Shown here: piece by piece, positions 1-64,000 of the stretch
How positions within the stretch are numbered: position 1 is the first letter of the stretch
Layout: the number at the start of each line of letters is the position of its first letter
Assembly (NCBI RefSeq): GCF_000153105.1
Contig: NZ_CH672376.1
Location: 1,689,804-1,753,803, forward strand
DNA from: Blastopirellula marina DSM 3645
Lineage (GTDB): Bacteria > Planctomycetota > Planctomycetia > Pirellulales > Pirellulaceae
Reading direction: 5' to 3'
DNA: 64,000 nt
Position numbers and translations under genes: made by a program
Notes under the pieces: model-generated
The model's database searches: none
What the model saw: only the letters and a program-made list of their open reading frames with translations
Told to the model about the DNA's origin: nothing

Positions 1-2
1 CA

Positions 3-77
3 AGCGAGGGAAATGCGTTTCGCTACTTCGATACGTACCGGAATAGCCGAGCGCATTTCCCTCGCTCGCGCTTCGGG
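3..77. repeat. REP-like inverted repeat, copy A
   Basis: A perfect 15-bp inverted repeat (3-17 against 52-66, arm AGCGAGGGAAATGCG) encloses 34 bp and is followed by a CGGGCTACG tail. On the minus strand it reads GTAGCCCGAAGCGCGAGCG and then the arm. It lies just downstream of the hemD-hemE stop. Related elements lie at 24156-24247 and 46609-46712, so this is a dispersed family rather than a private terminator. There is no T-run to support a terminator. Confidence 0.6.
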
Positions 78-97
78 CTACGAAGAGACGACGTTTC

Positions 98-2035
98 TTA
101 CTTCTTCGAGCTCATCTCATGCACCATGTCAACCAGCGCGATCGCGTTGTCGACTGGGGTTTGCTGTAGGATGCCGTGGCCGAGATTGAAGATGTGGCCT
201 GGTCGACCGGCTGCTTGATCGAGCACCTCTTTGGCGCGGCGGCGAATTTCGATCGGATCGGCTAACAGCGTGACCGGATCGAGGTTCCCTTGCACGGCGA
301 AGTTCTCGCCGATCGTGTTCCACGCGTCGGCGAGACCGATGCGCCAATCGACGCCGACCACAGCCGGGCCTGCTTCGGCCAACAGCGGCAATAGGGCTGG
401 ATTGCCGGTGGCGAAGTTGATGATCGGCGTTCCCGGCGTGATGCCGCCGATGATCTCTTTCATGTGGGGCAACAAATAGCGGCGATAGTCGGCCGGCGAT
501 AAGCAGCCTGCCCAAGAGTCGAAGATCTGCACGCACTGCGCGCCGGCGGCGATCTGAGCGTTGAGGTAAACGGTGATCGCGCGAACCAAGCGTTCCATCA
601 GCGCTCGCCAGGCGTCAGGATCGCGATACATCAGCGTCTTGGTATGCAGATAGGTGCGGCTGGCGCCACCTTCGATCGCGTAACTGGCCAGCGTGAAGGG
701 AGCGCCGGCGAACCCGATCACCGGAATATGCTCAGGCATGTCAGCGCGGGTTTGGCGAACGGTCTCCATGACGTAGTGAAGCGACTCGGCGCTTTCGAGT
801 TCGAGCACGCGATCGACGTCGGCGCTCTCCCGAACCGGGTTATGGATAACGGGGCCTTCACCTTGTGCGTATTCGAGATCGAGCCCCATCGGCTCTAGAA
901 TCGGCAGCAGATCCGAGAAGATAATCGCCGCGTCGACTCCCAGTTTGGTAACTGCGGTGCACATCACTTCGCTGCACAATTGCGGATTTTTGCAGAGTTC
1001 TAGGAAGGTCGTTTTGGCTCGCACTTCGCGATACTCGGCCATGTAGCGACCTGCTTGACGCATCATCCAGATCGGCGTCACGTCGGTCGGTTCGCGACGA
1101 CACGCTTTCATGAACGGACTGTCGTACCACTTGGCGGTGCGGGGATCGATGTTGGGCGTGCTGGCGGACAAAACGGCTCTCACTTGTTTTTTGCGAACGA
1201 GAATGTCGTGTGATTTTTCGGCCGCCGCGGCGACCAATGGACCCATCTTCGGATGAACCGGCTCGACATCGACCGGCAGGCCATATTCGCGCAATCGCTC
1301 GCTCATCGTCGGCCCCACCGAAGCGATCACGACCGTGCGCAGCGCCGCCATTAGCTCTTCTTTGCGGCGCTGTTGCTCGGCCAGCTTGAGCAAATGCGTC
1401 AATTGATTGGCCGAAGTGAACATCGCGACATCAATGTCGCCGCGAATGATCCGCTCTAGATTCATCGCCAGCGGCTGCGTATCGAGCGGTAAGTCCCAGT
1501 CGTAAACATGCAACTGGATCACTTCGGCGCCGCGCGCTTCCAGTCCGGCGATCAGGCTGGGATTGGGGACTCCGTATTCTTGCAGTCCGATTTTGAGATT
1601 AGCGATCGGAAACTCGGCGTCGAGCGTTTGCAGCAGCTCGCGCCAGGTGTTCGGTTCCGGCACGCGGATGCTCGGCGTCAGCCCTTCCGCTTTCATCGCG
1701 GCTAACGGCTTGGGGCCGCGCACGATGGTGGGAATGTCCGAAAGGGCGTTGAGAAATTGTTGGCGATCGACATGACGTTCGACGGCTTTCATCAGATGTT
1801 GAAAGCCGACCCCGGTCATAAAGATCACCGCGTCAATCTGGCCGGTGATGACATGGTTGGCGAAGTCGATCGCGTCCCGATTTTCGTCGAGCGGCACTTC
1901 GCGCATCGAAGGACTGACGAAAGCCTGACCGCCGAACTTTTCGATCAGCGAGGCCATCTCCGCTCCGCGGCGACTCTCGAACGAGGCGACGCGAAGTTGC
2001 TCAAAGTTGCTTTTTACCGTTGCCATCAATCCCAT
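98..2035 (-). CDS. hemDE: Fused uroporphyrinogen-III synthase / uroporphyrinogen decarboxylase (HemD-HemE)
   Basis: The protein should carry two consecutive steps of tetrapyrrole synthesis: cyclisation of hydroxymethylbilane to uroporphyrinogen III, then decarboxylation to coproporphyrinogen III, both cytoplasmic. Residues 1 to about 270 look like HemD (two-lobed, with segments such as IFMTGVGFQHL and MFTSANQLTHLL). Residues about 305-645 are HemE, with the PIWMMRQAGRYMAEYR signature (residues 321-336), the second signature GFAGAPFTLASY (441-452) and the catalytic Asp in FSDLLPI (Asp375). HemE alone is normally about 340-360 residues, so 645 fits a full fusion. A second in-frame ATG lies three codons downstream of the chosen start. 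The alkaline phosphatase gene lies 112 bp upstream on the same strand. The HemE half is certain. The HemD half is more divergent, as is usual for that family. Confidence 0.93.
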   Translation of the reverse strand: MGLMATVKSNFEQLRVASFESRRGAEMASLIEKFGGQAFVSPSMREVPLDENRDAIDFANHVITGQIDAVIFMTGVGFQHLMKAVERHVDRQQFLNALSDIPTIVRGPKPLAAMKAEGLTPSIRVPEPNTWRELLQTLDAEFPIANLKIGLQEYGVPNPSLIAGLEARGAEVIQLHVYDWDLPLDTQPLAMNLERIIRGDIDVAMFTSANQLTHLLKLAEQQRRKEELMAALRTVVIASVGPTMSERLREYGLPVDVEPVHPKMGPLVAAAAEKSHDILVRKKQVRAVLSASTPNIDPRTAKWYDSPFMKACRREPTDVTPIWMMRQAGRYMAEYREVRAKTTFLELCKNPQLCSEVMCTAVTKLGVDAAIIFSDLLPILEPMGLDLEYAQGEGPVIHNPVRESADVDRVLELESAESLHYVMETVRQTRADMPEHIPVIGFAGAPFTLASYAIEGGASRTYLHTKTLMYRDPDAWRALMERLVRAITVYLNAQIAAGAQCVQIFDSWAGCLSPADYRRYLLPHMKEIIGGITPGTPIINFATGNPALLPLLAEAGPAVVGVDWRIGLADAWNTIGENFAVQGNLDPVTLLADPIEIRRRAKEVLDQAAGRPGHIFNLGHGILQQTPVDNAIALVDMVHEMSSKK

Positions 2036-2073
2036 TCCCCGCGTTCAAGACGCTCTGGCGCAGACTATTGCGT

Positions 2074-2097
2074 GCGCGTACGCTCGATTGTACGCGC
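2074..2097. repeat. Intergenic hairpin between phoA-like gene and hemDE
   Basis: GCGCGTAC (2074-2081) and GTACGCGC (2090-2097) form a perfect 8-bp stem with an 8-nt loop. Neither side has a T-run, so it may be a processing or attenuation hairpin rather than an intrinsic terminator. Function is unknown. Confidence 0.35.
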
Positions 2098-2147
2098 AAC
2101 GGCGGACTTCGTCGTTGGGGGGGCCGAGACGAACGTTTGGCGAGAAT

Positions 2148-3824
2148 CTAGCGATTCTCGGGGCGGATCAGCAGTTCGGGCTTGTCCAAAAACATGTAGT
2201 GCCCGTGGTCGGCGGTGACGATCAAGACCGACTCATTCCAGTTGCTGTTTTGCTCAACCCAATCGGTGATCGCTTTCACCGCCGCGTCGCCGCTGTTCAC
2301 CGCTCCGACCGAAGCGTCCAAATTATTGGCGTGGTTCGCCCAGTCGACGTCGCCAGACTCGACCAACAGCCAGAAGCCTTTGTCGTTTTTCGAGAGGACT
2401 TCGATCGCCGCCCGCGTCATGTCGACCAGCGACGGATTTTCAGTCAAATCGGCTGGTTCATAGGCGATCAACTTTTTGGAGACGCCCAAGCCGGGATGAA
2501 AATCCCCTTCCGCCGAGCAAAACGGCAAGTGTCCAGCAGCATCGCCGCCCCCGCCAACTCCAAAGTAGCCGAGCAGTCGTTGCCCTGACTTGGCGGCTTC
2601 CGCCGCCGCGGCGGCCAGCACTTGCTTGCCATCGGCGCCGGTAGTGCGAGTCGCGACCACATACTTGCCGCCGTTTTCGACGTTTACCTTCTTCAAGTCA
2701 TCGTCGGCCAGGTACTTGTTGCCGCTGACGTAGTTTTCGCCTTGTCCTTTGTCGCTTGGATCGTTGACACCGTGCCCGGCGCCGATCACGACATCCAGAC
2801 CGCGCAGCGGCGTTTCGGGATTGCTGGCCGAGGGGAGCCCTAGCATGTCACGCGAGATGTCTTGATAGTCATTGCGCGAGACATTGTAGGCGTAGGCCGA
2901 AGCGGGAGTTGCGTGACTGATCGGCACGCTGGTGACTGCGCCGGCGACATATCCTTGTTCCTGGGCGAGATGGGCGATCGTCTTCGGACGCTCGCCGCGT
3001 GGGCCTACGCCGATCGCGGCGTTGTACGTCTTAATACCGCCCATCATGCTGGTGGCGCTGCTTGCCGAGTCGGTGTACGAATGTTTGACGCCATTCTTGG
3101 TGCTCGATTTGCCAATCAAGTACAGGATGTCGGTCGGCTGATCCCAGGGCGCCGATCCCGCTTGCGTAAAGTCGTATCCGCCAAAGAGTCCGCCGCCGGA
3201 ATTTTTCACGATTTGCTTGTTGACATCAACGTCAGCGTCGTCACAGAAGGGGCTGGTCACCATTAACCCGAATTGGGTCGTTCCGTCCGCTTGGTATTCC
3301 TGAAAGTGCGTTCCCCGGCCGCGGCCTGCGGTGTAAGGAATCTCTTGCGTATTCCAGATCGCGGCGGCTTGGGTCGTTTGCCAGTCCATGCCGTCGAACA
3401 CGACCAAAAAGATATTCTTTTTGCCAGCGTCGAGCGCCGCTTTCTGCAGATCAAAGATGTTGGTTTGATCCATGTAGTCAGCGGCCGGATTGAGCGTCGC
3501 TTCGGTCGGCTTGCCGTAGACGCCGCGTAACTTGTTTTCGCTACGGTAGACGCTGTTCTCGCCGATGTAGCTGTTCAAATCGATCCCGCCAGGCTGTCCT
3601 TTGGTTCCAAAAGAATAGACCGGAATCAGACGATTCGAATGGGATGTCCACGAACTGTATTTGTCCGCTTTGGGGCCCCAGTGAGCGACATCACTATGTC
3701 CGGTCGAAATCCCTTGGTCTTGGAGTTGATGCAGGTAATCGCCGCCCAGAGCGGTCGAAGCGATCATGCCTAGCAGAAACGAGATCAATACAGCGAATAG
3801 TTTGCGACTCAAAGCAACACCCAA
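2148..3824 (-). CDS. Alkaline phosphatase, PhoA family, secreted
   Basis: This is a phosphomonoesterase of the alkaline phosphatase superfamily, exported for phosphate scavenging. A signal peptide covers about residues 1-27 (hydrophobic core LFAVLISFLLGMIASTA, cleavage near LGG). The nucleophile motif TDSASSAT spans residues 251-258 with Ser253 as the likely nucleophile. Metal-binding segments follow: VFDGMDWQ (142-149), ESGDVDWANHANN (489-501) and the distal TADHGH (536-541). The 558-residue length is above the roughly 450-500 of E. coli PhoA but ordinary for planctomycete and marine homologues. The C-terminus stops soon after the ADHG motif. No Pho box is recognisable upstream. Family is sure; substrate range is not. 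Confidence 0.9.
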   Translation of the reverse strand: MGVALSRKLFAVLISFLLGMIASTALGGDYLHQLQDQGISTGHSDVAHWGPKADKYSSWTSHSNRLIPVYSFGTKGQPGGIDLNSYIGENSVYRSENKLRGVYGKPTEATLNPAADYMDQTNIFDLQKAALDAGKKNIFLVVFDGMDWQTTQAAAIWNTQEIPYTAGRGRGTHFQEYQADGTTQFGLMVTSPFCDDADVDVNKQIVKNSGGGLFGGYDFTQAGSAPWDQPTDILYLIGKSSTKNGVKHSYTDSASSATSMMGGIKTYNAAIGVGPRGERPKTIAHLAQEQGYVAGAVTSVPISHATPASAYAYNVSRNDYQDISRDMLGLPSASNPETPLRGLDVVIGAGHGVNDPSDKGQGENYVSGNKYLADDDLKKVNVENGGKYVVATRTTGADGKQVLAAAAAEAAKSGQRLLGYFGVGGGGDAAGHLPFCSAEGDFHPGLGVSKKLIAYEPADLTENPSLVDMTRAAIEVLSKNDKGFWLLVESGDVDWANHANNLDASVGAVNSGDAAVKAITDWVEQNSNWNESVLIVTADHGHYMFLDKPELLIRPENR

Positions 3825-4165
3825 GGCTGGACATGGAGGGGACGAAGGTTAGGAATGGAACCGGAAATTATAGTTGGGCAAACTTTACCGGGAATCGCCT
3901 GAGTGGGCGAAATGCAGATTCTGTACGAAGAAATCGGCCTCATTTCGTGAAGATTCGAGTTGGCATCCGGTAAAGTAGATCGACGGTGGGGGAAGGCGCG
4001 ACGCCTGAAATTGTCTACGGAAAAAACCGTAGTGCGGGCTTTGTCGGCGCGCCAGATCGTTGACCGATATCGAGCAGCCCCCTAACATAAGGTCGTAAAC
4101 AGTCAACGACTTGCGTCGAACTGCTCATCCGTTCTTGCGCGGCATTTTTCCCCCTCCGCACCCTC
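3825..4165. other. Intergenic region, no gene recognised
   Basis: These 341 bp separate divergent genes: the alkaline phosphatase on the minus strand and the VWA operon on the plus strand. They must hold both promoters, but I see no convincing -35/-10 pair and no Shine-Dalgarno before the VWA gene. A short minus-strand open frame (3885-4106) has no start context or recognisable protein features and is not called. Confidence 0.5.
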
Positions 4166-5206
4166 ATGCAGCTATCCTGCTTTTATTGCGGCAACGTTCT
4201 GCGTGCCACCGCCGACCAGTTGGGAGGCGAGATCGTTTGCCCTCACTGTCATAAGGTGGTGCGGCTCCCCGAAGCCGAGACCTTGGCGCCGGACGAACCT
4301 CATCCAGAGGGCTCTCTATTTCACTCCTGGGTGAATGACGGAATCTCCGGCTTTATTTCGTTCATCGTGCATGCCGGGCTGTTGATCCTGTTCGCGTCGG
4401 TGACCTGCAACTTTCAATCGGCGACTTCCGGCGATGGGGTCGATGTGCTGATCGGCGATATGCCCGAGGTCAGTCTCGATGATTCGGGGGGCGAAACGCT
4501 GGATACGGTCGCCGCCGCCAGCGAAGTCTCGGAAACGGTCGAGGTCGACGAACTTCTGAACGAAGTCGCACCTCCCAGCGCCGAGCCGACCGATATCGGC
4601 GAGCTGATTGACACGGCGGCACTGACCCCCAGCGGCGCGATGGGGGGCGGGATCGGTTCGCTCTCGACGATCGGAGGAGGGGGGAGCGGCGTCGGCGCCG
4701 GAGCTTCGTTCATGGGCTTGCGAGCCGCTGGCCGCCGGTTTTGCATCATTGCCGACTGTTCGGGGTCGATGTCTGGCGTCAAGCTTGACTATGTCAAAGA
4801 AGAGATTCTAGAAACGGTCTCCAGCTTGCCGCGCGAAGCGCAGTTTCAAGTCATCTTCTTCCAGTCCCAAGCGGTTCCTTTTCCACAAAAAGGTTGGCGA
4901 CATCCGAAACGTGATTTCAATGCGTTGTCCGAATGGCTGAAAACGGTGGGGCCTGCCGGCGGAACAAATCCGTTGCCGGCGTTTGAGATCGCGTTGAAGT
5001 TCTCACCGCGCCCCGACGCGGTCTTCTTTATGACCGACGGTTTATTTGACGACAATGTCGTGGGCGAAGTGAAACGACAGAACGACCTGAGCGAGCCGAA
5101 AGTCAAAGTCCACGCGATTTCGTTCATGGATCGCAGCGCCGAACCGCTGATGCGACAAATCGCCGGCGAATCAGGAGGGGAGTATCGCCATGTTCAGGCG
5201 TTCTAG
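4166..5206 (+). CDS. Zinc-ribbon, membrane-anchored VWA-domain protein with TonB/TolA-like anchor
   Basis: The N-terminus is a zinc ribbon (CxxC at Cys5/Cys8 and Cys25/Cys28). One membrane helix follows (about 61-81), then an acidic, Gly-rich linker (85-185) and a von Willebrand factor A domain (about 188-346). The VWA has an intact MIDAS: D197-C-S-G-S201, a Thr in GGTNP (Thr267) and Asp291 in MTDG. The helix contains S65-F-I-V-H69, the Ser-x3-His spacing seen in the energised anchors of TonB and TolA, and is followed by LL. The predicted topology is zinc ribbon in the cytoplasm and VWA in the periplasm. It opens an operon with ExbB and two ExbDs and overlaps the next gene by 17 nt. I infer it is the TonB/TolA-like moving part of that motor. 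The family is not named in my knowledge. Confidence 0.85.
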   Translation: MQLSCFYCGNVLRATADQLGGEIVCPHCHKVVRLPEAETLAPDEPHPEGSLFHSWVNDGISGFISFIVHAGLLILFASVTCNFQSATSGDGVDVLIGDMPEVSLDDSGGETLDTVAAASEVSETVEVDELLNEVAPPSAEPTDIGELIDTAALTPSGAMGGGIGSLSTIGGGGSGVGAGASFMGLRAAGRRFCIIADCSGSMSGVKLDYVKEEILETVSSLPREAQFQVIFFQSQAVPFPQKGWRHPKRDFNALSEWLKTVGPAGGTNPLPAFEIALKFSPRPDAVFFMTDGLFDDNVVGEVKRQNDLSEPKVKVHAISFMDRSAEPLMRQIAGESGGEYRHVQAF

Positions 5207-6314
5207 CGGCGGCCGATTGCTTGCAATCATCGCTGCGCCCCTCTTCACGTTGTGGCTGGCCGCGCCGGTTTGCGCCGATCGGTTGATATTGCGCAACCTG
5301 GAAATCCTTAACAACGTCAAAGTGTTGTCTCTTGACGAAGATGGGGTCAACGTCGATGGCCAGGGGATCATCGGTTGGGATCAGATCGAACGCGGGGCCG
5401 TCGGCCTGAAGCAGGATCAATTTGACAAGCGGCTCCAAGATTTGGGGGGACCGCTCTTTCGTTTGCGGCAACGTCTGAGCGTGGGAGACTATGTCGGTTT
5501 GGCGGAACAAGCGGAAGCGTTGTTTCCGATCTACGCCGAGCGGAATAGCGAGACCGCCTATCTCGTCTGCCAAGCGACCATGTGGAGTCGACAAGCGTCC
5601 GGACGTCCGGCGGCGGCGTTGGAGGCTTATTTTCGCAGCTTGAAAATGTTGCGAGGCAAAGCGGGCCTGATCGGCACGCTGCCGGGAGAGCGCAAGCTAA
5701 GTTTTGACGCGGCGACTGGATTATCTCCCGAACTAGAGCCGATCTTCTTTGATGTCGAAGAGGCGAAAGCGGCGCTTCCCCGCGTCAAAGCGGCGGCTCA
5801 AGATTTGCAAACGCCGCTGCCGCAAGCGACGTTCATCTATGTTGGCTCGTTGGCGATCGCGGCCGGCGACATGCAGTTGGCGGACAAGTCGTTTGAAAAC
5901 CTCCGAGCTGACAACGCGCTGATTTCTGATTGGCGCGTGATCGCGCCCGCGTTGCGAGATTTGGCTCGCGGCGAAGAGGATCAGGTCATTGTGCAGATCG
6001 AAGCACGCTTGCCCGGCATGCATCCTTTTAATCAAAGCATCGCTCACTATTTGCTAGGGAACGCGCGCATCGCGGATGGGATGCAATCGGCCGTCCAGCG
6101 GGGAGTGCTGGACCTGATGTATGTTCCGGCGATCGAAGGAACCCAGCGGTCTGAACTCTCGGCGGCCGCGTTGTATCAATCGCTGACCGCACTGCAAAAA
6201 GCAGGCGAAACGAGTCAAGCGGCGAGTCTGCGCAAAGAAATTTTAGAAAACTACAGCGGCGCGTATTTCGGACAACGGCTGCGAGAGCAAATCAATCGCG
6301 GCGAGGATCATTGA
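5190..6314 (+). CDS. Secreted/periplasmic protein of the VWA-ExbBD operon, unknown function
   Basis: This 374-residue protein begins with a signal peptide (MFRRSSGGRLLAIIAAPLF, cleavage near VCADRL). After it comes a short beta-rich stretch that resembles the start of the 307-residue protein encoded at the other end of the operon: both begin with a recognition-like segment in which a sequence feature is read out as DRLILRNLE or VVLVRGES. Helical, TPR-like content follows (about 95-374, with repeated aalaaGd and aDkSFE patterns). Its start lies inside the VWA gene (17-nt overlap) and the gap to exbB is 9 nt, so translation is probably coupled. No catalytic motif is seen. A periplasmic partner or scaffold is plausible. 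Confidence 0.75.
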   Translation: MFRRSSGGRLLAIIAAPLFTLWLAAPVCADRLILRNLEILNNVKVLSLDEDGVNVDGQGIIGWDQIERGAVGLKQDQFDKRLQDLGGPLFRLRQRLSVGDYVGLAEQAEALFPIYAERNSETAYLVCQATMWSRQASGRPAAALEAYFRSLKMLRGKAGLIGTLPGERKLSFDAATGLSPELEPIFFDVEEAKAALPRVKAAAQDLQTPLPQATFIYVGSLAIAAGDMQLADKSFENLRADNALISDWRVIAPALRDLARGEEDQVIVQIEARLPGMHPFNQSIAHYLLGNARIADGMQSAVQRGVLDLMYVPAIEGTQRSELSAAALYQSLTALQKAGETSQAASLRKEILENYSGAYFGQRLREQINRGEDH

Positions 6315-6323
6315 GGAAATAAC

Positions 6324-7115
6324 ATGAGACGCACCATCGGAATCCGCGCCATATTGGCGTATTCGTTCGTCTTGCTGGTCGGGACCTACAGCATGACGCT
6401 GTTGGCGCAAGACGGCCCGCCGGCGGGCGAAACGCTGACCGTGGAAGAATCGGTCGAAACGCCGACCGAAGAGAACACCCCGCAACGGACCTTGTTGGAT
6501 ACGCTGATGGATGGCGGAGTGGTCGGTGCATTGATCGGCGTCTTGTCGATCGTCGCGGTCGGTTTTATCGTCGAGCATTTTCTCTCGATTCGCAAAGATG
6601 TCTTGATGCCGGAAGATATCGCGATCAGTCTCAGCGACTTGGTCGAAGAGGGGAAAATCGATGAAGCGATCGAAGTTTGTCAGCATCCCGGCAGTCGCAG
6701 CTTGTTGGCTTACGTCGTCGAATCGGGCCTGACCCGCTATCGCAGTTCAGAATTTGGTTTCGCCGAATACAAAGCGGCGGTCGAAGAAGCCGGCGAAGAG
6801 CAAACCGGCCAGCTGTACCGCAAAATCGAAGTGCTCGGCCTGATTGGTCAAATCGCGCCGATGTTGGGGCTGACCGGCACCGTGCTCGGCATGATCAACG
6901 CGTTCAATACGATCGCCGCAACCGACGGCGCACCGAAGCCGGCCGAATTAGCCGAGGCGATCGGCCAGGCGCTGGTGACAACGCTGTTGGGCCTGGTCGT
7001 CGCGATTCCGGCGATGGTCGCCTATAGCTTTTTCGGCAACCGGATCGACTCGCTCGTTTCCGAAGCCGGCAAACGGGTCGAGCAGATTTTGACCCCGCTC
7101 GGTCGTCGCCGCTAA
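6324..7115 (+). CDS. exbB: MotA/TolQ/ExbB proton channel family protein
   Basis: This is the channel subunit of a proton-motive-force motor, in the inner membrane. It has an N-terminal signal-like segment (about 1-28), a periplasmic linker rich in Glu and Pro, then three helices: about 62-88 (VVGALIGVLSIVAVGFIVEH), 168-197 with the conserved IAPMLGLTGTVLGMI segment, and 212-237 (ALVTTLLGLVVAIPAMVAY). The last two carry the conserved Thr/Gly/Pro residues of the family. The cleavable-looking N-terminal segment before helix 1 is typical of ExbB variants with an extended N-terminus. The two ExbD genes follow directly (14-nt gap), so a complete ExbB-ExbD stator is encoded. What it drives is inferred only from neighbours. 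Confidence 0.93.
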   Translation: MRRTIGIRAILAYSFVLLVGTYSMTLLAQDGPPAGETLTVEESVETPTEENTPQRTLLDTLMDGGVVGALIGVLSIVAVGFIVEHFLSIRKDVLMPEDIAISLSDLVEEGKIDEAIEVCQHPGSRSLLAYVVESGLTRYRSSEFGFAEYKAAVEEAGEEQTGQLYRKIEVLGLIGQIAPMLGLTGTVLGMINAFNTIAATDGAPKPAELAEAIGQALVTTLLGLVVAIPAMVAYSFFGNRIDSLVSEAGKRVEQILTPLGRRR

Positions 7116-7129
7116 CAGGAGCGATCGCC

Positions 7130-7546
7130 GTGAGGCTCTGTAAAAGTCGAAATCGTCATTTGCCCGAGATGAACATCACGCCGATGATTGACGTGGTGTT
7201 TCTGCTATTGATCTTTTTTGTCACCGTGACCCAAGTCTCGCAGGCGAATCGCGAACAATTGCAATTGCCGAAACAAGCAGGCGAAAAGGATCAAGATCGC
7301 TCGACATTAACGATCAACATTGATCGCCCTGGTCGAATGACCGTCGGCGGAGTCGCCGTCGATCGAGCCGATCTCGCGACGATCGTCGCCGCCGAGCTGG
7401 AAAAGGTAGGGGGAGACCCGCGCCAGCTGAAGATTTTGGTTCGCATGGATCAAGGGGCGCAAAGCCGTGCGATCAATCAATTGGTGGAACAATTCGAACA
7501 GTTTGACGTAAAGCTTGTGGAACTCGCCGTCGAAACGCCGCAGTAA
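7130..7546 (+). CDS. exbD: ExbD/TolR family biopolymer transport protein (first copy)
   Basis: This 138-residue bitopic inner-membrane protein starts with GTG, preceded by the purine-rich CAGGAGCGA. It has a short cytoplasmic segment, one helix (about 18-38, IDVVFLLLIFFVTVTQV) with the conserved proton-carrying Asp21 in NITPMIDVVF, and a periplasmic domain of about 95 residues. Fourteen nucleotides separate it from exbB and 12 from the second exbD. It is the first of two non-identical ExbD proteins, an arrangement also found in the one-TolQ/two-TolR gliding motor of Myxococcus (AglR, AglQ, AglS). Confidence 0.93.
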   Translation: MRLCKSRNRHLPEMNITPMIDVVFLLLIFFVTVTQVSQANREQLQLPKQAGEKDQDRSTLTINIDRPGRMTVGGVAVDRADLATIVAAELEKVGGDPRQLKILVRMDQGAQSRAINQLVEQFEQFDVKLVELAVETPQ

Positions 7547-7558
7547 AAGGAACGCCAG

Positions 7559-7984
7559 GTGAGACTTAGCGCCCATCGCACGACGCGCGACAAAAAGATC
7601 GACTTAAACATGACGAGCATGATTGACGTCGTGTTTTTGCTGTTGATTTTTTTCATCGTGACGGCCAGCTTTACGCCCACCGAACGGCGATTGGACATTG
7701 CGGTCCAGTCGGCCAATCCAGCGGCGGCGCAAGCGAGCGACTTTGATCCGGCGATCGTCGAAGTGACGGCGACCGACGGCGGCTTCGGCTATCAGCTGGG
7801 CAGTCGCACTTTTTCGAACCAGGAAGATTTGGAAGAAGTCTTGATCGCGTTTCCTGACAAATCGTCTCCCGCGATTGTGCGCGGTCAGGACGAAGCCCCC
7901 TATGGCATGGTTTCGGCGGCGATCCAAGCATGCAAGAATGCCGGTTTTCACGGAGTACGCTATCAGCCGCTTACCAGCAAGTAG
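7559..7984 (+). CDS. exbD: ExbD/TolR family protein (second copy)
   Basis: This 141-residue ExbD/TolR protein starts with GTG. Its single helix has the conserved Asp23 in NMTSMIDVVFLLLIFF, followed by a periplasmic domain unlike that of the first copy in sequence (TPTERRLDIAVQS onward). Both copies keep the charged membrane residue, so both could take part in proton transfer, perhaps as a heterodimer. The gene for the TPR protein begins inside its 3' end, which implies coupled translation. Confidence 0.93.
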   Translation: MRLSAHRTTRDKKIDLNMTSMIDVVFLLLIFFIVTASFTPTERRLDIAVQSANPAAAQASDFDPAIVEVTATDGGFGYQLGSRTFSNQEDLEEVLIAFPDKSSPAIVRGQDEAPYGMVSAAIQACKNAGFHGVRYQPLTSK

Positions 7985-10577
7985 ACGAGCGACATGGGCC
8001 GGCATGGCGGCGCTCTGGGCGTTGTCCGCGACGCTCGCTGCTGCGCAGTCTTATGACAATCGGGCGAAGGAGATCTTGAACGATGAGTTCAAGCAGGTCG
8101 ACGATTATCTCGCACATTTGGGTTTAACGGAACAGCGAATCTTGCTAAGCGAAGCCTACGTCGAAAAGCCGATTGATGAAGCGAGTCGCCGCCAGGCGCT
8201 GCGTGGGCTGGCCGATCTCTTCGCCGCTCGGTTGATGGAAGTCAGCGGCGATGACGCGCAGTTCGACGCCTATCGCAGCCGCGTTCAAAAGCTGATCCAA
8301 AAATATCCGGCGGCCAATGCTCCCTCGCTGCAGGTTATGCTGCTCCAGGCCGACTATCAACGAGCCGAAGCCGCCGCATCCGAGTGGATCGCCGATCCGT
8401 CGAAGTCGGACGCCAAGCAGACCGCCGCGTCGATCTTGAAAGTGATCACGCCCCGGTTGACCGTCGCCGCCAAGCAACTTCGCAGCGATATCACCCAGGG
8501 GTTTGAAGAAGTCGATCGAATGCCCAGCGGACCGACGGCCGAAGCGCGGGAACGCGAACTACGCGCCCTGGAAGGGGTCGCCGGTCGAGCCGCTTACTTC
8601 GCCGCGTGGGCCAATTACTATCGTGCGGTGATCGAAGGGAACCCGCAGTCCGCCGCGATTCCGGAAGCGATGAAGCTGTTTCAGGGACTGCTGGGGATTG
8701 AAGGAGAAAATTACAACGCCGTTGATCCTCTCCAGTTGGGCCTGATCGTCGAATGGCGAGCGCGGGCCTTAATTGGGTTAGGACTGTGTGAAGCGTTTCT
8801 CGGCCGGATGGATGCGAGTCGCCGCGTGTTTGAGATTTTGCGGCAAAGCGACGCGTCGCCGCAGATCATGGACCAAGCCGACTATTGGTTTGTCCGCGGT
8901 CTGCTAAACGCCAAAAGATATGACGAAGCGCTGACCGAATCGCAACGTCTGGTGAGTCACTTTCAGGGGGATGGCAGCGAAGGCAAGATCAGCTTGTGCG
9001 CCTTGATCGCGCAGGTCGGATTTCATCCTCTCGCGGGGACGTCGCCGCAACAGATGCGGCAGCTAGGCTTGGTCGGCATCGTCGGCCTGGCGAAATTGGG
9101 CCGCATCGGCGCCGCGATCCAATTGCTGGACGAACACCAGATCGACGTTAGCGGCGATCCCGGCTTTTATCTGCTGTGGCTGGAAGGGCAACGGCAGTTT
9201 GCCGCGGCCGAAAAATCGAAGGAAGAACGCGACTACAAAGAAGCGAAAGTGCTGCTGATCAAAGCGGTCGCCAATCCTCCTACGGGAGACGCCGGAGCGC
9301 TGGCCGAGTGTCAGTATGTGCTGGGATGGTGCTGCTATCGCTTGAAACAGTTCGCCGAAGCGAGCGGCGCTTTTCGTCAGGCGATCGCCGGCTTGAAGCT
9401 GTCGAATCCGCAAAAAGGGGTCGAAAGCGCTTGGCTGGCGTTCGTTTCGCTGCAATCGCTGGCCAAGACCGATCCCCGCTACGCCGCCGCGGCGATCGAC
9501 GTGCTGGAAGATCTGAAACGGGATTTCCCCGATCACTCTTACGCCAAAAAGGCGGATCTTTTGATCGCTCGCTTGCAGCAATCGCGCGGCTCGTTGCGTG
9601 ATTCGATTGACCAACTCGCAAAAATCCCGGCGAGCGATCCGAACTATTTGACCGCGCAATACGACTTGTGCGTCATGCTTCGCCAGCAGATTGATCAAAC
9701 CACCGATGAGGGTCAGAAGATCGGCTACGCCAAACGCCTGCTGGCGGCGTCCGATGTGCTCAACCGCAGTTTGGATGAGAAGTCATCGCAAAGCGATCGC
9801 GCTCGCGCCTTACGCACCCTGTTGATGGCGGTTGAGTTGTCCGCGCGCAGTTTGCTGCCGGCCGATGTGGGAGACAGCGGCATTCGTCGCGCGGCGGCGC
9901 TCGCGACGCAATTGCCAACTTCCGACGGCTCTGTTGCGGATTACCATCATCGGGCGCTGCTGTTGGCGCAGCAGCGCAAGCAGCCAGAGCAGATCTTGGA
10001 GCACGCCGATTGGATTTTGGCCAACGCGCCTGACTCCGCGTTCGCGACTTCCGCTTTGGTGGTGCGAGCGCTCGATATCGATCGCCGCTTGCAAGAAACG
10101 GCGACGCCGGAGATTCGTACCGAGGCGTTTGAGATCTATCGACAACTGGTCCAAAAGCTCGGCTCTTCGCCGCAGACGCTGCGTGAAAAGAAAAATGCGC
10201 GTGTCGCCGCCAGCAAGTTCGCCGAGTATGCCGAACTAATTGGCCGGCGAGCCGAGGCCGCGACGGTAATTTCGAGTCTGGCCGCAGCCTTTCCCGATGA
10301 CCGTACTTATTTGCAACAAGCGGGCCGAGCTGCGTTTGAAGCCGGAATGGTCGAAATCGCCCTAGAACATTGGCGTAAACTACTTTTAGGGCTCGATCGC
10401 GGCTCTTCCGAATGGTTCGAAGCCAAGTCGTACCAGCTTGCGTGCCTTGCCGAGACGGACCCTGAGGGGGCTCGTAAAGTGCTGGCGCAATTCAAGTTGC
10501 TGTATCCCGCAGGCGGCCCACCCCCTTGGCGTGATAAAATAAAGATTGTGGAACAGGAACTGGCCTCGTCGCGGTGA
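7938..10577 (+). CDS. Large periplasmic TPR-repeat protein of the ExbBD operon
   Basis: This is an 879-residue all-helical protein built from many TPR-like repeats, for example the segments near residues 470-500 (AECQYVLGWCCYRLKQFAEA), 570-600 and 690-730. I chose the ATG at 7938 because it gives a sensible signal peptide: basic n-region RLPASRRATW, hydrophobic MAALWALSATLAAA, cleavage near AQS. An in-frame ATG at 8004 leaves only a minimal one, and an upstream ATG at 7875 adds an unlikely extension inside exbD. Either good start overlaps or abuts the second exbD. No enzyme motif is visible. TPR scaffolds commonly pair with ExbB/ExbD in planctomycetes and bacteroidetes, so a periplasmic scaffold role is inferred. 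Confidence 0.82.
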   Translation: MPVFTEYAISRLPASRRATWAGMAALWALSATLAAAQSYDNRAKEILNDEFKQVDDYLAHLGLTEQRILLSEAYVEKPIDEASRRQALRGLADLFAARLMEVSGDDAQFDAYRSRVQKLIQKYPAANAPSLQVMLLQADYQRAEAAASEWIADPSKSDAKQTAASILKVITPRLTVAAKQLRSDITQGFEEVDRMPSGPTAEARERELRALEGVAGRAAYFAAWANYYRAVIEGNPQSAAIPEAMKLFQGLLGIEGENYNAVDPLQLGLIVEWRARALIGLGLCEAFLGRMDASRRVFEILRQSDASPQIMDQADYWFVRGLLNAKRYDEALTESQRLVSHFQGDGSEGKISLCALIAQVGFHPLAGTSPQQMRQLGLVGIVGLAKLGRIGAAIQLLDEHQIDVSGDPGFYLLWLEGQRQFAAAEKSKEERDYKEAKVLLIKAVANPPTGDAGALAECQYVLGWCCYRLKQFAEASGAFRQAIAGLKLSNPQKGVESAWLAFVSLQSLAKTDPRYAAAAIDVLEDLKRDFPDHSYAKKADLLIARLQQSRGSLRDSIDQLAKIPASDPNYLTAQYDLCVMLRQQIDQTTDEGQKIGYAKRLLAASDVLNRSLDEKSSQSDRARALRTLLMAVELSARSLLPADVGDSGIRRAAALATQLPTSDGSVADYHHRALLLAQQRKQPEQILEHADWILANAPDSAFATSALVVRALDIDRRLQETATPEIRTEAFEIYRQLVQKLGSSPQTLREKKNARVAASKFAEYAELIGRRAEAATVISSLAAAFPDDRTYLQQAGRAAFEAGMVEIALEHWRKLLLGLDRGSSEWFEAKSYQLACLAETDPEGARKVLAQFKLLYPAGGPPPWRDKIKIVEQELASSR

Positions 10578-10599
10578 AGTCTCGCCGCTGGAATGCTGC

Positions 10600-13500
10600 A
10601 TGTCTGACGACCAACCCTCTGCGAATGATCGCCCTGCGGCACGCATCGAAGCGTTCCTCGGTCGGGCTACGTCGTTTATGGCGATCTATGGAGCGTCTGA
10701 TCCAACGCGTTTGGGGCAGTTGGCGATCATCGCTGATCAATTGGGACTGACCAATCAAGAGTATCAAGCGGCGCTGCAGCAACTTCGCGAGAATCGCGAA
10801 GTCGTCGCCAAACCGAAGGCGCTGCCGCGAACGTTGCCAACCGCTCCGGTCGAATCGGAGCGGCCGCCGACCGAACCGCCTGCGTCGCGCTGCGTGCTGA
10901 CGGCGTCCGATCCGCTCCGTGATTCGTTTTTGCAGCAAGCAAAATTGTTGCTTTCCGCCACGAATGCCGAGACGCCAGAGAAGCTGCGGAAATTGGCGGC
11001 CAAGCTGGGTGTGGATGACGATCAGTTCGAGCGTTGGTTGAGCGAGTTGCACGGCCCGTTTATCGTGGCCGAAACGGTTCCTGAACCAGAAGAAGAGGAG
11101 CCGGTTGAAACCAAGGAACCGACGCCGCCGAAGATCGAGCGCAAACCGCCTCAGGAGATGTATGAGGATTACCTCCATCTGGCGCTGGCGGCGATTACTT
11201 CCGGCAGGATCAACCAGCGGCGAGAAACGAAACTGATCGCCGAAGGGGTGGAGAAGCTCGGGCTCTCGCCGGTGTTGGCGCGGGACATGCTGTACGCCGC
11301 GGCCGAGCGGCGTAACTATGTTCTGTTGTCGCAGTCGTCGGAACCGAGCGAAGCTTTGGTTGTCGACGAAAAACGTGAGCAGACAATCACCGAATTTCAA
11401 CAACGGGCCGCTTCGATCATCGCAGGGCAGGGAGGGGTCAGCTCGGTTTGTCGCGTGATGATCGCCGAAGCGGCGACGGAGTTCGGGCTGTCCAAGGAAG
11501 AAAAAGAGCAAGCGCTCGCCGCACTGCAGCGACAAGACGATTCGCGGCTGGCCGATCCGTTAGAAGAGCGAATCGCCGCGTTTCGCCGTTTCGCTTGCGA
11601 TAAGGTGAAGAAGACCGAAAGCCAGATCGTCGGGGACTTGTTGACCCGGCAATTAACGCAGATCGGCGTTGACCTGCACGGCCTGCCGGAAGAAACCGCG
11701 GCGGCGACGGTGCGCGAAGCGATCACGACGACAGCGCTGCGCGTCGTCACGCTCGATCAGGCGATCACCCATGTCCTGTCGATCGTCGACGATCTATTGG
11801 CGGACGAAGGTTTTATTTCGATCGAAAATCGAAAGCGGTTGTTGACCGAGGCGCGACAATGGGGCGTCGCGCGAGCCGAAGCGAGCCTGCTCATCGAAGA
11901 GCACATCGCGAACATTGAGTCTCGAGCGAAGCGTCGCCGGCGGCGGATCTTCGCGGCGGTGTTAGTCTCGACGATGATGCTGTTTGGCGGTTTGGCGCTC
12001 GTTTATTGGGGCAAACCGGAGTGGGCCAATTTGGGCCAAGGTCCCAGCGTCTGGAATTCCGATCGAACCGGTGGCGCCGGGACCAACTCGCAGCCGGATC
12101 CCACGAGCGAAGAAGAGGGATTTCAGCGAGTTTCGTGGTGGAACGAAGCGCTGACAATCGATCTGCTGGCGCTGCGCCATCGACGTACCGATCTCCAGCC
12201 GACGACGGCTGCGATCGCCAAAGAAGATGCACGGCAGCGGGCTGAAGGGTACGCTGAATTTATTCCGAAGCTGGTCGAAGCTGCGGCCGACGAAGATAAC
12301 GCGACGCATGCCGAGCAATTGCGCGTCATCTTGCGCCGTTTGGCGATCGACGAACCGGATGACGCTGCATTTCAAACGTTGGCCCAGTCGCTTTTGAAAC
12401 AAGTCCCCGCCAAAGAAGACGCGATACATTCCAAGAGCAATGCTGTTCGGCAATATGTCGCACTGGGGTTGTTTGTCGACATCGCGCAACAGCGCGAGTT
12501 GGCGGTCGGGCGACGTGATCAAATCATCGCTCGCTTAGAGCAGAGGCTCGGCGTGGTGACCGGACCGGCGGCCGATTTGGCGGCCGTTTTTGCGGACGAA
12601 CTAGCACGCAACCAATACGCTTCCCTGGGGCGCCTGATCGAGAAAGATCCAGCCGAAGCGATGGCGACGCATCAAATGCTGCAGCGCATCGTCCGAGCGA
12701 ACGTCAATCGACAGTTGGCTGGCGACCTGGACGGAGACGCGCTGTTGGCGATCTTGCCGCGGGTTCCTCAAGATCTGAATCGCTATCGCAGCGTCCTGGA
12801 CCAGCAGATCAGCCAACGCAATTTGGCGGTCTTGCTCCGTTTGATCGAATTGCTCGAATCGGGCAAGACCAACGGTCAGGTCGCCAGAGAACTGCAATCG
12901 TTGCTGGCCAAAGTGGCCGATGTCACCGTCGATGGGATGGACCCGACTGACGCCGCAATCGTCATGCGCAGCGCGCTGGCCGGTTTGGCAGGGCAGGGGG
13001 ATGTGGGCGAGATGACTCGCTTTTTCGCCGGGCAGGCCCATCAGATTGAGTTGAGCGAAAGCGCGTTTGGTTCGCCCGACGAATGGCTCAACGATGCGGT
13101 GGAGTTGTCGAGAATCTCCGCACTGGGCGCCGCCGCCGCCCAAAAAGAATCAGGCCGCCGGCTGTTTCAATCTCTTTCGAGCGACGTGCCGGAACCGATT
13201 CGCGCCTCGAAAACGGGGGGACGACGCGTAACGTCGCAAGATCGCGTGGATCGAATTCGTGAAGCGTTTCGTCAGTTGGGCCGCGCCAATGACGCGCGTC
13301 GGCGCGTCATGGCGTACGAGAACTTGGCCGCAATTATCTCTGGTAGCGACGATCTCGACTACTACCACGCCGAACGACTGGTCGACTATCTGCTGCTGAA
13401 AAAACTGGGGGACGAACATGACGCCGTCCTGCGCAAGCTAAGCGACTTTCGGGGTTCGGGCATGCTGCGATTGGCGTTTTCGGATCACTTAGAGGAATCG

Positions 13501-14112
13501 ATCATGCCGCTCTCCGAGGTGGAGCGGATGGCGAGCGAAATCGTGGGTCGTCCGATCGTGTTGCTCGACAAGACCATCTGGAAAGAAGAGCTGCGGCGTA
13601 TTTTGTTGTCGGACGCACTGCCGCGCTTGCATGACGACGCCAAAGTCGCCGGGGAAGATGTCTCGGGCGACGTCTTGGAGCAATCGGCCGCCAGCTTGCT
13701 GGACTACTATCGAATTCAAGCGGAAATCGCCGGCGTGCCCTATGAGCAGCGGATGGTCATGCGGCTCCCTAGCGACGCGCTGCAAGCGATGATCCAACTG
13801 CAGATCGATCAATTGGCCGCGGCGAAGCTTTCGCCCGATTTGCAGGCGAAGTTGGATGACGTATTGTTGCAATCGCGCGTCGTCTCGCTGGTGGCTCGCA
13901 ATGACTTAACCAAGACCGCCGCGTTACAGCGAATCTGGTTAGAACTATCGGCGATCGCCGCTGTTCGTGCACAGCCAAATTCGCGTCTGGCGACCGATCA
14001 GCTGATCGCCAAGTTGCGGCAAGTCGATCAAAGTTCGCAAAATGTCTTTCAGCAAATCCGCAACGGCGAAGCGGCGCTGGTCCGCATGCAATTGATTCGG
14101 ATGGAGACATAG
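10600..14112 (+). CDS. Very large bitopic membrane protein of the ExbBD operon, unknown family
   Basis: This is a 1170-residue protein with no recognised family. The start at 10600 gives MSDDQPSANDRP; an upstream ATG at 10546 would overlap the TPR gene. Residues 1 to about 440 are hydrophilic and probably cytoplasmic, with several similar alpha-helical segments of the form ...A..lG....efe.wl..l that look like repeated small domains (near 30-65, 110-150, 190-230, 270-310). A basic cluster (KRRRRR) precedes one transmembrane helix at about 448-470 (IFAAVLVSTMMLFGGLALVYW). The remaining roughly 700 residues should be periplasmic, helical and HEAT/TPR-like. It bridges the cytoplasm and periplasm beside a proton-driven stator. 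The next gene starts 2 nt after its stop. Confidence 0.8.
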   Translation: MSDDQPSANDRPAARIEAFLGRATSFMAIYGASDPTRLGQLAIIADQLGLTNQEYQAALQQLRENREVVAKPKALPRTLPTAPVESERPPTEPPASRCVLTASDPLRDSFLQQAKLLLSATNAETPEKLRKLAAKLGVDDDQFERWLSELHGPFIVAETVPEPEEEEPVETKEPTPPKIERKPPQEMYEDYLHLALAAITSGRINQRRETKLIAEGVEKLGLSPVLARDMLYAAAERRNYVLLSQSSEPSEALVVDEKREQTITEFQQRAASIIAGQGGVSSVCRVMIAEAATEFGLSKEEKEQALAALQRQDDSRLADPLEERIAAFRRFACDKVKKTESQIVGDLLTRQLTQIGVDLHGLPEETAAATVREAITTTALRVVTLDQAITHVLSIVDDLLADEGFISIENRKRLLTEARQWGVARAEASLLIEEHIANIESRAKRRRRRIFAAVLVSTMMLFGGLALVYWGKPEWANLGQGPSVWNSDRTGGAGTNSQPDPTSEEEGFQRVSWWNEALTIDLLALRHRRTDLQPTTAAIAKEDARQRAEGYAEFIPKLVEAAADEDNATHAEQLRVILRRLAIDEPDDAAFQTLAQSLLKQVPAKEDAIHSKSNAVRQYVALGLFVDIAQQRELAVGRRDQIIARLEQRLGVVTGPAADLAAVFADELARNQYASLGRLIEKDPAEAMATHQMLQRIVRANVNRQLAGDLDGDALLAILPRVPQDLNRYRSVLDQQISQRNLAVLLRLIELLESGKTNGQVARELQSLLAKVADVTVDGMDPTDAAIVMRSALAGLAGQGDVGEMTRFFAGQAHQIELSESAFGSPDEWLNDAVELSRISALGAAAAQKESGRRLFQSLSSDVPEPIRASKTGGRRVTSQDRVDRIREAFRQLGRANDARRRVMAYENLAAIISGSDDLDYYHAERLVDYLLLKKLGDEHDAVLRKLSDFRGSGMLRLAFSDHLEESIMPLSEVERMASEIVGRPIVLLDKTIWKEELRRILLSDALPRLHDDAKVAGEDVSGDVLEQSAASLLDYYRIQAEIAGVPYEQRMVMRLPSDALQAMIQLQIDQLAAAKLSPDLQAKLDDVLLQSRVVSLVARNDLTKTAALQRIWLELSAIAAVRAQPNSRLATDQLIAKLRQVDQSSQNVFQQIRNGEAALVRMQLIRMET

Positions 14113-14114
14113 CC

Positions 14115-15038
14115 ATGTTGCGGATCCTCCTGGCCATTTCGATCAGTTTGTCACTCTGGCCGGCCTCCGCCGGCGCTGCGGTCGTGCTGGTCCGCGGAGA
14201 GTCGGATCCCGTTACTGGCTATGTCGAAAGTCGCTCTGGCGGCGTACTGCGGATGCGGATTCCGCAAGCAGGCGGCAAGAACCGCACGCGCGACATACCG
14301 CTAGGGGATGTCGAGGAAGTCATCGAGACGGTTTCGCCTAATCGACTTGCCGAACTGAGTCCCGCCAAGCCGGAGGGCTATCGGAACTATGCGGAAGAGT
14401 TGGCGCAGAAGAAGATTGACCCGGAGGCTCGCGAGACGGCGCTGAGGCTGTTTTTGATCGCCGCTCGATTGGACCCGGCGCGTTTGGGACGCAGTTGCTT
14501 GCTCGGAATGACGGCGATTGCTCGTTCGCCGGAAGAGGCGAGCCGCTTTCAGGCGATGGCCTATTTACTGGACCCAGAGCATGACGTCCAACTCATTCAC
14601 CGACGCCCTGCGCTGCAACTGGCCAATCCCGAGAGAGTCGAAGAGTGGAAATCGTTGATCATCACCGGTCTACGGAAACTACGCGGCGGCGATCACCGCT
14701 CGGCTCGATCCATACTAAAGCGGACTGAAATACAGAAGGCGTTTGACAGCATCGTGTCAGATATCAGTTACGAAGATTGCCTTGCGATTCTGAATAAGAC
14801 CTGCCCCGGCTGCGAAGGGGGAAAAATTCCGATGCCGCTGGTTCGCAAACTGGTGTTGGCCGAGCTCTCATTGTTGCCTGAAGTTCATGGCGCCGGTGAC
14901 ATGGAAAGCGTGCCGGAGTGGTCCGAATTGACCGCGGCTGAAAACCACAAGCCGCTGGCGACGCTGACCTTAGATACGATCACCGAGTTTGATCCGCGCA
15001 ACTCGGTTTATCGTCGCGATAAGTGGGAGACGCCGTAA
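14115..15038 (+). CDS. Secreted protein of the ExbBD operon with CxxC motif, unknown function
   Basis: This 307-residue protein has a clear signal peptide (MLRILLAISISLSLWPASAG, cleavage near GAA). A beta-rich N-terminal part (RGESDPVTGYVESRSGGV) resembles small SH3-like or LSm-like folds, and helical repeats follow. Near residues 230-240 a CPGCEGG motif looks like half of a DnaJ-type zinc site; only one CxxC pair plus an upstream Cys (EDCLAIL) is present. It closes the operon, 2 nt after the preceding stop, and converges on the hybrid kinase gene with only 8 bp between. Function unknown. Confidence 0.72.
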   Translation: MLRILLAISISLSLWPASAGAAVVLVRGESDPVTGYVESRSGGVLRMRIPQAGGKNRTRDIPLGDVEEVIETVSPNRLAELSPAKPEGYRNYAEELAQKKIDPEARETALRLFLIAARLDPARLGRSCLLGMTAIARSPEEASRFQAMAYLLDPEHDVQLIHRRPALQLANPERVEEWKSLIITGLRKLRGGDHRSARSILKRTEIQKAFDSIVSDISYEDCLAILNKTCPGCEGGKIPMPLVRKLVLAELSLLPEVHGAGDMESVPEWSELTAAENHKPLATLTLDTITEFDPRNSVYRRDKWETP

Positions 15039-15046
15039 GCGGCGAT

Positions 15047-17560
15047 TCAGACGTTCTCGCCTGCGATCGGCGTCTTGCCATGCTGCAGCAGAAAGTTCAG
15101 TTCTGGTTCGATCTCGGCGAAGACCTCGTTCAAGGTTCGAAGTGCGGCGGGAGCTTCGGCGAACTTTTGGTTTTTGCCAAGCGACTCCAGCAGCATCGCG
15201 GCGTCTTGCCCGCTGGCGGCGGCGAAATAGCCAAACGATCCTTTGAGCGAATGTGCGTTGCGCTGGAGCCGAGGCCCATCTTTCGCTTCGATCGCTTCGT
15301 CAATCTCGCTTAAGATCCTGCGCACATCGGTCAGAAAGACATCCACCATCGCTTGCAGCAGCGATTCGTCTCCGCCGACATTCGTAAGCGCCGCTTCCCA
15401 GTCGACTTTTGGCGCAGCCAGTGATTTTAAGAGGGGGCTGTTTATCATCTCAACCGGAGGTGGGCTGGCATGGTCAGGCGTTTCATTGTGAGTGGGCGGC
15501 GGGAAGGAGAGCAGGGCCTCATCAATCGCATCGTACAATGCTTGGGCGTTGATCGGTTTGGTGACGTATCCATCCATGCCTGCTTCTAGGCACCGCTCTC
15601 GATCTCCTTTCATCGCATGCGCCGTCATCGCGATGATGGGAATGCGCAGCGCGGTCCTTGTTTCGTGACGTCGGATCTCGGTCGTCGCGGCCATGCCGTC
15701 TAAGATCGGCATCTGTACGTCCATCAACACCAGGTCAAAGCCCCCTTCTTTCCATGCTTCGACCGCCTGCTTGCCGTCGCTGGCGACGGTCACCAGGTGT
15801 CCTCGTTTTTCGAGCAAAAGCACCGCGAGTTTTTGATTCACCAGGTTATCTTCGGCCAGCAAAATACGACGCCCCCAGGATCCCAGTTTTGGTTCGGCGC
15901 CGGCGTTTTGCGTCGCGAGATCACCGGCGACGCCGTGTCCCATGACATTCATCAGCGTGTCGAACAGATCGGACTGCTTGATCGGTTTCGAGAGAATCGC
16001 GTCGACGCGCGCTTGGAGAGGGTTGGTCGGCTCTTTGTCGAACGTGCCGGTCGTCAGCAGGATCGATTTTGCGGCGGCCCCGCGCGGAGATTTTTGAATT
16101 CGCTCCAACAGTTCCGTTCCTTCGAGGACCGGCATCTGTTGATCAATGATCAGCAGTTGGAATTTTGGAGAAGTCACTTCTTCCGCGTAAAGCGAAATCG
16201 CTTCGACAGCGCCGCCGATCACGGTTGGCTGCATTCCCCAGTTGGCCAACATTTCGGCGATGATCTCACCGCAGGTATCGTTGTCGTCGACGATCAAGAC
16301 ATTCAGCTGTCGGCAATCATCCGGGGGAATATGCCGTTCGTCATAGCTGTTGGCGTCGATCCCTAGCTGGGCCGTGAAATGGAACTGCGATCCGACATGA
16401 ACCTGACTTTCGACCCAGATTTTTCCGTGCATCAACTCGACCAGACGCGAACAGATCGAGAGCCCCAGTCCCGTGCCGCCAAATTTGCGCGTGGTGGTTC
16501 CGTCCGCTTGTTCAAAAGCGGCGAAGATTTTTTGCAGCGCCGCTTCTGGGATGCCGATGCCGGTGTCGCAGACGGTGAAGTGGAGCAGCGCGTCGGTCTC
16601 GCTAATCTCGTCGATGTCGACGCGGACGACGATTTCTCCGTGCTCGGTAAACTTAATTGCGTTGCCGACCAGGTTCACCAAAATTTGCCGCAATCGTCCC
16701 GGATCGCCGGTCATTCGCCAGGGGACGTCCGGACGAACGTGCGCGACCAACTCGAGCCCTTTGCCGTGAGCGCGGAATGCGAGCGTCTTCATCAGGTCGC
16801 CCAAATTCTCACGCAGTTGGAACGGGATCGACTCGATCTCGAGCTTGCCGGCTTCGATTTTTGAGAAATCGAGGATGTCATTGATGACCGAGACCAGACA
16901 GTCGGCTGACGTCTTGATCATCTGCAGGTACTCGTGCTGCTGCGGGGCCAGTTCGGTTTCCAGCAGTAATTCGGTCATGCCGATGATACCGTTCATCGGC
17001 GTACGGATTTCGTGGCTCATGTTCGCCAGAAATTGCCCTTTGGCCCGGTTGGCGGCGTCGGCCGATTCTTTTTGCGACTGAATCACATCCTTGGCGATCG
17101 CCAGCAAGTGCGACTGCGCCTGAATCAACATATGCACCGAGACGACGCGGAACGTCCCGTCTTGGCGGCGAATCGCCAGCGGTTCGTACGCCGCGTCGCG
17201 CGGCCGGCTCAGCGCCATTCGCGACGCGTCATGAATGCTGGCGTCGGCCGAGACTTCCAGGTGCGGGATGTTCATCGACTCGTACAGCACGCGGACTGGA
17301 CGCTGCGAATAGAGATCACGCGAGAAGAGCCGGCTCATGTACTCGAGAAACTTTTCGCGCGAGATCAGACCCAATAACTGATCCCCCACCATGATCAACA
17401 CGCCGGGCAAGTCGTGGCGCTTGTCAAAGATTTCTTCGACTTCTTTGCCCCAGGTCGACGCATCGACCGAAGCATGGTGCGCTGGCAATTCGGCCAACGT
17501 CGAATCGCTCCGCAGCTTGCCGAGTTCGGCGTAGATCGATTTGTCGTCGCGATGCGTCAC
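15047..17560 (-). CDS. Hybrid sensor histidine kinase with two receiver domains and an Hpt domain
   Basis: This 837-residue signalling kinase has no transmembrane helix. Residues about 45-150 form a CBS-pair-like sensor region ([28 protein letters not shown]). A short coiled coil leads to HisKA with the phosphorylated His183 in [15 protein letters not shown]. HATPase_c covers about 265-400 (N-box VGNAIKF, G1 DTGIGI, G2 GGTGLGLSI). Receiver 1 (about 419-540) has Asp473 in IIDQQMP. Receiver 2 (about 565-690) has Asp614 in LMDVQMP. The Hpt domain (about 717-830) has His770 in NAHSLKGS. It therefore holds a complete phosphorelay. It lies 21 bp downstream of the response regulator-ATPase gene on the same strand, so the two are probably one pathway. 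Confidence 0.95.
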
Positions 17561-17581
17561 GGTAGTTTTCCTAAAGGAACG

Positions 17582-18505
17582 TTAGACGCGCGCCATGGCC
17601 GCGGCGCGGCGTTTGATCATGGTGATGGTTGCGCCATCGTTGTCAAAAGTCGCTTCGTCCATAAAGGCTTGCATCAGCACCAGTCCGCGATTCCCCAATT
17701 TGTCGAGCGCCTGCGGATCGTTCGGTTCGGGGATCGATGTGACATCGATCCCGGGGCCTTCGTGACGGATGACGAACGATCCTTCGTCTCGACTGAGACT
17801 GGCTTGGACATGCAGCACGCGTGACGCGTATGGTTCGCTGGCGCGACGCTGTTCGACCAGCGCAATCGCCTCGGGTTTGTCCAATTGCAGGGATTCGAGC
17901 TGATCCAGATCAAGCTCTAAGTTGCCGCGGTAGTAGGCGCTAAACAGCGCGCCCTCGAGCGCCATGCCTAGACGAACTTGATTGCTCGCTTCGCACAAAC
18001 CCATGCTGCCGGCGATCTGCTGCATCATTTCGACCAGACGCTCACACAAGACCGGATCATTGGTCAGGCGAAATTCAAAGTCGGCCTTGGTCATCGCCTG
18101 GGTCAGGCGCTCGTAGTTGCGCTCAGCGGCGCACATCGCACGAACTTGTTGCACCGTGGAGACGAGTCGTTCGGCCAGATGCGTTTTCGGCACGTAGCAA
18201 GCCGCGCCTTGCTGCAGCGCTTCGACGGCCAGTTCTTCGCTGCCGTGCGCAGTGGTCAGAACGACCGGAATCTGGGGATAGACCGACTGCATGCGGTTGA
18301 CCAGTTCCAGACCGTTCATTTCGGGCATGTTCAGATCGGTCACGACGACGTCGACTTCGTCCGAAATACTTTGTAGCAATTCCAGGGCCGCCAGACCGTT
18401 GGTCGCTTTTGCAATTTTATTTTGCGGGTCCTTTTTCAGGATTCCTTCTAGTAGAACCAGGTCGACCGGGGTGTCGTCGACGATCAAAACGGTCGGCATA
18501 GTCAT
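17582..18505 (-). CDS. Response regulator with C-terminal RsbW-like ATPase domain
   Basis: The 307-residue product has an N-terminal receiver (acidic pair Asp10/Asp11, phosphoacceptor Asp57 in VTDLNMPEMNG, conserved Lys in YVPKTHL). A linker follows, then a C-terminal HATPase_c domain of the anti-sigma-factor-kinase type (EGPGID and GNRGLVLMQAFMDE as G1 and G2-like segments). I chose the ATG at 18505 because a GGGAG lies three bases upstream; the second ATG, two codons on, would put it nine bases away. The open frame extends about 78 codons further upstream, but that part has no domain-like content. The domain order suggests phosphorylation controls a partner-switching ATPase, probably upstream of the hybrid kinase operon partner. 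The output target is unknown. Confidence 0.88.
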   Translation of the reverse strand: MTMPTVLIVDDTPVDLVLLEGILKKDPQNKIAKATNGLAALELLQSISDEVDVVVTDLNMPEMNGLELVNRMQSVYPQIPVVLTTAHGSEELAVEALQQGAACYVPKTHLAERLVSTVQQVRAMCAAERNYERLTQAMTKADFEFRLTNDPVLCERLVEMMQQIAGSMGLCEASNQVRLGMALEGALFSAYYRGNLELDLDQLESLQLDKPEAIALVEQRRASEPYASRVLHVQASLSRDEGSFVIRHEGPGIDVTSIPEPNDPQALDKLGNRGLVLMQAFMDEATFDNDGATITMIKRRAAAMARV

Positions 18506-18861
18506 AGTCTCCCAAGAAACTGGCGCAAGCTTCGCCAATTTTTTTGTCCTAGATGGGGCGGCCGATAGCAGACTTGCCGATGTCGCAAGTCCTTCCGCCG
18601 ATCCCTCTTTATAAAGAGCGGATGTTAAATAACGGCGTAGATCGGGTGGGGAAATCGTCTCGATTTGGGGGGAGAATGCGGCGGAAGAATTGCCGTGATA
18701 ATCCGAGTCGGGTTGACTTTGACGGCCGACTCGCAACAATGCGTAGCCCGATCACAATATTCGCAAATTTGGTCTACAGCAGACCGAAGAATATTGCCGA
18801 TCAGGGAACTTGTCGCTCAGTAAAGCCTAGCGGGTTTTGCCGGGTAGACTAAAATAGGAAA
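18506..18861. other. Intergenic region upstream of the response regulator, no gene recognised
   Basis: This stretch must hold the promoter of the minus-strand response regulator-kinase operon. A small hairpin GGTCT/AGACC lies at 18773-18787. I see no protein-coding signal on either strand here. Confidence 0.4.
18850..18855 (+). promoter_or_regulatory. Putative -10 element for the candidate RNA
   Basis: TAAAAT at 18850-18855 matches the TATAAT consensus in five of six positions. It would place the transcription start near 18862, immediately before the closing stem of the candidate RNA. The region 17 bp upstream is a poor -35 match, so support is only moderate. Confidence 0.35.
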
Positions 18862-19046
18862 AGAAGCCTTCGGTGCATTATCCGGCAGAGGGACCAATTT
18901 TTTGCGAGGGCCGGACTCACTAACGGCTAGTGCAAGTGCACGCCAGAGTTTCGCCCGTCTCGCAGCGACTCCACTCGTCGCATCTTGACCGAAGGTTTTC
19001 TTATATTTCTGAGCCGCCGTGCTGCTTGCAGCCGGCGGTTTTTTTA
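18862..19046 (+). ncRNA. Candidate structured non-coding RNA (6S-like architecture)
   Basis: CCTTCGGT (18867-18874) pairs perfectly with ACCGAAGG (18988-18995), closing a 129-nt segment. Inside are GCGAG/CTCGC (18904-18908 with 18959-18963), GACTC/GAGTT (18914-18918 with 18946-18950), small hairpins ACTA/TAGT and GTGC/GCAC, and a 3'-side hairpin GCGAC/GTCGC (18965-18969 with 18977-18981). A strong intrinsic terminator ends it. There is no open frame. A closing stem, an asymmetric bubble with a small 3' hairpin and a long upper arm, with a total length of about 185 nt, resemble 6S RNA in layout. I do not see enough conserved sequence to name it. The motifs of the bacterial SRP RNA or RNase P RNA are absent. 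Confidence 0.45.
19012..19046 (+). terminator. Strong intrinsic terminator
   Basis: CCGCCG, a bulged T, then GCTG; loop CTTG; CAGC and CGGCGG close a 10-bp GC-rich stem at 19014-19038, followed by seven T (19039-19045). It reads on the plus strand, with no protein gene upstream on that strand for over 4 kb, so it most likely ends a non-coding transcript. Confidence 0.8.
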
Positions 19047-19128
19047 TGACCTACAGTTGGATTGGCGGTGACCGATGGGTCACCCTCCTCATCACCTCGC
19101 CTTGGGCGACTGATCTGCGAGAAATCCA

Positions 19129-19209
19129 ATGCATCCAACGTACGTCCTTATCTTATTGGCGATCTGCTTCGCCGCTGGCAGTTTTGTCGCGCAGTTCTGC
19201 GTCAACTAA
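19129..19209 (+). CDS. Possible 26-residue single-span membrane peptide
   Basis: An ATG opens a 26-codon frame that is almost entirely hydrophobic: MHPTYVLILLAICFAAG then SFVAQFCVN. A GAGAAA sequence lies five bases upstream. It sits between the terminator and the convergent molybdoenzyme gene. Single-helix peptides of this size are common in bacteria, but a chance frame of this length is also likely. I list it as possible only. Confidence 0.25.
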   Translation: MHPTYVLILLAICFAAGSFVAQFCVN

Positions 19210-19224
19210 CAATCGCTACGATCC

Positions 19225-19890
19225 CTAATATCCGAATCGCTCTTCGGTCCAGGGATCGCCGTGGTTGTGGTATCCGCCGCGCTCCCAGTAGCCCGGCTTG
19301 TCGCTCGCTGTCAATTCAATGCCGCGGATCCACTTGGCGCTCTTCCACGCGTACAGACGCGGCACCATGCCGCGTACCGGTCCGCCGTGGTCGGCGTTGA
19401 TCGCAAGACCGTCATGCTTGTCGGCGAGCAATGCGTCATCTGCGAGAAAGTCCTCCAGCGGCAAATTGGTGGTCCAGCCGTTGTCGTAGGCATGGCAGAG
19501 GACGTATTTTGCGTCCGGCTGGACTCCCGCGAGTTGCAAGAGCGTCTGCGTCGCGACCCCCTCCCAGACGTTGCTCAAGCGTGACCAGCGCGTGACGCAA
19601 TGAAAATCGGCGAAAACCTTGCTACGCGGCAGCGCTTGAAAATCGTCCCAGGTCAGCGTGACTTCGCGCTCGACCAGGCCAAAGATTTTCAGCCGCCACT
19701 TTTCAATCGGCACCTCCGGCACGATCGACGCGTGCAAGATTGGCCATTTCCGCGTCCGCGATTGGCCCGGCGGGATTCGCTCGCTCCGCTGCGTATCGGG
19801 GCTGATGATGACCCCTTCCTCCGTGACCTCGTCTGGCTTTAGGGGGTCGCCGGATTGGTATTTGGCGCGGTCGTGTTCCGATTCAAACAT
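19225..19890 (-). CDS. Sulfite-oxidase-like molybdopterin oxidoreductase
   Basis: This belongs to the sulfite oxidase/YedY fold family, which binds a molybdopterin cofactor through one Cys: here Cys98 in FADFHCVTRW. Other family segments are ISPDTQRSERIPPGQ near the N-terminus, GGPVRGMVPRLYAWKS and the C-terminal GYWERGGYHNHGDPW. I chose the ATG at 19890 (MFESEHDRAK). The frame is open further up, but the extra residues are not family-like. The 221-residue product has no signal peptide or Tat motif, unlike MsrP, so it appears cytoplasmic. A small two-helix membrane protein and a radical SAM gene lie directly upstream on the same strand. Substrate unknown. Confidence 0.88.
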   Translation of the reverse strand: MFESEHDRAKYQSGDPLKPDEVTEEGVIISPDTQRSERIPPGQSRTRKWPILHASIVPEVPIEKWRLKIFGLVEREVTLTWDDFQALPRSKVFADFHCVTRWSRLSNVWEGVATQTLLQLAGVQPDAKYVLCHAYDNGWTTNLPLEDFLADDALLADKHDGLAINADHGGPVRGMVPRLYAWKSAKWIRGIELTASDKPGYWERGGYHNHGDPWTEERFGY

Positions 19891-19998
19891 ACAGGTACCC
19901 AGAGAGGTAGGAAGAATACTGCGGCGTCTACTCGATTGTATCGACGCCGAGAGAATCGACCAATCTAGCCCCACTTGGGGTTGGCGAGCGCTAGGCGA

Positions 19999-20283
19999 TT
20001 AGGCGGCTCGGCGACGCTTCGACCAGAGCAGCACCAGCCAGAACGTCAAAAACGTCATCGTGCAGCCGAGCACGAGCAACGGGCGGCGAACGTCAAAGCG
20101 ATCTGCCGCTTCACCACCAAGATTGAGGAAGACGCCCACGGCGAGGAAGATCCCCCATGCGACCAGCGCAGCGATGATCAGCCCCATCAACTTCCACGAG
20201 CCAGGCGTCGTCTGCAAACGAGCCGGTTTGTCAGCCGGTGACGGCGTTACGTTCGTGTCGGAGTTAGTAGTCAGAGGTTCCAT
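19999..20283 (-). CDS. Small two-helix membrane protein
   Basis: This is a 94-residue protein with a hydrophilic N-terminus of about 30 residues and two hydrophobic segments (LMGLIIAALVAWGIFLAVGV and LLVLGCTMTFLTFWLVLLW), ending in a KRRRAA positive-inside tail. It overlaps the upstream radical SAM gene by 20 nt and precedes the molybdoenzyme gene, so the three are probably co-transcribed. No family recognised. Confidence 0.75.
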   Translation of the reverse strand: MEPLTTNSDTNVTPSPADKPARLQTTPGSWKLMGLIIAALVAWGIFLAVGVFLNLGGEAADRFDVRRPLLVLGCTMTFLTFWLVLLWSKRRRAA

Positions 20284-21133
20284 AGTACGCTTCGGCGGTA
20301 AGGCCCGTTTCGACTTGGACCATTTTCACAATCCGATCGACTTCGGCGTCGCTGATGGGCGCCACAAAGTCTTCGGCAGGTCGACGCGCGACGGTATAAA
20401 TTTGGATCAGTTTCAGCATTCCGCCGGCGGCCGTAATCTCTTGCAGCCGCTGACAATAGGCGGTCAACTCGGCATCGCTAGGACCAACTCCGTTGACCTT
20501 CATAAACAAGGTTTGAATCACCAACGGGCGAACTTGCGAAGCTGCGGCGAGGTTGTCGAGGACGCGTTGGAAAGGGATCTTCGTTCGCTCGATCAGTTGG
20601 TAGTAGTCTTCGGTGCCGGCGTCCAGTTTCGCCCAAATCTCACCGTGATTCGCGTCCAGCACTTCCAGGCCCCGCTGGACGACATCGCGATGGAACATCG
20701 ACGCATTGGTGATGAGCACCATTTTGACGTCATGCATGCCGTGTTGGCGTTTGATTTCGGCGGTGCGGCCGACCAGCTCGTCAAAATTGCGATAGGTGGT
20801 CGGCTCGCCATCTCCGCTGAAAGCGATGTCGTTGACGCGGCGTAAATTTTTTGGCGTGTCGGCGAACTTGGGGGTCGTCCAAATCTCGCCGGAAGCGGCC
20901 AACTGCAGCATCTCATTGACTTCATGAAAATAACGCTCGGTTTCGACAAACCGCGTTTCGCTTTCTTCGCGACGATTGACCTGGCAATAAATGCAATCGA
21001 AGTTGCAGATTTTGTCCGGGTTCAGATTCACGCCGACCGATAACCCGCGGCTGCGCCGCGAGAGCACGGGATAGACGAATTTGTTGTCGTCAAAACTGCG
21101 CTGATGCAGCGTATGCAGTCGATGCGTCGTCAT
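20264..21133 (-). CDS. Radical SAM domain protein
   Basis: The 4Fe-4S/S-adenosylmethionine signature is present as CNFDCIYC, in the Cx3Cx2C order, near residues 43-50. A GDGEPT segment, the SAM-binding GGE-like motif, lies near residue 110. The rest follows the TIM-barrel pattern (MVLITNASMFHRDVV, LDAGTEDYYQLI, VIQTLFMKVNGVGPSD). It resembles the planctomycete/deltaproteobacterial group related to wybutosine-type and viperin-independent radical SAM proteins, but I cannot assign a substrate. It begins 11 bp after the MarR gene and overlaps the small membrane protein gene. Confidence 0.9.
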   Translation of the reverse strand: MTTHRLHTLHQRSFDDNKFVYPVLSRRSRGLSVGVNLNPDKICNFDCIYCQVNRREESETRFVETERYFHEVNEMLQLAASGEIWTTPKFADTPKNLRRVNDIAFSGDGEPTTYRNFDELVGRTAEIKRQHGMHDVKMVLITNASMFHRDVVQRGLEVLDANHGEIWAKLDAGTEDYYQLIERTKIPFQRVLDNLAAASQVRPLVIQTLFMKVNGVGPSDAELTAYCQRLQEITAAGGMLKLIQIYTVARRPAEDFVAPISDAEVDRIVKMVQVETGLTAEAYYGTSDY

Positions 21134-21144
21134 GCCAATTAGCG

Positions 21145-21651
21145 TTAGTCGATGGGAGTGCTTGCTTTGGTGGGCCCAGTCGGCGCGATCAAAGCATCGG
21201 TCGGGACAGGCCCCAACACGTTCTCTCCCATATTATCACGCATCAGCGACAAAGTGCGGCGCATCACTTCCAAATCTTCCTCTGGAATGCCGACAATCGC
21301 CCGAGCACGGACCGACAACGCACAGTTGACCATTTGTTCCCAAACGGGTTGAACCTTATCGGTTGCGCGGATGATTTTCTTCCGCCGATCGCAAGGATCG
21401 GTTTCACGCGTGATCCAGCCATCGCGCTCCATGCGGTCGATTACGCCGACCAAAGTCGGCGCTTCAATCCGCATTTGCTCGGCTAGTTCGCTTTGCGTGA
21501 TCTCTCCATGATAGGAGAGCCAAGCCAGGACTTCCCACTGGCGATAGGTAATTCCATGCGCGGATAACTCTTCGTTCATCGCGCGAGAGAGCATATGTCC
21601 GGTCGAGAAAATCCAGTACCCGACGCTCTTTTCAAAATCAAATCGTATCAT
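21145..21651 (-). CDS. MarR-family transcriptional regulator
   Basis: This 168-residue protein has a winged helix-turn-helix of the MarR type: ITYRQWEVLAWLSYHGEITQ, the recognition region SELAEQMRIEAPTLVGVIDR and the wing DGWITRETDPCDRRKK. A helical C-terminal dimerisation segment follows, ending in a Pro/Thr-rich tail of about 20 residues that is longer than usual. It lies immediately upstream of the radical SAM gene on the same strand, so it may control the operon down to the molybdoenzyme; it could equally regulate itself. Ligand unknown. Confidence 0.92.
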   Translation of the reverse strand: MIRFDFEKSVGYWIFSTGHMLSRAMNEELSAHGITYRQWEVLAWLSYHGEITQSELAEQMRIEAPTLVGVIDRMERDGWITRETDPCDRRKKIIRATDKVQPVWEQMVNCALSVRARAIVGIPEEDLEVMRRTLSLMRDNMGENVLGPVPTDALIAPTGPTKASTPID

Positions 21652-21723
21652 GCTTACAGACTCCTAGCCGTTTCCCCAGCTTTGTATTCTAGCGAACAGA
21701 TCGAAAGATGCGAATAAACAGAA

Positions 21724-22287
21724 TTACGGCCCAAAAGCTTCGTGCAGGCAGTAATCAAATAGCAGCCGCCATTCCTCGGCAGCGATGCGAATAAGCATTT
21801 CTTGGTTCAAAGTGCGTCCCAAAGCGACAGCTTCGCAGCCGTCAACCATCGCGATCGGGTTCCAATCGACACCCGAAGCGAGAAATTGGGTCGCCGCATC
21901 CAGTGGTTCGCCAGAAGTGATCTTTGCTGCATTCGCAGCCAAGTCTTGCATGATTGGGTGCCGTCCGACTCGTCGGAACCAATATTTTGCGTTTCCGTAG
22001 TCAGGCTCGCGGCGGTGCATAATCGCATGCCAGTAACTGCCTGAACTGGACGGAAGGTTTTGACTTATTTCGTGAGATTCTTCCAAATAGTTGTAGAGGA
22101 GCCAGATTCCGGCCAGGCAAGCATCTGCCATCTCGCGATTGCGGATTGGTCGCCCGCCGGCCAAATCGTTGTGCTGCAATCGAGAAAGCTGATCGCGAAC
22201 CGAAAGATTCGGGGAGCCGGGGCCAAGAGGAGGGGCCGGCGCCGTGTCAATTAACTTGGCGATCGTTTCCGGATACGAATTTTGCAT
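21724..22287 (-). CDS. Conserved hypothetical protein, 187 residues
   Basis: I know no function for this protein. It is alpha-helical and cytoplasmic. The segment MADACLAGIWLLYNYLEESHEISQ, the tract SGSYWHAIMHRREPDYGNAK and the C-terminal EEWRLLFDYC are the distinctive parts; the conserved-looking SGSYWHAIMHRREPD suggests a functional site with His and Arg. I started it at the second ATG (MQNSYPETI); an upstream ATG adds four residues. It lies alone between the MarR operon and the divergent S1 gene. Confidence 0.7.
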   Translation of the reverse strand: MQNSYPETIAKLIDTAPAPPLGPGSPNLSVRDQLSRLQHNDLAGGRPIRNREMADACLAGIWLLYNYLEESHEISQNLPSSSGSYWHAIMHRREPDYGNAKYWFRRVGRHPIMQDLAANAAKITSGEPLDAATQFLASGVDWNPIAMVDGCEAVALGRTLNQEMLIRIAAEEWRLLFDYCLHEAFGP

Positions 22288-22466
22288 GGTCGAAAGCAAG
22301 CATTGGATAAGTACAAATCGGCCCTCGTCTATACTACTGTTTTTTTAGCAGCATCGGAAACCCTACCCAGCCGTGGGCCCGGTTGATAGACTAAATTCCT
22401 TATCGGTCTTTACGCAGAGACCTGACGGGAACGCCGTTTCCTCTTCTCGATACGGAAATAGTTGAT

Positions 22467-24077
22467 ATGTCTGTTGATCCCAATCAGGATCCGCAAGCCC
22501 AGCCGGAAACCCCTGCCGACGCTGCAAACCCGACCACTCCCGAAAACACCGCCTCTTCACCAGAAGGCTCCGCTCAAGCAGCAGCGTCTGACGACGTCGA
22601 TTCGCCCAAGCGAAAATTGCTGATCGGTTCGCAACGGGACGAAGAAAAGCCGACGCCTGCCGCGCCGCCTGCGCCTTCCACGATGGGACGTCCCCAACGC
22701 CCAGAGAAGCCCAAACCGCCGAAATCGGAGCAGGATGAAGATCCGACGGCGATTCCGGACGATCTTTCTTCGCTGGAAACCGAGTCGGAAATGGAACGGC
22801 TTCCCGTTTCTTCCGATGGTCGCGTCGCCGTACCGAATCGTCGCCAGAAGTTGGACGACATCGAACGCGAAGTCGAAGCGGCCCTGGGCGGCTTGTCGCT
22901 AGATGAGATGATCACCAGCGAATCTGCGATGCAAGGGATCTCGGGCAAAACGCTGGAAGTCGATAGTCGGTTGAATGCGACCGTCGCTCGCGTGCATCGC
23001 GAAGAGGTGTTCATCGACCTCCCCGGCCAAAATCAAGGTTTCGTCTCGCTCCGCTCCTTTGTCGCCCCCCCCGAGATCGGCGCCAAACTGGAAGTCGTGA
23101 TCATCAAATACGATCGCGAGCAAGGCCTTTACGAAGCGCTCGTTCCCGGCTCCTCGGTCTCGGTTGTCGATTGGGGCGATCTGACGGAAGGGATCCTGGT
23201 CGACGCCGTCGTCGACGGTGTCAATAAAGGGGGCCTCGAATGCGCCGTCGGTCAGGCACGCGGGTTCATCCCGGCCAGCCAGATCGCGCCGCATCACGTC
23301 ACCAATATGGAAGACTATCTCGGCCAGAAGTTGCAGTGCCTGGTGACCGAGGCGAATCCAGAACGCCGCAACTTGGTGCTCAGCGCCAGAGCGGTCGCCG
23401 AAAAAGCGAAAGAAGATAGCCGCAAAGAAACGATGGTCACGCTGCAAGTGGGCCAGATGCGCGACGGCACCGTCACGCGACTGCAAGACTTTGGCGCGTT
23501 TGTCGACATCGGCGGCGTCGATGGACTGGTCCACGTCAGCCAGATCAGTTGGGATCGGGTCAAGCATCCCAGCGACGCGCTTAGCGAAGGTCAGGCGGTT
23601 CGCGTCAAAGTGACCAAGATCGATCCCGAGACCGGCAAGATCGGCCTCTCGATTCGGGATACGCTGGAGAACCCCTGGCAAAAAGTCGCCGAGGAATTCT
23701 CGGTCGGTGCGATCATCAACGGCAAGGTCACCAAGATCATGGATTTTGGCGCGTTTGTCGAAATCGCCCCAGGGATCGAAGGCTTGGTTCACGTTTCGGA
23801 AGTGAGCCATACCCGCGTCAGCCGAATTGAATCGGTCCTTAAAGCGGGCGAGAAGGTCGAAGTCAAAGTCGTCAACATCGACAAAGAAAAACGCCGCATC
23901 GGTCTCTCCATCAAGGCCCTTTCGCCGGCGCCGGCTTCCAAGTCAGGCGGCAAGAAGAAGGACGAAGAGCCCGAGGATTTGGATCGCGCACTCAAGGTCA
24001 AGCCGACCGCCAGCGAGCTCAAAGGAGGCATCGTCAACGAACAAAGCCAAGGCTCGAAATTCGGCCTGAAGTGGTAG
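22467..24077 (+). CDS. rpsA: Ribosomal protein S1-like protein
   Basis: This 536-residue protein has an acidic, Pro/Ala-rich disordered N-terminus (about 1-140) and then four S1 domains: about 168-225 (NATVARVHREEVFID), 240-300 (GILVDAVVDGVNKGGLECAV), 325-395 (GTVTRLQDFGAFVDIGG) and 412-480 (GKVTKIMDFGAFVEIAPG). The last two match best, with the conserved DFGAFV and GLVHVSE segments. Its usual role is 30S subunit binding of mRNA. Four rather than six domains plus a long N-terminal extension is a divergent form. A strong intrinsic terminator follows 29 bp after the stop. Confidence 0.92.
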   Translation: MSVDPNQDPQAQPETPADAANPTTPENTASSPEGSAQAAASDDVDSPKRKLLIGSQRDEEKPTPAAPPAPSTMGRPQRPEKPKPPKSEQDEDPTAIPDDLSSLETESEMERLPVSSDGRVAVPNRRQKLDDIEREVEAALGGLSLDEMITSESAMQGISGKTLEVDSRLNATVARVHREEVFIDLPGQNQGFVSLRSFVAPPEIGAKLEVVIIKYDREQGLYEALVPGSSVSVVDWGDLTEGILVDAVVDGVNKGGLECAVGQARGFIPASQIAPHHVTNMEDYLGQKLQCLVTEANPERRNLVLSARAVAEKAKEDSRKETMVTLQVGQMRDGTVTRLQDFGAFVDIGGVDGLVHVSQISWDRVKHPSDALSEGQAVRVKVTKIDPETGKIGLSIRDTLENPWQKVAEEFSVGAIINGKVTKIMDFGAFVEIAPGIEGLVHVSEVSHTRVSRIESVLKAGEKVEVKVVNIDKEKRRIGLSIKALSPAPASKSGGKKKDEEPEDLDRALKVKPTASELKGGIVNEQSQGSKFGLKW

Positions 24078-24106
24078 TTCGCTCTTCCGTTATTGTTTCA
24101 AACGCA

Positions 24107-24138
24107 AAGGCCGCCTTTATCGCAAGGCGGCCTTTTTT
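24107..24138 (+). terminator. Intrinsic terminator of rpsA
   Basis: AAGGCCGCCTT (24107-24117), loop TATCGC, AAGGCGGCCTT (24124-24134) and then a T-run to about 24138 form a classical 11-bp GC-rich terminator, 29 bp after the S1 stop codon. Confidence 0.9.
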
Positions 24139-24155
24139 CTTCATAGCACGCTGCT

Positions 24156-24247
24156 TTAAGCATACAAGGGAACGCGGCTCGCCACTTCAATCCGTGTTTA
24201 GATCGCCAACCCTATTTCCTCGCTTGCGCAATGGGCTCGTGTTACGA
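24156..24247. repeat. REP-like dispersed element, diverged copy C
   Basis: AAGGGAACGCGGCTCGCCAC, CTATTTCCTCGCTTGCGC and GGGCTCGT align with copy A (GAGGGAAATGCG..TCGCtACTTC...ATTTCCCTCGCTcGCGC..GGGCT.CG) over about 75 bp at roughly 65% identity, though the arms no longer pair perfectly. It lies in the intergenic stretch between rpsA and marC. Confidence 0.5.
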
Positions 24248-24375
24248 CTGCTTGGTTGATTCTGAACCTGTTTTGCCGTTCTTTACCGTATTCCATTCTT
24301 CTTGAATCAGCAAATAACGCGAGTTCAAGGCTCACACAGCGGGCGACGAAGAGCGAGACTCACGCCGCAATCGCG

Positions 24376-24984
24376 CTAACTCCACAACTGCTGGACCGCT
24401 TCCACGCAGTTCTCGGTCGCCAGGGCGCAGAGCAGCAAGCCCATCACCTTCACGATGATCATGCCGCCGGTATCGCCGATTAAGCGATGGATCGGATTGG
24501 CCGCGAGCATCAAGACGTAAGTTAATCCGAGTACGACGACCAGAACTACGGCGGTCACTGCTTGCTCGAGCATGGTGAAGCGATGATTGTCGGTCAAAAT
24601 CACGACGGCCAGGATAGACCCGGGACTTGCGATCGAAGGGAGCGCCAGCGGAAAAACCGCGACGTCATGTCCTGCTTCCGCCTTGGGCGCTTCGACGGCT
24701 GGACCGACGCCAAAGACCATTTGCAGTCCCAACAAAAATAAGATCAGGCCGCCTGCTAACTGAAACGACTCGAGCCGAATGTCGAGTGCGCCGAGGATAA
24801 ATTGTCCCAGCACCAAAAACGCCAACAGGACGGCGCCGCCGATCAACGTCGCTTTGAGCGCAATGCGCGGGCGGTCTTCCTTGGGCGACTTGCCGGTCAC
24901 GCCGACGAAAATCGAGAGCGTGCCGATCGGATCGATGGTCGCAATCAACAGGAGAAATTCGCCAAATAGTAGCTCGAAGTTCAT
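24376..24984 (-). CDS. marC: MarC-family integral membrane protein
   Basis: This is a 202-residue, six-helix membrane protein of the MarC (NAAT) family. The N-terminal FLLLIATIDPIGTLSIFVG has the Asp-Pro-Ile-Gly motif, and PLALPSIASPGSILAVVIL is the second conserved loop. The family was named for multiple antibiotic resistance in E. coli but has no established drug-efflux role. No operon partner is evident. A 72-bp gap separates it from the upstream PVC dehydrogenase gene on the same strand. Confidence 0.92.
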   Translation of the reverse strand: MNFELLFGEFLLLIATIDPIGTLSIFVGVTGKSPKEDRPRIALKATLIGGAVLLAFLVLGQFILGALDIRLESFQLAGGLILFLLGLQMVFGVGPAVEAPKAEAGHDVAVFPLALPSIASPGSILAVVILTDNHRFTMLEQAVTAVVLVVVLGLTYVLMLAANPIHRLIGDTGGMIIVKVMGLLLCALATENCVEAVQQLWS

Positions 24985-25056
24985 GCTGCTCGGTTTCGCA
25001 AAAAATCCTTGGTCGCGTGGGTGACTTGCAAGGATAGCTTACCGCTCGCGCGCCGA

Positions 25057-28000
25057 CTATTCGGATGGTTCCAATATTTCCAGCTGAAGATGGCGAAATC
25101 GGACTTCGGTGGGCCCGCCGGAGTGGAGTTGCAACGCAAAGACCCCTTGTTTGACCCCTTTGTCGTCATGCAAATCGACGCACGGCTGACCATTTAAAAA
25201 GGTTTTCACCTGATTGCCCTGGGCGACGATCTCGTACTGATTCCAATCGCCCGGCTTGAGATGCTCTTCTCCAGACTTGACCCACAACAGGCCGCGGCCA
25301 TGTTCTTCGTACAGCTTGCCCCACCAGCCTGCGCCAGCGTCGGCCTGATAGCCTTGGACGGAACCGCCGGGGAGCGCATTGCTGCGAAATTGAATACCAC
25401 TGTTCCCTTCATTTTTCACCAGACGAATTTCGAGCTTCAGCCGAAAATTGGCCGCCGCCAAATCGCTGATTAAGAAGCTGTTGGCTGGGATTCCGGTTAG
25501 CGTCTTCCCGACAATTTCGCCGTTTTCGACCGACCATAGATTGCGATCGCCGTTCCAGCCGTTCAGGTCTTGGCCGTTGAAAAGCTCGCCTGCATTTTCT
25601 GCGGTCGCCAACATCGGCGTTTGCGTCTTGCCTTGCAAATAGGCGACCAGCGAGCGGACGTCATGCTGACCGAACGAGCGAAGCTGATCGTCCGGCATCA
25701 TCGACTTCTCGCTCGTCTTGCGCGCTTCGATTTCATCCTTGGGCAAGATTAACGTCTCTTCGGCGGTTTGCAGCGTGAGCGTCTTGTTGTCCTCGGCTCG
25801 AATGATTCCGGTGATGACGCGGCCTGTATCAAGCAGCACGATCGACGGCTGGTATTCCTTCGCCATCACGGCGCTTGGATCAACGATGTTGGTGAGCAGA
25901 TAGTCAAGATTCGCGCGGTTCGAACCAGTCAGATCGGGACCGACGGCGCCGCCGACTCCATACAACGTGTGACAACGCTGGCACGTCTTGGCGAAGATCG
26001 CACGGCCCCACTGCGGATCGGCCGGAGGAAGACTTTGGTTTTCGACCAACGCTTTGTACTTCGTAATCAACGTCGCTTTTTCTTCCGGCGTCGCGCGAAT
26101 CGATCCCCAGACTTTGGCTAATTGCCCATCGATCGCTTCGTCTTGCAGGTTCGAGAGTTGCCGCACCATATCGGCGGTCAGCTCGGTGCTGGAGATTTGA
26201 CCCGCTTCGATCGCCGCCAACAGCGGTTGGGCGTACGCCGGGCGAGAGCAAAGGGTCGCCAGCGCCAGTCGCTTGCTGCTGGGCTGCATTTCGCCGTAGT
26301 GGTCCAAGATCACCATCGGCGTCGCCGCATCGTCATATTGGGCCAGCCCTTGGAGCGCGACGTCGCGCAGCTGCGGGTTCTCTAGCAGGTTTTGCAGCAG
26401 CGGCGGCAGACTAGGATCGGCGGCCGCGAGCAGCGTCTTAATCGCCGCGATGCGCACTTTCGGCGGGGATTGCGCCAGCGTGGCGATCAGACGGAAGCGA
26501 TTTAGCGCAGTTTCATCCCCAAACGTGACGCCTAGCGATTGCGCCTCGAGGGCGACTTCCTGGTTTTCGCTCGTCATCAGCTTGCCGCCGACTTTCGCCC
26601 ACTCGGCGGGAGCATCGACGCGGCGCTGCCCTGCGAGTGCGGCTCGCATCGCGCGCAGGAAGGTCAACTGGGTCGGCGGATCGTCAACGTCTCCGAGACC
26701 GCGCACCAGCGTCGCCAAGGCGTTTTTCGCGTCTCCGCTGCCGATACGTCGCAACATCAGCTGGCTAATTTGCGGAATCGACTTGCTGGCGGCCAGCCCG
26801 AGCGCCAATGCTCGTTCTGGCGATTGATCGGCCAGCGGTTCCGCCGCGTACCAATACATCAACGGCAAATTATGATCGCGGGCATCTTCGGCATGCGACA
26901 TCAAGCGAGCCAGCAGGTCCCATCGCGACGGCAGCGGCATTCGCTGGGCGGCCGACGCCAGGTAAAGCCGGACGATCGGTGAAGGATCATTAGACGCCAT
27001 CTTCACCATCTGGGCGTAGAGAGCTGGGGCAGGATTCTGATCGACTTCCAGCGCCAGCTGAATCGCCCAGCCGCGGACAAACGGCTCGGCGTCGCTCAGC
27101 ATTTGCCGCGTTGTCGCCGCCGCCAAATTATCGGTGACGTGCAGCGCCCAATAGGCTCGCAGACGCCGCGTCGCATCGTCGTGAGACTTGGCGATCTGTT
27201 GCAACCGAGCGAGCGCATCGCTGTTGATCGTGCGTTCGCTGGCCCGCTGCTGCAGCACTTTACGTGCGTGACGCACGTACCAGTCATTTGGATGAAGCGT
27301 CAACTCGGCAAGTTCCAGGTCGCTTTGCTTGTGCAAATCAACTTGCAAGTTCTCCGACTTACCGTAGCAGATTTTGTAGATGCGGCCGTTGCTGCGATCA
27401 TGTTTGGTCGCGTTTCGATCATGACATGCTTGCATGTCGTACCAATCGATCATGTAGGCGTTGCCGTCGGGCAGAGAACGCAGGTTTAAGATTTGCGACG
27501 CTTTGTCGCCGGTTAACAAAAAGTCGGGGCCATGGCTGCCAACGTAGCCAGATCCGGTCTGTTTCAAAATGTCGACATTCAAGCGTTGGCCATGAATGTT
27601 GTTCATGAAAAGCTGATTTCGATAGGCTGGCGGCCAGCGATCGCCCAAATAGATCATCGCGCCGGCATGTGCATGTCCGCCGCCGGCTTCGTCAGACTTG
27701 CCGTTGCCGCCGTGCGGATTGGCGCCAAGATAGTGCCGGTGATCGGCGATCGTTTTGATATCGTCATAGGTATAGGGATTGAAGTGCGTGCCGGCCTGGC
27801 GTTGGTAACGAGCTCCTTGGATCATCTGATACAAGTGAGGAATCACGCAGGCCGTCGCGAAGGCTTGACCATAGTCGTTGAAGTCGACGCCCCAGGGATT
27901 GCTGGTGCCGTGACAAAAAACTTCAAACGCATGTCGCGTGGGATGGTATCGCCAGATTCCCGCGTTGATCGGCGTTCGTTCTTCCGGCGGCGAGCCTGGT

Positions 28001-29103
28001 TTGCCGACATTGGAATGGGTGAAAACTCCATGGCAGCCGTACAGCCAGCCGTCGGGTCCCCAGATAAACGCGTTGAGAGTCTCGTGCGTGTCTTGATAGC
28101 CCCAGCCGTCGAGCAGCACATGCGGCTCGGCGTCGGGAATGTCGTCGCCATCGGCGTCAGCGATGAACAGTAAGTAAGGAGCGGCGCCGACCCAAACTCC
28201 GCCGTGACCAACTTCGAGCCCGCTGACCAGATTCAAACCTTGGCAGAAGACCTTTCGCTCGTCGAACTTTCCGTCTCCGTCGTTGTCAGCGAAGATCAAG
28301 ATCCGATCGTTCCCTTCTCCTTCCGGAGCTCGCTGCGGATAGACGTATGCTTCAGCGACCCACAGTCGGCCCCGTTCGTCGAGCGCCATCGCGATCGGTT
28401 GTTGAATCGCTGGCTCCGCCGCGCTGACGATAACGGAAAACCCGTCCGGCAATTGCATCGCCGCGGCCGCTTCTTCCGCCGTTAGACCTGCGTGAGGATA
28501 CATATCGGCGACCAGTCGTTTGGGCTGGGGGGTCGGCTGAGCCGGCGCTTCGTCGTAAAAGCGGAAGTCGTCAAAATTCAAATGCCCCCAGCCGCCGCGA
28601 TGTTGATCGACCAGGCGAATGTAGATTTCTTGCCCCTGCGACTGGCGCAAATCCACAACGACGCGGCGCATGTTCTCGTGATCGTCGCCGGAAGTTTTGA
28701 ATATGACTTTGCCGTTGTCTTTGCGGATCAATTCGACCCGGGTTTCCTCATGTCTCCCCCCGTTGTGCAAAAAGGCGCCCCAGGGATGCGTCACTTGAAA
28801 AGAGGCTGACGTGAGCGTTCCGGTGGGCGGATCCAGATTGCGTTCGTAACTACCGATCCAAAATTTCCCTTGATGGGCGCTGCGCATGTCTCCGCGGCGC
28901 GCTTGGACGGCGTCACCTTCGATCGGCTGCTGCGCGAAGGCTTCTCCGGCGGCCGTCCAATCGGCGAGCGTGCCGGTTTCAAAATCAAGATTCAGCGTTC
29001 GACCAGCTGCGTTCTTCGGCAGGACGCCTGAAGACTCGGCCGCGGCGGCCGACCAGCAGCACGAACAGGCAAACAACAGCGCAAGAGTGAATCGTCGGTG
29101 CAT
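25057..29103 (-). CDS. PVC-type membrane-bound dehydrogenase with cytochrome c and DUF1080 domains
   Basis: This 1348-residue secreted protein has a signal peptide (about 1-22, LALLFACSCCWSAAAA). Residues 30-190 look like a carbohydrate-binding/LamG-like domain. The Piru_Ver-type dehydrogenase beta-propeller (about 195-600) includes LWVAEAYVYPQRAPEG, ILIFADNDGDGKFDE and HGTSNPWGVDF. A HEAT-repeat region spans about 600-1000. The PVC haem-binding domain has CQRCHTLYG at about 1040-1048. The C-terminal DUF1080 lectin-like fold (about 1150-1345) ends in FNGQDLNGWNGD..GWWGKLYEEHGRG..FLNGQPCVDLHD. Planctomycetes carry many such proteins, taken to act in sugar or polysaccharide degradation; the electron acceptor is inferred. 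It is divergent from, and near, an FG-GAP protein gene. Confidence 0.9.
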   Translation of the reverse strand: MHRRFTLALLFACSCCWSAAAAESSGVLPKNAAGRTLNLDFETGTLADWTAAGEAFAQQPIEGDAVQARRGDMRSAHQGKFWIGSYERNLDPPTGTLTSASFQVTHPWGAFLHNGGRHEETRVELIRKDNGKVIFKTSGDDHENMRRVVVDLRQSQGQEIYIRLVDQHRGGWGHLNFDDFRFYDEAPAQPTPQPKRLVADMYPHAGLTAEEAAAAMQLPDGFSVIVSAAEPAIQQPIAMALDERGRLWVAEAYVYPQRAPEGEGNDRILIFADNDGDGKFDERKVFCQGLNLVSGLEVGHGGVWVGAAPYLLFIADADGDDIPDAEPHVLLDGWGYQDTHETLNAFIWGPDGWLYGCHGVFTHSNVGKPGSPPEERTPINAGIWRYHPTRHAFEVFCHGTSNPWGVDFNDYGQAFATACVIPHLYQMIQGARYQRQAGTHFNPYTYDDIKTIADHRHYLGANPHGGNGKSDEAGGGHAHAGAMIYLGDRWPPAYRNQLFMNNIHGQRLNVDILKQTGSGYVGSHGPDFLLTGDKASQILNLRSLPDGNAYMIDWYDMQACHDRNATKHDRSNGRIYKICYGKSENLQVDLHKQSDLELAELTLHPNDWYVRHARKVLQQRASERTINSDALARLQQIAKSHDDATRRLRAYWALHVTDNLAAATTRQMLSDAEPFVRGWAIQLALEVDQNPAPALYAQMVKMASNDPSPIVRLYLASAAQRMPLPSRWDLLARLMSHAEDARDHNLPLMYWYAAEPLADQSPERALALGLAASKSIPQISQLMLRRIGSGDAKNALATLVRGLGDVDDPPTQLTFLRAMRAALAGQRRVDAPAEWAKVGGKLMTSENQEVALEAQSLGVTFGDETALNRFRLIATLAQSPPKVRIAAIKTLLAAADPSLPPLLQNLLENPQLRDVALQGLAQYDDAATPMVILDHYGEMQPSSKRLALATLCSRPAYAQPLLAAIEAGQISSTELTADMVRQLSNLQDEAIDGQLAKVWGSIRATPEEKATLITKYKALVENQSLPPADPQWGRAIFAKTCQRCHTLYGVGGAVGPDLTGSNRANLDYLLTNIVDPSAVMAKEYQPSIVLLDTGRVITGIIRAEDNKTLTLQTAEETLILPKDEIEARKTSEKSMMPDDQLRSFGQHDVRSLVAYLQGKTQTPMLATAENAGELFNGQDLNGWNGDRNLWSVENGEIVGKTLTGIPANSFLISDLAAANFRLKLEIRLVKNEGNSGIQFRSNALPGGSVQGYQADAGAGWWGKLYEEHGRGLLWVKSGEEHLKPGDWNQYEIVAQGNQVKTFLNGQPCVDLHDDKGVKQGVFALQLHSGGPTEVRFRHLQLEILEPSE

Positions 29104-29316
29104 GATGCGACAATTGGGGGTGGGAGGAGAGGAGAAATAGTTGGGGGCAGATTCCTTTCATTTTGGCAGATCCGACGGCGGCGGCCAGCAAAGATCTCAC
29201 AACGATCGGAGATATTTTACACAACCGAATCGCCTCTTTCCCGAGAAATGCCTATCACGCAGCGCGGCGATCGGACAAAATAGAGCCGCACGTTTCCCTT
29301 CCTGCTGGAGCCCCCC

Positions 29317-30531
29317 ATGATTCGCATCGCTATTTTGCTGCTGGCCGTCAATTGCGCCGCGCTGGCTGCCGCTGACGAACTTCGTTTTGTCGAACAAGAA
29401 TTGCCGACCAAGCTGGGGGTCGGTTACGCCGTCCGCGTGCTCGACATGAACGGTGACGAAAAGCTCGACATCGCCATTGTCGATTCGAAGCGTGTGCTGT
29501 GGCTGGAGAATCCCACCTGGAAAGAACACCTCATCACTGGCGATCAGCAGACGAAGAGCGATAACGTCTGTTTTGCTCCGCATGACATTGACGGAGATGG
29601 GCTGGTCGATTTCGCGATCGGCGCCGATTGGCAGTTTGGCAACACGCGTAGCGGCGGCACGTTGCAATGGGCGACGCGCAGCGGAGCAGAGCAGGGCGCC
29701 TGGAAGGTTTTTCCCCTGCCGGCTGATCCGACTCTGCACCGCATCAACTTTGCCGATGTGATGGGGGATGAGCGTCCCGAGCTGATTCTCGCGCCGCTCA
29801 AGGGACGCAACACTGACGGGCCCAAGTACGCGGCCAACGGCATTCGGCTGGTCGCGCTTTCGATTCCCCAAGATCCGACCAACGAACCTTGGCCAGAAAC
29901 GTTGATCACCGATCAATTGCATGTCGCGCACAATTTTTGCGCGACCGACATCAACGGCGATGGTCGCGACGATTTGCTGGTCGCAAGCTTTGAAGGAGTC
30001 ACTCTGCTCGAGCGCGAAGGGGACGCGTGGAAATCGACCAAGATCGGCGCCGGTGAGCAGGAGCGTCCCTACCCGGAACGTGGCGCTAGTGAGGTAAAGC
30101 GGGGCAAGTTGGCCGATGGGGGTGACTATATCGCGACAATTGAACCCTGGCACGGCGACCGCGTGGTCGTTTATACGAAACCGAAAGATGTTCCGCTGCG
30201 TAGTCTGTGGAAGCGACATGTTTTGGATGCGGAGCTGAAATGGGGACACGCCGTTTGGTGCGCTAACATGGACGACGACGCCGACGAAGAGTTGGTGATC
30301 GGAGTACGAGACGACGCCGGCGACAACACGCGTCGCGGGCTGCGCATCTACGACCCCATCAGCGCCGAACATGGCGAATGGCGCCGCTATGTGGTCGATC
30401 CCGGCGGCGTGGCGATTGAAGATCTGACCGTGGGCGATCTAGATGGCGACGGGCGCAACGACGTCGTCGCCGTCGGTCGACAAACGCAAAATGTGCGTAT
30501 CTATTGGAATAAAACTCAGTTAGACCAGTAG
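29317..30531 (+). CDS. Secreted FG-GAP/VCBS repeat protein
   Basis: This 404-residue protein has a signal peptide (MIRIAILLLAVNCAALAAAD). It carries repeated Asp-rich calcium-binding loops of the FG-GAP type, DMNGDEKLDIAIVDS, DIDGDGLVDFAIGA, DINGDGRDDLLVAS and DLDGDGRNDVVAVG, spread over the whole length, which suggests a seven-bladed propeller. It has no catalytic signature. It is divergently arranged with the PVC dehydrogenase gene (213 bp between). A role in extracellular binding or recognition is plausible. Confidence 0.85.
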   Translation: MIRIAILLLAVNCAALAAADELRFVEQELPTKLGVGYAVRVLDMNGDEKLDIAIVDSKRVLWLENPTWKEHLITGDQQTKSDNVCFAPHDIDGDGLVDFAIGADWQFGNTRSGGTLQWATRSGAEQGAWKVFPLPADPTLHRINFADVMGDERPELILAPLKGRNTDGPKYAANGIRLVALSIPQDPTNEPWPETLITDQLHVAHNFCATDINGDGRDDLLVASFEGVTLLEREGDAWKSTKIGAGEQERPYPERGASEVKRGKLADGGDYIATIEPWHGDRVVVYTKPKDVPLRSLWKRHVLDAELKWGHAVWCANMDDDADEELVIGVRDDAGDNTRRGLRIYDPISAEHGEWRRYVVDPGGVAIEDLTVGDLDGDGRNDVVAVGRQTQNVRIYWNKTQLDQ

Positions 30532-30655
30532 AAATTTTCGGGTCTGTTTTTGATTTGTCGAAAGTCCCCCTTTTGCCTGGGCTAGAAGGGGATGGTTCGC
30601 GCGTTAAACTAAAAGCAACCATTCTGTAATTTTTGTGCGTCGATTCGAGGCAGAG

Positions 30656-31660
30656 ATGAGCAAAGTTCGCTGGGGCGTTCTGAGTACGGCGAAAATCGGA
30701 ACGAAAAAAGTGATTCCTGGGATGCAAAATGGGGCTTACTGCGAAGTAAGCGCCATCGCATCGCGTAATCTGGCGAAGGCCCGCGCCGCCGCTAGTGAAT
30801 TGGGAATCACCAAAGCGTACGGTTCGTACGAAGCGCTGTTGGAAGATCCCGAAATAGACGCGATCTACAACCCACTTCCCAATCACATGCATGTGCCCTG
30901 GTCGATCAAAGCGATCGAAGCAGGCAAGCACGTCTTGTGCGAAAAGCCGATCGGCATGACCGCGGAAGAGGGCCAGAAGCTGCTCGACGCCGCGCGGAAG
31001 CATCCCGAACTGCGCGTGATGGAAGCGTTCATGTATCGCCATCATCCGCAGTGGCAAAAGGCGCGACAACTCGTGCGCGACGGCGGCATCGGACGTCCTG
31101 TTTCGATTCAGACTTGGTTTTCGTACTTCAACGACAACGCCGACGATATCCGAAATCAGCCGGAGTATGGCGGCGGCGCATTGATGGATATCGGTTGCTA
31201 TCCGATCTCGTTGTCGCGATTCATCTTTGAAGGCGAGCCGCGTCGCGTCATGGGCTGCGTCACCATTGACGAGCAGTTCAAGACCGACACGGTAACTTCT
31301 GCGATTATCGACTTCGGCGGCATTACCAGTACGTTCACCTGCAGCACGAAATCAACGCCGTATCAACGTGTGCAGATTTACGGCACGACCGGCCGCATTG
31401 AAATCAAAATTCCGTTCAATGCGCCGCCGGACGAACCCTGTATCTTGTACCACGAAACGGACGACGAGATCCAGGAAGTCAAGCTGCCGATCGCCGATCA
31501 ATACACGATCCAAGGGGACCTGATGTCAAAGGCGATCCTGGACGAGTCGCCGACGCCGACGCCGCTGACCGATGCGATCGCCAACATGCGCGTCATCGAA
31601 GCGATCCTGCGCAGCGGCAAGAGCGGCAAATGGGAAACGATCAAGGATCTGGTTGATTAG
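30656..31660 (+). CDS. Gfo/Idh/MocA family NAD(P)-dependent oxidoreductase
   Basis: This is a 334-residue cytoplasmic dehydrogenase. The Rossmann domain has KVRWGVLSTAKIGTKKV (the usual GxGxxG is replaced by a GVLSTAKIG version typical of the family) and the diagnostic EKPIGMTAEEG (about 101-111), whose Lys is the catalytic candidate. The Gfo/Idh C-terminal domain contains GGGALMDIGCYPISLSRF. The start at 30656 (MSKVRW) follows a GAGG 9 bases upstream; the frame is open for seven more codons. Substrate unknown; the neighbouring PVC dehydrogenase hints at sugar catabolism. Confidence 0.92.
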   Translation: MSKVRWGVLSTAKIGTKKVIPGMQNGAYCEVSAIASRNLAKARAAASELGITKAYGSYEALLEDPEIDAIYNPLPNHMHVPWSIKAIEAGKHVLCEKPIGMTAEEGQKLLDAARKHPELRVMEAFMYRHHPQWQKARQLVRDGGIGRPVSIQTWFSYFNDNADDIRNQPEYGGGALMDIGCYPISLSRFIFEGEPRRVMGCVTIDEQFKTDTVTSAIIDFGGITSTFTCSTKSTPYQRVQIYGTTGRIEIKIPFNAPPDEPCILYHETDDEIQEVKLPIADQYTIQGDLMSKAILDESPTPTPLTDAIANMRVIEAILRSGKSGKWETIKDLVD

Positions 31661-31678
31661 AATCTCATCATTCCATCG

Positions 31679-33340
31679 CTAGATATTTCGTCCCATCCGA
31701 GACGCCAGTCGATTCAGCGTTTCGCTGGCGTCTTGATCGGATAGGTGGGCGTGAATCACGCTCATGCCGTCGCGATCGTTCCAGGCGCTTTGCAGCGCAT
31801 TGTAGAACTCTTTCTCGGTACGGACTTCATAACCTGTGCCGCCGCCGAGAATGTCGGGCAGCTTGCTGTACTTCCAGGGATGGATCTCGTTGTATTCCCA
31901 CTTGCCGGCATGCAGCCAACGCTCGGTGCCGTAGCCGTGATTGTCGAGGACGATGATCACCGGATCGTAGCCGTGACGGACGATCGTCGAAAGTTCCATG
32001 CCGGTCATCTGAAACGCCCCGTCGCCGATGATCGATATCACGCGGGCCTTCGGCTTAGCGGTTTGCACGCCCAAGGTCGCTGGCACGGCGAATCCCATCG
32101 ATGTGTAATAGGCGGGGCTGAGAAATTCGGACCGACCGCGGGTTACGAGTTCGGTCGCCGAGAACAACGAGTCGCCGATGTCCGCGATCACAATCACATC
32201 GTCGTCCAGCAGTTCGTTAATCATCGGCACCATACGGCGAATCGTCAGCGGTTCGTCGGTCGTTACGCCGACGGGCGCCTGTTGCATCGCCAGGCCGGGC
32301 GGGATCAAACGTTTCGGCGGATGCGGTTTTTGGGCGGCAAGCGCTTGCATGAAGTCCGGCAACGTGACGCCGTGATAGTGATGATGCCGAACGCGTAGTT
32401 GTTCGCTAGTCGCGTAAATGCACTTCGAGGGATCTAGATTGGCGGTGAAGATCCCCAGGTTGATGTCGGTCATGAACGTGCCGAGGAGCAAGATCAGGTC
32501 GCTCTCTTCGACAAATTCGGTCACCTCTTCGCGGCCCATCGCGCCTTCATAGAGCCCGACATAGAGCGGATGGGTTTCGCGAATGACGCTCTTGCCCAAG
32601 ATCGTCGCGGCGACGGGAATCCCCGTCGCTTCGGCCAGTTGGACCAGTTCGTCCTGCAGCTCGAAACGATGCAGTTCGACGCCGGCGATGATCATCGGAC
32701 GCTCGGCCGAAGCCATCAAGCGCGCCGCTTCCGCCGCCGCTTCGACGAGCGCGTGGGGATCGCTGGTCGTGGTCGGTTCCTGGAAAGTATGGCTGATGTG
32801 CGGCACGACATTGACCATGTCGCGGGGCAGTTCTAAATAGACAGGTCGTTTGAACCGCGCGGCGGCGTCCAGCACGCGATCGATCTCGCGAAACGCCGTG
32901 ACCGGGTCGGCCAGCTCGGCGGTGGCGACGCACAGTTTTTCAAAGACATCTTTTTGCGTGCTGTACTCGCGCACCATGTGATGCAGCAGCGGATTATTAA
33001 TCCGCTCGCGTAGACCCGGCGAACCGGTCAGCACGACGACCGGCGATTTCTCGGCGTAGGCGCCGGCGATCGAATTGCAAATGCTGAGTCCGCCGACGCA
33101 GTAGGTGACGCAGACAGCGCCCAGGCCGTGAACGCGGGCATAGGCGTCGGCGGCGAAGCCTGCATTATCTTCACGCGTGCAGCCGACCATGTTGATCGGG
33201 CTTTGTTCGAGCATCGAATAAAACGAGAGAATGTAGTCTCCCGGGATGCCGAAAATGTCTTGCAGGCCGTAATCCTGCAAACGGCGAATCAGATATTCGC
33301 CGATTGATAAGCCTGCGGTGCTGCGATTAGAATCCGCCAT
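31679..33340 (-). CDS. Thiamine-pyrophosphate-dependent 2-oxo acid decarboxylase (pyruvate/indolepyruvate decarboxylase family)
   Basis: This 553-residue TPP enzyme starts at 33340 (MADSNRS), preceded by AGGAAGGCGAGC. The PYR domain has DIFGIPGDY (Asp28), the catalytic Glu57 in TREDNAGFAADAYAR, and the adjacent His120-His121 in NPLLHHMVREY. That HH pair is the mark of the decarboxylases of this superfamily rather than of acetolactate synthase. The central TPP-cofactor domain and a PP domain with GDGAFQMTGME..LDNHGYGTE complete it. The usual product would be an aldehyde plus CO2 from pyruvate or indolepyruvate. No aldehyde or alcohol dehydrogenase lies next to it, so a fermentative role cannot be argued from context. 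Confidence 0.9.
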   Translation of the reverse strand: MADSNRSTAGLSIGEYLIRRLQDYGLQDIFGIPGDYILSFYSMLEQSPINMVGCTREDNAGFAADAYARVHGLGAVCVTYCVGGLSICNSIAGAYAEKSPVVVLTGSPGLRERINNPLLHHMVREYSTQKDVFEKLCVATAELADPVTAFREIDRVLDAAARFKRPVYLELPRDMVNVVPHISHTFQEPTTTSDPHALVEAAAEAARLMASAERPMIIAGVELHRFELQDELVQLAEATGIPVAATILGKSVIRETHPLYVGLYEGAMGREEVTEFVEESDLILLLGTFMTDINLGIFTANLDPSKCIYATSEQLRVRHHHYHGVTLPDFMQALAAQKPHPPKRLIPPGLAMQQAPVGVTTDEPLTIRRMVPMINELLDDDVIVIADIGDSLFSATELVTRGRSEFLSPAYYTSMGFAVPATLGVQTAKPKARVISIIGDGAFQMTGMELSTIVRHGYDPVIIVLDNHGYGTERWLHAGKWEYNEIHPWKYSKLPDILGGGTGYEVRTEKEFYNALQSAWNDRDGMSVIHAHLSDQDASETLNRLASRMGRNI

Positions 33341-33449
33341 GCTCGCCTTCCTCTGCGATGTGCCTTGTTCGGTCTGCGAGAATTGTACGTTCTTTTCGCA
33401 AACCCGGCCAATCGAGAATTTCGCTGCATAGCGCGCCGAAAAAGCCAAA

Positions 33450-34049
33450 TTACTCGGCCGGCGGATCGATTCCTGCGCGTTTGAAATGTTCGCGCTGCAG
33501 GCGCTTGTCCATCAATACGAGGATCTTGCCGGTTTTGTCATCGTAGCCGTACATTTCGTAGCTACGCAGTTTGACGAACTCGATGTTGTTTTCTTTCATC
33601 ATCTGCATGTATTCGTCGTAGGTCGGATAGCGGCCTTCGACCGCTTTCTTCATGTTGACCGCTTGCTGCATTCCCAAGGTGCTGACCTTGGCCATCGCCG
33701 AGAAGTAAACCGAACCGGCCTGGCTGAACGGATCGACCCCGTCGGCGCTGGCGCCTTCGGCGAGGACGATTTCGGGATCTTGCAACGCTTTGTTGGCGTC
33801 GACCACCACGTTGGATGTTTTCCCAATAATTCCTTTGTTCGGTTTTTTCTCGGCGGGCGGCTGGTCCGTCATCTCGGTCGCCGGCGCGGTTGGCTGGGCG
33901 CCGGCGCCGGTCGCAGCCGAGGGACCTTCGATCGATGGAATGTCGACGCCGCCGGGGGCCACGGGGCCCGAGTTTCGCTTTTCCATCGGCTCCATATCGC
34001 AACCAACGGCGAAAGCAAGAAAACAAGCGACCAGGGCGAAACGCGGCAT
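33450..34049 (-). CDS. Putative lipoprotein, planctomycete-specific
   Basis: This 199-residue protein has a lipoprotein signal (MPRFALVACFLAFAVGC; lipobox AVGC, lipidation Cys17). A Pro/Ala/Thr-rich linker (about 20-70) is followed by a small globular C-terminal domain containing RYPTYDEYMQMMKENNIEFVKL and YDDKTGKILVLMDK. It ends in HFKRAGIDPPAE. The gene lies 109 bp upstream of the TPP decarboxylase on the same strand. I do not recognise a function. The length and shape match proteins common in Pirellulaceae. Confidence 0.7.
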   Translation of the reverse strand: MPRFALVACFLAFAVGCDMEPMEKRNSGPVAPGGVDIPSIEGPSAATGAGAQPTAPATEMTDQPPAEKKPNKGIIGKTSNVVVDANKALQDPEIVLAEGASADGVDPFSQAGSVYFSAMAKVSTLGMQQAVNMKKAVEGRYPTYDEYMQMMKENNIEFVKLRSYEMYGYDDKTGKILVLMDKRLQREHFKRAGIDPPAE

Positions 34050-34130
34050 GAGAGGGGATCCTAAACAGAGAAGGGGCGGCGAAATGGGTTCCGCTAAGCT
34101 GCAATATCGATCATTCGGGAGCCAAATTCA

Positions 34131-34158
34131 AGCGCCGCGGCGGCTTTCTTGCGGCGCT
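34131..34158. repeat. GC-rich hairpin upstream of the PII promoter
   Basis: AGCGCCGC (34131-34138) and GCGGCGCT (34151-34158) form a perfect 8-bp stem with a 12-nt loop, just upstream of the putative PII promoter. No T-run follows. Its role is unknown. Confidence 0.4.
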
Positions 34159-34164
34159 GCGACC

Positions 34165-34193
34165 TTGTTCCCCCCGCAGGCAAGGGATAAATT
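34165..34193 (+). promoter_or_regulatory. Putative sigma-70-type promoter of the PII gene
   Basis: TTGTTC (34165-34170) and TAAATT (34188-34193) are separated by 17 bp, close to the sigma-70 consensus. Transcription would begin near 34200, about 32 nt before the PII start codon. No sigma-54 motif (TGGCAC-N5-TTGC) is seen here, which would be the usual nitrogen-regulated alternative. Confidence 0.45.
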
Positions 34194-34231
34194 CAAAGCT
34201 TACGCAGCCCTGTCCCGCAGAGATTAACGAT

Positions 34232-34579
34232 ATGAAACTGGTCATTGCGATCATCCAGCCCAGCCGCTTGGAAGCGGTGAAAGAAGCGCTTACCGAGGTC
34301 GAAGTCTTTCGTCTCACCGTTATGGATTGCCAGGGCTTTGGGCGACAAAAGGGACAGACCGAGGTTTATCGTGGGCACGAGTTCACCATCAATCTGCTGC
34401 GCAAAGTGCAGTTGCAGATCGCGGTGAACGAAGAGTTTGTCGAGCCGACGGTCGACGCGATCGTCAAAGGAGCGCGCAGCGGCGAAAAAGGAGAGATCGG
34501 CGACGGCAAGATCTTTGTTTTGCCGATGGACGAATGCGTTCGAATCCGAACCGGCGAACGCGGCCCCGACGCGATCTAG
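34232..34579 (+). CDS. glnB: Nitrogen regulatory protein PII with Phe at the uridylylation position
   Basis: This is a 115-residue PII-family signalling protein, trimeric in known members, which reads 2-oxoglutarate and ATP/ADP and controls nitrogen assimilation partners. The N-terminal fold MKLVIAIIQPSRLEAVKEAL is clear, and the T-loop reads GRQKGQTEVYRGHEF. Counting from E. coli GlnB (Tyr46 and Tyr51), Tyr46 is kept but Tyr51, the uridylylated residue, is Phe51. The C-terminal segment GEIGDGKIFVLPMDE (about 88-102) and IRTGERGPDAI are conserved. No amtB or glnA lies beside it. The stop overlaps the convergent thioredoxin-like gene. Confidence 0.93.
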   Translation: MKLVIAIIQPSRLEAVKEALTEVEVFRLTVMDCQGFGRQKGQTEVYRGHEFTINLLRKVQLQIAVNEEFVEPTVDAIVKGARSGEKGEIGDGKIFVLPMDECVRIRTGERGPDAI

Positions 34580-35211
34580 CCTTTGCCCAGTTCGTATTCG
34601 ACGGCGTCACGAAAGACGTCCATATCAAACGCACCGATCCAGACGCGCTGCACCGTGCCGCTGCGGTCGAGGAGCAGCGTCGTCGGATAGTTGCCAAACT
34701 GCGAAATCGAATTGAGTTCGGTTCGTGAAACTCCTCGCGCATCGCAATAGACCGGCAGCCCGATAATGTTGATTTTCTCGAGGATATCGGCCGAATCGCC
34801 GGCCAACTGCTGTTGGTTTTCGATTCCCTGCTTCGCATCACGCGAGCAAGAGACGGCGACAAATTGAAAGTCGGTTTCCTCTTTAAGGTCGCGACTCAGA
34901 CGCACCAGGCCCGGTAATTCCATCAAGCAGGGCGGGCACCACGGCCCCCAATAGTTGATCAGCGTCACCTTGTCTTGCAAACTGGCCGTTGTGATCGGTT
35001 GCTCGACATTCAACAGCGGCGCGAGGTCGACATTGGCCAACTTCTGACCGACCCAAGGATGCGATTGCCGAGCAGGCGGCTGAATCGCTCGAATCACCAG
35101 GATCACGCACAGCCCGATTAGCACCGCAAACAAGATGGCGGTGACCGCTGTGCTGATCCATTTCTCGCCTGAACGTTCAGGTCCCAGGTCGTGTTGATCG
35201 GTCTGAGTCAT
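34576..35211 (-). CDS. Membrane-anchored thioredoxin-like (TlpA/ResA-type) protein
   Basis: The 211-residue product has one N-terminal helix (WISTAVTAILFAVLIGLCVILV) and then a periplasmic TlpA/ResA-like domain with the redox motif WCPPC in INYWGPWCPPCLMELPG, cis-Pro segment NYPTTLLLDRSG and Asp in GAFDMD. Such proteins reduce cytochrome c apoprotein cysteines or other periplasmic disulfides. I chose MTQTDQH as the start; an upstream ATG adds five residues. The stop overlaps that of the convergent PII gene by 4 nt. A cytochrome maturation role is plausible in an organism with so many c-type haems but is not shown here. Confidence 0.88.
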   Translation of the reverse strand: MTQTDQHDLGPERSGEKWISTAVTAILFAVLIGLCVILVIRAIQPPARQSHPWVGQKLANVDLAPLLNVEQPITTASLQDKVTLINYWGPWCPPCLMELPGLVRLSRDLKEETDFQFVAVSCSRDAKQGIENQQQLAGDSADILEKINIIGLPVYCDARGVSRTELNSISQFGNYPTTLLLDRSGTVQRVWIGAFDMDVFRDAVEYELGKG

Positions 35212-35566
35212 CTTGGGCCGTCGCAAAGGTGAAACACGGATTGTCTGGCAAAGGAAGGTTACGCCTTGTTATGTTATCTCAAGCAAGCGGCCCCGTCGGC
35301 AAGTTCTTTCACGTTGGCGAGAGATTCGGGGGGTGATTTTGGCGGCAAAACTTGTCGCGGATCGCCAGACTCTCGTTAAAAGGAAATGAAAATCGGCCGC
35401 AGATTGACGATCGGCCGCCGAAGGCGAATTAGAATCGAGCTGGGAAATCGCTATTGCATTGGCGGACAACTCGCGGAAAATTTGCTAAGTTTGGAAGAAT
35501 CTCCCCTTGGCGACGACCCAACAATTGCTAATGGCCATTTCGAAAACCGACTAGTTACGTACGAAT
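35212..35566. other. Intergenic region, no gene recognised
   Basis: These 355 bp lie between the divergent thioredoxin-like gene and the CYTH gene. A near-duplicate ATCGGCCGC is present at about 35390 and 35410. Neither strand shows a convincing coding frame, Shine-Dalgarno or promoter pair. Confidence 0.4.
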
Positions 35567-36115
35567 ATGAAGTTCGAAGTCGAATTGAAGTTTCCGGTCA
35601 ATGATCTCCGCCGCGTAGAAACGGCATTGGCCGATCTGGGCGCCGCGATCGAGATCCCGGTCAAACAGTCCGATTTCTACTACGGTCACCCGGCGCGAGA
35701 TTTCGCCCAAACCGACGAGGCGCTCCGGATTCGGCGTGTGGGCAGTAAAAATATCATCACCTACAAAGGCCCGAAGATCGACGCGACCACCAAGACGCGG
35801 CGCGAGATCGAAGTGCCGCTGGTCTCCGGAGCCGAAGGCGCCGCCAACATCATCGATATGATTGAGGCGCTCGGGTTTCTGCAAGTCGCCGAAGTAACCA
35901 AAAATCGCCGCAAAGCGAATCTTAGCTTCGCCGATCAAGCCGTCGAAGTCGCCCTGGACGAGGTCAAAGGCTTGGGCGAATTTGTCGAACTGGAGATCTC
36001 GACCAACGAGGACGGAGTCGACGCCGCTCGCGAGGCGATCAACCAACTGGCCGAAAAACTGGGGCTGTCAGGCAGCGAACGCCGCAGCTATCTCGAGCTT
36101 ATTCTCGAATCCTAA
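35567..36115 (+). CDS. CYTH-domain protein (class IV adenylate cyclase/triphosphatase-like)
   Basis: This 182-residue protein is a CYTH-family member. The N-terminal ExExK motif is Glu4-Val-Glu6-Leu-Lys8 in FEVELKF, and the second strand contains the conserved Lys/Arg set in ALRIRRVGSKNIITYKGPK and RREIEVPL. The ending LDEVKGLGEFVELEI is the usual CYTH signature. Members act on triphosphate-tailed substrates as adenylate cyclase (CyaB) or inorganic triphosphatase. Which reaction applies cannot be read from the sequence. It stands alone. Confidence 0.93.
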   Translation: MKFEVELKFPVNDLRRVETALADLGAAIEIPVKQSDFYYGHPARDFAQTDEALRIRRVGSKNIITYKGPKIDATTKTRREIEVPLVSGAEGAANIIDMIEALGFLQVAEVTKNRRKANLSFADQAVEVALDEVKGLGEFVELEISTNEDGVDAAREAINQLAEKLGLSGSERRSYLELILES

Positions 36116-36455
36116 GTCTTTGTGTCGAACCCCCTAGGGGCGGCATGCTTGCGGCGATTGACCCGTCGCCCAAAAATTCTTCCCCGCCAGGCGACACCCC
36201 GACGATCGAGCGGGGTTCATCCATAGTCGAAACGGCAATTACGCCCGATTCGTACCTGCAGCATCACTCCGCTCGCAGAAAATGAACAAACCTCAGGCGG
36301 ACTGCGCCTGTCAGAAACTTTGGGGAGCCCTGGGTCGTCAATACCGCGCAGATGGCCTGGGGCTCCTTTATTTCTTTTCGGTGAAATCTCACCGCCAGCG
36401 ACGACTGCAACGCACGTCGCCGCCGCGCACCGGCGATATTCCCTATAATGACGCT
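36116..36455. other. Intergenic region, no gene recognised
   Basis: This 340-bp stretch lies between the CYTH and MFS genes, both on the plus strand. It has a palindrome CCCCTAGGGG (36131-36140) and weak hairpins CCCCG/CGGGG (36197-36215) and CAGGCG/CGCCTG (36294-36310), none with a T-run. The upstream extension of the MFS frame from 36282 is not protein-like. Confidence 0.4.
36445..36450 (+). promoter_or_regulatory. Perfect -10 element five bases before the MFS start codon
   Basis: TATAAT at 36445-36450 is followed by GACGC and then the ATG at 36456. A start site 6-7 nt downstream of the -10 would fall on the initiation codon itself, so the mRNA may be leaderless. The -35 region is a poor match, and no Shine-Dalgarno sequence lies before the ATG. 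Confidence 0.4.
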
Positions 36456-37793
36456 ATGTCTTCGTTCGCCGCTGATAAAAAACATGGTCCCGCCGATTCC
36501 ACTTCTTCCGCACTGCCTGCTGAACCGGATGACGCAGCGGAAGGTCGTAACTTTTTGCTGTTGGCGCTATCGCAAATCGTGATGCGCTGTGGTTGGATCT
36601 TCAAGACCGAGAGCATCATTATTCCGGCCGTCGTCGATCTGATCGCCGGGCCTGGTTGGATCCGCGGCATGTTGCCGATCTTGAATCGGATCGGGCAATC
36701 GCTTCCTCCGCTGTTTTACGCGCGGACGCTCAAGTCGATGCCGCAAAAAAAGTGGTCGCTCTGCGGCACCACGCTGGCCATGGGAGTCAGTTTCTCGATG
36801 CTGGCGTTTTGCTTCGTACCGCCGGTCCGCGGCGCTGTCGACGCGATCTTTCCGGATTGGGCGGTCTGGCCCAACGTCTGGATCACCGTCGCATTTATGG
36901 TTTGCTACTTGCTCTTTTTCGCCGCGACCGGATTAAATCAGATTGGCTTTGGCACCGTGCAAGGCAAGTTGGTGCGCGTCACCAAACGCGGCCGCTTGAT
37001 GCTGGTCGCCAACTTTGTCGGCGCGATCGCCGCGATCGGTTTCGCCGCGTGGCTGTTGCCGATGTGGCTGACCAACGACAGCGCCCAGGTCTATTGGATC
37101 TTCGGTTTCGCCGGGGGCGCCTTTTTGGCGAGCGCCGGCGTCGCGGCCTTGTTGAAGGAGCGCTGCGATCAATCGTCGCATGTCAAAGGAACGGCGCTGG
37201 AACTCTTTCATGACGCATTTAGCGTTCTGACCGAAGATCGCAACTTTCGCCGCTTGGCGGTCGTCGCCGCTTGCTTCGGCTGTTCGCTGATGCTCTTTCC
37301 GCACTATCAAGCGCTAGCGCGGGATCGTTTGGGAGCCCCGCTCGAAAATTTGATCCTATGGGTCATCATCCAGAACGGCGGAACGGCGGCGTTCAGCTTG
37401 TTAGGCGGTCCACTGGCCGATTGGAAAGGGAATCGCCTGGTCTTGCAGTTGATGATGTGCGGCGTCTTTATCATGCCGCTGATCGCCGTCGTATTGATCC
37501 ATACCGGGCCCAGCGGCGCGGTGCTGTTCAATTGGCTCTTTTTGCTGGTCGGCGTGACGCCTGTGATGTTTCGCGGGCTCAGCAACTATGTGCTGGAGAT
37601 CTCGCCGCGGAGCGAACATCCTCGTTATCTGGCCGCGCTGAGTCTGTGCGTCGCCGCGCCGATGATCGCATCTCCGGCGGTCGGTTGGGCGCTGGACGCC
37701 GTTTCTTACGAAGCGGTCTTCCTGACGATCTCAGCAATCCTGTTTGGCGGATTGCTGATGACTTGGACAATTGACGAGCCGCGTCACGCATAA
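36456..37793 (+). CDS. Major facilitator superfamily-like transporter
   Basis: This is a 445-residue integral membrane protein. A hydrophilic N-terminus of about 35 residues is followed by roughly 12 hydrophobic segments, among them FLLLALSQIVMRCGWIF, LFFAATGLNQIGFGTV, AACFGCSLMLFPHY and ISAILFGGLLMTW. The loop after helix 2 (ARTLKSMPQKKWSL) and VTKRGRLMLVANF fit MFS inter-helix loops. I chose the ATG at 36456 because the 58 extra codons upstream are not membrane or family-like. Substrate cannot be assigned. Confidence 0.82.
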   Translation: MSSFAADKKHGPADSTSSALPAEPDDAAEGRNFLLLALSQIVMRCGWIFKTESIIIPAVVDLIAGPGWIRGMLPILNRIGQSLPPLFYARTLKSMPQKKWSLCGTTLAMGVSFSMLAFCFVPPVRGAVDAIFPDWAVWPNVWITVAFMVCYLLFFAATGLNQIGFGTVQGKLVRVTKRGRLMLVANFVGAIAAIGFAAWLLPMWLTNDSAQVYWIFGFAGGAFLASAGVAALLKERCDQSSHVKGTALELFHDAFSVLTEDRNFRRLAVVAACFGCSLMLFPHYQALARDRLGAPLENLILWVIIQNGGTAAFSLLGGPLADWKGNRLVLQLMMCGVFIMPLIAVVLIHTGPSGAVLFNWLFLLVGVTPVMFRGLSNYVLEISPRSEHPRYLAALSLCVAAPMIASPAVGWALDAVSYEAVFLTISAILFGGLLMTWTIDEPRHA

Positions 37794-37805
37794 CAGCGAC
37801 GCAGC

Positions 37806-38870
37806 TTAGACCTTCGCCAATTTCAGTGCAAACTTATTTTGCTCTGAGACGTTGCATTGTTTGCGTGTCGGAGAATAGTCGACCACATTCACGCCGCCGT
37901 CGGTGGTGAATTCCATCAACCGCACCCAGCCGTCGCCCCCTTTGGGCTTCGTTTGAAAGTTGACGAGCATCTGATGGACATCGCGTCCGCCCGGCGTGAC
38001 CGAGGTCATGCGGCCCAGTCCGTCGTACAGCACGTGGCCGTTCAGCGTCATGATGAAGTTTTCATGCTTGCCGACCAGATTGTCCCAAAGCTCGGTACCA
38101 TCCATCACGTCGTCGGCCGAATTTTTCGCGACTCCATAAGAGTGCGGGTTCCAGTGTTGCTTGGTTCCTTTTTCGGCCCAGTCATAGCGGGACTCGTCGT
38201 AGTACATGTAAGCATGCGTGATCAAAATCGCTTCGCGGTCTTTGTGCTTGGCGGCAACTTCGTTAGCCCAGCGGACGACATCGGCACGCGGTCCAAATTC
38301 TAAGCCGATCACGACAAAGTCGCGTCCACCGGCCGAGAACAGATGGTAGCTATTTTCCATCTTCTGCGGCTCTTTGTCGTAGACGCCGCCAAAGGTTTTT
38401 TGCGTCCGAAACTTGTCGATCGAAAAGTAGTCGTTGAGAAGCGTTGTACGATCCGTGCATTTGCCGCCGGCGCTATAGTCATGGTTGCCGGGAACCATGA
38501 AGTAAGGGATCTTGCCATCGAGTTGGCCCATTGCGGCGACCGCGAGTTCCCACTGGGCGGGCAGGCTGCGATTGGTGATGTCTCCCAGATGCAGCGCTGC
38601 GGCGATGTTGCGCGCCTTTTGATTGTCGACCAACCACTTCGTTTGCGCCATGAATCCTTCCGGGTGTCCTTCGCCGTAGGACTGCGTATCAGGCAGCACG
38701 GCGACGGTGAACGAGCCTGGTTGGATCGGCGCAGGATCTTCGTCGACAAGCACTGCGCCTGCGTACGGATCGGCGGCCAACGCTTGCGAGCCGACGAGAG
38801 AAACGAATGTAGATCCAACGGCGAGCGAAGCGCCCGCTTTCAACAGTTGACGACGATCGAGCGATGACAT
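37806..38870 (-). CDS. Tat-exported metallophosphoesterase (calcineurin-like)
   Basis: This 354-residue protein starts with a twin-arginine signal (SSLDRRQLLKAGASLAVGS). Its calcineurin-like phosphoesterase core has VLPDTQSY (first metal ligand region), HLGDITNR (GD motif), VPGNHDYS (GNH motif), an internal His in ITHAYMYYDES and the closing GH in TLNGHVLYDG. Export in folded form through Tat suits a metal-loaded enzyme. Substrate is unknown; such planctomycete enzymes often act on phosphodiesters. The gene stands between the convergent MFS gene and an acylase-like gene on the same strand. Confidence 0.9.
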   Translation of the reverse strand: MSSLDRRQLLKAGASLAVGSTFVSLVGSQALAADPYAGAVLVDEDPAPIQPGSFTVAVLPDTQSYGEGHPEGFMAQTKWLVDNQKARNIAAALHLGDITNRSLPAQWELAVAAMGQLDGKIPYFMVPGNHDYSAGGKCTDRTTLLNDYFSIDKFRTQKTFGGVYDKEPQKMENSYHLFSAGGRDFVVIGLEFGPRADVVRWANEVAAKHKDREAILITHAYMYYDESRYDWAEKGTKQHWNPHSYGVAKNSADDVMDGTELWDNLVGKHENFIMTLNGHVLYDGLGRMTSVTPGGRDVHQMLVNFQTKPKGGDGWVRLMEFTTDGGVNVVDYSPTRKQCNVSEQNKFALKLAKV

Positions 38871-39184
38871 GGAAGGTTCCTGGCGTGCGGGATTTTGTGT
38901 CCGAGGTTTCGATTATGGGCGACCGACCTGACGATGTAAACATCCGAAAAATTAAGCTGAGATGTATATATTGGATCGTCGCACAGATTGCACTTTTTAG
39001 GAAGTGTTTCGATTTTGATCAGTTCAGGCGTTGCTGTTAATAAAGAGCAATGACTTCATTAATATCTGCACAGAACGGGCCGGTTATCATCCGTTGCGAG
39101 ATCATCAGCGACCACGGCCTCTTGCCTGGTGCGTTGCATCAGGCCATCACGTTCGCCTGCCGATTTATTTTCTGAATCGTCCCA
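38871..39184. other. Intergenic region, AT-richer than surroundings, no gene recognised
   Basis: A 314-bp stretch between two minus-strand genes. It is visibly AT-richer than the coding sequence around it (for example near 38945-38975 and 39040-39070). I see no RNA motif or clear promoter, so it may hold the promoter of the phosphoesterase gene. Confidence 0.35.
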
Positions 39185-40159
39185 TCAAGCAGGAGCCAGA
39201 AATTTGAAGGGGAGCGCTTCACGGAAGTTCGCCGTTTGGTTGCCGACAACGGCCAATTTGTCGTGCAGTTCAAGCTTGCGAACCTTGGTCGTCGCCGCGA
39301 AGTCGAGTTCGCGCAGCTTGACCCAGACGATGCTGGGACTCGCCGTGTCTTCAAAGAAATAGGTCAGCCCTTTTTGATCGGCGACGGTGCGCCAGATCGT
39401 GGATGAGATGTGGGGTTGATCCGGCGTGGTAATCCCCCGTGGAACGCTGACGTTGCGAATCACGCTAAACGTCGCGGCGACCGCTTCTTGGGGGTCGGCG
39501 GATTGCCGCGCGGCGTTGATGTAAAAACTGGCGCGGGCAAATCGATCGGCAGGGCGATTCGTGCCAGGCAGCATGATCGTGCCGCCGATTTGTTTCCAAT
39601 ATTCGTTGATCGACAATTGCTGATCGAAGGTGGGAGAGTTCGTCATCACTTGGTGCTGCTTACCATGATGGATGACGAGTTTGCCGCCGACATATTCAAA
39701 GATCGCAGAATCGCCTGAAGGATCCGAGATCGATAGATGCACGCTCCCTTCCGCGCCGTTGGGGGCTTTCACCGGAACCACGCGAAAAGCTTCTCGGCGA
39801 AGTTCAGCAACCGCTTCTGCGACATTTCCGAAGTTATCCAGCAAGTATTGCGCCCACGCCGCGATCGAGATCGCCGGCCGACTGTCATTCGCGGCCGGGT
39901 ATTCCGACTCGACGAGATACAGCAGATTGGCGACTAGTCCGACCTCATTCATGCCATCGGCGGTTCCGCCTTCGTACACGGACGCAATGACGCCGCCATA
40001 CTTACTGGTCCACTCCAGCGACCCTGCGCCAAGTCCGCCATCCCGTTGCATGCCGCGCGGAAAGATCCACAGGTTCGTGTGCATCTCCTCTTTCCAGTCC
40101 ATCGACCGGCCGGTGGTGGTTTGTCCTTCTGGTCCGAGATAAACCGCGCGAGTACACAT
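39185..40159 (-). CDS. Linear amide C-N hydrolase (choloylglycine/penicillin V acylase family), cytosolic
   Basis: This is an Ntn-hydrolase of the bile salt hydrolase/penicillin V acylase family. I placed the start at 40159 so that the protein begins Met-Cys-Thr-Arg: in this family Met removal exposes the catalytic Cys2. Other family features are GRSMDW near residue 17, the GTADGMNEVGLVANLLYL region and YFFEDTASPSIVWV. An AGAAGAG lies before the chosen ATG; the open frame continues 30 codons upstream without family features. The 324-residue product has no signal peptide, so it would be cytoplasmic. The substrate (amide or N-acyl homoserine lactone) is unknown. Confidence 0.88.
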   Translation of the reverse strand: MCTRAVYLGPEGQTTTGRSMDWKEEMHTNLWIFPRGMQRDGGLGAGSLEWTSKYGGVIASVYEGGTADGMNEVGLVANLLYLVESEYPAANDSRPAISIAAWAQYLLDNFGNVAEAVAELRREAFRVVPVKAPNGAEGSVHLSISDPSGDSAIFEYVGGKLVIHHGKQHQVMTNSPTFDQQLSINEYWKQIGGTIMLPGTNRPADRFARASFYINAARQSADPQEAVAATFSVIRNVSVPRGITTPDQPHISSTIWRTVADQKGLTYFFEDTASPSIVWVKLRELDFAATTKVRKLELHDKLAVVGNQTANFREALPFKFLAPA

Positions 40160-40262
40160 AAATCTTGCTCTTCTGATAGTGGAATTGGTGAAGCGGTTAG
40201 ATGTCTTGGGGATCGTGACTGTTCGTCGAGCGCATGTTGGTGCGAACATGATCGTAAAACAG

Positions 40263-40727
40263 TTACGTGATCGTCGTCATTCCGCAGGCAAACGCGAGGA
40301 GGACCGCCAGCAACAGCAACCCATCTCCGATCCGGCTAGCGGACGAGGTCAGTTGCAAACGCTTGGCGCAGCTGCCGAGCACAGCGATCCAGCTGCCGAT
40401 CAAGAGTAACGCAAACAGCGCTTCATTCTGATTTTGAACGGTATCGTAGCGAATCACCCGGACGACCAAAAAGTAGACGAGAACCGGTGCGCACATCACC
40501 GTCGGTCCTAGCCAGGTTCGAGGATCCCAGATCAGCAGCAGCGCTGTTCCAATCGCTGGCGCGGCGAGCAGCAGCACGCCTGGGAAGGAAGCGCCTGCGG
40601 TATCAGATAGCAATCGCACGTATCCCAGCAGCGCTCCGATCACGAACATCCACCAGAACAGCCGCGGCAGCGTGATCTGAAAGTTGCTCGATGATGGTGC
40701 GTCGGATTCGATTTCGTCTATCTCCAC
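40263..40727 (-). CDS. Integral membrane protein, unknown function
   Basis: This 154-residue protein has four or five hydrophobic helices, for example FWWMFVIGALLGYVRLLS, VLLLAAPAIGTALLLIW, VMCAPVLVYFLVVRVI and LLLIGSWIAVLGS, after a short acidic N-terminus. It begins with GTG directly at the HinT stop (TAAGTG), so the two are almost certainly co-translated. No family recognised. Confidence 0.72.
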   Translation of the reverse strand: MEIDEIESDAPSSSNFQITLPRLFWWMFVIGALLGYVRLLSDTAGASFPGVLLLAAPAIGTALLLIWDPRTWLGPTVMCAPVLVYFLVVRVIRYDTVQNQNEALFALLLIGSWIAVLGSCAKRLQLTSSASRIGDGLLLLAVLLAFACGMTTIT

Positions 40728-41072
40728 TTAGCCCGGCGGCCAGGTTAGTTTGCGTCCGCCCATCAGATGCAAATGCACGTGCGGCACTTCCTGGCCTCCT
40801 TCTTCTTTGCAATTAACCACAACCCTGTAGCCTTTATCAAGATGCAATTTTCGGGCGACGTCGCGTACCACAATCCACAAGTGTCCCATCAACGCGGCGT
40901 CCTCGTCGGTCACGTCATCGAGCGTGGCGATCTCCTTCTTCGGGATCACCAGCACATGGGTTGGCGCTTTGGGAGCGATGTCGCGAAACGCCAAGCAGAG
41001 GTCGTCCTCGTAGACGATGTCGGCCGGGATTTCGCCGTCGATGATCCGCTTGAAGATCGTTTTTTCGCTCAT
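40728..41072 (-). CDS. hinT: Histidine-triad nucleotide-binding protein (HinT-like)
   Basis: This 114-residue HIT-family protein is a purine nucleoside phosphoramidase in known members. It has KIIDGEIPADIVYEDD at the N-terminus, THVLVIPKKEI and the histidine triad HVHLH within GQEVPHVHLHLMGG. The length is standard for the family. It ends directly against a membrane-protein gene. Confidence 0.95.
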   Translation of the reverse strand: MSEKTIFKRIIDGEIPADIVYEDDLCLAFRDIAPKAPTHVLVIPKKEIATLDDVTDEDAALMGHLWIVVRDVARKLHLDKGYRVVVNCKEEGGQEVPHVHLHLMGGRKLTWPPG

Positions 41073-41372
41073 GTTGTTCTTTCATTGCTGGCGGAAGTTG
41101 TGCTGTCATCCAGGGCGCAGAATAACACCATTTTGCCCTGTGGCCAATCAGTCGAATTAGATGCGTTGTCGCGTGCTGTACGACTTAGGAACAATGCGGA
41201 AAATGCAGCTCGCTAGCAGCCCAGTTTGGGTTAACTCCCAGCGTCCTGCTTGCCGAATACCGTAACAGAGTAGAGATCGTAGTCGGCGATGGATTGCCGC
41301 TGCGGGAGACATGCGCTGGCGGCCAGCCCTCGCGAACGTCTTCATTTCTGGCTGAGTTTTTTGGGGGGATGC
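41073..41372. other. Intergenic region, no gene recognised
   Basis: These 300 bp lie between the divergent HinT gene and a small membrane-anchored protein gene. They include a GGGGGG ribosome-binding stretch just before the latter. I see no promoter pair strong enough to call. The frame open upstream of 41373 is not protein-like. Confidence 0.35.
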
Positions 41373-41990
41373 ATGATGCTGACGCGCGAAAACTTCGCGT
41401 TGACCCTAGCGTTCTTGCTTGGTTTGCTGATCGCCTATGAAGTTCGTGGTCAACAACCGAACTATGTCCAAGAGAACGGCGTGACCTACCGCGAAGTGGT
41501 CGACACCGTCCAGCGCCCCGTCGTCGAAACGAGGATGCAAGAGCATACCGAGCAAGTTTACGTCGAACGGTACACGACCGACGTGCATGAGAGTCAGCGC
41601 ACCTATCATGTTCCGGTAACCGAATATCGTTGGGAAGCGTATACGCCGATCTCGCTCAACATCTTCGCACCGCCGCGCGTCGCCTATCGCTGGGCGCCGC
41701 AGACCCGCTGGGAATCGCGCGTCGAAACGGTTCGTACTCCGATCACGCGACGTGACCTGGTGCCGGAAACTCGCACGGTTTCGCGCCCGGTGACCACGAC
41801 CCGCATGGTTGATGAAAAGCGAATCTCCCGCGTCGCCGTCAGCAACTCGCCGGCAACTTCGCGCGGCGCCAGCAACATCGCGAGCGCTCCGCTAGAATCG
41901 CAGCGCGTCGGCGGACTCGGCATGCAGGCCGATCCTCCCCGCGTCGGTACGCGGTTGGATCCGCAGCAAGCGCCGTCGCGGTTTCGCTAA
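41373..41990 (+). CDS. Signal-anchored, Arg/Val/Thr-rich repetitive protein
   Basis: This 205-residue protein begins MMLTRENFALTLAFLLGLLI (an uncleaved or cleavable signal segment) at the ATG preceded by GGGGGG at 41363-41368. The rest is a low-complexity chain of Val/Arg/Thr/Glu-rich, beta-prone segments (VDTVQRPVVETRMQEHTEQV, RVETVRTPITRRDLVPETRT) and resembles repeated surface or fibre proteins of planctomycetes rather than an enzyme. Its stop overlaps that of the convergent sulfatase-like gene by 4 nt. Function unknown. Confidence 0.72.
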   Translation: MMLTRENFALTLAFLLGLLIAYEVRGQQPNYVQENGVTYREVVDTVQRPVVETRMQEHTEQVYVERYTTDVHESQRTYHVPVTEYRWEAYTPISLNIFAPPRVAYRWAPQTRWESRVETVRTPITRRDLVPETRTVSRPVTTTRMVDEKRISRVAVSNSPATSRGASNIASAPLESQRVGGLGMQADPPRVGTRLDPQQAPSRFR

Positions 41991-43189
41991 GCCAGGCCTT
42001 GGGTTAATTCTTTCGGCAACTCCGGTAGCGGGGCGCCTTGTTGGATGGCGTCACGCGTTTGCTGGGCCAACTCGATCGCCAGCGGCGTGATCTGTTGGCA
42101 GCGGTTGGCGACGTCGTTGACATCCCAGCGATCATCCGGCTTGCCAAACAGTTGGCACTTTCCATCGCTAGAGACGCGTGCTCCCCACGAGATCGTCCGC
42201 AGATAAAGATCGTCGCCTGTCGCACAGAGCGTTCGATCTCGCGGCGGCAGGTCCAGCAGCAAAAGTGAGCGCGCCGCATCTGCTGCTCGCGTCGGCTGGG
42301 GCGCTGCGAACCAAGCGAGCAACGTCGCCGGCAGGTCGCTGCTGGACGCCAGCGATTGCACGCGGGTCAGACCTTGGGCGGCGCCAGGCAAGCGAAGCAT
42401 CAGCGGCGTTTGCGTCAGGTTCGAAAAGAGGGCCAGCGGCAATGCGGCGTCGCGTCCAATCTGACGATGCAAACCGAGCGGGATTCCGCCGCTTGAAGTG
42501 ATAATCAACAGCGGTTGGCGATCGACCGGCAATGCGCCAATCGTGGCCAGCAGTTCTTCTAACAGGGTATCGATCAACAGCACCTGACCGCCGTACGCTT
42601 GCGACAAGCCGAGCAACTCGTCCGGTTCAATCTTTCCCTCCGGTCGAGAGGAGGGAGGCGTCGCGTACGTGGGAGGCTCGGGATCTTCGTCTTCCGCCAA
42701 CGAACGGCGATAATCGAGCGGCGCGTCCCACGCGCCGGCCATTCCCCGAGCATGGGCCCAAATCAACTCGTCGCCGCCGTCCGAATCGAGCCAATCGCAA
42801 ACCAGGGCAAAGATGCGGGCCAACTCGGTCTCGTCTTCATGTTCGGTGATCTGCGGCTCTGAGCAGGGCAGAAACTCGGCCGACGCAAGCCCAAACGAGC
42901 CAGCCGCGTCACGCAGCAATGCTTCATCCGTCAGCAAATGCAGCGGCACGCCGACCTGGGCCAATTGGGCCGCCAGATCAAACCCATCCTCTGGCGCCAA
43001 CGGATGCGCCGCGCGAAACCAAGACCGATAAAGCTGGTCCAGGTTGAGCGTTTCGACCGTCGCATGCTCGACCAAAATCGACTGGGCCGCCAACTGATTC
43101 AGCGCAGGAGTCTCTAGCCAGGCCGTCCCATAAGAGGAAAGAAACCCGGCGCTCCAACCGTCAATCACCAACACAATCGCTCTACGCAC
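41987..43189 (-). CDS. Sulfatase-like protein without catalytic residues (pseudoenzyme)
   Basis: The N-terminus IVLVIDGWSAGFLSSYGTAW with TPALNQLA is that of the sulfatase/alkaline-phosphatase superfamily (compare the usual DD..L.CYG...TPN.D.LA). The expected formylglycine Cys-x-Pro-x-Arg or phosphate-binding Ser site is absent, and the position usually occupied by TSDHG reads ITSSGGIPLG. This 400-residue protein is therefore likely a degenerate, non-catalytic member, or has a changed metal site. No signal peptide. It is unlike the neighbouring intact sulfatase, which is on the same strand about 150 bp upstream. Confidence 0.75.
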   Translation of the reverse strand: MRRAIVLVIDGWSAGFLSSYGTAWLETPALNQLAAQSILVEHATVETLNLDQLYRSWFRAAHPLAPEDGFDLAAQLAQVGVPLHLLTDEALLRDAAGSFGLASAEFLPCSEPQITEHEDETELARIFALVCDWLDSDGGDELIWAHARGMAGAWDAPLDYRRSLAEDEDPEPPTYATPPSSRPEGKIEPDELLGLSQAYGGQVLLIDTLLEELLATIGALPVDRQPLLIITSSGGIPLGLHRQIGRDAALPLALFSNLTQTPLMLRLPGAAQGLTRVQSLASSSDLPATLLAWFAAPQPTRAADAARSLLLLDLPPRDRTLCATGDDLYLRTISWGARVSSDGKCQLFGKPDDRWDVNDVANRCQQITPLAIELAQQTRDAIQQGAPLPELPKELTQGLA

Positions 43190-43341
43190 GCGTTATTCTC
43201 GAACGTAACTAAGGAGGGGAAGCATGCAAGTATAACCCGGCGGGGTTGTGACGTGTTCGGCGGAATGCGGAACAAGAAATTACTTGCGGCGGCGGAGGAG
43301 ATTGCATCTCTTCCTCCGCTTTCCCGTTTCCGCTTTTCTTC

Positions 43342-44790
43342 CTACTTCCCGTCCAACGCCGGAATCTTGTCAAACTCGGACGGCGTATGCGCCTCGGCCA
43401 TCAACTTCGCCAGCTTGTCGACCAGGTCGGGGTGCTGAGCCGCCAGGTCGGTGGTTTCGCCGGGGTCGGCTTCCAGGTCGTACAGTTCGATTTTCAGCGG
43501 AGCGGGATTGTTGCGTTTCATCATGTTTTGGCGGATCCCTTTCCATTTGCCCATGCGGATCGACTGCTGACCGCCGTACGCCGGGAATTCCCAGTAGAGA
43601 TAGTCGTGCATTTTTTGTTCGCCGCTTCCCAGTAGCGTCGGCGCCAGGCTCAGACCGTCAATCATCTGCGGCGCTTTTGTTTCGGTGATGTCGGCGATCG
43701 TCGGCAGCATGTCCCACAAAGCGGACGGGACGTGCGAGACTTGTCCCGACTTGATCTTGCCGGGCCAACGCGCGACCAGCGGAACGCGAACGCCCCCTTC
43801 GTACAAGCTCCCTTTCAGCCCCCGCAGGTTGGCGACCGATTCAAAAAAGTCAGAGTCCGATCCGCCCAGGCGATCGTAAGTCGCACCGTTGTCTGACGTG
43901 AAAATCACTAGCGTGTCGCCATCCAGCCCCAGCGTCTCAATCTTGCTCAAAATCTTACCGATATCGCGGTCCATGTGCGTGATCATCGCGGCGTAACCGG
44001 CGCGCGGAGTGGGGTGCTGGATGTAGCCTTTGTGGACATATTTTTCTTCGGGAATAGCGTTCGTGTACTCGGCGGTCGATTCGTCCGGAACTTGAATCGA
44101 CAAGTGCGGAATTGCGAACGGCAGGTAAAGGAAGAACGGTTTGTCCTTGTTCTGATCAATGAACTCCAAGGCGACTTTGGTGAATTGATCTTGCGAAAAG
44201 GTCTCGCCGGTCGCGCCGCGGTTGTTGCCTGGTTGAACTTCCTTTTCGCGATTCCGCATCAGGAATTTTGGATAATGGTTATGAGCATGGGTCTGGCAGT
44301 TGAAACCGTAAAAGAGGTCGAAGCCCTGCTGGTTGGGATCGCCGGTCGTGCCGAACTGTCCCAGTCCCCATTTGCCGATCGCCGCCGTGGCGTACCCGCG
44401 CTGCTTGAGCACTTCGGCGATGGTCACTTCTTCGCTGGCCAGCGGACGTTGTCCGGTCCAATCAGTCAAGCCAAGCGCCAGCGACTCGGCCGGCAGCTTC
44501 TTCTGGGCGAAGTTATTCCGCACGTAGGCGTGCCCTGGATGCTTGCCGGTCATCAAGCAGCAGCGCGACGGTGCGCAAACGGCGTTGCCGCTATAGAAGT
44601 CGGTAAAACGAATTCCCTCGGCCGCCAGGCGATCGATATTCGGCGTCTTGATCCATTTTTGGCCATAGCAGCCCAGTTCGGCGTAGCCCAAATCATCGGC
44701 CATGATCAGCACGATATTCGGAGCACGATCCGCGGCCAGTAGCCCGGCCGGAGAAGACAGCAACAGTAGGCAGGCGGTCAGACGAGACAT
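43342..44790 (-). CDS. Sulfatase (arylsulfatase A-like), secreted
   Basis: This 482-residue protein has a signal peptide ([16 protein letters not shown], cleavage near LLAAD). Calcium ligands lie in [10 protein letters not shown] (paired Asp). The formylglycine site is [11 protein letters not shown] with Cys72 in the chosen numbering and the required Pro and Arg. [11 protein letters not shown] is the distal metal motif. It hydrolyses a sulfate ester, in planctomycetes usually of marine polysaccharides. I chose the ATG at 44790 over one 14 codons upstream because only it starts a standard signal sequence. Anaerobic or aerobic maturase is not in the window. Confidence 0.94.
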
Positions 44791-44916
44791 GAAATTTCTC
44801 GGCGGTAGGACGCAAAAGGATTTTGAACTCAAAGAAAGTTGGGTCCATTTTAGGCAGAAAAAACCGAGACTGCGCTATATCGCCAAGAGATGACGATTTG
44901 AGGGCAACTAGACATA

Positions 44917-45130
44917 GGACCGGACCGCTGCATTTTTTTTTAGTCCGGCGATCCGTTCGTTCGACATTCGACATTTGCCCACAAGGTTGGACTGGACCGG
45001 CAGGGTTGGACTGGACCGCTGGATTTCTTCGTCTTCAATTTGCCTGGGCCTCCTGAATGTTAGTTTGGGGGGATTGCGACTGCCGCAGACATGGCTTGTT
45101 CTACGGTTAAACTAGTTGGACCGGACCGCG
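44917..45130. repeat. Four degenerate copies of GGACYGGACCG
   Basis: Copies are GGACCGGACCGCTG at 44917-44930, GGTTGGACTGGACCGG at 44985-45000, GGTTGGACTGGACCGCT at about 45004-45020 and GTTGGACCGGACCGCG at 45115-45130. Copies one, three and four are followed by T-rich tracts. Spacing is irregular (about 18-110 bp). They could be binding sites or remnants of a small mobile repeat. Confidence 0.5.
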
Positions 45131-45516
45131 ATTCGTTTTTTGAGGAACTTGCCCATTTTTCCCAGGGGTAAACTGGGCGCTTTCGTAGGGGGTGACTCGA
45201 TGTATGGACCGCACACACAGGAAACACCTGGGCAAGGCCGGTCTATCGCACACTTTCCGGCGGCTCACACGAAGGCTCCGGCTCCCATTTGTTGGCCGGC
45301 AAACGACCGCCAAATGCGCAATCCGCCGCACCCCTTAATCGATCCGAGATGCGTGCGTTCTGTCAACGGACAAGCTTTGGCGCGCGTGTGGCCTGCGTCC
45401 AATCGGTCGCCGATTTGGGCAAGTTCGTGGCGCGTCTTGACCCACCTTGCCCGGTTGGCGTTAATTGCGCCAGCCAGATCCTTTCTCCACTCGGCTTTTC
45501 GTCCATTGCCGAGGTT

Positions 45517-45525
45517 TGTTATAGT
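45517..45525 (+). promoter_or_regulatory. Putative extended -10 promoter of ruvB
   Basis: TGTTATAGT is a TGn-extended -10 (TATAGT at 45520-45525), which can act without a good -35. Transcription would start near 45532, leaving a leader of about 48 nt before the ruvB ATG. Confidence 0.4.
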
Positions 45526-45579
45526 GAACGCCGATAGGTCTACAATTGTTCACTTCTCTCCTCGAGCACGGCGTTACGG

Positions 45580-46590
45580 ATGGCCCGCGAAGCCTTATTA
45601 CAGCAGGGAGACGGCCATGGTCCTGAGGACGAGCGGTCGCTCCGTCCGCAGTCGATGGCCGATATGGTGGGCCAGCGCGAAGTCGCCAAGCGGCTGCAGA
45701 TCGTCGTCGACGCCGCGATGAAGCGGGACGAACCGCTCGGGCACATCTTGTTTGATGGTCCGCCGGGGCTAGGAAAAACAACTTTTGCGACCTGCATCCC
45801 GAAAGACCTGGGCGTCAATTTTCAGTTGACCAGCGGGCCCGCGATTCAGGCCCCCAAAGATCTGGTTCCCTATCTGACCAACGCCGACGAACGTTCGATC
45901 TTGTTCATCGACGAGATCCACCGGATCCCCAAAGCGGTCGAAGAATATCTGTACACGGCGATGGAAGATTTTCGGATCGACATCGTGCTAGGCGAAGGAA
46001 CGAATGCGCGAACCATCAATCTGCAGATTAAGCCGTTCACGCTGATCGGCGCGACGACGCGTAGCGGGATGTTATCGGCGCCGCTGCGAGATCGTTTTGT
46101 CCTACGGGAGCATCTCGACTTTTACAGCGATGACGAACTGGCCGAGATCGTTCGCCGCAATTCGAAGAAGCTGGGCGTGACGATCGACGATGACGCGGCG
46201 CTAGAGATCTCGAAGCGCAGCCGCAGCACGCCGCGGGTGGCCAACAATCGCCTGCGTTGGGTGCGCGACTTTGCGACCAGCCGCTCGGATGGGCATGTCA
46301 CGCTAGAACTGGCCCGCGCCGCGATGGAGATGCAGGCGATCGACGATCTGGGTCTCGACAAACAAGACCGCAACTATCTCTCGACGCTGGTCCGCGTCTT
46401 TGCCGGCGGTCCGGCCGGGATTGAAGCGATCGCGCATACGATGAACGCCGCAACCGACACGCTGGCCGACGAAGTCGAGCCCTTCTTGCTGCGTACCGAG
46501 CTGGTCGTGCGAACCCCGCGCGGCCGTGTGGTAACGCCCAAAGCGATGGGGCATCTGAAAGCGTATGGGAAAGAGCGGAAACTGTTTTAG
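45580..46590 (+). CDS. ruvB: Holliday junction branch migration helicase RuvB
   Basis: This 336-residue AAA+ ATPase drives branch migration with RuvA. It has Walker A GPPGLGKTT, Walker B FIDEIHR, sensor I GATTRSGML and the arginine-finger region PLRDRF, with a winged-helix C-terminus (TPRGRVVTPKAM). The length is close to the usual 330-350. ruvA and ruvC are not adjacent. An odd point is that the sensor-2 region reads LRWVRDFA in place of the common LRRVRDFA. Confidence 0.95.
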   Translation: MAREALLQQGDGHGPEDERSLRPQSMADMVGQREVAKRLQIVVDAAMKRDEPLGHILFDGPPGLGKTTFATCIPKDLGVNFQLTSGPAIQAPKDLVPYLTNADERSILFIDEIHRIPKAVEEYLYTAMEDFRIDIVLGEGTNARTINLQIKPFTLIGATTRSGMLSAPLRDRFVLREHLDFYSDDELAEIVRRNSKKLGVTIDDDAALEISKRSRSTPRVANNRLRWVRDFATSRSDGHVTLELARAAMEMQAIDDLGLDKQDRNYLSTLVRVFAGGPAGIEAIAHTMNAATDTLADEVEPFLLRTELVVRTPRGRVVTPKAMGHLKAYGKERKLF

Positions 46591-46608
46591 TTGCATGCCG
46601 CAAAGAGT

Positions 46609-46712
46609 CTAGCCGGCCCATCACTAGCCGGCCAGCGCCAGCAAGGGAATGCGGTTGGCGTTGCGAGCACGGTTCGAAGTGACCAGCCGCATTCCCTTGC
46701 TGGCGGGCTCGT
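46609..46712. repeat. REP-like inverted repeat, copy B
   Basis: A perfect 19-bp inverted repeat (46636-46654 and 46687-46705, core CCAGCAAGGGAATGCGG) encloses 32 bp. Flanks carry CTAGCCGGCC twice (46609-46618 and 46624-46633) and a GGGCTCGT tail. The arm core AGCAAGGGAATGCG matches copy A (AGCGAGGGAAATGCG). It lies between the convergent ruvB and purD genes, so it could also stall or end transcription. Confidence 0.6.
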
Positions 46713-46721
46713 ATCCAGGTT

Positions 46722-48020
46722 TTACGAAGGCAAAATCTGGGCCTTGTCGGAAATGTCTTTCCGGCACCAGGCGCCTTCCCAGCGGATCTTTTTGACGGCG
46801 GTATAGGCGTTGAGCTTGGCCGTTGCGATCGAATCGCCCAGGGCGGTGACGCCGAGGACGCGGCCGCCGGCGGTGAGGACGTCGCTGCCTTTGAGCGTGG
46901 TGCCGGCGTGGAAAACTTTCACGTCAGGCAGTTGAGCCGCTTCGGACAAGCCGCGAATCGCGTGGCCCTGGGTGTAGTCGCCGGGATAGCCGTCGGAGGC
47001 CATCACTACGCAGATCGCGGGACGGGGATCCCACTGCAGCGGTTCGATCTCGGCCAAGCGGCCATCAACGGTCGCTTCGAGAATATCGATCAGGTCGGTC
47101 TTGAGACGCATCAAGATCGGCTGGCACTCAGGATCGCCCAAGCGGACGTTGTATTCCAGTACTTTGGGACCTTGGTTGGTCATGATCAGTCCGGCGTACA
47201 GCACGCCGCGGAACGGACGGCGCGAACGCTTCAGGGCGTGAACGGTCGGGACCAGCACGCGTTCTTCGATCTCGGACATCATGCTGGGCGTGACGATCGG
47301 CGTCGGGCTGTAGGCGCCCATGCCGCCGGTGTTGGGTCCTTCGTCATTATCAAACGCCGGCTTGTGATCTTGGGCCGGCGCCAGGCTGACGATCGTATGA
47401 CCATCGGTGATCGCTAATACGCTCGCCTCTTGGCCGTCGAGCCGTTCTTCGATCACGATCTGATTGCCGGCGTCTCCAAAGATCTTGTCGCGAGCAATCT
47501 GGTTGATCGCTTCGAGCGCGTCTTCCGCTTTGCGGCAGACGGTTACGCCTTTGCCGGCGGCCAGGCCGTCTGCTTTGACGACGACCGGCACATCTTCCCC
47601 TTCGTGCGGGAAGCGGTCTTTGATGTAGCGCGTGGCGCTGTCGGCGTCACGGAACAAGCGGTATTCGGCGGTCGGCACATCGGCCTGACGCAAGATTTTT
47701 TTGCAGAACGCTTTGCTCCCTTCCATCTGCGCGGCGGCTTTGTTGGGTCCAAAGACCTTGAGCCCGGCGTCTTGGAACGCGTCGACGATTCCGGCGACTA
47801 GCGGCGCTTCGGGGCCGACGACGGTCAGGCCGCAGTTGTTTTGCTTGGCGAACTTGATCAACTGCGGAAAGTCGGAGGGAGCGATATCGACATTCTCCGC
47901 GTCGAGCGCCGTACCGGCATTGCCGGGCGCTACAAAAACGCGATCGACGCGCGAGCTTTGACCAATTTTCCAAGCGAGCGCGTGTTCGCGGCCGCCGTTG
48001 CCAATCACCAATACGTTCAT
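46722..48020 (-). CDS. purD: Phosphoribosylamine-glycine ligase (PurD)
   Basis: This enzyme joins phosphoribosylamine and glycine with ATP in de novo purine synthesis. The product is 432 residues: MNVLVIGNGGREHALAWK at the N-terminus, the ATP-grasp region (VVKADGLAAGKGVTV) and the family signature NTGGMGAYSP. I chose the ATG at 48020; 16 further residues upstream are not conserved-looking. No other pur gene is adjacent. Confidence 0.96.
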   Translation of the reverse strand: MNVLVIGNGGREHALAWKIGQSSRVDRVFVAPGNAGTALDAENVDIAPSDFPQLIKFAKQNNCGLTVVGPEAPLVAGIVDAFQDAGLKVFGPNKAAAQMEGSKAFCKKILRQADVPTAEYRLFRDADSATRYIKDRFPHEGEDVPVVVKADGLAAGKGVTVCRKAEDALEAINQIARDKIFGDAGNQIVIEERLDGQEASVLAITDGHTIVSLAPAQDHKPAFDNDEGPNTGGMGAYSPTPIVTPSMMSEIEERVLVPTVHALKRSRRPFRGVLYAGLIMTNQGPKVLEYNVRLGDPECQPILMRLKTDLIDILEATVDGRLAEIEPLQWDPRPAICVVMASDGYPGDYTQGHAIRGLSEAAQLPDVKVFHAGTTLKGSDVLTAGGRVLGVTALGDSIATAKLNAYTAVKKIRWEGAWCRKDISDKAQILPS

Positions 48021-48403
48021 AATGCAATAAGCCTTTATGGGGCTGAGGTCCTGCGTCGAATCTGACATTCTACCGGGGAAGCCAAAGACTCGACAGATGC
48101 TGTTTTCGGCGGCTGCGGTGAACTACGACCTTACCACTCGGCAGGATGTGACAAATTGTCTCGCGCAAAAACGGTTGACAGTGGGGGCAGATCGAATACA
48201 ACTTGGGCAGGAAATCACGGGAAACCGCAGTTCGGCACGTGGAATTACGCCGCAAGTTGTTCTGCCAGAGGAAGTTGAAAGAATCAGTCGCTATTTTTTG
48301 CCGCTCCGGGCGGTGAAATAGCCTTCCCTAAAATCCGGGATTGCGGTGACAATCCATTGATTGTTGATGCGGTTTCGGCCTTATCTCTAGCGCGAAGACA
48401 TCG
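48021..48403. other. Intergenic region holding the respiratory operon promoter
   Basis: A 383-bp stretch between divergent purD and the Rieske gene. It contains the promoter at 48175-48202 and a leader of about 190 nt. The leader shows no recognisable riboswitch or open frame. Confidence 0.45.
48175..48202 (+). promoter_or_regulatory. Putative promoter of the respiratory operon
   Basis: TTGACA (48175-48180) is a perfect -35; TACAAC (48197-48202), 16 bp later, matches TATAAT in four of six positions. Transcription would start near 48210, about 195 nt before the Rieske start codon. Confidence 0.5.
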
Positions 48404-49564
48404 ATGGCTGACAAGAAAAAAATGTCGGTCGAGGATATTCTCGCCGCTTGTCGCACTGACAAGCCGGGCGGCGAAAATGTTGCGCCGTCCTCAGACGCCG
48501 AGTCCTCAGGGGAAGCTGCTCCTGCGGAGCAAGCTCCCCCAGAGCCAGAGACGCCGCCGAGCGAAGATTCTCCGCCGGCCAAAAAGCCCGGCGAGATGTC
48601 CGTGGCCGAAATGTTGGCCGCGGCTCGCGGCAAAGGGAGCAAGCCGGCTGGCGAAGCGAAGCCCAAAGCAGAGAAGCCTGCGGCTCCGGCGAAAAAGCCG
48701 GGGGAAATGTCGGTAGCTGACATGCTGGCCGCGGCGCGAGCCGGCAAGGGCGGGGGAGCGGCCGAGAAGTCGACTGCTCCGAAACCAGCGGCCAAATCGG
48801 CGCCGGCGGCGAAAGCAAACCCAGCGACGGCCGAAAAAGGCGCCAAGCCGGTTCCGGCGGGTCCGCTCGATACGCAGAGTATTTTGTCTTCGGCGCGAAA
48901 GAAAGACAAAGCAGGGCCGATCACCAAAGCGGAAGCGGCCGCCAAGGGAGAATCACCGCCAGAAAAGCGGGAGAAAAAGAAAGTCACGATGCCGGAGCGC
49001 CCGGCCTATGTGGCTGCGACTGCGAAGCCGAAAGCGGCCGCCAAAAAAGAGGAAACCCGCCGCGGCTTTTTTGCCTGGGCGTTTGGTTCGAGCCTGGCGG
49101 TCGGCTTTAGCATGCTGACGTTGACCGGCTTGATCAGCTCACTGGGGATGGCGCGGTTCATGTTTCCGAATGTGCGGACCGAGCCGCCGATGAAATTCAA
49201 GGCCGGTACGCCGGCTGATCTTTCGCCGGGTCAGGTCGAGACGAAATACAAGTCGCAGTTCGCCGTTTGGGTCGTGCGGGCCGAGTACGAAGGCCAACCG
49301 CAGATCTACGCGTTGAGCACGGTTTGCACTCACTTGGGCTGCACGCCGAATTGGTTGGAAGCGGAGCAGAAATTTAAATGCCCCTGTCACGGCAGCGGTT
49401 TTTATAAGGATGGCGTCAATTTCGAGGGTCCTGCCCCCAGGCCTTTGGAACGGTACGCGATTCGGATTGCGGATGATGGACAACTAGAAATCGACAAGAG
49501 TCGCGTTTATCAACAAGAGTTGGGGCAATGGGCGGATCCTGGGTCGTTTATCGGCCCGGCCTAG
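48404..49564 (+). CDS. petC: Rieske iron-sulfur protein with repeat-bearing N-terminal extension
   Basis: This 386-residue protein is the Rieske subunit of a cytochrome bc/b6f-type complex. Residues about 221-247 form its membrane anchor (FFAWAFGSSLAVGFSMLTL). The periplasmic domain has the cluster motifs CTHLGC (Cys308, His310, Cys313) and CPCHG (Cys326, Cys328, His329). Unusually, about 220 residues precede the helix and are Ala/Lys/Pro-rich with four copies of a short motif: KMSVEDILAACR (6-17), EMSVAEMLAAAR (64-75), EMSVADMLAAAR (101-112) and the weaker LDTQSILSSAR (155-165). With the N-terminus inside, these would be cytoplasmic. The typical family length is about 160-200, so the extension more than doubles it. 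It opens the respiratory operon. Confidence 0.94.
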   Translation: MADKKKMSVEDILAACRTDKPGGENVAPSSDAESSGEAAPAEQAPPEPETPPSEDSPPAKKPGEMSVAEMLAAARGKGSKPAGEAKPKAEKPAAPAKKPGEMSVADMLAAARAGKGGGAAEKSTAPKPAAKSAPAAKANPATAEKGAKPVPAGPLDTQSILSSARKKDKAGPITKAEAAAKGESPPEKREKKKVTMPERPAYVAATAKPKAAAKKEETRRGFFAWAFGSSLAVGFSMLTLTGLISSLGMARFMFPNVRTEPPMKFKAGTPADLSPGQVETKYKSQFAVWVVRAEYEGQPQIYALSTVCTHLGCTPNWLEAEQKFKCPCHGSGFYKDGVNFEGPAPRPLERYAIRIADDGQLEIDKSRVYQQELGQWADPGSFIGPA

Positions 49565-49641
49565 TTTCAGCGGATTCATCCAATCGCAACTAAGTAAGCA
49601 CGCGTCAGCAGTATGTGTCAACCAAGAGGGATCGCGCTGTC

Positions 49642-50418
49642 ATGCCTTCACTGAGCGAACACATCAAGAACTCGCAGATTTGGAAGAGCATATTTCGGCA
49701 TCCGATGCCGGTCGATCGTCGCAATCGCATCGTCGTCGTTCTGACCAACTTCTTTCTTCACTTACATCCGGTCTCGGTCAAAAAACAAGGGATCGCGCTC
49801 AGCTACACCTGGTGCATGGGCGGGGTCACCTTCTTTCTGTTTTTGGTCGAAGCGGTCACCGGCGTCTTGTTGATGTTCTATTATCGCCCGACGTTGGAAT
49901 GGGCGTTTAAAGATATCTTAGAGCTGCGTGACGTTAGTTCGATGGGGATCCTGCGCGAGATCCATCGCTGGGGCGCGCACGCAATGGTGATCACCGTCTG
50001 GCTGCATATGTACCGCGTCTTTTTGACCGGCAGTTATAAGCCTCCCCGCGAGTTCAACTGGGTAGTCGGCGTGATTCTTTTGCTGCTGACCTTATTGTTG
50101 TCTTTTACCGGCTACTTGTTGCCCTGGGATCAGTTAGCGATCTGGGCGATCTCGGTCGGATCGAATATGGCGAAAGCGCATCCCTTTTTAGGAAGCGCCG
50201 GTCCCGGCAGTTCGCTGTTGTCGGTCGGCGGCATCAACTTGATCACCAGCGCTTCGGACGCTCGATATGGGCTGCTGGGAGCTCGCTTTGTGGGGGAAGA
50301 GACGCTGAACCGATTTTACATTTTGCATTGCATCGCGATCCCGTTGGCGGTTTCGTTGTTGTTGGCGATTCACTTTTGGCGCGTCCGCAAGGATGGCGGC
50401 ATTAGTGGGCCGCTATAG
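49642..50418 (+). CDS. petB: Cytochrome b6-like protein (four haem-ligand His, Cys at the haem c-i position)
   Basis: This 258-residue protein carries the haem b domain of a quinol-oxidising complex. Haem ligands are His108 and His122 (13 residues between) and His229 and His244 (14 between), the b6 spacing. It ends with [12 protein letters not shown] as b6 does. Cys58 in [11 protein letters not shown] aligns with the Cys that binds haem c-i (c-n) in cytochrome b6 (FYCLGGIT). An RPTL segment follows. I chose the ATG at 49642, preceded by AGAGGGA; a GTG nine codons upstream is possible. Four core helices plus the split C-terminal partner encoded next place it in the b6f rather than fused bc1 layout. 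Confidence 0.93.
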
Positions 50419-50494
50419 AGAGTCGCGGTCGCCTGGTTGGGCGATCGTGGGAGGTTGTCCTTGCTGCCGTTGAATCTTTTGAGTTGACGCCGTT

Positions 50495-51889
50495 ATGCAC
50501 CTGAGCCACGAAGAATTCCTGCAAAGCGTCAGCGGCTTTCTAGGGATGTTCTATTTGGCGCTGGGGCTGATGAACGGCGTCGCCGCTTATTACTTATGGC
50601 AGCTGGCCGAAGCTCAGCACCATCACGCACCAACCGCCGAACATCCGCAAGATTCTCACTTGGGAAACAAGTCGTTCGGCTGTCTCTTCCTGGCGGTGGT
50701 GTTCTCGATCATGTCGCCGTTGGCGTTCAGCGGCAGCGCCACGATGATGGCGCCGATCTCGTTGCCGCAGTTTATGGTCGATGGGGTGAACTATCTGTTC
50801 GCCGGTTCGTTGGGGCCGGTGCTGTACAGCACCCTTTCGGTCGGGCTGCTGGCGGTGCTGTTTCTGGGGCGACGATTCTTTGTGCGACCGGTGGTCGCGT
50901 GGATCGTGTGGAACTGCATGCTAGTGCTGTTGGCGGTTTGCATGACCAATCCGAACTTTGCTTCGATCGTGATGAAACCGGACAACGTGCCGATCGTCGC
51001 GATGGTCTATCTGCTGGCCTTTTTCACCTGGTTGGCGACCGCACAAGCGGTCAAAAATGACGATCGCGCCAAAGATGGACTGCCGCCGCTAGAGAAGTTG
51101 GATGACGAAAAGATCTTGGTCTGGCCTGACCTGGTCTACACCGAACTAATTTGCATGGTGGCGATCACCGCCGTATTGATCTTGTGGGCGGTCGTTTTGA
51201 AGGCGCCGCTGGAAGAACCGGCCGACGCTGCGAAAACGCCCAACCCATCCAAGGCGCCGTGGTACTTCCTTGGTCTGCAAGAGATGTTGGTTTATTACGA
51301 TCCCTGGTTCGCAGGGGTAGTCGCTCCGCTGGTGATCGTCGGCGGCTTGATGGCGATTCCGTACCTCGATTTCAATAAGTTGGGAAACGGTTACTATACG
51401 ATCGACCAGCGTAAATTCGCCTACGTGACGTTTCAGTTCGGCTTTCTCGTGCTGTGGGTGACGTTCATTATCTTGGGAACCTTTTTGCGCGGTCCAAACT
51501 GGAACTTTTTTGGTCCGTTTGAGCAATGGGACGTCCACAAAGTCGTGCCGCTGAATAACGTCGACTTGTCCGAATTTTTCTGGGTGCAGTGGCTCGGAAT
51601 GCCCAAACCCAAGGCGCCTCCCGACGTGGGCGCTGGCGCTGCGCTAGGATTTGCGATTTGGCGCGAACTGCCAGGCATCCTGCTGTTGCTCGGTTACTTC
51701 ACGCTGTTGCCGCCGATTTTGGCGACGACGGTCTTTCGCAAGTTTTTCCAGAAGATGGGCCTGATCCGTTTCATGATCTTGGCTTCGCTGCTGCTGCTTA
51801 TGGCGCTGTTTCCCATCAAGATGGTGCTGCGCTGGTCGTTTAATTTGAAATACATCATCGCCTTGCCCGAGTATCTGGCGAATTTTTGA
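50495..51889 (+). CDS. Subunit IV-like cytochrome b C-terminal protein with an N-terminal five-helix extension
   Basis: The C-terminal part (about 210-464) matches the cytochrome b C-terminal/subunit IV domain: LVYTELICMVAITAVLILW, then NPSKAPWYFLGLQEML in place of the PEWY quinone-site motif, and further helices (FGFLVLWVTFIILGTF, GILLLLGYFTLLPPILATT). The first roughly 190 residues add about five hydrophobic helices (FLGMFYLALGLMNGVAAYY, LFLAVVFSIMSPLAF, LLAVLFLGRRF, IVWNCMLVLLAVCM, VYLLAFFTWLATA) that subunit IV (about 160 residues) does not have. At the quinol site, E of PEWY is replaced (KAPWY), as in several bacterial groups. The start is the first ATG after a 76-bp gap. The role of the extension is unknown. 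Confidence 0.85.
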   Translation: MHLSHEEFLQSVSGFLGMFYLALGLMNGVAAYYLWQLAEAQHHHAPTAEHPQDSHLGNKSFGCLFLAVVFSIMSPLAFSGSATMMAPISLPQFMVDGVNYLFAGSLGPVLYSTLSVGLLAVLFLGRRFFVRPVVAWIVWNCMLVLLAVCMTNPNFASIVMKPDNVPIVAMVYLLAFFTWLATAQAVKNDDRAKDGLPPLEKLDDEKILVWPDLVYTELICMVAITAVLILWAVVLKAPLEEPADAAKTPNPSKAPWYFLGLQEMLVYYDPWFAGVVAPLVIVGGLMAIPYLDFNKLGNGYYTIDQRKFAYVTFQFGFLVLWVTFIILGTFLRGPNWNFFGPFEQWDVHKVVPLNNVDLSEFFWVQWLGMPKPKAPPDVGAGAALGFAIWRELPGILLLLGYFTLLPPILATTVFRKFFQKMGLIRFMILASLLLLMALFPIKMVLRWSFNLKYIIALPEYLANF

Positions 51890-51922
51890 CGGCGCCAAAT
51901 CAGGCGTACGGAGTTTGCGGCA

Positions 51923-54900
51923 ATGCCGGCCAACGAATCAATTTGGCGCAACATCAAGACGATGCACTTCGTCTTTGCGGTGAGCAGTATTTTTCTACTG
52001 GTCGCGACGATCATCATGTTTGCGCAAGATCACATGCGGCAATGGAAGCCGATTCAGCGCAAGTATCGTAGCGTCGAAGCGACCCTCGCCGATTGGCAAA
52101 TCAATCAGCAAAAAACGGAAGCGACGCTCTATTCGCATCACATGCTGGAGACGAAGCTGTTGGCCGTCAAAGCGGTCGCGCCTAGCGAAACGCTGATGCG
52201 ACAGTTTCAAGCAGCCGTCAATGAGGACGCCGCCGCTCGGGGGGAGGCGAAGTACGATTTCAGCAGCATCGACGCAGAGCTGAAAGGTCTGCAGGATCAG
52301 GCCGAACAACTAACCGCCGCCAAAGAAGCGGTCGCCGCCGACGACGCGACCGCCGATCAAGAACAAGATCTGATCCACTTTCAAGAGTTGCGGGCCAACT
52401 TTCTCAGCCGGCTCGACTCGTTTGAGAAAGCGGCTAAGTTTCGAGAAGAGACGCTGCTCGGCAAGAAGAAATTTCGCAACGCGGATCTTGACGCCGTGCG
52501 TAGTCGCTATGACCTGGCGATTCGCGATGAATTAAGCGCCGATAAAATTGCGAGCATTCGCGACGAGATTGCGCATGTTGAAGCGGACGTGGCCGAACTA
52601 GGACTCGCCAATCAGCATGCGACCGCGCATCGCAAAGAGTTGATTCGCATCTTGGGTGAAATTTGTGCGGTTGGATCGGAAATTGAATCCGAAATCAAAG
52701 CGAATCAAATCGAACTGAATCAGCTAGTCGAAGCCCGCAGCGCGCGGCAGTCGACCTGGTTTAGTGATGAGTTTCCGTTTGTCGGCAAGCGCGTGAACGA
52801 ATTGCCGATCCTCGACGCGTTCAACTCGTCAATCAAGATCGACCAGATCTGGTTGCCGGAGTTGAAGCAAGACTTTAGCCATAAGATGGTCGCGCGGTTT
52901 GATCGCTGCATGACCTGTCATATGGGGATTGATAAGACGCAGCGCGGCTCGCCGACCAAGCAGCTGTTTCCGCACGACGAGGAAGTCGTGCTGACGATGT
53001 CGACGCCCAGCAGCATGCCGGAAGAAGGCGAAGACGGAACGGTTCCGACTTTGGAGTCGGTTTATGGGATTCGTTTAGCGTCCGAAGGTTTGCTTGATCC
53101 TGATTTGGTGACGATCGAACTGGTGTTGCCCGAGTCGCTCGCGGCTCAGGCCAAGGTCGCCGATCCGTTGGCTGCTCACGGCGGCCAAGCGAAACCGCTG
53201 GGAGACGTCTTGCGGGAGCGCGTCGCGACCGACGGTTCGATCGCTGGGTTGCATGGCCCCGACGGGCTCAAGTTTGGCGACGTGATCGTCGAGGTCGGCG
53301 GCAACCTGATCAACGACCCCGGCCAGGTGCGGCGACTGTTGATGCAAAGCGCGCCGTTTGGCGATTCGATTCAAATCAAAGTGAGTCGCGGCCTGGAGCA
53401 TCCCTATGCTTCGCATCCGCGGTTGGATCTGTTTGTCGGCTCGCTCAGTCCCCACGAAGTGGGCAAGTTCGGCTGCACGATCTGTCACGACGGGCAAGGA
53501 AACGCGACCGACTTCAAATGGGCGTCGCATACGCCGAACTCGCTGAAAGAGATGCAGAACTGGAAGGAAGAGTACGGCTGGTTCGACAATCACTTCTGGC
53601 TCTATCCGATGCATTCGCAGCGGTTTGTGGAGTCGAGTTGCATCAAATGTCATCACGACGTCGTTTCGCTGGAAGCGAGCGAGCAATTTCCAGAACCCCC
53701 TGCGCCGAAGGTGGTCGAAGGGTACCACGCAATCTTGAAGTTCGGCTGCTTTGGTTGTCACGAAGTGAAGGGGAACGAAGGACACGGCAAGACGATTGGG
53801 CCTGACTTGCGTCTCGAGCCCAACTACTTTGCGACCGCTCAGCAACTGCTGGCGGTCTATGGCGATCAGTTTGATGATTCGATGAAAGCGAAGTTGGCCG
53901 AGGTGGTGGTTCACCCCGAGGATAATGTCGTTCGTGAGGATGTCTTCAAGGCGATCGAAGCCGACAAGGTGGCGGAAGAGCCGCAGTATGAACCGGCGGT
54001 CCGCGAGGTCGCGAGTCAACTGAAAGATCAGGAAGCTCCCGGCGAACTTCGAAAAGTGGGGCCGAGCTTGCGCTACGTCGCCAGCAAGCTGGAGGCGCCG
54101 TTCCTGTACGATTGGATTCGAAAGCCGAGCCATTTCCGACCCGATACGAAGATGCCGCAGTTCTTCGGGCTCTGGAGTCATCTCGACAAGGGATCGGCTT
54201 CGCTGGAAGAAGCGGAGCATTTTGAGCCGATCGAGATCCTGGGGATCGTGCAGTACCTGACCGCCAACAGTCAGAAGTTTGAATATCTGCGGACCGAGCA
54301 AGGTCAGGTCGGCAGCGACACCGACAAGATCACGCGCGGCAAGCTGTTGTTTGAAACGCGCGGTTGTCTCGCGTGTCATCAGCACGAAGATTTTCCGGCG
54401 TCGCATGCCGATCAGGGCCCCAACCTGACCGGACTGGGCGGCAAGCTGCGCGGCGCGGCGGGCCGACAGTGGCTGTATACCTGGTTGAAAGATCCGACCC
54501 GGTATCACGTGCGGACGAAGATGCCGAATTTGTTCCTCGATCCGGTGCAACAGGCCGATGGGACCGCGACCGATCCTGCGGAAGATGTCGTCGCGTTTCT
54601 CCTGTCGACCGGCGGCGATTTTGAGCCGACCGATCCGCAACTGACGCCGAATCCCAAATATCTGGATCAACTAACAACCGACTACCTGGGAGCGACCTAC
54701 AACGCTGCGAAAATCGCCCAGGTCATGGAGCAGGGGATCGCCGAAGAAGAGCGAGCGAGTCTCAAGGGGGCCGAAGTCGAGTTGATCGGTGGGATTTCGA
54801 CCGAGAAAAAACTGCAATACATCGGTCGCAAAGCGATCGGCAAATATGGTTGCTACGCATGTCACGATGTCCCCGGCTTTGAAGACTTCAAACCGATCGG

Positions 54901-56593
54901 AACCGCGCTGACCGACTGGGGACGCAAAGATACGTCGAAGTTGGCGTTCGAGCATATCAATGAGTACCTGCATCACCATATGCATCCGGCCGATCATAGC
55001 GAGACCAGCGCCCAAGACTACGGAGTTGTCGAAGGGGGGCTGGCCAGTCTCGAGCACCCGGCGGAGAAGCATGACGAGAATCACGCTGAAGCTGCGGCGC
55101 ACGACGACGCCAAGTTGATTGACCAATCTCGTTGGCCGTCCGAGTTCTATCTGAAGCAGATCGGCTCTCACAGCCGGATCGGTTTCATCGAGCAAAAGCT
55201 GCGTGAGCCGCGGAGCTACGACTATAAGAAGACCGAAAATAAGAGTTACAACGACCGCTTGCGGATGCCGCAGTTCCCGTTTGAAAACGATGCGCAGCGC
55301 GAAGCGATCATCACCTTTGTGCTGGGCTTGGTGGCGCAGCCGCCGGCGCCGCAATACGTTTATACGCCCACGCCGCGGAAAAAGGCGATGGACGAAGGTC
55401 GCGTCGTCCTGGAGAAGTACAACTGCAAAGGGTGTCACATCGTCGGCATGGAGAAGTGGGATCTGACCTTCCAGCCGGGCTTTTTTGAACCTCAAGCGAC
55501 GGCGCCCACTTATCCCTACGTCGAACCTCATTTCAGCCAAGCCGATATTGATCTCTCGCAGCGCGCGGTCGATGCGGCCGGCAATCTGCATGCGACGATC
55601 GTCGGCTTGCCGGCAGTAGGCGATCGCGATGGCCTGCCGATTGTCGTCGATGATGAGGGATACGATGTCGAAGCGGATTTCGACTACGATCCGGCGCGAC
55701 TGAGCTATCGGTTTCAGTTGTGGGATCCGGTGGTGCTGGACGGCAACGTCTATCCGGTTGGTTTACTGCGAACCGATATACCGGCGGACTTCATTCGCCG
55801 GCGCTATCCGACCGATGGGGGCGCTTTGACCAAGATGCTGTTGCCGCGAGTGTTGGAGCTAGAGCAGCAGTCGAATCCGAACGCCAAAGGAAGCGAAGCT
55901 TGGGCCTGGTTGCCGCCGCCGCTGGTCGGCCAGGGGAAGAAAGCCCAGGTCGGCTGGATGCATGACTTCCTGTTGGATCCGTATCCGATTCGTCCCGCCG
56001 TCGTGCTCCGAATGCCGAAGTTCAATATGACTTCGGACGAAGCCGGCAAGTTGGCGAACTTCTTCGCCGCTCGCGATGACGCCGAGTTTCCCTATGCTTT
56101 CGACAAGCTGCGTCGCGCCGATTATTTGCGTTCGGCCCAAGCGAAATATGATCAGCTTTTAGAAAAAGAAGGTTTGCCAGCGCAAAATCGTTTGACAGAC
56201 GCGATGGGAATCATCGTGAACAGCAACTACTGCGTCAAATGTCATATCGTCGGAGATTTTGTCCCGGTCGGTTCGGCCAAGGCGCTTGCGCCTGACCTGA
56301 CCCAGGTATACTCGCGACTGCGTCCTCGCTATGTCCGGGACTGGATTTCACAACCCTCGGCGATTTTGCCTTACACGGCGATGCCGGTGAATATCCCGTA
56401 CTTGCCGGATGCAGCGGCGAACTACGGCGGAATTGATCAAAAACTGTACCATGGGACGAGCTTCGATCAGATCGACGCTTTGACCGATTTGTTGATGAAT
56501 TACGACGAATTCGCCAAAGCGCATAGCCAGGTGACGCCGCTGGTCGAAGCAGCGGCTCCACCCCCGCCGGAGGCCGCAACCGGCGTCGAATAA
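51923..56593 (+). CDS. Giant octahaem cytochrome c with coiled coil and embedded PDZ domain
   Basis: This 1556-residue protein has one N-terminal helix (FVFAVSSIFLLVATIIMFA, about 13-31) and a long Ala/Glu/Lys-rich, coiled-coil-like region to about residue 270. Eight CxxCH haem-c sites follow: CMTCH (about 329), CTICH (518), CIKCH (572), CFGCH (608), CLACH (815), CYACH (977), CKGCH (1168) and CVKCH (1436). A PDZ-like domain (about 425-490, GLKFGDVIVEVGGNLINDPG) lies between haems 1 and 2. Several CxxCH are followed by a methionine motif (DTKMPQFFG, RTKMPNLFL, LRMPQFPF, LRMPKFNM, YTAMPVNI), suggesting His/Met-ligated repeated cytochrome domains. It lies 33 bp after subunit IV, so I infer it is the complex's cytochrome subunit, passing electrons on to the oxidase. 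No named family is known to me. Confidence 0.9.
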   Translation: MPANESIWRNIKTMHFVFAVSSIFLLVATIIMFAQDHMRQWKPIQRKYRSVEATLADWQINQQKTEATLYSHHMLETKLLAVKAVAPSETLMRQFQAAVNEDAAARGEAKYDFSSIDAELKGLQDQAEQLTAAKEAVAADDATADQEQDLIHFQELRANFLSRLDSFEKAAKFREETLLGKKKFRNADLDAVRSRYDLAIRDELSADKIASIRDEIAHVEADVAELGLANQHATAHRKELIRILGEICAVGSEIESEIKANQIELNQLVEARSARQSTWFSDEFPFVGKRVNELPILDAFNSSIKIDQIWLPELKQDFSHKMVARFDRCMTCHMGIDKTQRGSPTKQLFPHDEEVVLTMSTPSSMPEEGEDGTVPTLESVYGIRLASEGLLDPDLVTIELVLPESLAAQAKVADPLAAHGGQAKPLGDVLRERVATDGSIAGLHGPDGLKFGDVIVEVGGNLINDPGQVRRLLMQSAPFGDSIQIKVSRGLEHPYASHPRLDLFVGSLSPHEVGKFGCTICHDGQGNATDFKWASHTPNSLKEMQNWKEEYGWFDNHFWLYPMHSQRFVESSCIKCHHDVVSLEASEQFPEPPAPKVVEGYHAILKFGCFGCHEVKGNEGHGKTIGPDLRLEPNYFATAQQLLAVYGDQFDDSMKAKLAEVVVHPEDNVVREDVFKAIEADKVAEEPQYEPAVREVASQLKDQEAPGELRKVGPSLRYVASKLEAPFLYDWIRKPSHFRPDTKMPQFFGLWSHLDKGSASLEEAEHFEPIEILGIVQYLTANSQKFEYLRTEQGQVGSDTDKITRGKLLFETRGCLACHQHEDFPASHADQGPNLTGLGGKLRGAAGRQWLYTWLKDPTRYHVRTKMPNLFLDPVQQADGTATDPAEDVVAFLLSTGGDFEPTDPQLTPNPKYLDQLTTDYLGATYNAAKIAQVMEQGIAEEERASLKGAEVELIGGISTEKKLQYIGRKAIGKYGCYACHDVPGFEDFKPIGTALTDWGRKDTSKLAFEHINEYLHHHMHPADHSETSAQDYGVVEGGLASLEHPAEKHDENHAEAAAHDDAKLIDQSRWPSEFYLKQIGSHSRIGFIEQKLREPRSYDYKKTENKSYNDRLRMPQFPFENDAQREAIITFVLGLVAQPPAPQYVYTPTPRKKAMDEGRVVLEKYNCKGCHIVGMEKWDLTFQPGFFEPQATAPTYPYVEPHFSQADIDLSQRAVDAAGNLHATIVGLPAVGDRDGLPIVVDDEGYDVEADFDYDPARLSYRFQLWDPVVLDGNVYPVGLLRTDIPADFIRRRYPTDGGALTKMLLPRVLELEQQSNPNAKGSEAWAWLPPPLVGQGKKAQVGWMHDFLLDPYPIRPAVVLRMPKFNMTSDEAGKLANFFAARDDAEFPYAFDKLRRADYLRSAQAKYDQLLEKEGLPAQNRLTDAMGIIVNSNYCVKCHIVGDFVPVGSAKALAPDLTQVYSRLRPRYVRDWISQPSAILPYTAMPVNIPYLPDAAANYGGIDQKLYHGTSFDQIDALTDLLMNYDEFAKAHSQVTPLVEAAAPPPPEAATGVE

Positions 56594-56669
56594 GCGGTTG
56601 CCGAGGGCTGTTTTTCGTGCCCCCTAAAAGGGTGCGGCGAAATGCATGGGCGGCGGCGACAGAATTGCT

Positions 56670-56675
56670 TATAAT
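56670..56675 (+). promoter_or_regulatory. Perfect -10 element upstream of the cupredoxin gene
   Basis: TATAAT at 56670-56675 lies in the largest gap (152 bp) of the operon, with no clear -35 match. Transcription would start near 56682. It may be an internal promoter for the cupredoxin, cytochrome and oxidase genes. Confidence 0.35.
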
Positions 56676-56745
56676 GAAAAGCTTTAGCGTGGTTCGACGC
56701 GGCCGCGTGCATGGAACAGTAAGAACACCGAAGGAGATTCCCACC

Positions 56746-57534
56746 GTGAAATTGCTACATTTCAGCTCCGCACTTCTACTGGCGCTATGCGTCAGCAGCG
56801 CCGTCTCCGCCGCAGGTTGGGGTACGATCACCGGCAAATTTGTCGTCGACGGCAAAGTTGCGCCGCCTGAGCCCTTGGTCATTACCAAAGACAAAGCGGT
56901 CTGTGACAAAAATCCGCCGTTGGTGGATGAGTCGCTGTTGGTGGGTCCCGATGGCGGACTGAAGAACGTTTGCGTTTGGCTCTCGCTGGGTCGTCGCGAT
57001 CCGCAACCGCCGGTTCATGCGAGCTACGAAGCGACCGCCAACGATACGATCGAAGTCGACAACCTGGCGTGCGCCTACGTGCCGCATGTGGTTGTCGTTC
57101 GTCCGTCGCAAAAGGTCGAGTTCAAAAACTCCGATCCGATCGCGCACAACTTTAAGGTCGACGGCTTCGCCAACAACCCGTTCAACACGTTGGTTCCTGC
57201 TGGCGGTTCGTTTATGCATCAATTCCCCTCGGAAGAACGCGTCCCGATGGTCGCCGCTTGTGCGATCCATCCCTGGATGACCGGTTTCATCGTGGTCAAA
57301 GAAGCGCCGTACGTCGCCGTTTCGGCCGAAGATGGCACGTTCACGATCGAAAACGTGCCGGCTGGCGACTGGAATTTCCAGTTCTGGCACACCAGCGGCG
57401 GTTACCTGTCAGAAGTGAAGATGGGCGGCAAGACCGAAAAAGACCGCAAAGGCGAATACGAAATCAAGGTAGAGGACGGGAAAGCGACCGACCTGGGCGT
57501 CATCACCGTCGCTGCTGACAAGTTGAAGAAATAG
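56746..57534 (+). CDS. Secreted cupredoxin-like protein (first copy)
   Basis: This 262-residue periplasmic protein starts with GTG at 56746, nine bases after AAGGAG. A signal peptide (MKLLHFSSALLLALCVSSAVSA) leads to a domain with the blue-copper ligand set: His in KNSDPIAHNFKV and the closing C-A-I-H-P-W-M (Cys, His and Met spaced Cx2Hx2M). A C-terminal beta-sandwich/carboxypeptidase-regulatory-like segment (GTFTIENVPAGDWNFQFWHT) follows. It is paralogous to the next gene (both have NSDPIAHN and C.IHPWM). A role as a copper electron carrier between the cytochrome and oxidase modules is inferred. Confidence 0.85.
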   Translation: MKLLHFSSALLLALCVSSAVSAAGWGTITGKFVVDGKVAPPEPLVITKDKAVCDKNPPLVDESLLVGPDGGLKNVCVWLSLGRRDPQPPVHASYEATANDTIEVDNLACAYVPHVVVVRPSQKVEFKNSDPIAHNFKVDGFANNPFNTLVPAGGSFMHQFPSEERVPMVAACAIHPWMTGFIVVKEAPYVAVSAEDGTFTIENVPAGDWNFQFWHTSGGYLSEVKMGGKTEKDRKGEYEIKVEDGKATDLGVITVAADKLKK

Positions 57535-57552
57535 GCTTTCGGCGAAGGGGGC

Positions 57553-57576
57553 GAGCGATGGCGTTAATCATCGCTC
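57553..57576. repeat. Hairpin between the two cupredoxin genes
   Basis: GAGCGATG (57553-57560) and CATCGCTC (57569-57576) form a perfect 8-bp stem with loop GCGTTAAT, between the first cupredoxin stop and the second start. No T-run follows, so processing or partial attenuation is more likely than termination. Confidence 0.4.
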
Positions 57577-57607
57577 GGCCTTCATCGCCAGCCGAATTAA
57601 AGGTTGC

Positions 57608-58510
57608 GTGATGAAGCGAATCCCTCTGCTGATAATTGTCTTGATCACCGCTTGGGTTTCCGGCGGTTGTGACACGGAAATCGCGCGGCAGGTCGTTCCT
57701 CGGCCGGGTCGCGTTCTGGCGATTCGGGAGGCGCTTCGCGGCGACGAAGAAGCGGCGACCACCGAGCCGACCGAGCCGGTGATGCAAAAGCCGACCGAGT
57801 TCGTCACGCTTCGCGGGCAATTTCAGATTCAGGGAACGCCGCCGGCCAATCCGGTGCTGAGCGTGACCAAGGATACGGCGGTCTGCAATCCCAACAACGT
57901 CACGATTTACGCGCCGCAAGTGGTGGTTGATCCGCAGTCCAAAGGAATCAAGAACATGGTTGTCATGGTCGAGGTTCCTGACGATTGGGTTCATCCTGAT
58001 GCGAAAGGCGCGACGGATGAAGTCAAGTTTGATCAGAAGGCCTGCGAGTTCGTCGATCATGTCTTTGGCATGCAAGCGACCGAAACCTTAGAGATATTGA
58101 ACAGCGATCCGATCGCGCATAACACGAAAATGGAGCCGCGGCGAAACACCGCTTCCAACGTCAACGTGCCGGGCGGAACTTCGACGACTTACAAACCGAC
58201 TGCCGGCGAGAAGGATCCGTTTGAAGTCACGTGCAGCATTCATCCCTGGATGAAGGCCTACATTTTGATTCGCTCCAACGGCTACTATGCGATTTCAGGC
58301 GACGATGGTTCGTTTGAGATCGCCAATGTGCCGGCGGGAGCGCCGATTCAAGTTCGAGTATGGCACGAAACGCAACCGAGCGGCGTGTCGCCCACCACGG
58401 TGAACGGACAACCGGTCTCGTGGCGCAAAGGTGAGTTTACGATGACGCTAGATCCGACCGACGAGTCGAAGAACGAACTAGCGGTCGTTGTGGATGCTTC
58501 CACGTTTTAG
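57608..58510 (+). CDS. Cupredoxin-like lipoprotein (second copy)
   Basis: This roughly 300-residue protein has a lipoprotein signal (KRIPLLIIVLITAWVSGGC, lipobox SGGC). GTG at 57608 and ATG at 57611 are both possible starts. The core repeats the first cupredoxin: NSDPIAHNTKM and CSIHPWMKAYIL supply His and Cys, His, Met ligands. The segment GSFEIANVPAGAPIQVRVWH corresponds to the C-terminal sandwich of its paralogue. It has a Glu/Pro/Thr-rich linker at about 40-65. Duplication of a soluble and a lipid-anchored form beside the oxidase is notable. Confidence 0.85.
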   Translation: MMKRIPLLIIVLITAWVSGGCDTEIARQVVPRPGRVLAIREALRGDEEAATTEPTEPVMQKPTEFVTLRGQFQIQGTPPANPVLSVTKDTAVCNPNNVTIYAPQVVVDPQSKGIKNMVVMVEVPDDWVHPDAKGATDEVKFDQKACEFVDHVFGMQATETLEILNSDPIAHNTKMEPRRNTASNVNVPGGTSTTYKPTAGEKDPFEVTCSIHPWMKAYILIRSNGYYAISGDDGSFEIANVPAGAPIQVRVWHETQPSGVSPTTVNGQPVSWRKGEFTMTLDPTDESKNELAVVVDASTF

Positions 58511-58549
58511 CCGCTTCTTCTGTTGGGAAGGAACGCTTCGCAATACGTC

Positions 58550-59881
58550 ATGATGCGACAAGAAATTACCAGCATGAACGCAGTTTACAGCAATATGAGG
58601 CGCGGCGATTGGGCGCGTTGGACGCTGCTTGCGATCGGCGTCATCGCGACTGCAGGCTGCTTTTCGCCAGCCGCGCAGTTCGAGCTGAACATGATCGCCG
58701 TGCACAAACGTGAGCTCGAAAGCGAAGCGACATTTTCGACTCAGTATCAACTGCAGCCGATCGCCGAGATTCTGGAGGCCTCGTTTGGTACGCCTGACAA
58801 CCCTGTGTTGCCGCCGGTCCCCGGCATCGAAGACGTTTTGGACCTCGAAAAGATCAAGATGGCGGCCGGTCCGTATGGGAGCGACGAGAACGGCAAGCAG
58901 CGTGGTCTTTATCGACAGCATTGCGTTCATTGCCATGGAATCACCGGAGATGGCGCCGGTCCGACGGCCGCCTTTTTGAATCCGTATCCCCGCGATTATC
59001 GGCCAGGCAAGTTCAAGTTCAAATCAACCGCTTCTGGGCAAGAGCCAACGCATCAAGATCTGAATCGAATCATTCGCGACGGCGCCGCCGGTACGGCGAT
59101 GCCCAGTTTTAAACTGCTCGACAGCGACGAAATCGAAGCGCTGACCCACTATGTAAAGTACCTGTCGATTCGCGGTCAGACCGAACTCTACTTGATCGAA
59201 GCGGAGTTTGGCGAACTGTTGCCTGCGGTGGTGAAGCCTGCGAGTGAGCGCAACGCCGAAGAACAGGAATACGTCGAGAGTCTTACCGAAGAAGAACTGG
59301 AAGAAGAAAAAGCGGAGTTCCTAGAGGAAGTCGCCTTCTTCGAGTCGCGTGAGAATATCGTCGAAGAAGTGGTTGGTCCGATCGTCGAAAAATGGATGAA
59401 TGCCGGCGATGAAGTGACGGAGATCGCCGAGAAGCCAGAGATGGAAATGAAAGAGTCGATCGCCAAAGGGCGAGAACTCTTCTTCTCGGCCAAAACCGGC
59501 TGCGCAGGCTGTCATGGCGAATCGGCCTTGGGAGATGGGCAGACGGCGGAAGCTGATTTTTACGACGACTGGACGCGGTTTTACTACGACCCGAATGATC
59601 CCAGCACGTTGGAAGGATATTTGGCGTTAGGCGCACTGGAGCCGCGTAAGCTTCGACCTCGCAATTTGCGGCAAGGGGTTTTCCGCGGCGGACGACGCCC
59701 GATCGATATCTTTTGGCGAATTCGGAACGGTATCGAAGGGGCGAAAATGCCGGCGGCGCCGCCGATTGTCACCGATGAAGAAATTTGGCATCTGGTCGAC
59801 TTTGTGCGATATGGACTGCCGTACGACGCTTTAAGCGAAAACGAGCCGCATCAACCGGAAAATGTTCGCGTGCGGAACTAG
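58550..59881 (+). CDS. Dihaem cytochrome c lipoprotein
   Basis: This roughly 443-residue protein has a lipoprotein signal (WARWTLLAIGVIATAGC, lipobox TAGC) and two c-type haem sites: CVHCH (in QHCVHCHGITGDGAGP) and CAGCH (in TGCAGCHGESALGDG). Each is followed by a distal Met motif (GTAMPSFKLL; AKMPAAPPIVTDEE). A Glu-rich spacer lies between the two cytochrome domains. The start is uncertain: ATGs at 58550, 58574 and 58595 are in frame, and the shortest gives the best signal peptide. It immediately precedes cox2, so it is the likely electron donor. Confidence 0.85.
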   Translation: MMRQEITSMNAVYSNMRRGDWARWTLLAIGVIATAGCFSPAAQFELNMIAVHKRELESEATFSTQYQLQPIAEILEASFGTPDNPVLPPVPGIEDVLDLEKIKMAAGPYGSDENGKQRGLYRQHCVHCHGITGDGAGPTAAFLNPYPRDYRPGKFKFKSTASGQEPTHQDLNRIIRDGAAGTAMPSFKLLDSDEIEALTHYVKYLSIRGQTELYLIEAEFGELLPAVVKPASERNAEEQEYVESLTEEELEEEKAEFLEEVAFFESRENIVEEVVGPIVEKWMNAGDEVTEIAEKPEMEMKESIAKGRELFFSAKTGCAGCHGESALGDGQTAEADFYDDWTRFYYDPNDPSTLEGYLALGALEPRKLRPRNLRQGVFRGGRRPIDIFWRIRNGIEGAKMPAAPPIVTDEEIWHLVDFVRYGLPYDALSENEPHQPENVRVRN

Positions 59882-59928
59882 CAGCTCGGCCATCGTCGGT
59901 TGAAGCCGACGTTCGAGGGAGAGACAAC

Positions 59929-60756
59929 GTGGGTAGAGTTTGGAGCATTCTGTTTTTGACAGTCCCGATTTTCGGGGTCTGGACCTTCGTGTCGGCGATG
60001 AACGATTGGTGGCCGATGAGCGGCGGATCGTTTGCATTTTCGTCGGGACATTGGTTTCCGTCGCTCGACGTCAGCGACCATGTCAAAGACCATTTGTTTT
60101 ACGTCATCCTCTATTTGACTGGCGTCGTGTTTATCGGCACAGGCGCCGTTCTGTTCTGGATTCTCTGGCGGTACGACGGCGCGACCAACGCGGATCCGGT
60201 CGTCTTCTCGCATGGTAGTCATGCGTTGGAAGTAATCTGGTCGATCTTGCCGGCGGTCGTGCTGCTGTTTATTGCGATTTACCAAATGGACGCTTGGGCC
60301 GGAGCGCGGATGCGACGCCCGACGATGGCGGACGGCGCGATCAAGCCGCCGCTATGTCGTGTGACTGGACGTCAATTTGAATGGCGGATTCAATACCCGG
60401 GCGAAGATGGTCGGCTCGATACGCCGGACGATTTGCACGTATTGAATGACCTGCATGTTCCCGTTGACGAAGAAATTGTCATCGAGATCGAGAGCATGGA
60501 CGTGCTGCACAGTTTCTTCCTGCCCAACATGCGGGTCAAGCAAGACGTCGTGCCGGGCATGCGGCAATACGTTTGGTTTCATCCAGTGAAAGAAGGAGTA
60601 AGCGACATCGTTTGCGCCGAGCTTTGCGGCTGGGGACATTACAAGATGCGCGGTCGGATTACGGTGGATAACGCCGCCGAGTTTGATCGCTGGTATTCGG
60701 CAGCTTACGCCGAACAGGAGACTTCGCAGTTCAGCCTGCCTGAGGAAGAAGAATAA
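59929..60756 (+). CDS. coxB: Cytochrome c oxidase subunit II (CuA)
   Basis: This 275-residue protein starts with GTG at 59929 after GAGGGAGAG; upstream frame has no membrane character. It has two transmembrane segments (VWSILFLTVPIFGVWTF region as an N-terminal segment and FYVILYLTGVVFIGTGAVLF, plus VIWSILPAVVLLFIAIYQ) and a periplasmic CuA domain with DVLHSFFLPN, CAELCGWGHYKM (C-x3-C-x3-H-x2-M). It has no haem c domain, unlike caa3-type subunit II; the separate dihaem lipoprotein may take its place. The next gene, subunit I, starts 3 nt after its stop. Confidence 0.95.
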   Translation: MGRVWSILFLTVPIFGVWTFVSAMNDWWPMSGGSFAFSSGHWFPSLDVSDHVKDHLFYVILYLTGVVFIGTGAVLFWILWRYDGATNADPVVFSHGSHALEVIWSILPAVVLLFIAIYQMDAWAGARMRRPTMADGAIKPPLCRVTGRQFEWRIQYPGEDGRLDTPDDLHVLNDLHVPVDEEIVIEIESMDVLHSFFLPNMRVKQDVVPGMRQYVWFHPVKEGVSDIVCAELCGWGHYKMRGRITVDNAAEFDRWYSAAYAEQETSQFSLPEEEE

Positions 60757-60759
60757 TCG

Positions 60760-62547
<1,788 letters not shown>

Positions 62548-62561
62548 CTTGCTGATTTATT

Positions 62562-63584
62562 GTGACTGAAACGCAACCGACAATTCGATCCGCATGGCCG
62601 CACCGCGTGGCGCTGCTCTTGGTCTGCACCACCTTCCCGTTGATCTGGGTTGGCGGACTGGTGACGACCAAGAAAGCAGGCATGGCCGTGCCTGACTGGC
62701 CTAACACTTACGGCTATAACCTGTTCCTCTATCCAATCAGCGAATGGATCGCGGGACCGTTCGATCTGTTTGTCGAGCATGGGCACCGCTTGCTCGGTTC
62801 GGTGGTCGGCATGGTCGCGATCGCGCTGGTGATTGTGGTGGCCCTCTGCGACAAACGCCGTTGGATGCTGATATTGTCGATCATCGCATTGATCGCAGTG
62901 ATCGCGCAAGGCATCTTGGGAGGCGCACGCGTGATCCAGGACGAAGTGCTGTTGGCCCGGATTCATGGTTGTTTTGGGCCGGCGTTTTTCGGACTGACCG
63001 TCGCATTAGCCGTCTTCACGTCACGGCGCTGGGGAGCGATTCAGCCCAGCCAAGTCGAGGGGAGCGGCTCGTTGCAATTGTTGGCGGTCATGACCGCATC
63101 ACTCGCCTACGTGCAGCTTTTGATCGGCTCTTTTTTGCGGCATGTGCCGGCCGGAGGAAACCACGGCGACTTTCGGATCGCGGTTGTTTTTCACGTGTTC
63201 CTCGCGTTTCTCGTCATGGCGCATGTCGTTGCGTTGACGACTACGGCTTGGCGCAATCATCCCCGCGCGATCGCCGTTCGGTGGTGGTCACTGGCCGCAT
63301 CGTTGATAGTAATAGTGCAGATTGGGCTGGGCGTTGCTGCCTGGACGTTCAAATATGGCTGGCCAACTTTCCTACCGGGTGGCGATTTGATTCCTAGTTT
63401 TGTTATTAACGCTGAAAGCGTCGCTCAAGCAGGCGTCGTAACCGCGCATGTCGCTACAGGTTCGCTGATCGTCGGCGTGACGGTCGCCATAGCGCTGTAC
63501 AGTTTCCGTTATTATTCGGCTTCACCGGCGTCGTTGGCTTCGCAAATTGCGGACAAATCGACGCTTCAGGGAGTCACGATATGA
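62562..63584 (+). CDS. ctaA: Haem A synthase (CtaA/Cox15)
   Basis: This 340-residue, eight-helix membrane protein converts haem O to haem A. It starts with GTG at 62562. It has the conserved EHGHRLLGSVVG (His in the N-terminal half), RIHGCFGPAFF, FRIAVVFHVFLAFLVMAHVVAL and VTAHVATGSLIVG, with paired histidines for haem b binding. WPNTYGYN is in the first loop. The gene overlaps ctaB by 4 nt (ATGA). Confidence 0.95.
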   Translation: MTETQPTIRSAWPHRVALLLVCTTFPLIWVGGLVTTKKAGMAVPDWPNTYGYNLFLYPISEWIAGPFDLFVEHGHRLLGSVVGMVAIALVIVVALCDKRRWMLILSIIALIAVIAQGILGGARVIQDEVLLARIHGCFGPAFFGLTVALAVFTSRRWGAIQPSQVEGSGSLQLLAVMTASLAYVQLLIGSFLRHVPAGGNHGDFRIAVVFHVFLAFLVMAHVVALTTTAWRNHPRAIAVRWWSLAASLIVIVQIGLGVAAWTFKYGWPTFLPGGDLIPSFVINAESVAQAGVVTAHVATGSLIVGVTVAIALYSFRYYSASPASLASQIADKSTLQGVTI

Positions 63585-64000
63585 GTACGACTCCCATCGC
63601 TTTTGAAGAACGTCGCGCCGGTCGTCTAGCGATCGCCGCCGACTATGTCGAACTAACCAAACCAAAAATTGCGGTGATGTTGCTCGCGGCGGTCGCCGTC
63701 AGCGGATGCGTCGCAACCTGGGGACAGCCTGATCTATGGCGATTGTTCCATGCGGTGTTTGGAACGGCTTTGGTCGCGGCCAGCAGTTGCGTTTGGAATC
63801 AATGGCTCGAACGCCGCAGCGATCTGCTGATGAAGCGAACGCGTGAACGGCCGCTTCCTGCCGGACGCATCACCGCGAATGGGGCGGCCATCTTTGGCGC
63901 CGCGCTCGGCTCGATCGGCGTCTCCTATTTACTGGCGACGGTCGGTTGGAAGGTCGCCGCAATCGGCGCCGCGACTTGGCTGTTGTATGTCGTCGTTTAT
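63581..64000 (+). CDS. ctaB: Protohaem IX farnesyltransferase (CtaB/Cox10), partial
   Basis: This is the 5' portion (140 codons) of haem O synthase, which farnesylates haem b. The ATG at 63581 overlaps the ctaA stop. It shows YVELTKPKIAVMLL and the prenyl-diphosphate-binding region NQWLERRSDLLMKRTRERP with the conserved Asn/Asp/Arg set, followed by helices. The gene runs off the window end. Confidence 0.95.
   Translation, partial: MSTTPIAFEERRAGRLAIAADYVELTKPKIAVMLLAAVAVSGCVATWGQPDLWRLFHAVFGTALVAASSCVWNQWLERRSDLLMKRTRERPLPAGRITANGAAIFGAALGSIGVSYLLATVGWKVAAIGAATWLLYVVVY

Follow-up and report, generated by a model that had tools for sequence, protein, structure and literature searches.

Our analysis of a 64-kb stretch of Blastopirellula marina DSM 3645 DNA (hereafter the window) revealed eight tightly packed open reading frames (ORFs), all on the plus strand at positions 4166-15038 by ORF scan. 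These genes probably encode a Ton/Tol-type trans-envelope machine that is driven by the proton motive force and uses a VWA-domain protein as its force arm. To our knowledge, few processes run on ExbB/ExbD-type motors, and the Planctomycetota have an unusual cell envelope. The block supplies a parts list, in an order kept across classes, for a predicted class of machine without a reported phenotype. Because candidate residues for coupling (S65, H69) and grip (MIDAS) can be named together with the putative scaffold proteins, function can be tested through single-residue mutants rather than by guesswork. The genes are as follows.

4166-5206, plus strand: predicted VWA force transducer (P0001), 346 residues, from Pfam, transmembrane (TM) call and alignment
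5190-6314, plus strand: SecA (P0002), secreted, 374 residues, from structure model and fold comparison
6324-7115, plus strand: ExbB/TolQ/MotA-family proton channel subunit (P0003), 263 residues, from Pfam
7130-7546, plus strand: ExbD/TolR subunit 1 (P0004), 138 residues, from Pfam, with an Asp in the PMIDVVFLLL helix
7559-7984, plus strand: ExbD/TolR subunit 2 (P0005), 141 residues, from Pfam, with an Asp in the SMIDVVFLLL helix
about 8004-10577 (frame open from 7875), plus strand: secreted TPR protein (P0006), about 857 residues
about 10600-14112 (frame open from 10546), plus strand: Big (P0007), bitopic, 1170 residues
14115-15038, plus strand: SecB (P0008), secreted, 307 residues, of no known family

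The VWA and SecA ORFs overlap by 17 nt, and the later intergenic gaps measure 9, 14, 12, 19, 22 and 2 nt in order along the operon. Genes were called from ORF scans and profiles, with approximate start positions, and the coordinates agree with the original prediction of eight plus-strand genes that overlap or lie 2 to 22 nt apart. Judged by spacing alone, the eight genes would be co-transcribed; a scan for promoter-like and terminator-like matches found them no more often than in shuffled sequence. Given its conservation in the family and the phylum, the block lies far beyond chance, and at the level of sequence the operon is confirmed as real. Pfam matches over cut-off bear out the VWA, ExbB and two ExbD identities assigned earlier (VWA_3, VWA_2 and VWA in P0001, with VWA_3 at residues 194-341, E 7.7e-12; MotA_ExbB in P0003, E 6.6e-29; ExbD in P0004, E 1.1e-19, and P0005, E 2.9e-18). 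No Pfam family exceeded its cut-off in P0002, P0007 or P0008, and TPR models matched P0006 below their cut-offs only; the C-terminal part of P0006 is the most widely matched stretch across the phylum. A Zorya or other defence reading was dropped because PADLOC defence models, our test for ZorAB, gave 0 families for the eight proteins at E <= 0.01.

The VWA protein has a TM helix at residues 63-81 that contains the motif S65-xxx-H69, and an acidic, Gly-rich linker of about 100 residues separates the helix end (81) from the C-terminal VWA domain. By the pattern C5,C8..C25,C28, its N-terminus carries a predicted cytoplasmic zinc ribbon, a feature of the VWA arm in Pirellulaceae-type loci (our label for loci with a TPR protein close to that of the window). 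In an alignment with VWA relatives as distant as 21% identity, no residue of the helix is fully conserved except S65 and H69, which are present in 23 of 23 sequences. With the cut-off applied in the control, S-xxx-H lay inside the TM in all 22 VWA rows with one TM call, compared with 1 of 174 other single-helix ORFs (181 distinct single-TM ORFs less 7 operon genes of the window that had slipped through the filter). The single control ORF with the motif (L140:5020-6912) is also a VWA protein by Pfam. Among the MIDAS residues of the VWA domain (D197, S199, S201 and D291), D197, S201 and D291 are invariant in the VWA alignment and S199 is conserved in at least 90%. Because its helix is of the TonB/TolA S-xxx-H type, the VWA protein looks like the occupant of the operon's TonB/TolA slot. 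The earlier statement that no TonB or TolA gene is present thus needs qualification. It stands for the operon, where a Pfam search of P0001-P0008 up to E 1 returned neither TonB_C nor the TolB, Pal and TolA C-terminal domains. The helix of the VWA protein is nevertheless of the TonB/TolA type, and the genome has one TonB_C match at E <= 0.001 (G000:C2:1503428), outside the operon. The genome's TonB_C protein (L146:4910-5674) carries the equivalent motif, SISLH.

A confident model of SecA contains a six-strand barrel at residues 30-70, which by our reading is SH3-like, followed by a TPR-like solenoid. For residues 247-374, the fold comparison ranks the YbgF TPR domain first by Z (2xev; Z 16.1, rmsd 2.1 Å, 121 aligned), tied with NprR (4gpk; Z 15.6). 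By profile, SecA matched CpoB (6g5s) alone, and weakly (E 0.047). The C-terminal likeness to CpoB may reflect nothing beyond a common arrangement, since helical solenoids often reach high Z. Big proved to have a single hydrophobic helix, preceded by an Arg-rich segment, in line with the bitopic 1170-residue protein first described, and S-xxx-H is absent from this TM. Its N-terminus consists of three-helix modules, predicted to be cytoplasmic by the positive-inside rule, and its C-terminus was modelled as an all-helical solenoid (pTM only 0.35). Foldseek and VIA returned only generic HEAT-like solenoids for Big, the best with a Z of 9.3 over 109 residues, under the level that the tool treats as telling for helical repeats. 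The description of SecB as a secreted CxxC protein fits only some relatives; L032 and L034 lack CxxC in the alignment, and a redox centre was rejected. SecA and SecB as paralogues are unsupported (profile comparison probability 2%, E 0.023).

Conserved synteny across the Planctomycetota, suggested as a check on the original prediction, was found in the form of the full eight-gene order at 17 loci including the window. Twelve, again with the window, are Pirellulaceae-type, and five (L129, L131, L132, L134 and L143) belong to other classes of the phylum. Within the family, the block occurs in 11 other genomes and is complete in 9 of them. Big adjoins motor genes in 28 of 29 assessable loci including the window, with loci at contig ends left out (L034, L047, L065 and L128). 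The exception, L133, has VWA, SecA, TPR, Big and SecB genes with no ExbB/ExbD genes separating SecA from TPR, and the other ExbB-family genes of its genome give low scores against the ExbB type of this operon. A search with P0007, the sole search made with Big itself, matched 13 genomes, and ExbB/ExbD genes lie beside Big in all 12 that were readable (the window's own included); the separation of the large protein from exbB/exbD in most genomes, named beforehand as evidence against a link, was not seen.

For the VWA protein, the same comparison gave a mixed answer. The gene is present in 16 of the 28 Pirellulaceae-type loci with upstream room and absent from 12, of which 9 retain Big; by this count it is not an obligate neighbour of the block. 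Two VWA-less genomes were searched, and each encodes, away from the block, a protein that combines a zinc ribbon and S-xxx-H with another kind of VWA domain; no motor gene adjoins either of these genes (L121, L123). Conversely, L046, L048 and L049 are VWA loci without Big and SecB, and L069, with motor and TPR genes, has no SecA match within 2.9 kb upstream. By gene content, SecA-ExbB-ExbD-ExbD-TPR is a near-constant core, to which VWA and Big+SecB are gained or lost independently. The proposal of a self-contained proton-driven envelope machine draws support from the conserved gene order and from the helix through which the VWA protein would couple to the motor; the non-obligate VWA gene speaks against it. 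Matches in a broad VWA search (321 of 343 genomes) are not diagnostic of the system because generic VWA domains also match.

Loci L044-L070 and L128-L145 were found via the TPR protein, a route that a TPR-less Big or VWA gene would escape, and of 49 phylum genomes that matched the TPR protein, 18 were read further, most of them picked from among the highest-listed. B-type Big rows except L143 were part of the profile used for the final locus count; an older profile scored B-type Big in L128, L129, L130, L132 and L133, and L131 and L134 were placed by position. Same-contig duplicates were removed before counting (L064 = L033, L066 = L032, L070 = L137), and the identical stretches L060 and L061 were counted as a single locus. 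L065 and L069, which share one MAG and are maybe halves of one locus, were kept separate.

For the PVC group, Williams-Jones et al. (2025; PMC12204202) describe vWA force transducers of unknown function whose genes adjoin tolQ, two tolR and a TPR gene, and the models published there place such helices at the motor's TonB/TolA site. The features given there recur here: the protein is anchored in the inner membrane by one TM helix bearing the TonB/TolA S-xxx-H (SHLS) motif (23 of 23), a linker of some 100 residues leads to its C-terminal VWA domain, and tolQ, TPR and two different tolR genes lie next to its gene. Compared with those loci, the VWA gene here is first and has a zinc ribbon ahead of the helix, and SecA, Big and SecB are additional, being unmentioned in section 8 of that paper. 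The general kind was thus predicted in 2025, and new relative to that section are the zinc ribbon, a SecA whose likeness to CpoB/YbgF is one among several TPR folds, and the Big+SecB module.

We considered whether the block could be a planctomycete stand-in for Tol-Pal that serves division by constricting the outer membrane or keeping it stable, with VWA in place of TolA and SecA or the TPR protein as CpoB. The motor is closest to the TolQ/TolR models, with ExbB scoring 76.9 bits against TolQ and 59.8 against ExbB (both far under cut-off). The TPR protein matches tol_pal_ybgF (TIGR02795; E 9.4e-8, below cut-off), and the SecA likenesses to YbgF and CpoB, with their NprR tie and weak E value, point the same way. 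This reading is unlikely given the missing TolB, Pal and TolA domains, the position of the genome's two OmpA-domain genes outside the operon, one of them (L147, inspected by eye) without a tol-like block around it, and the genome's ten MotA/ExbB-family genes, through which other systems could serve. TonB-like energising of outer membrane uptake of large substrates, with VWA gripping a receptor, would account for the TonB-type helix and the motor. The ExbB/ExbD families and the S-xxx-H coupling helix are indeed common to Ton systems, but two ExbDs, a VWA tip and a large scaffold set this operon apart, as does the lack of TonB_C. With no receptor among the eight genes (Pfam, operon only) and a separate TonB_C protein in the genome, this role is distinctly unlikely.

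The resemblance first noted to the Myxococcus Agl motor holds in gene count, with one TolQ-type and two TolR-type subunits plus TPR proteins. In GltJ of the Agl-Glt system, too, a zinc ribbon precedes a TonB-like helix. The count is unspecific: since the 1+2 layout is also reported as general in PVC vWA transducer loci (PMC12204202), Agl-like kinship, itself weak, is no pointer to gliding. A surface adhesion or Agl-Glt-like gliding motor with VWA as its grip would have a parallel in CglB, a VWA-domain adhesin that serves myxobacterial gliding, and a link to gliding is proposed within the same paper (PMC12204202). Compared by description only, CglB is a surface adhesin, whereas the VWA domain here is fused to the transducer and held by an N-terminal TM helix instead of being secreted; we regard this reading as the least probable. 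It is also highly improbable that VWA and Big act alone and are merely co-regulated with a general ExbB/ExbD motor. The independent gain and loss of VWA and Big+SecB and the motor-less L133 would fit such an arrangement, but the invariant S/H pair, the motor genes beside Big in 28 of 29 loci and the gene order preserved across classes argue against it.

For the favoured Ton/Tol-type machine, we infer a complex in which force is transferred to a partner. Proton flow through ExbB and the two ExbDs would move the VWA protein via its S-xxx-H helix, docked laterally on the ExbB ring, and the flexible linker would transmit the pull to the VWA domain, which would grip its partner via the metal (MIDAS) site. 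The likeliest partners would be the periplasmic scaffold (SecA, the large TPR protein, the Big solenoid and SecB) or an outer membrane protein held by it, and Big, spanning the inner membrane, may form with the zinc ribbon a cytoplasmic face for control. Our best guess for the biological role, a doubtful one, is Tol-Pal-like work in which inner membrane, wall and outer membrane are tethered to one another or remodelled. We tentatively suggest that the block represents, next to Ton and Tol, a third class of proton-driven trans-envelope machine that Planctomycetota of several classes share. In it, an ExbB/ExbD/ExbD' motor would pull a VWA/MIDAS clutch on a dedicated scaffold, which would extend to the outer membrane from a cytoplasmic side formed by the Big modules and the zinc ribbon. 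The grip is possibly a catch bond, the force-strengthened grip shown for the Mdn1 MIDAS domain (PMC8837202).

Salt induces exbB/exbD in R. baltica (PMC2754498), genes that may belong to a different system. The B. marina genome carries on another contig a six-gene paralogue, VWA-SecA-ExbB-ExbD-ExbD-TPR (L038). In the VWA tree, A-type and B-type proteins group together (82/93), apart from this paralogue's type; unlike the VWA tree, the ExbB tree places the paralogue type beside A (81/58; weak, with long branches).

The eight genes VWA, SecA, ExbB, ExbD, ExbD, TPR, Big and SecB (products P0001 to P0008) lie at the coordinates first given. All are plus-strand genes; the single overlap measures 17 nt and the gaps are 9, 14, 12, 19, 22 and 2 nt. 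This confirms the observation of a tightly spaced operon (gaps of 2 to 22 nt or overlaps); its interpretation as a self-contained proton-driven envelope machine is partly supported. We set the TPR and Big starts at 8004 and 10600, and the open frames start further upstream. The VWA, MotA_ExbB and both ExbD matches exceed the Pfam cut-off, TPR models match P0006 below it, and no Pfam family exceeds it in P0002, P0007 or P0008. The nearest NCBIfam family to the operon ExbB is TolQ (76.9 bits), followed by ExbB (59.8 bits), both scores being far below the equivalog cut-offs. Both window ExbDs have the Asp of the MID motif, and across the loci read this residue falls within the first 60 positions in 46 of 48 ExbD1-type and 42 of 44 ExbD2-type ORFs. 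Among the four misses, the Asp sits deeper in the ORF in L056 and L059, L135 reads PFID, and L129 allowed no assignment from sequence.

The VWA protein is most likely the force arm of this motor. P0001 begins with a zinc-ribbon pattern (C5, C8, C25 and C28; Pfam ribbon models match only below cut-off), followed by one TM helix (63-81), an acidic/Gly-rich linker of about 100 residues and the VWA domain. The helix carries S65 and H69, the S-xxx-H motif that couples TonB and TolA to their motor according to PMC12204202; the TonB_C protein of the window's genome carries it too. Both residues are invariant in 23 aligned VWA relatives, which were selected by profile or position without regard to the motif and are as little as 21% identical to P0001, and every other helix position varies. 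As a control, single-TM ORFs in these loci were counted by a crude method (183, of which 181 are distinct), and two have the motif inside the helix. The filter had let seven of the window's operon genes into the 181, the VWA gene included. Without these seven, 174 ORFs remain, of which one shows the motif: L140:5020-6912, which Pfam also identifies as a VWA protein. When the control cut-off is applied to the 23 VWA rows, 22 of them receive one TM call, and in all 22 the motif lies within that helix. Among the MIDAS residues, D197, S201 and D291 never vary, and at least 90% of the aligned rows have S199. The ribbon is present in the eight Pirellulaceae-type rows and two unlinked rows of the alignment, and absent from the other 13.

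With P0007 as query, 13 of the order's 146 genomes yielded a relative, and they represent 5 of 88 genera. Synteny around this 1170-residue protein had been proposed as a check, and the SecA-ExbB-ExbD-ExbD-TPR-Big-SecB order is kept in all 12 readable neighbourhoods, the window's own included; the thirteenth, in G083, is cut by a contig end. VWA begins the operon in 10 of the 12 and is absent in genomes G105 and G140. Elsewhere, away from motor genes, these two encode a protein (L121 and L123) that resembles P0001 in its zinc ribbon, its S-xxx-H helix and the start of its linker and has a VWA domain of a different subfamily, which suggests a relocated or replaced arm. When named genome contigs were scanned with the TPR profile, 27 loci emerged; every one carries a MAG label, and many are from Pirellulaceae or Planctomycetaceae. 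Phylum-wide, 49 of 343 genomes matched, many weakly, and the 18 of these places that we inspected include the same gene order in other classes.

Gene content of operon-type loci (73 loci plus the window; L064, L066 and L070 excluded as duplicates, L060/L061 counted as one)
All eight genes, Pirellulaceae type (TPR protein closely resembling the window's): window, L023-L031, L044, L045; n = 12
All eight genes, other classes: L129, L131, L132, L134, L143; n = 5
Motor, SecA, TPR and Big without VWA, SecB in all: L032, L033, L055, L056, L058, L059, L067, L068, L060/L061; n = 9
VWA to TPR, without Big/SecB in about 10 kb downstream: L046, L048, L049; n = 3
SecA to TPR alone: L052, L053; n = 2

VWA is present in 16 of 28 judgeable Pirellulaceae-type loci (12 complete, three without Big/SecB, and L054) and absent from 12 (nine with Big, two SecA-to-TPR, and L062). 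SecA was seen in 31 of the 32 Pirellulaceae-type loci that have sequence upstream of ExbB; in L069 no SecA match was found in the 2.9 kb upstream. These counts show that SecA-ExbB-ExbD-ExbD-TPR is a near-constant core, from which VWA and Big plus SecB are separable modules. The large protein does not occur mostly without exbB/exbD: 28 of 33 Big loci have ExbB, four are cut by contig ends, and one (L133) lacks motor genes. L133 (G460:C105) has VWA, SecA, TPR, Big and SecB in order, with ExbB/ExbD missing between SecA and TPR. The genome of L133 has three other ExbB-family genes, which give low scores or no match against operon-type ExbB. Barring an assembly fault, L133 is a genuine exception. 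In L138, L142 and L145, proteins of 1175, 1044 and 786 aa with predicted TM segments follow the TPR-position gene at Big's place; the Big profile matches none of them, and they may be very divergent Bigs or replacements.

This general kind of system is already known from Williams-Jones et al. 2025 (PMC12204202), the decisive earlier paper. In its text, figures and supplements apart, and in the literature listings searched, no description of the SecA, Big or SecB genes or the zinc ribbon was found. Most likely, proton flow through ExbB/ExbD/ExbD' would move the VWA arm, whose MIDAS would grip a scaffold or outer-membrane partner. Piconewton forces can strengthen a MIDAS grip, as shown for Mdn1 (PMC8837202), and the operon VWA might behave likewise. 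The work done could be Tol-like, uptake or adhesion, as far as sequence can indicate. The operon does share with the Agl motor the set of one TolQ-like plus two TolR-like proteins. According to published work, PVC vWA transducer loci in general have this arrangement, which leaves gliding as the least supported role. A 2025 MotAB survey places AglRS among generic ion transporters (PMC12505986).

The SecA model (mean pLDDT 91.3) has a six-strand barrel, which we read as SH3-like, followed by a TPR-like solenoid. Plain Foldseek gave no SecA match at E up to 0.001; the best structural match of the last 128 residues is Xanthomonas YbgF (2xev; Z 16.1, rmsd 2.1 Å over 121 aligned residues), and NprR (4gpk; Z 15.6) ties with it. 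The Big model is of lower quality (pLDDT 77.8, pTM 0.35), with three-helix modules N-terminal to the TM helix, a helical solenoid C-terminal to it, and generic structure-database matches. No S-xxx-H occurs in the TM helix of Big in the window or in the 15 relatives inspected, and SecB gave no family match.

A shorter paralogue, VWA-SecA-ExbB-ExbD-ExbD-TPR, lies on another contig of the window's genome (L038) and is found in relatives as well (L125, L126). This genome has ten MotA/ExbB-family genes, and blocks L035, L036, L038 and L040 pair such genes with ExbD and TPR-type secreted proteins. Downstream of TPR-ExbB-ExbD in L036 (G000:C2:3081000-3095000), L036:7597-9816 encodes a protein of 739 aa with SIFAH in its second TM segment. 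At its C-terminus squalene-hopene cyclase C matches just below cut-off (E 2.2e-5), and the protein is possibly an S-xxx-H transducer with an alpha/alpha-barrel tip. Further S-xxx-H plus VWA proteins are encoded in other lineages of the phylum by L144:3992-5737 (581 aa) and L140:5020-6912 (630 aa), one of which adjoins TPR-ExbB-ExbD.
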